Part shown: piece after piece, positions 1 through 35,536 of the stretch
How positions within the stretch are numbered: position 1 is the stretch's first letter
Layout: each line of letters begins with the position of its first letter
NCBI GenBank assembly: GCA_946403315.1
Contig: CAMIZK010000013.1
Location: forward strand, 1-35,536
Length of the DNA stretch: 35,536 nucleotides
Direction of reading: 5' to 3'
DNA from: an uncultured Bacteroidales bacterium
Lineage (GTDB): Bacteria; Bacteroidota; Bacteroidia; Bacteroidales; Paludibacteraceae
Program-made: the position numbers and the translations under genes
The notes under the pieces: model-generated
The model's input: the letters and a program-made list of their open reading frames with translations, nothing else
What the model was told of the DNA's origin: nothing
Databases searched by the model: none

Positions 1-188
1 AAATCATTGAGACGATCGTCTTGGCACTCCTCACGTGTTGTGCCGTGGCGCTGGGGATGACGGGTTGTAAGGTATGGCGGACGGTGAACACGACCGCGAC
101 GTACACGACGGCACAGGACTCGGCGAAAACGAGCACGACGATCCAGATGAAGACCGTGGAGGAGTACCATGGGGCGAAGAAGAAATGA
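1..188 (+). CDS. small lipoprotein-like/secreted protein, 5' truncated by window edge
   Basis: Open frame from position 3 to TGA 186-188: IIETIVLALLTCCAVALGMTGCKVWRTVNTTATYTTAQDSAKTSTTIQMKTVEEYHGAKKK; hydrophobic N-terminus with MTGC lipobox-like motif. Confidence 0.55.
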   Translation, partial: IIETIVLALLTCCAVALGMTGCKVWRTVNTTATYTTAQDSAKTSTTIQMKTVEEYHGAKKK

Positions 189-192
189 CGCC

Positions 193-210
193 GGCGACAA
201 CGATGTCGCC
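193..210 (+). repeat. hairpin-containing intergenic repeat, copy 1
   Basis: ggcgaca-acga-tgtcgcc followed by gaaatgcacatt; near-identical copy at 662-679. Confidence 0.7.
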
Positions 211-250
211 GAAATGCACATTATTAACCATTTAAAACCAAATTTTAACT

Positions 251-640
251 ATGGCAAAAGCGAGTTATGCACCCCTGTTTGAGACGGTATCGGGTGCGCT
301 GAACAAGATCAACAAGAAGAGTCCGCATGCGGCGGATCAGAAGATGGTACTGACGACGCACCGTAAGGCGCCGACCACGAATCCGGATTGCTCGAGGGTG
401 TACATTCGAGACCTCAATTCGATTACGCGCAGCACTCCGGTGACCGCGAAAGAGGCCGCTATCCGGCTCCGTTTCTCGACGGTGAGTCAGACGGTGAACA
501 CCCGAATGCACGACCTGACGAAGATCGCTGCAGATCAGGCAGCATTCCTGGCGCAGAAGGACAGCGCGGAAGGTAAGAAGACCCTGAAGAGCTATCTGTG
601 GGCGATCGAGGCGGAGGCGTACGATGCTCAGCAAGGGTAA
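251..640 (+). CDS. conserved hypothetical protein, paralog A
   Basis: 129 aa ORF; shares VSGAL, THR.APT, LRFSTV, DLTKIAADQ.AF.AQKD, GKKTLK.Y.W with the next ORF. Confidence 0.8.
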   Translation: MAKASYAPLFETVSGALNKINKKSPHAADQKMVLTTHRKAPTTNPDCSRVYIRDLNSITRSTPVTAKEAAIRLRFSTVSQTVNTRMHDLTKIAADQAAFLAQKDSAEGKKTLKSYLWAIEAEAYDAQQG

Positions 641-661
641 GGGGTTACGGGACCCGAACCC

Positions 662-679
662 GGCGACAAAGATGTCGCC
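662..679 (+). repeat. hairpin-containing intergenic repeat, copy 2
   Basis: ggcgaca-aaga-tgtcgcc followed by gaaatgcacatt, upstream of paralog B. Confidence 0.7.
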
Positions 680-720
680 GAAATGCACATTGTTTAACAA
701 TCTAAATCTTAACGAAATTT

Positions 721-1107
721 ATGGCACATGTAGAATGGAGCGCCGGAATTGACAGTGTATCCGGCGCATTGAGTAAACCGGGTAAAGGCAGTCAGCACAG
801 TTGTAACAAAATGCTGATCGGTACCCACCGCGTAGCACCGACGGAGAACAACCAATGCAACCGCTTGTATCTCCGCAAGAAAACAGTACGCACCACGCCT
901 GTCACGCCGGATGAGGCAGCAGCACGCCTGCGGTTCTCGACCGTAGCCGCGATGGTGAAGCAGCGTAAAGGTGACCTCACCAAGATCGCAGCCGACCAGC
1001 AAGCCTTCATCGCCCAGAAGGACCTCCCCAGCGGTAAAAAGACCCTCAAGGCTTACTACTGGAAAGTCTGCGGTGACGAGTACGACCAGAACCTCGCTAA
1101 CGGTTAA
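721..1107 (+). CDS. conserved hypothetical protein, paralog B
   Basis: 128 aa ORF, clear tandem paralog of 251..640. Confidence 0.8.
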   Translation: MAHVEWSAGIDSVSGALSKPGKGSQHSCNKMLIGTHRVAPTENNQCNRLYLRKKTVRTTPVTPDEAAARLRFSTVAAMVKQRKGDLTKIAADQQAFIAQKDLPSGKKTLKAYYWKVCGDEYDQNLANG

Positions 1108-1152
1108 TCGTACCGAAAATGCAGAAAAATCTGCAAAAAGAATGGCATATGC

Positions 1153-1183
1153 TTGCATATGTCATTTTTTTTTTGTACCTTTG
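1153..1183 (+). promoter_or_regulatory. Bacteroidota-type promoter (TTG-N20-TACCTTTG)
   Basis: TTG at 1153-1155, TACCTTTG at 1176-1183, upstream of ATG 1204. Confidence 0.7.
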
Positions 1184-1203
1184 CACGCTTTTTGGAAATA
1201 AAG

Positions 1204-1404
1204 ATGGAAATACTGATAGCAATAGGAGCGGTTTTGGTGGCGATGGTGCTGCTGAGCATAGGGGTGATACTGAGGAAGGATCATCGTTTTCGGTCGCAAC
1301 ATATCGCAGAGAATGCGCGTATGAAGCAGGATAAGATTCATTGCGCTACTTCCCAGGATAGAGAGGCTCGGAAAACATCCAAAATGGATGTTTCCGATTT
1401 GTAA
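1204..1404 (+). CDS. small membrane protein (66 aa)
   Basis: MEILIAIGAVLVAMVLLSIGVILRKDHRFRSQHIAENARMKQDKIHCATSQDREARK...; one TM helix; ATG 1204 lies just after the promoter, so the longer ORF start is unlikely. Confidence 0.7.
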   Translation: MEILIAIGAVLVAMVLLSIGVILRKDHRFRSQHIAENARMKQDKIHCATSQDREARKTSKMDVSDL

Positions 1405-1450
1405 TTGGAGATTGGAAATTGGAGATTGGAAATTGGAAATTGCAGATTTA
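1404..1450 (+). repeat. short tandem repeat, unit ~ttggagattggaaa
   Basis: ttggagattggaaattggagattggaaattggaaattg. Confidence 0.85.
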
Positions 1451-1469
1451 AAAATTTAGATTTTAAGAT

Positions 1470-2108
1470 ATGAAAAAAGAAACAATTCAAAATGTAGTTA
1501 ATTCGGTTTTGGCAACGGCAGTCGTTGTCTTGTTTGTACTTCATTTCACTTGCGGCAGCAAGTCGTGTTCTGCTCCGGCAGAGCGTGCTCAGATCGAGGC
1601 ATCGGGTGAGTTGATGCCGATCGCGATTGTGAACACGGATTCGATCCTGTTGCATTACACCTTGGCCGTGGAGGCATCGGAGAAGCTGATGTCGCAATAT
1701 GAGGCGTCGATGGTGCAGCTGGACACGAAGGTGAAAGCCTTCCAGAAAGAGTATGCAACCTTCGAGAAGGACGTGATGGATTTCCAGAAGAAAGTGGAGG
1801 CCGGTGCGTTCCTGAGCCGTGAGCGTGCAGAGAGTGAGCAGAAAAAATTGCAGGACAAGGAGCAGCAGCTGATGGCCAAGCAGCAGGATCTGGAGAACCT
1901 GCGTCAGAAACTGAGCAACGACCTGATGGCTAACCAAGCGGCGCTGACCCAACAGCTGCAGGATTCCGTACAGGCGTATCTGAGCGAGTTCAATGCAGAC
2001 GGTCATCTGCACCTGATCGTCAACGACGCAGTGCTGCTGAATAAAGTAGCCGGCTACGATATTACCGAAGAGGTTATTGAGGCGCTCAATGCGAGATATG
2101 CAAAATGA
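1470..2108 (+). CDS. OmpH/Skp family periplasmic chaperone-like protein
   Basis: N-terminal TM/signal, IAIVNTDSILLHY motif, long coiled coil. Confidence 0.75.
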   Translation: MKKETIQNVVNSVLATAVVVLFVLHFTCGSKSCSAPAERAQIEASGELMPIAIVNTDSILLHYTLAVEASEKLMSQYEASMVQLDTKVKAFQKEYATFEKDVMDFQKKVEAGAFLSRERAESEQKKLQDKEQQLMAKQQDLENLRQKLSNDLMANQAALTQQLQDSVQAYLSEFNADGHLHLIVNDAVLLNKVAGYDITEEVIEALNARYAK

Positions 2109-2190
2109 AAAATGAAAAATGAAAGGTGAAAGGTGAAAGGTGAAAGGTGAAAGGACATATAAGGTGAAAGGTGAAAGGTTAAAGGTAAAA
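2101..2190 (+). repeat. short tandem repeat, unit ~aaaggtg
   Basis: aaatgaaaaatgaaaggtgaaaggtgaaaggtgaaaggtgaaagg...aaggtgaaaggtgaaaggttaaagg; overlaps the 5' end of the next CDS. Confidence 0.9.
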
Positions 2191-3996
2191 GGGATTCTTT
2201 TCCTTTCAATTTTCATTTTTCAATTTTCAACTTGTCTGGCGCAACGAATTCCGGAGATGATCGAGTACACGGAGGTGTATGATTTTCTGGAGGAGTTGAC
2301 GACGGACGGCGTCATACGCACCAATGCGGCCATCAAGCCGTACACGCGGGATTATATCGCGGCGCGGTTGATGGAGGCGCAGGCTAAGGACTCGTTGCTG
2401 AACAAACGGCAGAAGGACGACTTGCAGTTCTACCTGCAGGACTATGCCTTGGAATGCGACACCCTGCCGACGTATTTCAGTTATGGTCACCGGCATGTGA
2501 CGCAATGGAAGACGGAGGTGTCGAATCTGAACCTCGCTGACCCGAGTCTGCATATCCTGACCAAAGACAAGATCTTCAAGATGCGTGTGCGTCCGATATT
2601 GGGCATGGACCTGAGTTACAACAAGAAGGGTCTATGGCAGCACCGCGTCTATGGCGCCGAACTGCAGATGGATATTGCGCATCATCTCAGTATCTGGGGT
2701 TCGATACGCGATAACAGCTGGTCCGGTTTAGGTGTGGACGGTTCCAAACTGACCAAGCCGGGATATCTGAACAACCTGGCCGGTGTGCAGTACAAGGAAG
2801 CGAACTACGGCGGTGACTTCTCCGATTCGAGAGGAGGTATATCGCTCTACACCTGGTGGGGTTCCATCGGTGTACAACGGGAACGGATCACCTGGGGTGA
2901 CGCACAGCATTGTTCGAACATCCTGTCCGGTCATAACCCGGCGGTACCGATGTTCACCATCCAACTGACGCCCTGCAAATGGTTCCAATTCGATTATTTC
3001 CATGCATGGCTGCCGTCGAACGTGATCGATTCCACCTATTACTATACCGAACGCGAGAAAGAAGGCGTGACGGGTAGGGAATATCGTCCGGCCAATAAGT
3101 TCATGGCGGCGAATATGTTCACTTTCATGCCCTGTAAGTACGTGCAGTTCAGTTTCGGTAACTCGATTGTGTATGCGGAACGGAACGTGCAAGCGGCGTA
3201 TTTCATTCCTATCGCGTTCTATAAGTCGCTGGATCACCTGCTGACGAAGGGCTTGGGTTCGGAGAACCAGAACAGTCAGGCTTTTGCCACCATCACGGTA
3301 CGCCCGACGGATCATCTGCGGCTGTACGGTTCGTTCTTCCTGGATGAGTTTAAGTTAGCGCGTCTGAAGAAAGATAATCCGGAGCATAACCTCGTGTCGT
3401 ACTTAGTGGGCTTTAACTGGTCCGGCTGGCCGGTGAAGGGTCTGTCGGTACGCGGTGAGTTCATGCGTTCGTATATCGCCTGTTACACCCATTCGATCAA
3501 GGTGCTGGACTTCACGTCCAACAGTTACAACATGGGCCATTATATGGGCGACAACGCGCAGTCGATCTTTGTGCAGTTGAGTTACCGTCCGGTACGTGGT
3601 CTTAGGCTGACCTTGGACTATACGCAGGACACCAAGTACCGTGCGTATGATTATATCCGTGCTTACATTGCCGGACAACGGAATACGACCACACCGATCA
3701 TCGCGCAGAAACCCTTTGACGAACCCATCTGGCGCAATGACCAGGTGCAGTTCAGGGCGACGTATGAGGTGTTTAATAACTGCTATGCGCATGTGGATTT
3801 TACATGGAACAACGCCCGTGCCTATGCGCCTACGTCGGAAAGGATTCCGGGTGAAGACCGGGGATGGAATGCCGACGGTACGTCCAAGGAGTTAGCAGGC
3901 GATGAGTTGGCGAACTACTACCTCAATAAATATACCCCGACATACCTGCAGGGTGTGAACTACACGTTCAGTTGTGGGTTGAGTTTCGGGTTTTAA
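2140..3996 (+). CDS. capsule assembly Wzi-like outer membrane protein
   Basis: 618 aa, signal peptide, beta-barrel-like pattern, aromatic residue near C-terminus (FSCGLSFGF). Confidence 0.55.
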   Translation: MKGERTYKVKGERLKVKGILFLSIFIFQFSTCLAQRIPEMIEYTEVYDFLEELTTDGVIRTNAAIKPYTRDYIAARLMEAQAKDSLLNKRQKDDLQFYLQDYALECDTLPTYFSYGHRHVTQWKTEVSNLNLADPSLHILTKDKIFKMRVRPILGMDLSYNKKGLWQHRVYGAELQMDIAHHLSIWGSIRDNSWSGLGVDGSKLTKPGYLNNLAGVQYKEANYGGDFSDSRGGISLYTWWGSIGVQRERITWGDAQHCSNILSGHNPAVPMFTIQLTPCKWFQFDYFHAWLPSNVIDSTYYYTEREKEGVTGREYRPANKFMAANMFTFMPCKYVQFSFGNSIVYAERNVQAAYFIPIAFYKSLDHLLTKGLGSENQNSQAFATITVRPTDHLRLYGSFFLDEFKLARLKKDNPEHNLVSYLVGFNWSGWPVKGLSVRGEFMRSYIACYTHSIKVLDFTSNSYNMGHYMGDNAQSIFVQLSYRPVRGLRLTLDYTQDTKYRAYDYIRAYIAGQRNTTTPIIAQKPFDEPIWRNDQVQFRATYEVFNNCYAHVDFTWNNARAYAPTSERIPGEDRGWNADGTSKELAGDELANYYLNKYTPTYLQGVNYTFSCGLSFGF

Positions 3997-4000
3997 TGAA

Positions 4001-4067
4001 TAGACCGGTCTACGACCTCAAAGTAGAAAGACCGCTTCGCTCAAAGTAGAAAGCAATTTGTAGAAAG
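4001..4067 (+). repeat. AGTAGAAAG/ACCG...CTCAAAG repeat, left copy
   Basis: tagaccggtctacgacctcaaagtagaaagaccgcttcgctcaaagtagaaagcaatttgtagaaag. Confidence 0.85.
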
Positions 4068-4069
4068 CT

Positions 4070-4441
4070 ATGATACATAATTTTAGAGAATTAGTTGTTT
4101 GGCAAAAGTCAATGGAGTTGACTAAGCAGGTGTATGCACAGACAAAGGCGTTCCCTTCCCATGAGTTATATGGATTGACTTCTCAAATACAAAGAGCAGC
4201 GGTATCTATTCCAACCAATATAGCAGAAGGAGCAGGCCGTTCTACCAATAAGGACTTATGCCATTTCTTAAGTTTCTCAATAGGTTCTGCTTACGAACTT
4301 GAAACAGAACTTAGTCTTGCAAAAGAGTTTGAGTATATAAGTGCAGATGTATACGAGGATTTACATCTACAACTTATAGAGGTACAGAAAATGTTATATG
4401 GATTAATAAATAAACACCAAAATATTAATGACGGAAAGTAG
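4070..4441 (+). CDS. four-helix bundle protein (23S rRNA intervening-sequence protein family)
   Basis: FRELVVWQKSMELTKQVY...FPSHELYGLTSQIQRAAVSIPTNIAEGAGR: family signature. Confidence 0.92.
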   Translation: MIHNFRELVVWQKSMELTKQVYAQTKAFPSHELYGLTSQIQRAAVSIPTNIAEGAGRSTNKDLCHFLSFSIGSAYELETELSLAKEFEYISADVYEDLHLQLIEVQKMLYGLINKHQNINDGK

Positions 4442-4493
4442 ATGGCTTTGAGTAGCTTGTCTACGGTCTTTCTACTTTCTACTTTTTACTTAT
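4442..4493 (-). repeat. AGTAGAAAG/ACCG...CTCAAAG repeat, right copy, inverted
   Basis: Reverse complement reads gataagtaaaaagtagaaagtagaaagaccgtagacaagctactcaaagccat. Confidence 0.85.
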
Positions 4494-4494
4494 C

Positions 4495-6138
4495 ATGAAA
4501 AAAGAAATTCAATTCTCCCTTGTCTATCGGGACATGTGGCAGAGTAGTGGCAAGTATGTGCCGCGTAAAGATCAATTGGCGAAGATTGCACCCGTCATCA
4601 TCGACATGGGTTGCTTTGACCGTGTGGAGACCAACGGCGGTGCCAGTGAGCAAGTGAACCTCTTGTACGGCGAGAACCCGAACCAAGCCGTTCGTACGTT
4701 CTGCAAGCCGTTCAACGAGGCGGGTATCAAGACCCATATGTTGGACCGTGGTCTGAACGCATTGCGTATGAACCCGGTACCGGCCGATGTGCGTCAACTC
4801 ATGTACAAAGTAAAACATGCGCAAGGCACGGATATCACCCGTATCTTCTGCGGTCTGAATGATCCCCGTAACATCATCCCGTCTATCAAATGGGCCAAGG
4901 AAGCCGGTATGACGGCGCAGGCCACGATGTGTATCACCTATTCGAAGGTACACACGGCGGAGTACTATATCAACCTTGCCGAGCAACTGATTGCAGGCGG
5001 TGCGCAGGAGATCTGTCTGAAGGACATGGCGGGTATCGGTCGTCCGCATATGCTCGGCGTTATCGTAGCCGCAATCAAGGAGAAACATCCGGATATCATC
5101 ATTCAGTACCACGGTCATACCGGACCGGGTTTCAGTGTGGCTTCGATGCTCGAAGTGGCCAAAGCCGGTGGTGACGTGCTGGACGTAGCGATGGAACCGC
5201 TCAGTTGGGGTAAGGTACATCCGGACGTGATCACCATTCAGGCGATGCTCAAAGATGCCGGATTCCTGGTAAAAGATATCAACATGAAAGCCTACATGGA
5301 GGCACGTTCGCTCACGCAGGAGTTCATCGATGATTTCCTCGGTTATTGGATCGATCCGAAGAATGCGCTCATGACCTCGTTGCTCGTAGGCTGCGGTCTG
5401 CCGGGCGGTATGATGGGTTCGCTCATGGCGGATCTCAAAGGCATGCATGCGGCGATCAATGCGAACCTCAAGAAGAAAGGCGAGAAAGAACTGAGCGAAG
5501 ACGAGTTGTTGGTTCAACTCTTCGACGAGGTACAGCGTATCTGGCCGATGTTGGGAACACCGTGTCTCGTGACACCGTTCAGTCAGTACGTGAAGAACGC
5601 GGCACTCATGAACCTCTTCAGCCGTTCGATGGGCGAGAAAGACTTCACGCGCATGGACCCGGCGATGTGGGGTATGATCCTTGGTAAGTCCGGTAAGTTA
5701 CCGGGTGAGTTGGCTCCTGAGATCATCGAATTGGCGAAAGAGAAAGGCTATGAGTTCTACACTGACGATCCGCAGAAGTTGTATCCGAACGTGCTGCCGC
5801 AGTTCATCAAAGAGATGAAGGAACTGGGTTGGGATAGAGGACAGGACGACGAGGAGTTGTTCGAGTTCGCTATGCACGAGAAGCAGTACCGTGAGTACAA
5901 GAGCGGTCTGGCCAAAGAGCAGTTCCTCAAGGACCTCGAAGAGCGTCGTGCGAAAGCAGGAGTAGTAGTCGAAAGTCAAAAGACCGCTCCGCTCAAAGAT
6001 GAAAGCAAAAATGCTGACGAGTTGGCTGCTGTAGCATATGCTTTGTACTTGGCAGGCAAGAAACCCAAAGAGGGTATTATCACGCTGCCGGAAATTCACC
6101 CATCTGCATGGAATCATAAATATTATACACTTAAATAA
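4495..6138 (+). CDS. biotin-dependent carboxyltransferase (pyruvate carboxylase subunit B / oxaloacetate decarboxylase alpha-like) with C-terminal tail
   Basis: [67 protein letters not shown]. Confidence 0.88.
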
Positions 6139-6139
6139 C

Positions 6140-7219
6140 ATGAAAAAGTATAACTTTAATGCAGGACCGAGTATCCTGCCGCAAGAAGTGATCAAACAGA
6201 CTGCAGAAGCGGTCATCGATTTTCAAGGTGAAGGACTTTCTGTACTGGAGATCTCCCACCGTGCGAAATATTTCCAACCCGTCATGGACGAGGCGGAAGC
6301 ACTGATGAAAGAACTGCTCAATATCCCGGAGGGATACCGTGTGCTGTTCTTAGGCGGTGGTGCCAGCCTGCAGTTCTGCATGGTGCCGTTTAACCTGTTA
6401 GAGCACAAGGCAGCGTACCTGAACACCGGTGTATGGAGCAAGAAAGCACTGAAAGAAGCAAAGGGTTTCGGTGAAGCAGTCGAAGTAGCTGCCAGCACGG
6501 ATTCGATTCCGACGGACTATGAGATTCCGCAGGATGCCGATTACTTCCATATCACCACCAACAACACCATCTTCGGTACCGAGATCAACGATGAGAAACT
6601 CGCTGAGATCTACCGCAAGAAAGGTAAAGTAGCTTTGGTAGCTGATATGAGTTCGGATATCCTGAGTCGTCCGATCGACGTGAGCCAGTACGACATCATC
6701 TACGGTGGTGCGCAGAAGAACTTAGCGCCGGCCGGTGTGACCTTCGTGATCATTAAAGAGAGTTGCCTCGGTAAAGTGAGCCGTTATATCCCGACGATGC
6801 TGAACTACCAGACGCATATCGACAACGGATCGATGTTCAATACCCCGCCGGTACTGCCGGTTTATACCGCTGTGCTGACGCTGCGTTGGCTCAAAGCAAA
6901 CGGTGGTGTGAAATGGATTCAGGCACGTAACAAAGCCAAAGCCGACTTGCTGTACAAGTGCCTCGATGAGTCCAAACTCTTCATGCCGACGATCTCCAAA
7001 AAAGAGGATCGCAGCTGCATGAACATCTGCTTCGTCTTCAAGCCGGAGTATGCGGAGTTGCAGGATGACTTCTTTAAGTTCGCTACTGAGCGTGGTATGG
7101 TAGGAATCAAGGGTCACCGTCTGGTAGGCGGATTCCGTGCTTCCTGCTACAATGCGATGGATATCGAAGGTGTGCAGGCACTGGTAGATTGCATCCATGA
7201 ATATGAGAAACTCCATTAA
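6140..7219 (+). CDS. serC: phosphoserine aminotransferase
   Basis: [18 protein letters not shown]..., [20 protein letters not shown] 6140 is the plausible start within the longer ORF. Confidence 0.95.
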
Positions 7220-7296
7220 TTATGGGCTTCTCCTATATCATGCCTGTGACACATATCAAAGGCAAAACATTGGAATTAACCTCATTATTTGAAACA

Positions 7297-8217
7297 ATGA
7301 AAGTTTTAGTAGCAACAGAGAAACCCTTTGCGAAAGTAGCCGTGGACGGTATTCGTGAAGTGGTAGAAGGTGCCGGATACGAGTTGGCACTGTTGGAGAA
7401 ATATACAGACAAGGCGCAGCTGTTAGAGGCTGTAGCAGACGCCGACGCCATCATCATCCGTTCGGATATTGTGGATGCCGAAGTGTTGGACGCTGCCAAG
7501 CAGCTTAAGATCGTGGTTCGTGCCGGTGCCGGTTACGATAACATCGATCTCGATTCCGCTACGGCGCACAAAGTGGTAGCGATGAACACACCGGGTCAGA
7601 ACAGTAATGCCGTTGCTGAGTTGGCACTGGGTCTGATGGTGTACGCCGTGCGTAACCTGTACAACGGAACATCCGGTACAGAGCTCAAGGGCAAGAAACT
7701 CGGTATCCATGCCTTCGGTAACGTAGGCCGTAATGTAGCACGCATTGCACAAGGTTTCGGCATGGACGTCTATGCGTACGATGCCTATTGTCCGGATGAG
7801 GCGATGGTAGCCGCTAATGTACATCCGCTGCACAGTGCAGAGGAGTTGTACAGCACTTGCGACATCGTCAGCCTGCATATCCCGGCTACGGCGGAGACCA
7901 AGAATAGCATCAACCATGACCTGGTGAATCGCATGCCGAAGGGTGGTGTCCTGGTTAACACAGCCCGTAAGGAAGTGATCGATGAAGAAGGTCTGATCGC
8001 CTTGATGCAGGAGCGTACCGATCTGAAGTACATGACGGATATCATGCCGGTAGCAGACGCGAAGTTCCGTACCCTTTTCGAAGGACGTTACTTCGCAACC
8101 CCGAAGAAGATGGGCGCACAAACAGCCGAAGCCAATATCAATGCCGGTATCGCAGCAGCCAAACAGATTGTGGACTTCTTCCAAAACGGTAACACACGCT
8201 TCCAAGTCAATAAATGA
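7297..8217 (+). CDS. serA: D-3-phosphoglycerate dehydrogenase
   Basis: MKVLVATEKPFA..., VRAGAGYDNID, LGIHAFGNVGRNVA, NTARKEVIDEEGL; adjacent to serC. Confidence 0.92.
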   Translation: MKVLVATEKPFAKVAVDGIREVVEGAGYELALLEKYTDKAQLLEAVADADAIIIRSDIVDAEVLDAAKQLKIVVRAGAGYDNIDLDSATAHKVVAMNTPGQNSNAVAELALGLMVYAVRNLYNGTSGTELKGKKLGIHAFGNVGRNVARIAQGFGMDVYAYDAYCPDEAMVAANVHPLHSAEELYSTCDIVSLHIPATAETKNSINHDLVNRMPKGGVLVNTARKEVIDEEGLIALMQERTDLKYMTDIMPVADAKFRTLFEGRYFATPKKMGAQTAEANINAGIAAAKQIVDFFQNGNTRFQVNK

Positions 8218-9461
8218 TCAAGCGTTTAGTAACAATAGTTTTGACCCTTTGTGCGGTCGTTTCCTACGCCTCGGATATCGAGTGCGTAGGAACGGCTACG
8301 CAGGTGTTGGACGGCAGGGATACGGTGTTTGTGTTCAAGGACGAGATCCATCTGCGGTGTAAGACCGGTGCTACGGATTGGTACCGTGGAGACGGTTCGG
8401 TCTATGCCACCAACACGGATGAGATCTATCCGGATGAGGGTTGTTACCGCGTGAACGGAAGCCATTTCTGCGTGCGTCTGTGTCAGACGATCGACGATCT
8501 GGATTTTACCGTCGAGACGAGTTGCGACAACACGATTCTGCATGTGACCGGATCTATAGGCGCGCACGCGCACACGTATTCCTTATCTTATAATGCACTT
8601 GCTTGGAACACGGAAGAGTGGGCGGATTCGCTGGCTACCCAGACGGGAGACTTGAAGCCGACGATTCTCTTACCGCCCTTATACGGACCGACGGCTATTC
8701 GTCTCTGTTACGACACCGACATCCGGGATGCGTTGGGTTTGGATTCCGCTTGTGTGGAGGTGAATGTACCGATCGATAGCATCAAGGCCGTTAAGATGGA
8801 GTTGACTTCCTTGGCCACGGCACGGGGAGCGGAAGGTGAGCAATCCAATGAACGAAACCGCCCGACGTCCCAAACTTTGATTCAAGGTTCGGAGTATAGC
8901 GGTCCGTTAGAGGTGGCGTTCTATTCGAATCCGACACCGGCAGTGCAGTTCTTTGAGTGGGCGATCTATAAATCGAATCAGAAGATCGTGTCCCGTTATG
9001 ACCAGGACATCCGTTATGTGTTCTCGGAGCCCGGTGCCTATCGGGTAGTTTGCAAAGTGAATAACGCGACTTGTGCTTCTGATTCCATGGAGACAGCGGT
9101 GCAGATCTCGGAATCCTATCTGGCGGTGCCGAATGTGTTCACGCCGAATGGAGACGGAAAGAACGATGAGTTTAGGGTAGCATACCGTTCGCTGCGTGAG
9201 TTCCATTGCTGGGTATATAACCGCTGGGGCAAACTCGTCTATGCATGGGATGATCCGGCCAAAGGCTGGGACGGTACGATCAATGGTCGTCCGGCGGCTG
9301 CAGGAGCCTATTTCTATGTCATCCGGGCGTTGGGCACCGATGCCGCAAAGGATGCATCGTTCATCGGTATCAAAGCTGTGTACACCAAGAAGAAACTCAA
9401 TGCAGACGAGTCCGTGATCGGCGTCTATCAGATGAGTGGAGATATTAATTTATTGAGATAA
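8214..9461 (+). CDS. secreted protein with CHU_C / gliding-motility-associated C-terminal (type B T9SS) domain
   Basis: NVFTPNGDGKNDEFRV...WVYNRWGKLVYAW...GWDGTINGRPAAAGAYFYVI. Confidence 0.9.
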   Translation: MIKRLVTIVLTLCAVVSYASDIECVGTATQVLDGRDTVFVFKDEIHLRCKTGATDWYRGDGSVYATNTDEIYPDEGCYRVNGSHFCVRLCQTIDDLDFTVETSCDNTILHVTGSIGAHAHTYSLSYNALAWNTEEWADSLATQTGDLKPTILLPPLYGPTAIRLCYDTDIRDALGLDSACVEVNVPIDSIKAVKMELTSLATARGAEGEQSNERNRPTSQTLIQGSEYSGPLEVAFYSNPTPAVQFFEWAIYKSNQKIVSRYDQDIRYVFSEPGAYRVVCKVNNATCASDSMETAVQISESYLAVPNVFTPNGDGKNDEFRVAYRSLREFHCWVYNRWGKLVYAWDDPAKGWDGTINGRPAAAGAYFYVIRALGTDAAKDASFIGIKAVYTKKKLNADESVIGVYQMSGDINLLR

Positions 9462-9525
9462 TAGACCGCTACGCTCAAAGTAGAAAGACAAAAGTATAAA
9501 GACAAAAGTATAAAGACAAAATATA
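9462..9525 (+). repeat. AGACCGCTACGCTCAAAGTAGAAAG repeat plus acaaaagtataaag tandem units
   Basis: tagaccgctacgctcaaagtagaaagacaaaagtataaagacaaaagtataaagac fills the spacer before the M3 peptidase gene. Confidence 0.85.
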
Positions 9526-9532
9526 TTAACGA

Positions 9533-11668
9533 ATGAAAAAAAGCATTTTAACTATGGCATTAGCCACTACCGTTTTGGCAGCGACTGCTGCTACGAATCC
9601 GTTACTGGACTATAAGAACTGGAAGACGCCGCACGGCACCTATCCGTTCAATGAGATCCATGCGGAGCATTACATGCCGGCTTTTGAAGAAGCATTCAAA
9701 CAGGGTCTGAAGGAGATCGACGATATTGTCAATAATCCGGAAGCACCGACGTTCAAGAACACCATCGAGGCATACGAGGCTTCGGGTGAACTGTTGAGTG
9801 TGGTAGCCGGTTGTTTCTATAACCTGACCAGCGCAGAGACCAATGACACGCTGCAGCAGATCGAGATGGAATTGAGTCCGAAGTTATCGGAGTATTCTTC
9901 TACCATCCGTCTCAATGAGGGTTTGTTCCAACGTATCAAGGCCGTCTATGACCAGCGTGCGAAACTGAAACTGGACAAGGCGCAGATGAAGTTGCTGGAA
10001 GATATCTACGAGTCCTTTGCCAATAACGGTGCGAATCTCAGTGCCGAGGACAAGCAGACCTATCGGGAGTTAACGGCCAAACTGAGCCAGCTGACGCTGC
10101 AATATGGTCAGAACGTGCTCAAGGCAACGAATGCCTGGACCATGCTCATCACCGATGAGGCACTGTTAGCCGGTCTGAATGACGATACCAAGAGTATGCT
10201 GCGTGCGAATGCCGAGAAACAGGGTAAGGAAGGCTGGTTACTGAACCTCAAGCCGACGACCACTATTCCGGTCATGCAGGATCTGGATAATCGCGACATC
10301 CGTAGGGAGTTATACATGGCCAGCGCTACCAAATGTGTGGGCGGTGAGTTCGATAACACCGGTATCATCGTCGAGATCGTGAACACCCGTCTGGCATTGG
10401 CGAAGCTGTTTGAGAAGAAGACCTATGCCGAGAAATCGCTGTATAAGACCATGGCTGAGACGCCGGAGAACGTGTATAAGTTGTTGGATCAGCTGCGTGA
10501 CGCATATATGCCGGCCGCACAGGCAGAGGTGAAAGAACTGGAGGACTATGCACATGCGCACGGTTTTTATGCAGCTCAATTGCAGCCGTGGGACTTCAGT
10601 TATTACTCCAAGAAACTGAAACAAGAGAAATATGCCATCTCGGATGACGATCTTCGTCCGTATTTCGAGCTGGAGAACGTGAAGAAGGGTGTGTTTGGTC
10701 TGGCAGAGAAACTGTACGGAATCAAGTTCAAAGAGAACAAGAATATCCAGGTCTATCATCCGGAAGTAACGGCATACGAGGTGTTTGATGAGAAGGGTAA
10801 GTTCTTAGCGGTTTATTATGCGGATTTTCATCCGAGAGACGGTAAACGCGGCGGCGCATGGATGAATGATTTCCAGCCGCAGTATATTAAGAACGGTAAG
10901 GATCACCGGCCGCATATCGTGAATGTGATGAATTTTACGAGACCGACCGCAGAGAAACCGGCCTTGTTCACCTATGACGAGGTGCGTACCTTCCTGCATG
11001 AGTTCGGTCACGGTCTGCATGGTATGCTGACCCGTTGCCAGTACGCAGCGCAGAGCGGCACTAATGTACCGCGTGACTTTGTGGAGTTGCCGAGCCAGTT
11101 CAATGAGAACTTCATCGACGAGAAAGAGTTCCTCGATACCTTCGCTAAGCATTACCTGACCGGCGAGAAGTTGCCGCAGGAGTTATTGGATAAGATGCAT
11201 GCAAGTCAGACCTACCATGCGGCATATGCTTGTGTTCGTCAGTTGAGCTTCGGCTATCTCGACATGGCATGGCATAGTCTGGAACAACCGTTTGAGGTAA
11301 ATGAGACGATCGGCACCTTGGAGTCTGTGATCCGTTTCAGCGACAAGGCGATGGAGCAGGTACAGGTGATGCCTACCGTTCCCGGTACGCAGATGTGTAC
11401 GTCCTTCACCCATATCTTCTCCGGAGGATACGCAGCCGGTTATTACAGCTATAAGTGGTCGGAACTCTTGGATGCCGACACATTCTCCGTCTTCAAGGCG
11501 GCACAGAAGAAGAACGGTTCTATCTTCGATAAGAAAACCGCTAAACGTTTCCGTCAAAACATCCTGGAGCGTGGCGGCACCGAGAAAGCGATGGACCTCT
11601 ACAAACGCTTCCGTGGAGGAGAACCCACTATTGATGCCCTGCTCGAACGCGACGGCATTAAGAAATAA
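9533..11668 (+). CDS. dcp: M3 family oligopeptidase / peptidyl-dipeptidase Dcp
   Basis: Signal peptide; FLHEFGHGLHGML zinc motif; Dcp-like architecture. Confidence 0.9.
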   Translation: MKKSILTMALATTVLAATAATNPLLDYKNWKTPHGTYPFNEIHAEHYMPAFEEAFKQGLKEIDDIVNNPEAPTFKNTIEAYEASGELLSVVAGCFYNLTSAETNDTLQQIEMELSPKLSEYSSTIRLNEGLFQRIKAVYDQRAKLKLDKAQMKLLEDIYESFANNGANLSAEDKQTYRELTAKLSQLTLQYGQNVLKATNAWTMLITDEALLAGLNDDTKSMLRANAEKQGKEGWLLNLKPTTTIPVMQDLDNRDIRRELYMASATKCVGGEFDNTGIIVEIVNTRLALAKLFEKKTYAEKSLYKTMAETPENVYKLLDQLRDAYMPAAQAEVKELEDYAHAHGFYAAQLQPWDFSYYSKKLKQEKYAISDDDLRPYFELENVKKGVFGLAEKLYGIKFKENKNIQVYHPEVTAYEVFDEKGKFLAVYYADFHPRDGKRGGAWMNDFQPQYIKNGKDHRPHIVNVMNFTRPTAEKPALFTYDEVRTFLHEFGHGLHGMLTRCQYAAQSGTNVPRDFVELPSQFNENFIDEKEFLDTFAKHYLTGEKLPQELLDKMHASQTYHAAYACVRQLSFGYLDMAWHSLEQPFEVNETIGTLESVIRFSDKAMEQVQVMPTVPGTQMCTSFTHIFSGGYAAGYYSYKWSELLDADTFSVFKAAQKKNGSIFDKKTAKRFRQNILERGGTEKAMDLYKRFRGGEPTIDALLERDGIKK

Positions 11669-11697
11669 TGCTAAAGGCGAATGGCGAATGGCTAAAG

Positions 11698-11735
11698 TAA
11701 ATCCCGCTTACTCAAGAGAGAGTAGGCGGGATTTA
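11698..11735. terminator. stem-loop terminator candidate
   Basis: taaatcccgc-t-tactc-aagaga-gagta-g-gcgggattta; weak U tract on either strand. Confidence 0.6.
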
Positions 11736-11885
11736 TAGTTAAGTCTAAGTACTCGCTTTTTAAAAGCGAAAACAGTCGTCATCGCGACGCCTGTTTTTCT
11801 AAGGTATTAGTCTGTTTATTTAAGGTACAAAAAAGATTGGTCTATTCTGTAGGATTTTGTAAAGTGTACTTTACATTTTCAAATC
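11698..11885 (-). ncRNA. candidate structured non-coding RNA
   Basis: Minus-strand promoter at 11891-11922, no ORF downstream, several hairpins, terminator-like stem at 11698-11735. Confidence 0.45.
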
Positions 11886-11890
11886 CGGTG

Positions 11891-11922
11891 CAAAGGTACT
11901 GCTTTTTTTTGATATGACCAAA
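11891..11922 (-). promoter_or_regulatory. Bacteroidota-type promoter, minus strand
   Basis: Minus strand TTTG-N20-TACCTTTG (plus: caaaggta 11891-11898, caaa 11919-11922). Confidence 0.65.
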
Positions 11923-11968
11923 TTTTTTTTTATGTTTTTAAACATATTTTGTAAAAAAACGACATTTT

Positions 11969-12463
11969 TTACAGTCTTTCGAGCTCAATTACCTCCAAAT
12001 TATCGATTTTTGAACCGTCAATAGTGAACCGTAAGAGCGTTTGACAAGGTTGCCATCCTTGTTTTCCTGCTGCACCGGGATTCATGGTGAGCATCTTAAA
12101 CAGCGAGTCATATTGCACTTTGAGGATATGGCTGTGACCGCAGACGAACAAGTCAGGCGGTTCTTTGCGAAACATCGGAATGAGCCATGGGTTATAATGG
12201 CCGGGATAACCGCCGATATGGGTCATAAGTACATTGACGTCTTCCACTTTGAAACGATAGAACTCGCTTAACGAATACCGCACGTCTCCGCTGTCCATAT
12301 TTCCAAACACGGCACGGGTAGGCTTGAATTCCCGTAATGCCTGCAGCACTTCGGCGCTGCCTATATCGCCTGCATGCCAGATCTCATCCACATCTTTGAA
12401 ATGCGCAAAGATGCGTTTGTCCAGCAGACCATGGGTGTCCGATAAAACGCCGATTCGTGTCAT
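11969..12463 (-). CDS. YfcE/MJ0936-type metallophosphoesterase
   Basis: MTRIGVLSDTHGLLD, WHAGDIGS, GNMDSGD, CGHSHI. Confidence 0.92.
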   Translation of the reverse strand: MTRIGVLSDTHGLLDKRIFAHFKDVDEIWHAGDIGSAEVLQALREFKPTRAVFGNMDSGDVRYSLSEFYRFKVEDVNVLMTHIGGYPGHYNPWLIPMFRKEPPDLFVCGHSHILKVQYDSLFKMLTMNPGAAGKQGWQPCQTLLRFTIDGSKIDNLEVIELERL

Positions 12464-13125
12464 TTGCGGGTGATGAAATGAATGGATCCCATCGTAGCTA
12501 ACAGGCATACGATGCTGACCGTAATGAAGAAGACCAGGTCACGGAGGTCCAATACACCGCGTGAGATGGAGGTATAATGGTCTTGAAGCAGTACCCAGTA
12601 AAGCACAAAACAAGCGAGTGCAGCGATGATGAAGCATACGATCTGACTCTTACTGAACGTAGCGCAGAGCAGGCCGATGGCCATGAACGTACCCGATAGC
12701 AGGATAAGTCCGATGAACGAGCCCAAGAAAGCACCGCTGTCTAAGTTTCCCATCGGTTCTGCCATGTAAGAGACTACGAAATAGTGCACAAAACACGGCA
12801 ATAAGCCGATGAGCACCAAGGTCCATGCCGCCAGGTACTTACCGGTTACGATACGAGCTAAGGAGATGGGTTTGGTGCAGATCAGATCCCACATGCCTGA
12901 TTGCCGCTCTTCTGAGAACAGCCGCATCGTCAGCGCAGGGCAGAGGAACATAAAAAGCCACGGACTGAGTTGAAACAATCCGTCCACTTGGGCGTATCCC
13001 GACTCAATGATATTCCATTGACCCGGGATCACCCAAAGGAAAAGACTGATCGCCAAGAGGTACAATCCGATGACAATGTACGCAATAGGCGTAGAGAAAT
13101 AATATCTTAATTCTTTAAAGTACAT
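12460..13125 (-). CDS. gldF: gliding motility ABC transporter permease GldF-like
   Basis: MYFKELRYYFSTPIAYIVIGLYLL..., six-TM ABC-2 permease; PALTMRLFSEERQSGMWDLICTKPIS. Confidence 0.82.
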   Translation of the reverse strand: MYFKELRYYFSTPIAYIVIGLYLLAISLFLWVIPGQWNIIESGYAQVDGLFQLSPWLFMFLCPALTMRLFSEERQSGMWDLICTKPISLARIVTGKYLAAWTLVLIGLLPCFVHYFVVSYMAEPMGNLDSGAFLGSFIGLILLSGTFMAIGLLCATFSKSQIVCFIIAALACFVLYWVLLQDHYTSISRGVLDLRDLVFFITVSIVCLLATMGSIHFITRK

Positions 13126-13152
13126 TAGCCTTTAGCCTTTCGCCATTAGCCA
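13126..13152 (+). repeat. attagcctttagcctttcgccattagc repeat
   Basis: Occupies essentially the whole spacer between gldF and the MFS gene; related to 11669-11697 and 23026-23046. Confidence 0.85.
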
Positions 13153-14451
13153 TTAATGCTTAATCTCCAAATTCTTGTTCACCGGAGTCTTTGGGAAGAA
13201 GATCCAGAAACATACGGCAACGAGCAGTGCAAAACCGGCGAAGATGAACCATGCTTCTCTCCATCCGTCCCATACAGCCATCGGTCCTGCGTCTTGTACT
13301 TCCTGTGCCATGACGAGTTTATTGACGATTGCTTGTGCAGAGAGTGTACCGATGGTAGCACCCAGACCGTTGGTCATCATCATGAACAGACCCTGTGCCG
13401 AGGAACGTTGCTCCGGATGCGTCTCCTGATCTACGTACAAAGCTCCGGAGATATTGAAGAAGTCAAACGCAAAACCGTACACAATGCAACTGAGTACAAA
13501 CAGGATCACGCCGGGCATACCCGGGTCACCGGCACCGAAGAAACCGAAACGGAACACCCAGGCAAACATCGCCATCAGCATCACGTTCTTGATACCGAAT
13601 TTCTTGAGGAAGAACGGAATGGCAAGGATACACAGTGCTTCGCAGATCTGGGAAATAGAGATCAACATGTTAGCATGTTGTACACCGAAGGTGTCTGCAA
13701 AACTCTCGATATTACCGAAGGAAGTGATGAACGGGTTGGCATAGGAGTTGGTCACCTGCAAGCACATACCGAGCAGCATGGAGAAGATGAAGAACAAGGC
13801 CATCTTCTTTTGCTTAAAGAGCGTAAAGGCTTTTAAACCAAGTGCTTCCACCATGTTCACTTTACCTTCTACTTTCTTGATCTCACACTTCGGCAAGGTC
13901 AGTGAATATAAAGCCAACAAGATACTTAATCCACCACTGACCACGAACTGCCAAGGCGTAGCCTGAAATCCTAACAGGTCAATGGCCCACATCATGGCGA
14001 TGAATCCTACCGTACCGAAAACACGAATCGGCGGGAAGTCTTTGACCGTATCCATGCCGGCTTTGACTAAGGCATTGAATGCCACCGAGTTGGTCAAGGC
14101 AATGGTAGGCATGAAGAAGGCTACGGATGCCGTGTAGAGGGTGAAGAGGATGGTGAAATCCACTTGGGTAGCCGTGTACGCATACATTCCGGCACCGCAC
14201 ATGAAGAGTCCGGCTAAGCAGTGACAGAGACTAAGCACTTTCTGCGCCTGCATCCAGCGATCGGCCACGATACCCATCAAGGCCGGCATGAACAAACTGA
14301 CGATACCCTGAACGGAGTAGAACCATCCGATGTTAGAACCCATACCGATCTTTGCCAGATAGGTACCCATCGAGGTCAAATACGCACCCCAAACAGCGAA
14401 CTCCAGGAAGTTCATGCCAATGAGGCGAAACTGTAATGATCTGTTTTTCAT
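13153..14451 (-). CDS. MFS nucleoside:H+ symporter NupG/XapB-like
   Basis: 12-TM; MNFLEFAVWGAYLTSMGTYL, QGIVSLFMPALMGIVADRW. Confidence 0.82.
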   Translation of the reverse strand: MKNRSLQFRLIGMNFLEFAVWGAYLTSMGTYLAKIGMGSNIGWFYSVQGIVSLFMPALMGIVADRWMQAQKVLSLCHCLAGLFMCGAGMYAYTATQVDFTILFTLYTASVAFFMPTIALTNSVAFNALVKAGMDTVKDFPPIRVFGTVGFIAMMWAIDLLGFQATPWQFVVSGGLSILLALYSLTLPKCEIKKVEGKVNMVEALGLKAFTLFKQKKMALFFIFSMLLGMCLQVTNSYANPFITSFGNIESFADTFGVQHANMLISISQICEALCILAIPFFLKKFGIKNVMLMAMFAWVFRFGFFGAGDPGMPGVILFVLSCIVYGFAFDFFNISGALYVDQETHPEQRSSAQGLFMMMTNGLGATIGTLSAQAIVNKLVMAQEVQDAGPMAVWDGWREAWFIFAGFALLVAVCFWIFFPKTPVNKNLEIKH

Positions 14452-14469
14452 AATAATATCGATTAATTG

Positions 14470-15966
14470 TTAAAACTCTGAGGTAAAGTGGAACTTAATA
14501 TGCTTATAGTCCTGCTGCGCCATATTAAGCACGTAGGCACTGTCGGCCATGAAGACATCACGTCCCTCTTTGTCGTATGCCATGTACTGGGCCTTGCGTT
14601 TCTTAAACATATCCAGTTCGGCATCGTCGTCAGACTCTATCCAGCAGGCTTTATACATCTGCAGCGGCTGCCATTTGCATTTGGCCTGGTACTCATGCTC
14701 CAGACGGTATTGGATGACCTCAAACTGCAGTTGACCTACGGTACCAATGATCTTCCGGCCGTTCATCTGGCTGATAAAGAGCTGTGCCACACCTTCATCC
14801 ATCAACTGGTTCACACCTTTTTCCAACTGCTTCTGCTTCATCGGATCGGCGTTGTCGATATACTTGAACATCTCCGGCGAGAAAGAGGGTAGGCCTTTGA
14901 AATGCAGATGTTCGCCGGCCGTCAGCGTATCGCCGATCTTGAAGTTACCGGTATCGGGCAGACCCACTACATCGCCTGCAAAGGCTTCATCGACGGTCTC
15001 TTTCTTCTGCGCCATGAAGCAGGTAGGTGCCGCAAATCGCATCTGCTGGTCTTTGCGCACATGATAATAATAGGTGTTACGCAGGAACTTACCGGAACAG
15101 ATCTTAAAGAACGCGATGCAGGAACGGTGGTTCGGATCCATGTTGGCATGGATCTTAAAACAGAATGCCGTAAACTTATCTTCCATCGGTTCTACGGTGC
15201 GCTCTTCCGCCGTCACGGGGAGTGGGGAAGGAGCGTTGGCTACCAGAAAGTCCAGTAACTCTTGTACTCCTACCGTCTTGTATGCCGAACCGAAGAATAC
15301 CGGCGCCAGATCTCCTCTGAGGTACGCTTCCCGGTTAAACTCCGGATAGACACCGTCGATCATCTCGAGGTCCTCTTGCAACTTCTCCGTTAACTCTTTC
15401 GGTCGGTTGTTTAAAGCGAACACGCTTTCGAATTTCAGTCCTTGTCCGTTCGCCCAGGTAACGGGTGTGCAGTGAATACCGAGTTCCTTTTCCGCTTCAT
15501 CTATCAGATCAAAAGGATCTTTACCTTCCCGGTCCATTTTGTTCATGAACACCATGACGGGCGTCTTACGCATGCGGCATACTTCCATCAGACGACGTGT
15601 CTGCGTTTCCACACCTTTGGCGGAGTCGATCACGACGATGGCACTGTCCACTGCGGTCAAGGTGCGGAAGGTATCTTCCGCAAAGTCCTGGTGACCCGGC
15701 GTGTCGAGGATGTTGATGTGATAGTTCTGATAGTCGAATCCCATGACGGACGTTGCCACCGAGATACCACGTTGTTTCTCGATCTCCATCCAGTCGGACG
15801 TAGCGGTCTTGCGGATCTTGTTCGACTTAACCGCTCCTGCCACGTGAATCGCACCGCCGTATAACAGCAGTTTCTCCGTTAACGTGGTCTTACCCGCATC
15901 CGGGTGCGAGATGATGGCGAACGTCCGGCGTCTTAATATTTCCTGTTGGTCGCTTGGATTTAACAT
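14470..15966 (-). CDS. prfC: peptide chain release factor 3
   Basis: [24 protein letters not shown]; GTPase motifs; [12 protein letters not shown]. Confidence 0.95.
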
Positions 15967-15994
15967 TTTAACGATTTAACAGTTTAACGGTTTA
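15967..15994 (+). repeat. ttaacgatttaacagtttaacggtttaacg tandem repeat
   Basis: Four ~8-bp units filling the pheT-prfC spacer. Confidence 0.85.
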
Positions 15995-18484
15995 ACGCAA
16001 ACTTGCATGGAACTGATTCTCGAATGTCGCCTTGAGGCGGTTCATAATATTCTCGATCTGCGTATCTTTCAACGTGTTCTCGGCATCTTGGAGAATGAAA
16101 CTGAGTGCATAACTCTTCTTGCCTTCCTCCAGATTCTTACCCTCATACACATCAAACAGATAAACATTCTTGAGCAGTTTCTTCTCGGTTGCAAACGCTG
16201 CACGTGCGAGATCTGCAAACTCCACCTTCTTATCCACCAACAACGCAAAGTCACGTTTTACTTCCGGATATTTCGGCAGATCATTGATCACGGCTTTGTA
16301 TTGTTTGTTCAGTTTCAGCAGTTCTTTCCAGTACAGGTCGGCATAGAACACTTCCTGATCAATATCAAACTGCTTAAGCAGTTGTCTGGACACGATCGCG
16401 ATGTAACCAATTGCCTTTCCGTTTTGCGCTTTGAGTACCAAACCGTCTGAGAAGCATTCCACAATACCGCAACTCTTGTCTCCTTGCGGATCCACCGCCG
16501 GTTCTAAAGTCAGTTTCGCTACGTCCACACCCAAGCGAACCAGGATATTGTTTACATATGCACGCAGTTGGTAGAAAGTGGTTTTCTCCTCTTTGCGTAC
16601 CCAAGTCTGTGCGGCTTTATTACCCGTTAACCACAATCCCAAATGCGGCTCTTCGGAGTAAGCAATTAATGGATCTTCATTCGCCCGTTCGTCCTTTCGC
16701 CTTTCGCCATTAAAATGATAACAGTTTCCGAACTCATAGAACTTAAGGTCGCTGTTCTTACGGTTTGCATTGCGTTGGATAGACTCCAGACCTCCAAAGA
16801 GTAGGGTCTGACGCATCACGCCCAGATCCTGACTTAACGGATTCATGATGGTGACGCAGGTGTTGAGCCATCCGTCTTTGTAGTACGAGGTCTTGGTAAG
16901 CGAGTTGTTAAGGATCTCATTGAATCCCTGTGCCGTCAACTGCTCAGCGATGCGGCGGCGTAACTTCTCCGGATCGGGTTTAACGCCGTAAGCCAGACTG
17001 GTGTTGAGTTTCTCCGGGAACTCCACATTGTCATATCCGTATATACGAAGTATATCTTCCACTACGTCGCACTCGCGTTGTACATCTACGCGGTAACGCG
17101 GTACTTCCAACTCCCAAATAGAGCCGTTCTTGGACTTGATAACGATCTCCAGCGCTTTGAGAATGGTCTCGATATGCTCTTCTCCGATTGCTTTTCCGAT
17201 CAGGCTGTTCACACGCTGAATATCGATGGTGACCGGCCACGGTTTGAAGTCACCGTTGATCGTGTCGGTTATATTCATCGCTACTTGTCCTCCGGCTACT
17301 TCCTGAATCAGCAATGCAGCCCGTTGGAGCACATAGATCGTGTTGTTTGGATCACAACCACGCTCGTAACGGAACGAAGCGTCCGTCTGCAATTGATGAC
17401 GACGGCTGGTCTTACGGATGGTTACGGGATCGAAATAAGCGCTCTCCAGGAATACGTTCTTCGTGTTCTCCGTCACACCGCTCTCCAAACCACCGAACAC
17501 ACCGGCGATACACATGGCTTCGTCTTTGTTCGCAATCATCAAGTCGCGATCATTCATCTCACGTTCTACACCATCCAAGGTGACGAATTTCTCACCCTGT
17601 TTGGCATAACGCACATGAATCTCGTGTCCTTTGATCTTATCGGCATCGAAGGCATGCAATGCTTGACCGCATTCGTGCAGCACGAAGTTGGTTACATCCA
17701 CAATGTTATTGATCGGTCTCAAACCAATGGCTAACAGACTGTTCTTCAGCCATTCCGGACTTTCCTTCACTTCGACCCCTTGGATACTTACACCCGAGTA
17801 ACGGGGGCACGCATCCGGTGCGTCCACGTTCACCTGAATAGGCAGCGCATTATTGTCGATCTTGAAGGCTTCCACGCTCGGTTTCGTCATGGCAATATTT
17901 TGTCCGTGCGCCTGATAATAAGCGTACAAATCTCTTGCAACGCCGTAGTGGGAAGCGGCATCGGAACGGTTCGGCGTGATATCCACTTCGATGATCGTGT
18001 CGTTCTCGATGTGGTAATATTCCGCAGCCGGCATACCTACCGGTGTGTCTTGCGGCAGCACGATGATACCGGCATGGTCGGTTCCTACACCGATCTCATC
18101 TTCCGCACAGATCATACCCCAACTGTCCTCACCGCGTAACTTACCTTTCTTGATCGTGAACGACTGATCGCCGTCATAGAGCACGGTACCGACCGTCGCT
18201 ACAATGACCTTCTGTCCGGCTGCCACGTTCGGCGCACCGCACACGATAGGCAGCGGTTCTGCACCGCCTACGTTCACTTTTGTAATATGCAAATGATCGG
18301 AATTCGGGTGTGCCTCACAGGTCAGTACTTCACCGACCACTAAGCCTTTTAAACCACCCTTGATCGTCTCTACTTCCTCTACTGTTCCTACCTCGAGACC
18401 GATAGAAGTAAGGATTTTCGCTACGGTCTGCGCATCATCGTGCAGATCAATGTAGCGTTTTAACCACTTGTACGAAATATTCAT
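15992..18484 (-). CDS. pheT: phenylalanyl-tRNA synthetase beta subunit
   Basis: MNISYKWLKRYIDL, tRNA-binding domain, B3/B4, B5 and FDX-ACB regions. Confidence 0.96.
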   Translation of the reverse strand: MNISYKWLKRYIDLHDDAQTVAKILTSIGLEVGTVEEVETIKGGLKGLVVGEVLTCEAHPNSDHLHITKVNVGGAEPLPIVCGAPNVAAGQKVIVATVGTVLYDGDQSFTIKKGKLRGEDSWGMICAEDEIGVGTDHAGIIVLPQDTPVGMPAAEYYHIENDTIIEVDITPNRSDAASHYGVARDLYAYYQAHGQNIAMTKPSVEAFKIDNNALPIQVNVDAPDACPRYSGVSIQGVEVKESPEWLKNSLLAIGLRPINNIVDVTNFVLHECGQALHAFDADKIKGHEIHVRYAKQGEKFVTLDGVEREMNDRDLMIANKDEAMCIAGVFGGLESGVTENTKNVFLESAYFDPVTIRKTSRRHQLQTDASFRYERGCDPNNTIYVLQRAALLIQEVAGGQVAMNITDTINGDFKPWPVTIDIQRVNSLIGKAIGEEHIETILKALEIVIKSKNGSIWELEVPRYRVDVQRECDVVEDILRIYGYDNVEFPEKLNTSLAYGVKPDPEKLRRRIAEQLTAQGFNEILNNSLTKTSYYKDGWLNTCVTIMNPLSQDLGVMRQTLLFGGLESIQRNANRKNSDLKFYEFGNCYHFNGERRKDERANEDPLIAYSEEPHLGLWLTGNKAAQTWVRKEEKTTFYQLRAYVNNILVRLGVDVAKLTLEPAVDPQGDKSCGIVECFSDGLVLKAQNGKAIGYIAIVSRQLLKQFDIDQEVFYADLYWKELLKLNKQYKAVINDLPKYPEVKRDFALLVDKKVEFADLARAAFATEKKLLKNVYLFDVYEGKNLEEGKKSYALSFILQDAENTLKDTQIENIMNRLKATFENQFHASLR

Positions 18485-18630
18485 ATGTTTGTTATTCTTT
18501 TATGCTTAAGTACAAAATCGGGCGCAAAGTTACAAAAAATATTTCACATACGCAAGTGCGCGCGTATTTTTCCTTAATTTTAGCATAATTATTTGTGTAT
18601 GTCAACTTTTTTTTGTAATTTTGCAGCCGA

Positions 18631-20355
18631 ATGCGTAAATTTGGATTCATAGTATTGTTGACGCTTGTCTTGGCCGGCTGTGCGAATAGGGGAGTAGGAC
18701 CGCAAGGAGGTCCTAAGGATTCTATTCCTCCCATTCCGCGTTTCTGTGAACCGGAGTTAGGTGCATTGAATTATCATGGGAACAAGATAGAGGTGACGTT
18801 TGACGAGTATATCCAGTTGGATAATATCGGTACGAACCTGATGATGTCTCCTCCGCAGCAGAATCCGCCGGAGGTGAAAGCAAGAGGAAAGAAGTTGATT
18901 GTTCAATTCAAAGACTCTTTGTACGACAACACTACTTATACCCTTGATTTTGGTTCTGCCGTGTGCGATTATAGAGAAAAAGTGCCGCTTAAAGGCTATT
19001 CGTTCTATTTTTCCACCGGAGAAGAGATCGATACGCTGGAGACAACCGGTTATGTGTATGATGCAATGAATCTGAATCCGGTGAAGGGAGTGACGGTAGG
19101 TATCTACCGGAATTTGGCGGATAGTGCGTTTGTTCGTGATCCTTTTTTGCGCATTGCTAAAACCGATTCGGCAGGCGGATTCCGTATTAAGAATATCCAT
19201 CCCGGTACGTACAGGATTTATGGTGTGGATGATCTGAGTCGGGACTATCGTTTGACGATCGGTGAGGCCTTGGCCTTTGCGGATGAGACGGTGACGATTC
19301 AGGATTCGGATACCATCGTTTCTGCTACGAATCTGTTCCTTTTCAAGGAAGCGCAGCAGAAACTGTATTTGCAACGGGCCTTACGGGATGAGCGGCATAA
19401 GATCACGCTTCTTTTCTCTGCTCCGCCGGACAGTGCGCCGATCCTGCGTCCGTTATGCGACACGCTCAATTATCACATCAGCTATTCTGCCAAGATGGAT
19501 ACGGCGATCGTGTGGCTGGCAGATAGTATGTCCATTGAGCAGGACTCCTTGTTCTTTGAGGCACGATACCGTCAGACCGATTCGCTGTATAACCTGGTGT
19601 GGGTGACGGATACTTTACGTACCATCTGGCGTGCACCGAAGTTGTCCGAGAAAGCCAAAGAGACGCAGGCGCGTATCAACCGAAACAGACGGATCGAGAT
19701 CAAATGTAATGCCCGTAAAGGTTTTGAAATCTACGACACCTTGCGTCTTATAAGCAATGCTCCTTTAGCTTCGATTAATGCAGATGCAATGCATCTGTAC
19801 GAGATCACGGATACGGTACGCACACCGATTCCTTTCTCGATAGCGCCGTATGACACCTTACCGATGAAGATCGCCATCTTGGCGGATATGAAGCCGGAAG
19901 GACATTATGAGTTGTTGCTGGACAGCGGTGCGTTGCACGATATTTACGGCATCACGCATATCAAGGCGAACTATGGTCTGCTGGTGAAAGCGCTATCGGA
20001 CTATTCCACTCTACGCGTCAAACTGGTTCCTTTTGAACCGAAGGCACGTATCCAGGTGCTGAACAGTAAGGATGAGGTGCTGCGTGAACTCCCGGCCAAA
20101 GAAGAGGGTGCACTCTTTGAATATCTGAAGCCGGACGGTTATTATCTGCGGCTGTATATCGATGAAAACAAGGACGGACAATGGACCACAGGAAGCTGGG
20201 AGAATCATCGCCAGCCGGAAGCGGTGTGGTACTTCCCGCAGAAGATACAGACCAAGTCCAATTGGGATTTTGAGGAAGAATGGAACTATCAGTCTGTGGA
20301 GCAGACGAAGTCGAAACCCATAGAGTTGATCAAACTGGGCGGTTCAAAGAAATAG
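18631..20355 (+). CDS. lipoprotein with Big_5 (bacterial Ig-like) domain
   Basis: LVLAGCANRGVGPQGGPKDSIPP, EVTFDEYIQLDNI, typical Bacteroidota Big_5 lipoprotein. Confidence 0.85.
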   Translation: MRKFGFIVLLTLVLAGCANRGVGPQGGPKDSIPPIPRFCEPELGALNYHGNKIEVTFDEYIQLDNIGTNLMMSPPQQNPPEVKARGKKLIVQFKDSLYDNTTYTLDFGSAVCDYREKVPLKGYSFYFSTGEEIDTLETTGYVYDAMNLNPVKGVTVGIYRNLADSAFVRDPFLRIAKTDSAGGFRIKNIHPGTYRIYGVDDLSRDYRLTIGEALAFADETVTIQDSDTIVSATNLFLFKEAQQKLYLQRALRDERHKITLLFSAPPDSAPILRPLCDTLNYHISYSAKMDTAIVWLADSMSIEQDSLFFEARYRQTDSLYNLVWVTDTLRTIWRAPKLSEKAKETQARINRNRRIEIKCNARKGFEIYDTLRLISNAPLASINADAMHLYEITDTVRTPIPFSIAPYDTLPMKIAILADMKPEGHYELLLDSGALHDIYGITHIKANYGLLVKALSDYSTLRVKLVPFEPKARIQVLNSKDEVLRELPAKEEGALFEYLKPDGYYLRLYIDENKDGQWTTGSWENHRQPEAVWYFPQKIQTKSNWDFEEEWNYQSVEQTKSKPIELIKLGGSKK

Positions 20356-20983
20356 TCCAACGCCGTAAGCCGTAGAGGCAGTTAGCGCACCAGAAGGCGT
20401 ATTGAGCGGCCATGCAGTAATTGCCGGCACGCAGCCACATCACGACGCTCAGGATATCTACCGCCAGCCAGATAAACCAATGTTCCCTGTACACAAGAAT
20501 CATCAGTATCTGTGCGACCAGCGCCGGTACGGTGGTAAAGGCATCCAGATAAGGCTGGGTGTCATCGGTCCATGCGGAAAGTCCCCATCCGGTCAGAAAT
20601 GAACCGACGGCTGTCAGGACAATGATCCATGCCAGTATCGAGTAGGGAACACGACGGGGACTGACCACGTAGGCATCCTCTTTTTTTGTTAAACGACGTT
20701 TCCAAACCACCACACCGTAGATCATGGTGACGAAATAATAGGCATTGATGCCCACTTCGGCATAAAAACGCTGGGTCAGGCACAGATACGTGTACGTGAT
20801 GACCTGTGCAAAGCCGAAGACGAAATTCAGGATATTGCCTTGTGCGGCCAGACAAACGGAGAAGATACCCAAACAACCGCTTAGCAGCGACAGCCATGAG
20901 TCATGGGGCATCAACAGATAAGTGACCACTTGGATCACTAATCCGAAACCGATAAAACTATAATCGAAAATCTTATTTCTCAT
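20330..20983 (-). CDS. pnuC: nicotinamide riboside transporter PnuC
   Basis: Multi-TM, YTYLCLTQRFYAEVGINAYYFVTMIYGVVVWKRR. Confidence 0.85.
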   Translation of the reverse strand: MRNKIFDYSFIGFGLVIQVVTYLLMPHDSWLSLLSGCLGIFSVCLAAQGNILNFVFGFAQVITYTYLCLTQRFYAEVGINAYYFVTMIYGVVVWKRRLTKKEDAYVVSPRRVPYSILAWIIVLTAVGSFLTGWGLSAWTDDTQPYLDAFTTVPALVAQILMILVYREHWFIWLAVDILSVVMWLRAGNYCMAAQYAFWCANCLYGLRRWTISLNRPV

Positions 20984-21980
20984 TCGGCATCTTCAGCGAA
21001 TAGAGAATAGCCGTCATCTGCTGGATGGCATTGCGTTTCTTCTGACCCGGCGCAAAGAGAAATCCTTCTGCGTGCACCACTTTTCCGTTCACCTGATCCA
21101 AACGCGTCAAACTGACAAACGGACCACCCATCGATTCGCCGTCTTTGATCTTCCATAAGCCGCGTGTCTCCATGCCGTAGAAACCGCCGACCGTATCATT
21201 TAATGCTGAAACGGGACGGGATACAGGCGGAATATGCTTGGTTTCCGTGGTCATATAACTGCCGGGAACTTGAGCGCTCACAAGACGACTTACCACCTCA
21301 TTGCGCATGGTAATGATGGCCTCGTTGTCGAACTGCTCTTGGGACGTGTACGGATAAGTATAGATCATGATATCCTTACGCATCGGACCTTTGTTATTGC
21401 AGCACCACAGCACCTCCGTATTGAGCTCAGAAAGGGTGGTGTCTTGAATCAGCATATAATCGGACGGAATATACATTTGGTATTTGGAGCGCTTCAGTAC
21501 GGCCACGGCATCCTCATTCAGATCGGCTTGGTAGAAACGGATCTGGCGGGATAACTCTTCGCGAATAAACCATTCCCGAATGGCTTCGCCGTTTTCCTCC
21601 CAATAGGCATCAAAAGCTTCTTTGCTCGGTGCCTTGATACGCATATATGCCTGCGGTTTGGACCACACATTACGTGCGGTGCTGGCTTTGACCTTGGTGT
21701 ATTGACGGGGATCAATGTCGATCTGCAATATATTACGAGTGGCTTTCAAATAGTTGTCGAATTGAGCATGCGGCACATGCGACACCGTAAACGTGTGCTC
21801 CAACTGCGGCAGACCATACAGATCTTCCGACATTGTGGTCTTCACCGACTCTGTCACATCATCATCGCATACCACCAGACACTCGTAAATAGAACCGGTG
21901 GCAGAAGTTAAAAAACGACCGTCACTGTCACAACTAACCAACACCAGCGCTATCAGCGCAAAAAACAATACTTTTTTCAT
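20973..21980 (-). CDS. DUF4837-like lipoprotein
   Basis: ALIALVLVSCDSDGRFLTSATGSIYECLVVCDD; next to pnuC. Confidence 0.72.
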   Translation of the reverse strand: MKKVLFFALIALVLVSCDSDGRFLTSATGSIYECLVVCDDDVTESVKTTMSEDLYGLPQLEHTFTVSHVPHAQFDNYLKATRNILQIDIDPRQYTKVKASTARNVWSKPQAYMRIKAPSKEAFDAYWEENGEAIREWFIREELSRQIRFYQADLNEDAVAVLKRSKYQMYIPSDYMLIQDTTLSELNTEVLWCCNNKGPMRKDIMIYTYPYTSQEQFDNEAIITMRNEVVSRLVSAQVPGSYMTTETKHIPPVSRPVSALNDTVGGFYGMETRGLWKIKDGESMGGPFVSLTRLDQVNGKVVHAEGFLFAPGQKKRNAIQQMTAILYSLKMPNEK

Positions 21981-22128
21981 AATCTGTACGAATTTGGGTG
22001 CAAAGATACAAAAAAATATTTAATTTTGCAAAAAAAGAGGGAAAAAATTTGCATATTTCATTTTTTTTTACTAATTTTGCAGCGGAAAGTGAAAAGAATA
22101 CCATAAATCTTATAAAAATCACCTACTT

Positions 22129-22989
22129 ATGACATTATCCAACGAGTATGTTTTTTTGACTACGGATGTAGAGGGTTTTCGCGTGTGTCGTGACACCCGT
22201 TCCGAGTCCGGTATGACCATTATCTTCTGTAAGAAGGGCCATATTGATGTGTACATGTACGGCGAGATGGTGCGTATCGCAGAGAATGATCTGTTTGTAC
22301 GTATACCGAGTTATGATTTTCAATTAGGTCCCTATGAGATTTCGGACGATTATGAGTTCATGCAGGTGACGATAGATGCCGAGATTTTCGAGCAGATCAT
22401 GTATGATCATCTGCGCGTAGAGCCGAACTGGTATCCCAAGCAGATGTATATCAAAGAGCATCCGATTTTCCATTTGAATGAACCGAGCAAGGAGTTTTTC
22501 TTCGCTTATTTCCATCTTGTGCTGTTGCAGATGCAGGATCGTCCTTCGGAGTACCGCACGCAGATCATGAAGACCTTGCTGAGAGCCGCTACGATGGAGA
22601 TGCTCAATTATATCGACAAGTTAGCGGTGATTAAAACCGATGAGTTGGCGCGTATGTCGGTTAACCAGAGCGATTACACTTTCCGTGAATTCATGCGTTT
22701 GCTGCAGCAGTATCCGCATAAAAGAGAGGTACAATGGTATGCGAAACAAATCGATATCACGCCGAAATACCTGTCGGAAATATGCAAGGAACGCAGCGGT
22801 AAGTCGGCCAGTGAGTGGATTGCGGATATTACGGTAGCCGAATTGAAGCATATGCTGCGGAATACCACTAAACCGATACGGGATATCGCACAGGAGATGG
22901 AGTTCCCGAATGCCAGTTTCTTCTGCCAATACACCAAGAAACACACGGGTCTTACTCCCAATCATTTCCGCAAACAGAAACAACAATGA
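22129..22989 (+). CDS. AraC family transcriptional regulator
   Basis: C-terminal two HTH region: ITPKYLSEICKERSGKSASEWI...IRDIAQEMEFPNASFFCQYTKKHTGLTPNHFRK. Confidence 0.93.
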   Translation: MTLSNEYVFLTTDVEGFRVCRDTRSESGMTIIFCKKGHIDVYMYGEMVRIAENDLFVRIPSYDFQLGPYEISDDYEFMQVTIDAEIFEQIMYDHLRVEPNWYPKQMYIKEHPIFHLNEPSKEFFFAYFHLVLLQMQDRPSEYRTQIMKTLLRAATMEMLNYIDKLAVIKTDELARMSVNQSDYTFREFMRLLQQYPHKREVQWYAKQIDITPKYLSEICKERSGKSASEWIADITVAELKHMLRNTTKPIRDIAQEMEFPNASFFCQYTKKHTGLTPNHFRKQKQQ

Positions 22990-22993
22990 TACG

Positions 22994-23022
22994 AAAAAGG
23001 CTGACCAACGTCAGCCTTTTTT
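22994..23022 (+). terminator. rho-independent terminator
   Basis: aaaaaggctga-ccaacg-tcagccttttttt. Confidence 0.85.
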
Positions 23023-23025
23023 ATA

Positions 23026-23046
23026 ACCATTAGCCTTTAGCCATTA
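23026..23046 (+). repeat. attagcctttagccatta repeat copy
   Basis: Same family as 13126-13152; adjoins glyA stop. Confidence 0.75.
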
Positions 23047-24327
23047 TTACCATGCAAAGAGCGGATGTTTCATCATCTCCCTGTTCACTTCTTCGCGAAC
23101 GGAAGCGATGACAGCTTCGCTGGTAGGATCTTGCAGTACCTTATCGATCAACTCTACGATCCACGGCATCTGATCTTCCTTCAGACCACGGGTCGTGATA
23201 GCCGGTGTACCGAAACGCAGACCGGAAGTCTGGAAGGCCGAACGGCTGTCAAACGGCACCATGTTCTTATTGGTGGTGATGTCTGCGGAAACCAATGCTT
23301 GTTCAGCTACCTTACCCGTCAACTCCGGATATTTGGTGCGCAGGTCGATGAGCATCGAGTGGTTATCCGTACCGCCGGAGATCACTTTGTATCCCTTGTC
23401 GATGAACGCTTGTGCCATCACGGCTGCATTCAGCTTCACTTGCTTCTGATACACCTTGAAGTCTTCTGTCAGTGCCTCACCGAAAGCAACGGCTTTGGCT
23501 GCTATCACGTGCTCCAGCGGTCCACCTTGCGTACCCGGGAAAACAGCGGAGTCGAGTAGGGCAGACATCTTCTTGATCTCTCCTTTCGGCGTGGTCTTTC
23601 CCCACGGATTATCGAAGTCCTTACCCATCAGGATCACACCGCCACGGGGACCACGAAGGGTCTTATGCGTCGTGCTGGTAACGATATGGGCGTATTTCAA
23701 CGGATTATCCAGCAAACCTGCAGCAATCAGACCTGCCGGGTGCGCCATATCCACCATAAAGATCGCACCAATCTCATCGGCTACGCGACGGATACGGGCA
23801 TAGTCCCATTCCCGGCTATACGCCGAAGCACCGGCAATGATCAGTTTCGGTTTGTGGGTACGTGCCTTCAACTCCAAGTCATCGTAGTCCACACGACCGG
23901 TCTCTTCGTTCAGATCATAACCGATGGCGTTGAACATCAAACCGCTGAAGTTCACAGCTGAACCGTGACTGAGGTGTCCTCCGTGACTCAGGTTCAGACC
24001 CATGAACGTATCTCCGGCTTTGAGACAAGCCATGAAAACGGCCATGTTCGCTTGTGCACCCGAGTGCGGTTGTACATTGACATACTCTGCGTCATAGAGC
24101 CGTTTGAGACGGTCACGGGCGATGTTCTCTGCAATATCGACTACCTCGCAACCACCGTAATAACGGTGACCCGGGTAACCCTCTGCGTACTTATTGGTCA
24201 GTACACTACCCATCGCTTCCATCACCTGATCGCTGACGAAGTTCTCGCTGGCGATTAACTCAATTCCTTTGGTCTGACGCTCCCGTTCACGACGGATGAC
24301 GTCAAAAATCTCATTGTCACGATTCAT
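23047..24327 (-). CDS. glyA: serine hydroxymethyltransferase
   Basis: [45 protein letters not shown]; the longer ORF start runs through the tRNA and is not credible. Confidence 0.96.
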
Positions 24328-24350
24328 ATATTCTGTATTTAAATAGCAAA

Positions 24351-24368
24351 GGGAACGTATCCGTTCCC
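24351..24368 (-). terminator. hairpin between tRNA-Thr and glyA (weak terminator/attenuator)
   Basis: gggaacg-tatc-cgttccc; weak U-rich stretch on the minus strand. Confidence 0.55.
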
Positions 24369-24372
24369 CTTG

Positions 24373-24445
<73 letters not shown>

Positions 24446-24464
24446 GGAGCTTCAAAAGCGGGTG

Positions 24465-24496
24465 CAAAGGTACTGCTTTTTTTTGGAATATGCAAA
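24465..24496 (-). promoter_or_regulatory. promoter for tRNA-Thr/glyA
   Basis: Minus strand TTTG-N20-TACCTTTG. Confidence 0.7.
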
Positions 24497-24552
24497 TATT
24501 TTCGCATTTTTTTTGCATATATGGTATAATTTTTGTACCTTTGCAGCCGGAA

Positions 24553-25785
24553 ATGAGAAAATTCGCGTTCATAGTAGCCTTTTTGGCGGGTTTTGGGGTT
24601 AGCCTTGCGCAGACGCACACGCATGTGTACGATCCTAATATACGTACGTTACGCGTAGAGCGTGATGTGTTGCGTCTCGGCGAAGAGGACCAACTCCATA
24701 TCTCGTTTGACGAGATGAGTCACGATGTGCATTTCTATACCTACACGGTGCACATGCGCAACAGCGATCTGCTGAGCAATGAGTACCTGAAGGGGTTTAC
24801 TACGCAAGATATCGTGGACTATGAACATTCGCTCAACACCAGCCGCGAATATACGCATTATTGGTTTGATTTCCCGAACGAGGACATGCAATTGACCAAA
24901 AGCGGTCAGTATTGTCTGACGATCTACGAGGACGGTAATCCCGAGAACAAAAAGGCCGAAGTGGAGTTCTGTGTGGTAGAACCCTTAGTTAAGATCGATG
25001 CCAGTGTACGTGCCAACACGGATATCGAGTTCAACGGCAGGTACCAGCAAGTGGATCTGGATCTGAATATCGCAGCGCTGAATATCAACGATCCGCATGA
25101 GGTGAGAGTAGTGGTGACCCAGAACAACCGTACCGATAATGCCGTCACGCTGACGCAGCCTACGTTTTTTGAATCCAAGCGGCTTCGTTATACCAACAAC
25201 AAAAACCTGATCTTCGAAGGCGGAAACGAGTACCACCATTTCGATGCCTTCTCCTGTTTCTATGCCGGTTATGGGATAGATCGCGTCTTCCATGAGAACG
25301 GCGATTATCAGGTGTTGCTTTTCTCGAACGAGATCACGCAGGGACAGTATATCCATGAGTTTGACTCCAACGGCCGTTATGTTGTCAATGCCGAGCGAAC
25401 CAACGATCCGGATACCGAAGCGGAATATATGTGGGTGCATTGGACACTTCCCGTAGAGAAACCATGGTTCGATGGCGCACTCTACATAGGCGGCGAACTC
25501 TTCAATAACGAGATGAATCTTACGAACCGCATGCAGTACGATGCCCAGGCGAAGTGCTATTGGCTCTCCTCTCTTGTCAAACAAGGCGGCTTCGATTACC
25601 AGTATTGGTTCGTACCCAAAATCAACAATCAACAATCAACAATAAACAATAAAAATACTACCACCCAACGAGTGGATGGTAGTTATTGGCAAACGGAAAA
25701 CGAGTATGCGGTCTATGTGTTCTGGCGTCCTTTCGGTGCCCGTTATGACCGTTTGGTCGGTGTGACAACAACCGTTAGCCGCTAA
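24553..25785 (+). CDS. DUF5103 / T9SS plug-like protein
   Basis: Signal peptide; HVYDPNIRTLRVERD, LRLGEEDQLHISFDE, GSYWQTENEYAVYVFWRPFGARYDRLVG. Confidence 0.82.
   Translation: MRKFAFIVAFLAGFGVSLAQTHTHVYDPNIRTLRVERDVLRLGEEDQLHISFDEMSHDVHFYTYTVHMRNSDLLSNEYLKGFTTQDIVDYEHSLNTSREYTHYWFDFPNEDMQLTKSGQYCLTIYEDGNPENKKAEVEFCVVEPLVKIDASVRANTDIEFNGRYQQVDLDLNIAALNINDPHEVRVVVTQNNRTDNAVTLTQPTFFESKRLRYTNNKNLIFEGGNEYHHFDAFSCFYAGYGIDRVFHENGDYQVLLFSNEITQGQYIHEFDSNGRYVVNAERTNDPDTEAEYMWVHWTLPVEKPWFDGALYIGGELFNNEMNLTNRMQYDAQAKCYWLSSLVKQGGFDYQYWFVPKINNQQSTINNKNTTTQRVDGSYWQTENEYAVYVFWRPFGARYDRLVGVTTTVSR
25620..25655 (+). repeat. atcaacaatcaacaatcaacaataaacaat repeat inside CDS
   Basis: 7-bp-like units encoding INNQQSTINNKN. 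Confidence 0.85.
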
Positions 25786-25812
25786 CCTTTCACCTTTCAC
25801 TTTTCACTTTCC
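25784..25812 (+). repeat. aacctttcacctttcacttttcacttt repeat
   Basis: Fills the spacer between convergent genes; overlaps pgi stop codon; related to 2101-2190. Confidence 0.85.
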
Positions 25813-27147
25813 AAGGCGCGCTTTAATCGCTTTACTTTCAGCCTCATAACCCGGTTTGTCTAATAAGGCAAACATATTCTTTTTGTATGCCTCTACGCCC
25901 GGTTGATTGAACGGATTCACGTCCAGTACGTATCCGGAGATACCGCAACCGCGTTCGAAGAAATAGATGAACTGACCGATGTTGTACTCGTCGATCTTCT
26001 CGAACGAGATATGGATGTTCGGAACACCACCGTCCACGTGTGCCAGTTGCGTACCGAGTTCAGCCATCTTGTTCACTTCATCGACCCGCTTACCGGCGAG
26101 GAAGTTGAGTCCGTCGAGGTTCTCCTCATCCATCGGAACGAGTACCTGCTTGTTGGCTTTCTCGATCGAGATGACGGTCTCGAAGATCGAACGCTCACCG
26201 TCTTGGATCCATTGACCCATCGAGTGCAGATCGGTTGTGAAATCGACACTTGCCGGGAAGATACCCTTATGGTCTTTACCTTCACTCTCACCGTACAACT
26301 GTTTCCACCACTCGCTGAAATAATGCAGTTTGGGGTTGAAGTTCACAAGAATCTCGATCTTCTTTCCGCTGCGATAGAGCGCGTTACGGATTGCCGCATA
26401 CCGGCATGCCGGGTTCTCGGCAAACGGCACTTTGACGTCCGTTGCTTTCTCCATATCCTGCGCACCCTTCACGAGCGCCTTGATATCGCCACCTGCAACC
26501 GCGATCGGCAGCAGACCTACCGGTGTGAGCACCGAGAAACGACCACCTACGTTATCGGGAATGACGAAAGTCTTGTATCCCTCTTTGGTTGCAAGCGAGC
26601 GCAGTGCACCTTTCGCACGGTCGGTCACAGCGACGATACGGTGTTTCGCTTCCTCTTTGCCTACCTGCTTCTCCAGCATGGTCTTCAGCAGACGGAAAGC
26701 CAACGCGGTCTCGGTCGTCGTACCGGATTTCGAGATGTTGATGATACCGAACTGCTTGTCGGCAATGAACTCCATGAGCTCTGCCAAGTAGTCCTCACCA
26801 ATGTTGTTACCGGCATAGACTACATACGGATTTTTACGGCCTTTCGCTACGAAGGCGTCAAAAGATGATGCTAAAGCATCATTCACGGCACGGGCACCCA
26901 GATAGGAACCACCGATACCGGCTACGATCACTACCTCGCAACGACGACGCAGCTCGTCAGCACAAGCCTGTACTTCATCCAGGAAAGCATCCGTGATCGA
27001 GGAGGGCAGATGTACCCATCCGATGTAGTCATTACCTGCACCCTGCCCGTTCTCTAACAATGCGTTAGCGGCTTCCGTTTGTGCTTCCAGTTGTTTCAAT
27101 GCTGCCGCGTCAACAAACGAAGCAGCGTTCTTCAGACATAATTGCAT
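25804..27147 (-). CDS. pgi: glucose-6-phosphate isomerase
   Basis: [43 protein letters not shown]. Confidence 0.96.
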
Positions 27148-27148
27148 A

Positions 27149-28138
27149 TTATTGTAGTTTTGTTGTTAATGACTTGATGATCGGTTTTGCTTTCTGCTTG
27201 TTGTACAGGATCTCGTACATCGCATCGACGATGGGGATCGACACACGCAGACGCTCGTTGATGTCATGGATCGCCTTGGTGCCGTAATAGCCTTCGGCTA
27301 CCATCTCCATCTCCATCTGCGCAGCCTTCACCGAGTATCCCAGACCTAACATTTGACCGAACTGACGGTTACGGCTGAACTGAGAATAACCCGTTACCAG
27401 CACGTCGCCCAGGTATCCCGATGCGGTGATGTCACGCGGCACATTGCTTACCGCCGTCGCAAAACGCTGGATCTCCTGAATGGAGTTGGACAGCAGCACG
27501 GCTTGGAAATTATCGCCGTAATGCAGCGCCTGACACATACCGGCGGCAATGGCGTAGATGTTCTTGAGCACCGAACTGTACTCCAGACCGATCACGTCGT
27601 TCGAGATCGTCGTGTGAACATACTCCGTCTGGAACAGTTTCGCCCATGCCTCGGCATTCTGCCGGTTCTCGCAACCGATGGTGAGGTAACTCAACCGCTC
27701 CAGAGCGATCTCTTCCGCATGACACGGACCGGCAATAACGCCTAACTGGTCATACGGGATACCGAAACGCTGGTGCAGATAGTCCGTGATGATGATGTTC
27801 TCCTCCGGAATCATACCTTTGACTGCGGAAATAACCACTTTATGGGTCATATCGCGACGGATCTTACTCAGCGTCTGCTTCACGTATGGTGAAGGAATGG
27901 CTAATATCAGCACATCGGATTGTGCTACGGTCTGGTTGATGTCGGAAGAGAAATGAATACGACTCACCTCAAACTCCGCTACACCCAGATAATTCGGGTT
28001 CTTTCCGGTGGTGATGAACTCATCGATCACCTCCTGCCGACGGATGAACCAGTTGATCTCTCCCTGATTCTGCATCACGATCTTCGCCAACGCCGTCGCC
28101 CATGATCCGGAACCTAAGATGGCTACTTTTCTATACAT
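27149..28138 (-). CDS. gpsA: glycerol-3-phosphate dehydrogenase NAD(P)+
   Basis: [45 protein letters not shown]. Confidence 0.95.
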
Positions 28139-28176
28139 ATCCTTTGTCCTTTGTACATTGTACATTGTACATCGTC
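28139..28176 (+). repeat. tttgtcctttgtacattgtacattgtacat repeat
   Basis: Fills the spacer between lysS stop and gpsA start. Confidence 0.85.
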
Positions 28177-28178
28177 CC

Positions 28179-29768
28179 TTATTCCGGACGCATCGTCGGG
28201 AACAATAAAACCTCCTGTATGGTGGGCTGTCCGGTCATAAACATCGTCAGACGGTCGATACCGATACCGATACCCGAGGTCGGCGGCATACCGTACTCGA
28301 GTGCACGCATGAAGTCATGATCGATCACCATCGCCTCGTCGTCACCCTTGTCGGCTAACTTCATCTGCTCCACAAAGCGGTTGTATTGGTCAATGGGGTC
28401 GTTGAGTTCGGAATAAGCGTTCGCCAACTCCTTACCGTTCACCATCAACTCAAAACGCTCGGTCAGACCCGGTTTGCTGCGGTGCATCTTCGTCAGCGGA
28501 GACATCTCCACCGGATAATCGGTGATGAAAGTCGGCTGGATGAAGGTGCCCTCGCAAGTCTCACCGAAGATCTCGTCGATCAGTTTGCCCTTACCCATGT
28601 GCTCCGTATCTTCCACACCTAATTTCTTGGCCTCCACACGGATCTCGTCTTCGGTCATGGACGCCAAGTCCAGACCCGTCTTCTCCTTGATGGCATCGAG
28701 GATAGGCAGACGGCGGTACGGTGCTTTGAAATCGACCTCGTGGTCACCGATCTGCACCTTGGTCGTGCCGTTGACCGCAATAGCGATCTTCTCTAACAAC
28801 TGCTCGGTGAAGCTCATCATCCAGTTATAGTCCTTGTATTGTACGTACAGCTCCATGCAGGTGAACTCGGGGTTGTGGCTGCGGTCCATACCTTCGTTAC
28901 GGAAGTTACGGCCGATCTCATACACACCCTCAAAACCGCCTACGATCAGCCGCTTCAGGTACAACTCCGTTGCGATACGCAGGTACATATCTACGTCCAG
29001 CGAGTTATGATGCGTGATGAACGGACGAGCCGAAGCACCACCGGCAATCTGCTGCAGGATCGGGGTCTCCACCTCCGTGTAACCTGCCTCGTCGAACACC
29101 TGACGCATGGTGCGCAGGATCGTCGCACGCTTGAGGAACGTGTCCTTCACGCCTTCGTTGACTACCAAGTCCACGTACCGTTGACGGTAACGCTGCTCCG
29201 GATCATTAAATCCGTCATAAGCCACACCGTCCTTGTATTTCACGATCGGTAACGGACGAAGACTCTTCGCCAGCACCGTCAGTTTCTTGGCATGCACGGA
29301 GATCTCACCCATCTGGGTGCGGAACACAAATCCCTCGATACCGATGAAGTCACCGATGTCCAGCAGTTTCTTGAATACCACGTTGTACATCTGCTGCTCT
29401 ACGGTCAATCCACCATTTGCATCATTTGCACCATTTGCATCATTCGGCTCCGCAGGAGCTTGAATATCATCGCGGCTCACATACACCTGGATACGTCCTT
29501 TGCTGTCCTGAATCTCGATGAACGACGCCTTACCCATGATTCGTTTGGACATCAAACGACCTGCAATCCGCACTTCATCACCCGTGTGCCAGATACGTTC
29601 ACCATTTGCATCATTTGCATCATTTGCATCATTGTCCACGAAGTGGGCCTTAATTTCCGTCGAGTACCCCGTCACCACATATTCGGCTGCAGGGTAGGGA
29701 TCGATGCCCATATCCCGCATGGTTTGCAGACTTTGTCTGCGTACGATTTCTTGTTCAGATAATTCCAT
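28179..29768 (-). CDS. lysS: lysyl-tRNA synthetase (class II)
   Basis: RIMGKASFIEIQDSKGRIQVYV, FRNEGMDRSHNPEFTCMELY, GMPPTSGIGIGIDRL. Confidence 0.96.
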   Translation of the reverse strand: MELSEQEIVRRQSLQTMRDMGIDPYPAAEYVVTGYSTEIKAHFVDNDANDANDANGERIWHTGDEVRIAGRLMSKRIMGKASFIEIQDSKGRIQVYVSRDDIQAPAEPNDANGANDANGGLTVEQQMYNVVFKKLLDIGDFIGIEGFVFRTQMGEISVHAKKLTVLAKSLRPLPIVKYKDGVAYDGFNDPEQRYRQRYVDLVVNEGVKDTFLKRATILRTMRQVFDEAGYTEVETPILQQIAGGASARPFITHHNSLDVDMYLRIATELYLKRLIVGGFEGVYEIGRNFRNEGMDRSHNPEFTCMELYVQYKDYNWMMSFTEQLLEKIAIAVNGTTKVQIGDHEVDFKAPYRRLPILDAIKEKTGLDLASMTEDEIRVEAKKLGVEDTEHMGKGKLIDEIFGETCEGTFIQPTFITDYPVEMSPLTKMHRSKPGLTERFELMVNGKELANAYSELNDPIDQYNRFVEQMKLADKGDDEAMVIDHDFMRALEYGMPPTSGIGIGIDRLTMFMTGQPTIQEVLLFPTMRPE

Positions 29769-29862
29769 ATATTGTTCTGTTATTTTGCGCTATTATTTAG
29801 CTCTTTTTGTTCTTTTTTGTCCTTATTATTACGCATATGCGCACATATGCGCAAATTCGGTG

Positions 29863-29891
29863 CAAAGTTACTACTTTTTTTCGATATACAC
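29863..29891 (-). promoter_or_regulatory. lysS promoter
   Basis: Minus strand TAACTTTG with N20 to -33 TTG-like. Confidence 0.6.
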
Positions 29892-29933
29892 AAGAAAAAA
29901 TGCAATTTTTAGAAAAAAAACGTCAAAACCGCA

Positions 29934-29963
29934 ATGAACACACATTTATGTGTGAAAGTGTGA
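29934..29963 (+). repeat. direct repeat, left boundary of island
   Basis: atgaacacacatttatgtgtgaaagtgtga; 28/30 match to 33820-33849. Confidence 0.85.
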
Positions 29964-30010
29964 GTTTGTGAAGAAAAATTAGGCTGGTTGAATAAAAAGC
30001 AAATTTATAT

Positions 30011-30041
30011 TTGCTCAAGTCATTTTTTTTTTGTAACTTTG
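30011..30041 (+). promoter_or_regulatory. Bacteroidota-type promoter followed by 5' hairpin
   Basis: TTG-N20-TAACTTTG, then gcaccc-gatttg-gggtgc (30041-30058). Confidence 0.65.
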
Positions 30042-30106
30042 CACCCGATTTGGGGTGCATAGCCAGTGCAAGACCCAATAGTAATAACCACAAATGACCA
30101 AAAAAT

Positions 30107-30385
30107 ATGGCAAGTATTCAAGACATCCATGCGTTAGAGGAGAAGATCTATGACGCAGTACAGGAGTACATCGACAACCCGAATGGGTATGAACATGCGA
30201 CATTGCACGTCTATTTAGACCGCGATGAAATGGAGTATCAAGCAGAAATGGAAGACAATCTGCAAGGATCAGAAGATGATGGAATCTATTCTATTGAAAC
30301 ACTCGTACGCGAGGGCGATGATGGTTTAGAGCCGGATAACGATCGGGCAAGTGACATTGCAAATAGTTGGATATTCCTTGATTAA
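30107..30385 (+). CDS. small acidic hypothetical protein
   Basis: 92 aa ORF with own promoter. Confidence 0.7.
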   Translation: MASIQDIHALEEKIYDAVQEYIDNPNGYEHATLHVYLDRDEMEYQAEMEDNLQGSEDDGIYSIETLVREGDDGLEPDNDRASDIANSWIFLD

Positions 30386-30531
30386 TTAACGAACCGCTCA
30401 ACCACAAACGACCAACAATGAGCGTAAACAACAGAACTATGGCAACGAGAATCCCAGCAGGTGGCGGCTTTGGTCGGCCTGTGGCATCTGCCGGGTGTTG
30501 CCTTTTAAAAGAATATAAATTCCACAACGAT

Positions 30532-30954
30532 ATGAGTAGTAAAAGTAATGATCAAGGGCGAGCATATGAGTTTGCTTGTCTTAACGAATTAGAAGAAGCG
30601 ATTAAACAATATCGCCCTGTAAACGTACTGCATAATAGCAGTTATGAGGCAGCAAAGTATCACTATGAAATGCTATCTCCGACACAGAAACAGACATTTC
30701 ACACGAGTGCTAAAGCCATGATTTCCTCCATCTTCGAGTGTGAACCGATGATGATAGAGACAACAAATGATGTATTAGAATTATTTATCCAGAAGGACGA
30801 AGAAGGGAAGAAAGGTGATGTGCGTGATATTATTATAGCTCGTTCTAAAGTGCAATGGGAAATAGGTTTAAGCATCAAACATAATCACTTTGCAGTTAAG
30901 CATAGCCGTTTTACCCCAACTACTTACAGAGAATATATATTTAGTGCTGCGTGA
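30532..30954 (+). pseudogene. HaeIII-type restriction endonuclease, N-terminal part only
   Basis: MSSKSNDQGRAYEFA...NSSYEAA...ELFIQKDEEGKKGDVRDIIIARSKVQWEIGLSIKHNHFAVKHSRF then divergent tail TPTTYREYIFSAA*; ORF open upstream to 30418. Confidence 0.7.
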
Positions 30955-31214
30955 TGGAAACATTTGATTATCAACATCAATTAATCCACTATAATGGTAT
31001 GGCTTTTCCCTTTGTGGTTATTCATGAGCCGCAAACTGGCATAGACCATATAATAAGCACAGAGGATTTGAGTGAGCAACTATTTGATAATGATAAAGGG
31101 GGCTATAAGTCTAAAGATGCAGAATGGATTGATGAAAAAATAACCTATTTCGTGCAAACGGCGAAAGATTTAGAACGTTCTTCAAAAGATATATTAGCAG
31201 AAATTTATGATTAA
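30954..31214 (+). CDS. hypothetical protein (cassette ORF 1)
   Basis: 86-87 aa, overlaps the stop of the REase fragment and the start of the next ORF. Confidence 0.6.
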   Translation: METFDYQHQLIHYNGMAFPFVVIHEPQTGIDHIISTEDLSEQLFDNDKGGYKSKDAEWIDEKITYFVQTAKDLERSSKDILAEIYD

Positions 31215-31713
31215 GTACCAATTTTTTCCTCGTTCGCGAGGTGTTACACAGGAAATTCAAGATATTATCAATAGTTTTAAGGCTATTGAAAACCAAATTG
31301 ATTCCGAAACAAGTGAACTTAAATCCAATGAAGTTCTCCAAATAGTGCGTCCATATCTGGAGCAGTTGCAATACACAGTAGAAACGGGGAAAGGAGTCAA
31401 TGAGAAAATAGACGTGCCGGTACTTTTTGGTCAAGATAACAAGATAGACAAGTCTTTCTATGCCGATGCTTTAAGTGCAGATGGACGCATTGTTGTCGAG
31501 GTAGAAGCCGGACGCGCAACAGAGAATAATCAATTTCTCAAAGACTTATTTGAGGCATGTATGATGTTTGATGTGGAATATTTAGTACTTGCTGTGCGCA
31601 ATGTATATCGCACGCATTATGATTTCGACAGAGTATATAGTTTCTTAGAAACGCTATACATTTCTAACAGACTTCACCTTCCACTTAAAGGGATTTTATT
31701 AATTGGCTATTAA
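31207..31713 (+). CDS. hypothetical protein, possible PD-(D/E)XK nuclease-like (cassette ORF 2)
   Basis: 168 aa; ADALSADGRIVVEVEAGRATENNQFLKDLFEACMMFDVEYLVLAVRN. Confidence 0.6.
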   Translation: MIKYQFFPRSRGVTQEIQDIINSFKAIENQIDSETSELKSNEVLQIVRPYLEQLQYTVETGKGVNEKIDVPVLFGQDNKIDKSFYADALSADGRIVVEVEAGRATENNQFLKDLFEACMMFDVEYLVLAVRNVYRTHYDFDRVYSFLETLYISNRLHLPLKGILLIGY

Positions 31714-31725
31714 ATCGAATCAACA

Positions 31726-32577
31726 ATGAAAGACGAAATAGTTTTATACCAGCCGAATGAGACCATCCAACTTGAAGTCCATTTGAAAGATGAAACCGTG
31801 TGGCTCACCCAGCAGCAAATAGCAGATTTGTTTGGTGTAAAGCAGCCTGCGATTTCAAAACACATCGCAAACATCTATAAATCAGGTGAATTGGACGAAG
31901 AGGGCACGTATTCCATTTTGGAATATATGGGGCATGACGGCAAGCAGCTCTATACGACTAAGGCGTATAATCTGGATATGATTTTATCCGTTGGCTACAG
32001 AGTAAATAGTACGAATGCAACTCGTTTCCGTCAATGGGCTAATCGCGTCCTAAAAGACTATCTCCTGCGAGGGTACGCATTCAATCAGCGTCTCGCCAAT
32101 ATCGAACACCAAATGGACGAACAGCGAGCAATTCTAGCTACTCACGAGGAAAAGATTGACTTTTTCGTACGAACCTCTTTGCCGCCGGTAGAAGGAATTT
32201 TCTATGATGGAGAGATTTATGAGGCGTATTCGTTTGTGTCCGATCTTATTCGTTCAGCTAAAACGCGAATTGTGCTGATAGATAACTATATCGACGACCG
32301 AGTGCTAACCATGTTGGATAAGCGAAACGATGGCGTAAAAGCAACAATCTACACCAAGAATTTTACCAAACAATTATCGTTGGATATTGAGCAGCACAAT
32401 AAGCAGTTTGCTCCCATTGATGTTGAACCGTTCAACCTTTCTCACGACCGATTTATGATTATTGATGATGTCGTCTATCATATTGGTGCGTCCCTCAAAG
32501 ACCTCGGAAAAGCATGGTTCGCGTTTACCAAGATGAATGATATATCGGCTGAAGAGTTGCTGGGACGAATCAAATAA
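31726..32577 (+). CDS. RhuM family protein with C-terminal PLD-like region
   Basis: VWLTQQQIADLFGVKQPAISKHIANIYKSGEL...NLDMILSVGYRVNSTNATRFRQWA; C-terminal HDRFMIIDDVVYHIGASLKDLGKAWFAF. Confidence 0.9.
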   Translation: MKDEIVLYQPNETIQLEVHLKDETVWLTQQQIADLFGVKQPAISKHIANIYKSGELDEEGTYSILEYMGHDGKQLYTTKAYNLDMILSVGYRVNSTNATRFRQWANRVLKDYLLRGYAFNQRLANIEHQMDEQRAILATHEEKIDFFVRTSLPPVEGIFYDGEIYEAYSFVSDLIRSAKTRIVLIDNYIDDRVLTMLDKRNDGVKATIYTKNFTKQLSLDIEQHNKQFAPIDVEPFNLSHDRFMIIDDVVYHIGASLKDLGKAWFAFTKMNDISAEELLGRIK

Positions 32578-32580
32578 TAA

Positions 32581-33126
32581 TTTAACAAGATACCACAAGA
32601 CCGGAAACGAGTGTTTGTGGTCGGTATTCGTCAGGAACTCAATAAAGCCTGTTTGCTGCCAAACCCCACTACGGAACATCCCATTACGCTTCGGCAGGCA
32701 ATAGGAGACATAAAAGAACAACCTCAATTCTATTCTGAGAAAGATGTAGTAAATCAGCAGTACACAAGTGTCCTAAATCACGATGTCTATAATGGCACAT
32801 ACGATGCTCGTTTCATGGCGCGTAATCGTGTGCGTAGTTGGGATGAGGTTTCGTTTACTATACAGGCACAAGCGAAGAATGAGCCATTACATCCACAAGC
32901 ACCAAAGATGCAGTTTGTGTCTGCTGATAAACGCATATTTGCAAAAGGTTCAGAGCATCTGTATAGACGGTTAAGTGTCAGAGAGTGTGCAAGAATACAA
33001 ACATTTCCGGATAGCTTCCGTTTTGTGTATTCAAACATACTGGATGGCTATAAGATGGTAGGAAATGCCGTTCCACCGCGGTTAGCAGAACAGATAGCAT
33101 TGTGGATTAAGAACACGTTAAAATAA
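32581..33126 (+). pseudogene. C5-cytosine methyltransferase (M.HaeIII-like), C-terminal half only
   Basis: Frame opens right after the RhuM stop: [16 protein letters not shown]...[21 protein letters not shown]...LHPQAP...[21 protein letters not shown]...[15 protein letters not shown]; no N-terminal SAM or PCQ catalytic motifs. Confidence 0.85.
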
Positions 33127-33151
33127 ACAATTAGAATAGAATATAGTAAAA

Positions 33152-33186
33152 GAAAAAACCACATCGGTCTTCACAGAGGGATGTGG
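33152..33186 (-). terminator. rho-independent terminator, minus strand
   Basis: Minus: CCACATC-loop-GATGTGG-TTTTTT. Confidence 0.85.
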
Positions 33187-33259
33187 GGACACTTTACAAA
33201 TTTTAAGTGTAAAATTTATGTATTATGTCACAATTTTACGCAAAGGCTGCGCAAAAAGT
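33152..33259 (-). ncRNA. candidate small non-coding RNA (~108 nt)
   Basis: Consensus promoter at 33264-33295 (minus), canonical terminator at 33152-33186, no ORF between. Confidence 0.55.
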
Positions 33260-33263
33260 TGCG

Positions 33264-33295
33264 CAAAGGTACTACTTTTTTTTGATATGTGCAAA
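33264..33295 (-). promoter_or_regulatory. Bacteroidota-type promoter, minus strand
   Basis: TTTG-N20-TACCTTTG on the minus strand. Confidence 0.7.
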
Positions 33296-33393
33296 TTTTA
33301 TTTGAAAAATGAGTAAAATTTCTACAATTATTTGCATATATTAGAAAAAAAGTGTATCTTTGCAGAAAAATTAACCCTTAATTCTTAAATGTT

Positions 33394-33813
33394 ATGATTG
33401 ACAAGAGATTCTTTCAACTTGGAAAAATTTTATTTTTAGTATTCCTGTTTACAATATGCGGCAAGCCAAGTATGTATGCAGAAACTAAAGAGATGACACT
33501 TCATGTCGGGTATCACTTATGGGGGACTTCGTCCATAGTAGAAATAGCACCGATCAATGATCAAGTTGTAAAATTGGTAGTATTAGATGAACTGAGTTCA
33601 AATAAGTATGTTGTCTATAATACAACGTACTACTACAAAAGGGGGCAAAAAATTTATCGTCAACTCAGTAATTTAACAAATTCGTATTATTTCTTTCCTC
33701 TAGAACAGTATAAGGGAGTTAAAAACCCATCAGATCGTATTATTACAATACAATCATTCGGCTACAATTATATCAATATAAAAATAGAGGAAGTGTCTCA
33801 ATCAGAACAGTAA
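33394..33813 (+). CDS. hypothetical secreted protein
   Basis: Signal peptide MIDKRFFQLGKILFLVFLFTICGKPSMYA; promoter TATCTTTG upstream. Confidence 0.65.
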   Translation: MIDKRFFQLGKILFLVFLFTICGKPSMYAETKEMTLHVGYHLWGTSSIVEIAPINDQVVKLVVLDELSSNKYVVYNTTYYYKRGQKIYRQLSNLTNSYYFFPLEQYKGVKNPSDRIITIQSFGYNYINIKIEEVSQSEQ

Positions 33814-33819
33814 CACATG

Positions 33820-33849
33820 ATGAACCCACATTTTTGTGTGAAAGTGTGA
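33820..33849 (+). repeat. direct repeat, right boundary of island
   Basis: atgaacccacatttttgtgtgaaagtgtga. Confidence 0.85.
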
Positions 33850-33863
33850 AGTGTGTGAAAGTA

Positions 33864-33894
33864 AAAAGTGCCCGGTGATGAGCCGAGCACTTTT
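33864..33894. terminator. bidirectional terminator
   Basis: aaaagtgc-ccggtgatgagccga-gcactttt. Confidence 0.8.
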
Positions 33895-33896
33895 GT

Positions 33897-35536
33897 TTAG
33901 ACTTTACGCCACGTGGTTTCATTAATCTTCTCAATGCGGTTGGTGGCACGCCAACGATTCAGAACCATACTAATGGATGAACCTTTGACGGATTGTCCTT
34001 TACGGGCACGGAGTTTGATGAGGTCTGCAGCAGTAAACTCTTCCGGAAGCGAATCCAGCAATGAACGGACACTACCTTTATCGTTGGAGATTACCTCTAA
34101 TGCACCTGTCAGTTCTTTCTCCATCTGTTCGCCCCAGAGTTCCATCTGATTGCGGAACACATATTCCGCTACCCATTCCGCAAACTGCCCTACAACATCT
34201 GTGTATTGATGGTCTTCCAATAAGTAGCAGAGCATACCTGCACGGAAGCCTATGACTGCTGCACGACGGCGGAGCACATCCATTGCATGACTGTCTGCAT
34301 CGATCGCCTGTTGGCGTTTCTTCTCTAACCAGTCACCAATCACTTCTCCGACCTCCGGACAAACAATAGTGCCTTTCTCTACATCCAATCTGCGTGCCCA
34401 ACGGATGACTTCTTCTTTCTCCTCATCAGAGTAGGGAGCAAAGACAGGGATCTCGGTGAAGGATGTGTCCGGCAGTTGTGCGAAACAAACACGGGTAGCA
34501 AGACCATTCTCCAGATCTTTAAAGAAACGACGGAGCGAGTTCGGAGTGCCAGTAAGCAACAGATTGTAGTACACTTTGATGTGGGCATTGAACGAAGCAT
34601 CACTCATATACGCCTGTCCGTACTCGGCATTATCGAAAGCCAGACGGTAGATATCCGATTTCTGGGACCACACTCCGGCACGTTCACTCTTAACGAGCGT
34701 ATCCATTTCTTCACCGATACCGATGAGATGCTTACCCTCTGCATAGGTCAGTAGTTGCAGCAGTTTCGCAATACTGATAGAGATGCCGTTGTTTCTCGGA
34801 CAAGCGTGCGGATCTTCCGGTTGGTTCTTGGAGTTCTTCGAGGCACGCAAACGCTCTTTATACGCCTGTTCTTTCTCCCGTTCAATTGCATCTTGCTCGT
34901 TGATAGGCGTAAGCAGCAAGTCAATCGGTTTACGGATGAAACTCTTACCCGAAGCAGCCGGAGCCGTGATACAAGAGAAGAACGAAAGCGATTGTTCCTG
35001 ACGATCCAAGTACTCAAAGCGGATATTGGTAGCAAGTGTTCCTAACACCGGTAAAGAGGCAATCACCATCGCCGGACGATAGTCTGCCGGTAGTCTACCG
35101 CACAGGATTTCGAGCAGACGAGGTAGAGGCGGTAATGGTAGAGCCGTAGATCTGTTCTGCGCTTTCTTCTCCACTTCCTCCGGACTCTTGGCATACTCCA
35201 TATCACGCTCACAAACCGCAATGACACCTTCCATGATGTTCGGCATAAAGCTCTTACGAGGACGACCGATAGCGGAAGCGATAACCTGACGACGCTCTTG
35301 TTCTGACAGACCGAAATCCGGCAGCACTTGGAACAACAAATCGGCATTGAAATCGCAGATATACCGCATATAGTTTGCCAGTGTGAAGAATACGGTGTTT
35401 CGTTCTCCCTGTACCGCACCGTCACAGTTACCGGTCGCTAACAATAACTGCTTCACGATATCCTCGTAGGGGATTCCTCGGTACGATAAAGTATTGCGCC
35501 CTTCGGCGATATTCTTATCGCCGCTCTCTTCATGCG
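33897..35536 (-). CDS. DUF3987-type protein (mobile-element associated), N-terminus beyond window
   Basis: Frame stays open to the window edge (HEESGDKNIAEGRNTLSYRGIPYEDIVKQLLLATGNCDGAVQGERN...); P-loop-like TAPAASGKSFIRKPI. Confidence 0.75.
   Translation of the reverse strand, partial: HEESGDKNIAEGRNTLSYRGIPYEDIVKQLLLATGNCDGAVQGERNTVFFTLANYMRYICDFNADLLFQVLPDFGLSEQERRQVIASAIGRPRKSFMPNIMEGVIAVCERDMEYAKSPEEVEKKAQNRSTALPLPPLPRLLEILCGRLPADYRPAMVIASLPVLGTLATNIRFEYLDRQEQSLSFFSCITAPAASGKSFIRKPIDLLLTPINEQDAIEREKEQAYKERLRASKNSKNQPEDPHACPRNNGISISIAKLLQLLTYAEGKHLIGIGEEMDTLVKSERAGVWSQKSDIYRLAFDNAEYGQAYMSDASFNAHIKVYYNLLLTGTPNSLRRFFKDLENGLATRVCFAQLPDTSFTEIPVFAPYSDEEKEEVIRWARRLDVEKGTIVCPEVGEVIGDWLEKKRQQAIDADSHAMDVLRRRAAVIGFRAGMLCYLLEDHQYTDVVGQFAEWVAEYVFRNQMELWGEQMEKELTGALEVISNDKGSVRSLLDSLPEEFTAADLIKLRARKGQSVKGSSISMVLNRWRATNRIEKINETTWRKV

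What the first reader, a model, noticed from the sequence alone, without database searches (positions are those of the whole stretch)
4001..4493. Four-helix-bundle (IVS-family) gene flanked by inverted copies of a dispersed repeat
The AT-rich ORF 4070-4441 has the family signature of proteins encoded in 23S rRNA intervening sequences. Left flank carries ctcaaagtagaaagaccgcttcgctcaaagtagaaag; the right flank, reverse-complemented, carries aaagtagaaagtagaaagaccgtagacaagctactcaaag. The two flanks could pair in the transcript, giving a stem closed around the ORF, which parallels the known layout of rRNA IVS elements. Here the unit sits between a Wzi-like gene and a carboxyltransferase, and the same repeat occurs without the ORF at 9462 and ~5970. 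This suggests the protein and repeat may form a mobile or repeat-spreading system.
Basis: partly seen in the sequence, partly recalled or inferred. Interest (0 to 1): 0.75.

Follow-up and report, generated by a model that had tools for sequence, protein, structure and literature searches.

The report
Four-helix gene bracketed by heptamer arrays
A small, widespread bacterial gene of unknown function turns out, across at least a dozen phyla, to sit between two mirror-image runs of a 7-letter DNA repeat in the narrow gap between operon genes, with loose copies of similar repeats scattered around its genomes, which suggests an undescribed kind of tiny mobile element.

Summary
ORF 4070-4441 is a 23S_rRNA_IVP (PF05635) protein flanked by inverted copies of a short repeat that also occurs alone elsewhere in the window. 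Most IVP genes in relatives, in 78 named loci from over a dozen phyla and in 12 cyanobacterial plasmid loci have the same layout: an upstream tandem array, the ORF, and the reverse complement of the array downstream. The period is 7 nt throughout, but the 7-mer differs between lineages. Inverted arm match is 10.4 nt against 7.3 in 716 control genes (p 2e-17). IVP phylogeny and array sequence go together, even at unrelated sites. Three sites show empty, solo-array and full-element states, including a 1-nt spacer (TAAT|ATG). Five near-complete IVP-less genomes have no arrays in 735 kb; IVP-bearing ones have 65 in 864 kb. The protein is under strong purifying selection and folds like the DGR protein Avd, but no reverse transcriptase or Y1 transposase is needed. 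Best reading: a mobile or repeat-spreading cassette that works like RAYT-REP with a non-enzymatic protein. Transposition and binding are inferred. Selection on an RNA stem was not supported.

The parts
4001..4069 (+). Upstream arm: heptamer-type array with two CTCAAAGTAGAAAG units and a small hairpin (GGTC TAC GACC, 4007-4017), starting just after the stop codon of the Wzi-like gene
4070..4441 (+). IVP / four helix bundle protein gene, 123 aa
   Evidence: PF05635 E 4e-39, TIGR02436, Avd-like predicted fold; dN/dS 0.06 against the G004 orthologue
4442..4491 (-). Downstream arm: reverse complement of the same units (AAAGTAGAAAG at 4468-4478 and 4475-4485) and a small hairpin (GTAG..CTAC, 4452-4464), ending just before the next start codon
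2140..3996 (+). Upstream host gene, Wzi-like
   Evidence: Caps_assemb_Wzi E 5e-6, below Pfam cut-off
4495..6138 (+). Downstream host gene, carboxyltransferase (PYC_OADA, HMGL-like)
5968..6008 (+). Degenerate repeat unit in frame in the length-variable C-terminal linker of the carboxyltransferase
9462..9528 (+). Solo array (AAAGTAGAAAGACAAAAGTATAAAGAC...) between two genes, no ORF
1396..1453 (+). Solo heptamer array, other unit (GATTGGA/AATTGGA)
2089..2197 (+). Solo heptamer array, other units (GAAAAAT, GAAAGGT)
13121..13157 (-). Solo heptamer array between two minus-strand genes
25612..25660 (.). Solo heptamer array (CAATCAA)
25772..25814 (.). Solo heptamer array (CTTTCAC)
28135..28185 (-). 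Solo heptamer array (ACATTGT), the unit type that flanks the genome's second IVP gene (L002)

Best explanation
The feature is one copy of a widespread insertion cassette: a gene for an Avd-like four-helix-bundle (IVP/TIGR02436) protein closed in by two arrays of a lineage-specific 7-nt repeat in mirror orientation. The cassette sits in the short gap between two genes of an operon, on the same strand as its neighbours in 94 of 108 cases, and is probably expressed with them. Genomes that carry it also hold solo arrays of the same or similar units. Most likely the protein (a pentamer in its solved relatives) recognises its cognate array as single-stranded DNA or RNA and brings complementary arms or arrays together, and host replication, repair or annealing enzymes do the copying, so arrays spread and, less often, the whole cassette moves. 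Shown here: layout, 7-nt period, inversion, co-inheritance of array and protein lineage, empty/solo/full states, purifying selection on the protein, absence of arrays in near-complete IVP-less genomes. Inferred: that the protein binds the array, that it drives the spread, and the copying chemistry.
For: Inverted arms at IVP genes: 10.4 nt against 7.34 in 716 control genes, p 2e-17; re-paired maximum 7.3; direct matches not raised. Period exactly 7. Array and protein lineage co-vary, in one orientation, also at unrelated sites (Mantel r 0.27 and 0.20, 0 of 999 each). A 99%-supported IVP clade over four orders shares GAGATTT arms at different operon gaps. Empty, solo and full states at three sites. 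Arrays: 65 in 864 kb of IVP-bearing genomes, 0 in 735 kb of five IVP-less genomes at least 98% complete. dN/dS 0.04-0.10. Avd-like fold. No Y1 transposase or reverse transcriptase needed.
Against: No movement was observed. No target-site duplication was established. Two IVP-less genomes of 73-75% completeness have many arrays (G003, G036). The window's protein is acidic (pI 5.7) and the family's median pI is only 7.9, so nucleic-acid binding is not obvious from charge. GAGATTTGAGA is also common in two genomes outside the clade (G108, G109). About a third of IVP loci show no inverted match of 9 nt or more.
Confidence: 0.62

Rival explanations
1. Regulatory reading: the IVP protein is an RNA-binding regulator and the arrays are its binding sites in mRNA leaders and gaps, much as TRAP binds spaced triplets. 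Arrays arise by replication slippage and are kept by selection; nothing is mobile except by ordinary recombination.
For: Arrays lie close before start codons (median 13 nt) and are purine-rich on the sense strand 54:23. Arms are mostly unchanged between G000 and G004 although synonymous sites differ by 0.58. MacGregor proposed a translational role for TAACTGA arrays (PMC4679880).
Against: Does not explain why the gene itself lies between mirror-image arms, why the same gene-plus-array unit sits at unrelated operons in different orders, or why the units differ so much between lineages.
Confidence: 0.2
2. Hitch-hiker reading: heptamer arrays are made by host slippage or by an unknown agent and act as recombination landing pads; IVP genes are passengers that enter arrays by homologous or illegitimate recombination.
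For: Solo arrays far outnumber IVP genes. G003 and G036 have arrays but no detected IVP gene. Heptamers are over-represented simple repeats in many genomes (PMC4692102).
Against: Arms are inverted at IVP genes but solo arrays rarely have an inverted partner (13 of 170). Near-complete IVP-less genomes have no arrays. Array type follows the IVP lineage.
Confidence: 0.13
3. rRNA-IVS-like reading of the first reader: the two arms pair in the transcript and the stem is cut by RNase III, so the insertion is silent at the RNA level.
For: The arms can form a helix that closes around the ORF. Same protein family as rRNA IVS ORFs; the Coxiella IVS has a 28-bp terminal stem, heptamers beside the ORF, and is cut by RNase III (PMC4990558).
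Against: Fold z -1.35, 10 of 100 shuffles as good; arm mismatches do not favour G.U over A.C (104:89, p 0.31); insertion between cistrons needs no excision.
Confidence: 0.05

Closest known systems
Intervening sequences (IVS) of 23S/16S rRNA that encode S23p/IVP (Leptospira, Coxiella, CPR)
   Same: Same protein family; terminal inverted repeats; in Coxiella three GACAGAT heptamers directly upstream of the ORF (PMC4990558); ORF-bearing and ORF-less forms at the same site in CPR rRNA (PMC11270868)
   Different: Here the insertion lies between protein genes of operons, not in rRNA; the ORF is under strong purifying selection; solo arrays are dispersed over the genome
RAYT-REP / REPIN systems
   Same: A gene flanked by inverted copies of a short repeat whose solo copies are dispersed in intergenic DNA; each gene lineage with its own repeat (RAYT-REP side from my own knowledge)
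   Different: No Y1 transposase domain; repeats are 7-nt tandem arrays; solo copies are mostly single, not inverted pairs
Avd accessory protein of diversity-generating retroelements
   Same: Same fold (TM about 0.8 to 4dwl and 8ub7) and weak sequence matches
   Different: No reverse transcriptase needed in the host genome; no template/variable repeat pair sought or seen; score far below the Avd equivalog cut-off (26 against 80 bits)
Heptameric tandem repeats: TAACTGA arrays, GGGNATC arrays, cyanobacterial STRR
   Same: 7-nt units, intergenic, orientation-biased, near start codons (PMC4679880, PMC4692102)
   Different: No protein had been tied to them in the papers found; here an IVP gene lies between mirror-image arrays
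IVP genes reported in cas loci (PMC3936711) and near CRISPR arrays (PMC10910872)
   Same: Same family; two plasmid loci here lie between cas6 and cas4 with 7-nt-type arrays around the gene
   Different: Reads as one more operon gap hit by the cassette rather than a Cas function; heptamer arrays could also confuse CRISPR finders (inference)

Membership tests
23S rRNA IVS element | Encodes a PF05635 / S23p protein | tested here: met
   E 4e-39
23S rRNA IVS element | Lies inside an rRNA gene | tested here: not met
   Lies between a Wzi-like and a carboxyltransferase gene
23S rRNA IVS element | Terminal inverted repeats | tested here: met
   15-nt perfect inverted match; general in the family
23S rRNA IVS element | Stem excised from the transcript by RNase III | not testable with these tools
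   No sign of RNA-level selection; needs RNA data
RAYT-REP system | Gene flanked by inverted copies of a dispersed repeat | tested here: met
RAYT-REP system | Y1 (HUH) tyrosine transposase | tested here: not met
   Protein is IVP; no Y1_Tnp match in G000 or G014
DGR (Avd) | Avd-like pentamer-forming four-helix bundle | tested here: met
   Fold only; TM about 0.8 to Avd; oligomer state of this protein not tested
DGR (Avd) | Reverse transcriptase in the system | tested here: not met
   No RVT_1 match in G000 (74% complete) or in G014, G033, G034, G004 (96-98% complete, 4-7 IVP genes)
Classical insertion sequence or MITE | Target-site duplication at the insertion | tested here: inconclusive
   Empty and full sites compared, but the spacers differ too much between species to define the junction
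Heptameric tandem repeat (STRR-type) arrays | 7-nt unit period | tested here: met
   Only lags 7, 14 and 21 stand out; in the array scan lag 7 exceeds other lags in array-bearing genomes

The most novel reading that the evidence does not exclude
IVP-family proteins are the agents of a categorically new class of mobile element in bacteria: a non-enzymatic Avd-like pentamer whose mobile DNA is its own cognate 7-nt array. It would write or anneal heptamer arrays into operon gaps genome-wide, each protein lineage with its own unit, and so account for the unexplained heptamer repeats of Bacteroidota, Cyanobacteria, Beggiatoaceae and Xanthomonas, with rRNA IVS elements as one special target.
Probability: 0.4. 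Interest if true: 0.93.

Novelty: new variant of a known kind. Interest (0 to 1): 0.8.

Why it matters
Two old orphans meet: the four-helix-bundle proteins first seen in rRNA intervening sequences in the 1990s, with solved structures but no function, and the heptameric repeats that are over-represented in many bacterial genomes and have no known maker. The inverted-array layout gives a concrete hypothesis for what both do, with a defined substrate (the cognate heptamer array) for each protein, so binding and mobility can be tested directly. It would also offer an ordinary explanation for IVP genes reported beside CRISPR-cas genes.

Tried and rejected
RNA stem selection: arm mismatches tested for G.U versus A.C excess, none; fold z-score weak. 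Helper enzyme in trans: Y1 transposases and reverse transcriptases sought in 61 genomes; neither is required. Solo arrays as inverted pairs (REPIN- or MITE-like): only 13 of 170 have an inverted partner of 10 nt or more, against 4 in a null. Pattern counts of AAAGTAGAAAGNNGAAAG across the genus were not informative, because the built-in reversed control is itself a phase of such arrays. IVP in phage records: no match. Paper searches found no report that links IVP proteins with heptamer arrays; the library lacks most subscription journals.

Full report
WHAT IS THERE. The window is one contig (C13) of a 1.5-Mb, 74%-complete genome, G000, probably Bacteroidales by its nearest named IVP relatives. 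Between a Wzi-like gene (2140-3996) and a carboxyltransferase gene (4495-6138) lies a 123-aa ORF (4070-4441) that matches PF05635 23S_rRNA_IVP at E 4e-39 and TIGR02436 four helix bundle protein. Its left flank carries CTCAAAGTAGAAAG twice. Its right flank carries the same units in reverse complement, with a 15-nt perfect inverted match. AAAGTAGAAAG with up to one mismatch occurs nine times in the window against 0.5 expected, including a solo array at 9462-9528. The weak copy near 5970 lies in frame in a linker of the carboxyltransferase that varies in length and content between species.

IT IS NOT A LOCAL ODDITY. A profile search of 61 relatives found IVP genes in 43, with up to 15 in one genome. 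Most of those read have short repeats on both sides, in mirror orientation, with a different repeat from locus to locus. In 31 such loci the longest inverted match between the 150-nt flanks averages 10.7 nt, against 6.85 when flanks are re-paired between loci (maximum of 300 re-pairings 7.7). In 78 named loci from Bacteroidota, Chloroflexota, Nitrospirota, Planctomycetota, Acidobacteriota, Verrucomicrobiota, Pseudomonadota, CPR groups and others, the mean is 10.4 against 7.34 for 716 other genes in the same stretches (p 2e-17). Direct matches show no excess. Twelve cyanobacterial plasmid loci behave the same way: 13.5 against 7.1, maximum 8.7.

THE PERIOD IS SEVEN. Self-match of the flanks peaks only at lags 7, 14 and 21 (0.43, 0.40, 0.35 downstream; 0.38, 0.36, 0.34 upstream; controls about 0.29), and lag 7 reaches 0.485 in the cyanobacterial set. 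So the dispersed repeat is a tandem heptamer array. The unit differs between lineages, for example GAGATTT, AGACACA, GTACCAA, AGTAGGG, GTAGAAA. In the window's genus the arrays also hold small variable hairpins of the form AGACC-stem-loop-stem-TGACAG.

PROTEIN LINEAGE AND ARRAY GO TOGETHER. Array similarity follows protein similarity (Mantel r 0.27, 0 of 999 permutations as high). It is orientation-specific, and flanks farther out show much less of it. The relation holds for pairs whose neighbouring genes are unrelated (r 0.20, 0 of 999). A clade with 99% SH-aLRT support (L045, L054, L061, L064, L073, L085, L094) spans Sphingobacteriales, Cytophagales, Bacteroidales and Flavobacteriales. Its members carry GAGATTT-type arms at different gaps: sdhA/sdhB-type, thiolase/acyl-CoA dehydrogenase and fadB-type/thiolase. 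A further IVP gene with similar arms, L041, sits upstream of an atpC-type gene (these gene names are my reading of the translated ends). In the genomes of these eight loci GAGATTTGAGA occurs 83 times in 31.9 Mb (reversed control 12), against 82 times in 80.1 Mb (control 38) in seventeen others, two of which, G108 and G109, supply nearly half.

EMPTY, SOLO AND FULL STATES. At the Wzi/carboxyltransferase gap, only G000 and G004 of the congeners fetched have the ORF. G003 has a bare spacer (TTTTAAACAATCTATTATATG), G031 is nearly bare, and six others have solo repeat stretches with other units. At an EamA-like gene, five genomes have a 1-nt spacer (TAAT|ATG), G009 and G002 have solo arrays, and G015, G032 and G001 have the full cassette. 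At rpiB only G002 has the cassette; many others have 17-20-nt spacers, and G034 and G015 have solo arrays.

ARRAYS TRACK IVP GENES. A lag-7 scan found 65 arrays in 864 kb from eight IVP-bearing genomes and none in 735 kb from five IVP-less genomes at least 98% complete (G028, G044, G051, G057, G059). Three less complete IVP-less genomes hold 1, 17 and 9 (G016, G003, G036); their missing quarter may hide an IVP gene, or they may have lost it. Over all 17 genomes Spearman rho is 0.57, p 0.016. Solo arrays lie mostly in co-directional gaps, with the array end a median 13 nt from the next start, and are purine-rich on the sense strand 54:23. Unlike IVP loci, solo arrays rarely have an inverted partner (13 of 170).

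THE PROTEIN. IVP genes lie on the same strand as both neighbours in 94 of 108 cases (68 of 104 for control small genes) and have dN/dS of 0.04-0.10 where it can be estimated. So the protein is constrained, unlike the decaying Coxiella copy (PMC4990558). The predicted structure (pLDDT 95) matches Xanthomonas Xcc0516 (2gsc, rmsd 0.7), which PMC4990558 describes as a homopentamer of four-helix bundles, and Avd chains of a diversity-generating retroelement (TM about 0.8). A Y1 transposase or reverse transcriptase is not required: G014, G033, G034 and G004 (96-98% complete, 4-7 IVP genes) have neither. The window protein itself is acidic (pI 5.7).

MECHANISM. Shown: a cassette made of a protein gene and its own inverted heptamer arrays, present or absent at given operon gaps, with array and protein inherited together. 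Inferred: the protein binds its array in single-stranded form, brings complementary arms or arrays together, and lets host replication or annealing machinery copy arrays, and sometimes the whole cassette, into exposed operon gaps. The inference rests on the Avd-like fold, the array-protein co-variation and the absence of an enzyme. No evidence was found that the arms are selected as an RNA stem.

RIVALS. A purely regulatory role of the arrays is the strongest rival. The arms of the window's cassette are mostly unchanged in G004 (61 of 72 and 50 of 56 aligned positions) although synonymous sites differ by 0.58, so constraint or homogenisation is acting. But a regulatory role does not explain the mirror arms or the presence of one gene-plus-array unit at unrelated operons. 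A hitch-hiker model is weakened by the lack of arrays in near-complete IVP-less genomes.

WHAT IS KNOWN. Heptamer arrays have been described without a maker: TAACTGA in Beggiatoaceae, Cyanobacteria and Bacteroidetes (PMC4679880) and GGGNATC in Xanthomonas and Nostoc (PMC4692102). IVP genes have been described in rRNA IVS elements (PMC4990558, PMC11270868), in cas loci (PMC3936711), near CRISPR arrays (PMC10910872) and as Avd relatives (PMC10053308). The Coxiella IVS has three GACAGAT heptamers just upstream of its ORF. I found no paper that joins the two; absence from this library is not proof. I rate it a new variant of a known kind (an IVS-like element outside rRNA), with a real chance that it is a class of its own.

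Noticed in passing
L330 1195-1563 (Anabaena sp. 90 plasmid), L331 1201-1560 (Pseudanabaena galeata plasmid): IVP genes sit between cas6 and cas4 with heptamer-type arrays around them; this may explain published IVP-CRISPR associations. In L331 the two arrays are in direct, not inverted, orientation.
   Followed up: partly
window 5968-6008; L133, L142, L146 at the same linker: Heptamer-like runs appear in frame in the variable C-terminal linker of the carboxyltransferase in several species, as different sequences (read from the protein alignment).
   Followed up: partly
window 4003-4017 and 4452-4464; L006, L008, L013 arms: In this genus the arrays are interspersed with small hairpins of changing stem sequence (AGACC-stem-loop-stem-TGACAG); stems and loops differ between G000 and G004 while flanking units stay the same.
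   Followed up: partly
L045, L046, L049, L053, L064, L073, L086, L110: The gap between a thiolase-like and an acyl-CoA-dehydrogenase-like gene holds IVP cassettes of several lineages with different units in many Bacteroidota, as if it were a hot spot.
   Followed up: partly
G000 contig C3 44543-44836 (L002); window 28135-28185: The genome's second IVP gene belongs to another subfamily and is flanked by inverted ACAATGT arrays; the window's solo array at 28135 has that unit type.
   Followed up: no
G003 and G036 stretches (L195-L207): Two IVP-less genomes of about 75% completeness have 10-12 arrays per 100 kb; the IVP gene may lie in the missing part or have been lost.
   Followed up: no
G033:C5:51125, G048:C596:3848, G008:C64:30431, G011:C27:15360 (table): Some IVP copies carry internal stop codons, so decayed copies exist alongside constrained ones.
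   Followed up: no

Follow-up and report, generated by a model that had tools for sequence, protein, structure and literature searches.

The window, which is the whole 35,536-nucleotide stretch of DNA from an uncultured Bacteroidales bacterium analysed here, a member of the rumen community, carries two pieces of a HaeIII-type restriction-modification (R-M) operon with a block of three other genes between them. This arrangement raises the question of what kind of genetic unit took the place of the middle of the operon, and by which route. The features concerned are listed below, where R is a restriction endonuclease (REase) gene, M is a methyltransferase (MTase) gene, and L numbers denote comparison loci.

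29934..33849, no strand: low-G+C island spanning about 3.9 kb, flanked by lysS and a DUF3987 gene, with direct repeats at both ends
30107..30385, + strand: small gene (92 aa) 5' of R', with an 80% identical copy in L012
30532..30954, + strand: R', N-terminal fragment of a HaeIII-type REase, from its PF09556 match and sequence
30916..30953, + strand: leader of about 38 bp without R homology, 5' of ORF A, from the end of the R match to the start at 30954 of the DNA common with L009/L010
30954..31214, + strand: ORF A (86 aa), fast-diverging partner of the A1 family, with homologs beside B in many loci and an AlphaFold model
31207..31713, + strand: ORF B (168 aa), predicted BamHI/BglII/OkrAI-like PD-(D/E)XK nuclease with ExE, from 60 homologous loci, invariant residues and a fold match
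31726..32577, + strand: RhuM-family gene (PADLOC PDC-S05), optional third cassette gene, full-length match to PDLC04879
32581..33126, + strand: M', C-terminal portion, beginning at motif VIII, of a HaeIII-like C5 MTase, assigned with PF00145; nearest to M2 of intact operons

We compared the two outer fragments with profiles of the complete proteins. R' (30532-30951, 140 aa) matched only positions 1-120 of 298 of PF09556 (RE_HaeIII) with an E value of 4.5e-43, and M' (32584-33123) matched only positions 149-322 of 324 of PF00145 (DNA_methylase) with an E value of 2.7e-32; M' is without the N-terminal half, and the SAM-binding and PCQ motifs are absent. This was the profile search proposed in the preliminary description, and both fragments matched their profiles as it had anticipated: an HaeIII-family REase that ends abruptly, a C-terminal part of an M.HaeIII-like enzyme without SAM-binding and PCQ parts, and hence a missing 3' part of R and 5' part of M. 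The same description placed the three-ORF block exactly between the breakpoints. The three ORFs are there, but the fit is not exact. The R homology ends at about 30915, and R' reads on through the leader to Ala-Ala-TGA, the last base of the TGA (30952-30954) being the first base of the ATG of ORF A; the M homology restarts near 32581, 3-4 bp past the RhuM stop codon. M' showed 62-64% identity to the intact M2 genes of relatives, and no second HaeIII-like MTase copy at the match level of M' was found elsewhere in the window's genome, a metagenome-assembled genome (MAG) that is 74% complete in 89 contigs. An intact HaeIII-type R-M system has a complete REase domain and a complete C5 MTase, and the window has neither. 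R' and M' are genuine fragments of HaeIII-/NgoPII-type GGCC R-M operons, and both should be inactive, with no working R-M system expected here.

Intact operons were found in relatives, as the preliminary description had suggested they might be, in the orders R-M1-M2 (L093, L094), M-R-M2 (L095) and R-M (L111). Intact M-R operons of another HaeIII-type branch (L099-L101) and intact M genes followed by an NgoPII-type REase (L103, L105-L107) were also found. The HaeIII and NgoPII REases are a textbook convergence on GGCC (PMC4081073), and the MTases of the two operon types are alike. Breakpoints could be aligned at other loci. The Bacteroidales locus L032 and the intact operon L105 are 90% identical on either side of a replacement, in which 339 bp (the end of M, the spacer and the start of R) gave way to a 720 bp cassette running from about 25 bp before the ATG of A2, a small partner gene different from A1, to about 5 bp after the stop codon of B. 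In L036, R picks up directly past the stop codon of B. The intact operons in relatives and these DNA-level breakpoints support the view that in the window A-B and RhuM took the place of the central part of a HaeIII-type R-M operon, and the anatomy of a cassette within broken R-M genes is well supported. Because some intact operons have the order R-M1-M2 and M' resembles M2, the window may also have lost an entire first MTase; with an R-M1-M2 ancestor, the loss would amount to about 2 kb and the gain to 1.6 kb.

The three genes of the block are all open and co-directional; A and B overlap by 8 bp, and RhuM starts 12 bp after B. Neither A nor B reached a curated cut-off in Pfam or NCBIfam, neither matched PADLOC, only chance-level matches were obtained with PHROGs, and B matched no sequence in the PDB. 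An alignment of 39 B proteins gave the invariant residues E59, D81, D87 and E98-x-E100. The AlphaFold model of B (pLDDT 87.6) matched OkrAI (E 1.2e-3, prob 1.0, TM 0.57), BglII and, more weakly, BamHI. The fold and the putative catalytic residues (D87, E98 and E100) together predict that B is a BamHI-like PD-(D/E)XK nuclease. B shares the predicted fold and an ExE-type active site with these type II REases, but has no detectable sequence similarity to them and no adjoining cognate MTase; as for B being the REase of a type II R-M system, no intact cognate MTase lies beside it in the window, and the MTase is broken or absent at the GGCC loci. With no profile match and a fold nearest OkrAI, BglII and BamHI, B falls in no known homing endonuclease family.

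The A1 family has a confident AlphaFold fold (pLDDT 95) that matched nothing in the PDB. The homologs of A are 23-64% identical to the window's A; some loci have A2 instead, and A1 or A2 is present in most loci. The RhuM protein matched PADLOC PDC-S05 (PDLC04879) with residues 2-281 on profile positions 4-283 of 285 (E 2.8e-126), and a RhuM of this kind travels with A-B only in the window, L009, L010 and L011. L009 and L010 lie at a different site in other species, and the DNA that they have in common with the window extends exactly from the ATG of A to the TAA of RhuM (32577), with nothing in common outside. These results indicate that the core of the recurrent unit is A-B and that RhuM is an optional rider in a few Bacteroidales loci, a point that the earlier name "RhuM cassette" misses. 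A second RhuM-like gene is present in the window's genome (G000:C7:39137-39480, 69% DNA identity over 344 bp).

Scanning a collection with one genome per species yielded 60 B loci besides that of the window. At 30 of these, B abuts pieces of HaeIII- or NgoPII-type R-M genes by BLAST, always on the strand of B; the other half are not in GGCC R-M operons. The 30 loci are not 30 independent events, as L035/L037, L028-L030 and L016/L022 probably share insertions. They are spread over several phyla, and the junctions in R and M differ between loci, without one conserved insertion site. The order is R 3-126, A-B and M 75-323 in L014; M 5-176, A-B, the remainder of M and then R in L037, where the split in M falls between motif VIII and the recognition domain; M 1-120, A-B and R 47-315 in L040; and M 1-257, A2-B and R minus its first 27 aa in L032. 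The R'-A-B-M' architecture recurs in the assemblies of L014, L018 and L026, and broken R-M genes beside B also occur in isolate genomes of Pedobacter (L035), Halpernia (L036) and Flavobacterium (L039, Flavobacterium filum). The loci with B proteins 96-98% identical to that of the window belong to MAGs of Bacteroidales from the rumen or reticulum. At R-M loci, 22 of 26 nearest upstream ORFs point in the direction of the cassette, compared with 13 of 22 elsewhere.

The association was evaluated against the frequency of the genes. Of 394 Bacteroidales genomes, that of the window among them, 18 carry a HaeIII-like M and 2 carry B, and the chance that a random insertion falls in such an operon is about 5e-5. 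Among 189 Selenomonadales genomes, an NgoPII-type REase is found in 18, among them all five that carry B (P 4.5e-6). Outside R-M operons, one Psychrobacter genome has A-B between leuC- and leuD-like genes, where 39 relatives match both flanks without the cassette, and at another non-R-M locus A-B lies before pyrH, downstream of tsf; the housekeeping genes at these sites are unbroken. Since A-B is found at many positions inside the GGCC R-M operons of several phyla, as well as at sites between housekeeping genes, insertion into GGCC R-M is a pattern of the nuclease gene and not a hotspot of the window's genome. Of the earlier suggestion that one defence module replaced another at an R-M hotspot, the replacement thus stands and the hotspot does not.

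A mobile element with its own transposase was considered and rejected: no transposase was found among the ORFs, terminal repeats surround only the whole island and not the A-B unit, and B is nearly absent from the phage, plasmid and viral sets (no match in the phage collection, one in plasmids and two in viral contigs). An IS200-like (Y1) transposase gene lies 0.2 kb 3' of B in L068.

GGCC occurs 4 times in the B genes against 28.5 expected; after adjustment for the hosts the counts are 7 against 14.3 (P 0.026, the loci being non-independent), and the low GGCC content mostly follows the hosts. The observed-to-expected ratio of GGCC is 0.00-0.06 in Selenomonadales R-M carriers and 0.02-0.36 in those with B; at 0.58-0.61, the value for the window's genome is unremarkable. 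In L155-L172, which are Selenomonadales with a GGCC REase and no B, GGCC in coding sequences is 0.00-0.06 of expectation, compared with 0.43-0.59 in four genomes with neither gene. We therefore rejected, for the window, the idea of B as an MTase-less GGCC cutter from which the host is safe through site avoidance: avoidance tracks R-M carriage as much as B, and the window's genome is not exceptional. Being tied to hosts and R-M carriage, GGCC avoidance is uninformative on the target of B itself.

We tentatively favour the explanation that A-B is a compact mobile nuclease gene pair, like a free-standing homing endonuclease, that has repeatedly invaded GGCC R-M operons, because its anatomy parallels that of the free-standing homing endonucleases of phage T4. 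In the T4 case, start codons overlap stop codons, host genes are split, and repair is illegitimate and one-sided, involving microhomology and resection (PMC2988022). A-B shares with mobE, mobA and seg of T4-like phages a compact nuclease gene without mobility genes, a start codon that overlaps the upstream stop codon, and insertion between or inside conserved genes, which are sometimes split (PMC2988022). Such a nuclease gene, lacking other mobility functions and lying in or between conserved genes, is what is expected of a homing endonuclease. The T4-like enzymes are of the HNH or GIY-YIG type, whereas the predicted fold of B is BamHI/BglII-like; A-B differs further in having a small partner gene, in its bacterial hosts, in its GGCC R-M bias, and in junctions that are scattered and accompanied by deletions.

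In the proposed mechanism, A-B would enter a GGCC R-M operon and break M and usually R. The nuclease B would make the double-strand break through which the cassette enters, and one-sided (illegitimate) repair would produce the deletions and scattered junctions. A-B, apparently promoterless, would be expressed as part of the operon, often through the stop/start overlap with the truncated upstream gene, and A may restrain or assist B. In the window, the C-terminal portion of R and the N-terminal half of M would have been lost in the event, perhaps along with an entire first MTase. What the sequences show is that insertion and replacement recur, where the edges of the unit lie, that the orientation is common, and that M is broken. 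We count for it the 30 of 60 loci in GGCC R-M operons in one orientation, despite the rarity of both M and B, together with the edges at L032/L105 and L036, the unit common to L009/L010, the Selenomonadales bias, the insertions between unbroken housekeeping genes, and the BamHI-like predicted fold with its invariant catalytic residues. Against it are the scattered junctions, unlike insertion at a single homing site, the half of the B loci outside GGCC R-M, and the shared ancestry of some loci. We also know of no BamHI-like homing endonucleases.

A further proposal, possible but rather doubtful at present, is that A-B represents an undescribed bacterial family of selfish nucleases, built on a restriction-enzyme fold, whose speciality is to invade and destroy GGCC R-M operons across phyla (an R-M hyperparasite). 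In some lineages it would have settled down together with a modified NgoPII-type REase to form a two-protein unit that lacks an MTase. R-M systems are seen as mobile, addictive genes. If the proposal is true, a nuclease cassette that time and again inserts into and kills R-M systems of one specificity class would act as their natural predator. Broken R-M loci would then be easier to explain, and there would be a way, open to testing, in which a cell could safely lose an addictive restriction system. A and B are two gene families unknown to the defence-finding library used here, and our literature search of open-access papers gave no description of such a cassette. Mobile R-M systems in conflict with antagonistic endonucleases are likewise moving, mutually excluding defence genes, but in those cases R-M is the invader (PMC3031569, PMC8989522), whereas here R-M is the victim of the nuclease cassette.

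A-B could instead be a stand-alone pair of toxin/antitoxin-like or defence genes that spreads through ordinary illegitimate recombination, with R-M genes hit because they are dispensable, transcribed and located in defence islands. A small co-translated partner beside a nuclease is what such a pair would have, and A fits through its 8-bp overlap with B; AbiH or Abi_2 genes adjoin several loci, and the rider RhuM belongs to PDC-S05. This explanation does not predict the strong bias to GGCC R-M among all dispensable genes, and we regard it as rather unlikely.

A similarly unlikely explanation is that GGCC methylation and the nuclease B exclude each other, as they would if B were methylation-dependent, so that the gain of A-B would be survivable only if the same step destroys M. 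Clashes of MTases with methyl-specific nucleases have been described before (PMC2614495, PMC8989522). No intact GGCC MTase was found beside B in any of the 30 GGCC R-M loci, and of 19 B genomes searched only the MAG of L014 has one elsewhere; moreover, a GGCC MTase of this type and specificity is all that the HaeIII- and NgoPII-type operons share. The absence elsewhere in B genomes is nevertheless weak evidence, as few genomes have an intact GGCC MTase in the first place (18 of 394), and we dropped it as a test of incompatibility. Methylation conflict alone also leaves unexplained both the physical insertion into the operon and the intact HaeIII-type R without M in L037, L039 and L066, and L012 retains an intact C5 MTase of another type beside A-B.

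These intact R genes, which have all or nearly all of 61 invariant residues, could suggest that A-B, or B alone, shields the cell from the GGCC REase and takes over from M as the antitoxin of R, leaving M to decay; likewise, B overlaps an in-frame NgoPII-type R in L044, L050, L051, L060 and L062, where M is a remnant. Most of the NgoPII-type R genes immediately 5' of B retain the PD...ExK residues, but those of L044, L050, L051, L060, L062 and L118 have an in-frame deletion or alteration of the segment RELGRVNRxDPLGITxLRIRGMW, and L048 has a larger internal deletion. The B-associated R genes are polyphyletic, with 8 changes on the tree, at least 4 of them forced by well-supported branches; on this ground the loss of the segment looks repeated, although recombination could mimic it. 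With a conserved segment or larger pieces lost or altered, the NgoPII-type R beside B is probably not a working GGCC REase, and we rejected the intact R genes without M as proof that B replaces M. As the window's own R is broken and B retains its nuclease residues, replacement of M by B is very improbable. Misassembly of the window junctions, to which a MAG of this completeness and contig number is open, is scarcely credible given R'-A-B-M' in the independent assemblies L014, L018 and L026, broken R-M genes beside B in the isolates L035, L036 and L039, and an A-B-RhuM unit that ends at identical bases in L009 and L010.

The locus is embedded in an island with a G+C content of 0.34-0.43, compared with about 0.47-0.53 nearby. 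Its ends are 30-nt direct repeats (29934-29963 and 33820-33849, 93% identical) that are the only two close copies in the genome and are possibly the insertion footprint of the island itself. The copy of the 92-aa gene in L012 (4821-5084) lies upstream of an intact EcoO109I-type R-M system plus A-B, and a remnant of this gene is also present 5' of A in L009 and L010. Ala-Ala-stop ends the truncated upstream gene in frame directly before A or B in six loci, namely the window (30945-30954), L008, L011, L032, L035 and L037, with differing codons; this ending could mark the edge of an element or act as a C-terminal degradation signal. On the 3' side of B, a REP-like hairpin segment lies at about 100 bp in the Bacteroidota loci L035, L037, L039 and L040, and a third small gene (MGKYYVTTEFLYRSTTEI...) is found in the Prevotella-type group (L016, L018, L022, L025, L043 and L068). 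In the flanking lysS gene, a short in-frame 9-bp tandem repeat (NDANDANDAN...) is present near the N-terminus (about 29605-29640), with a second run near 29450.
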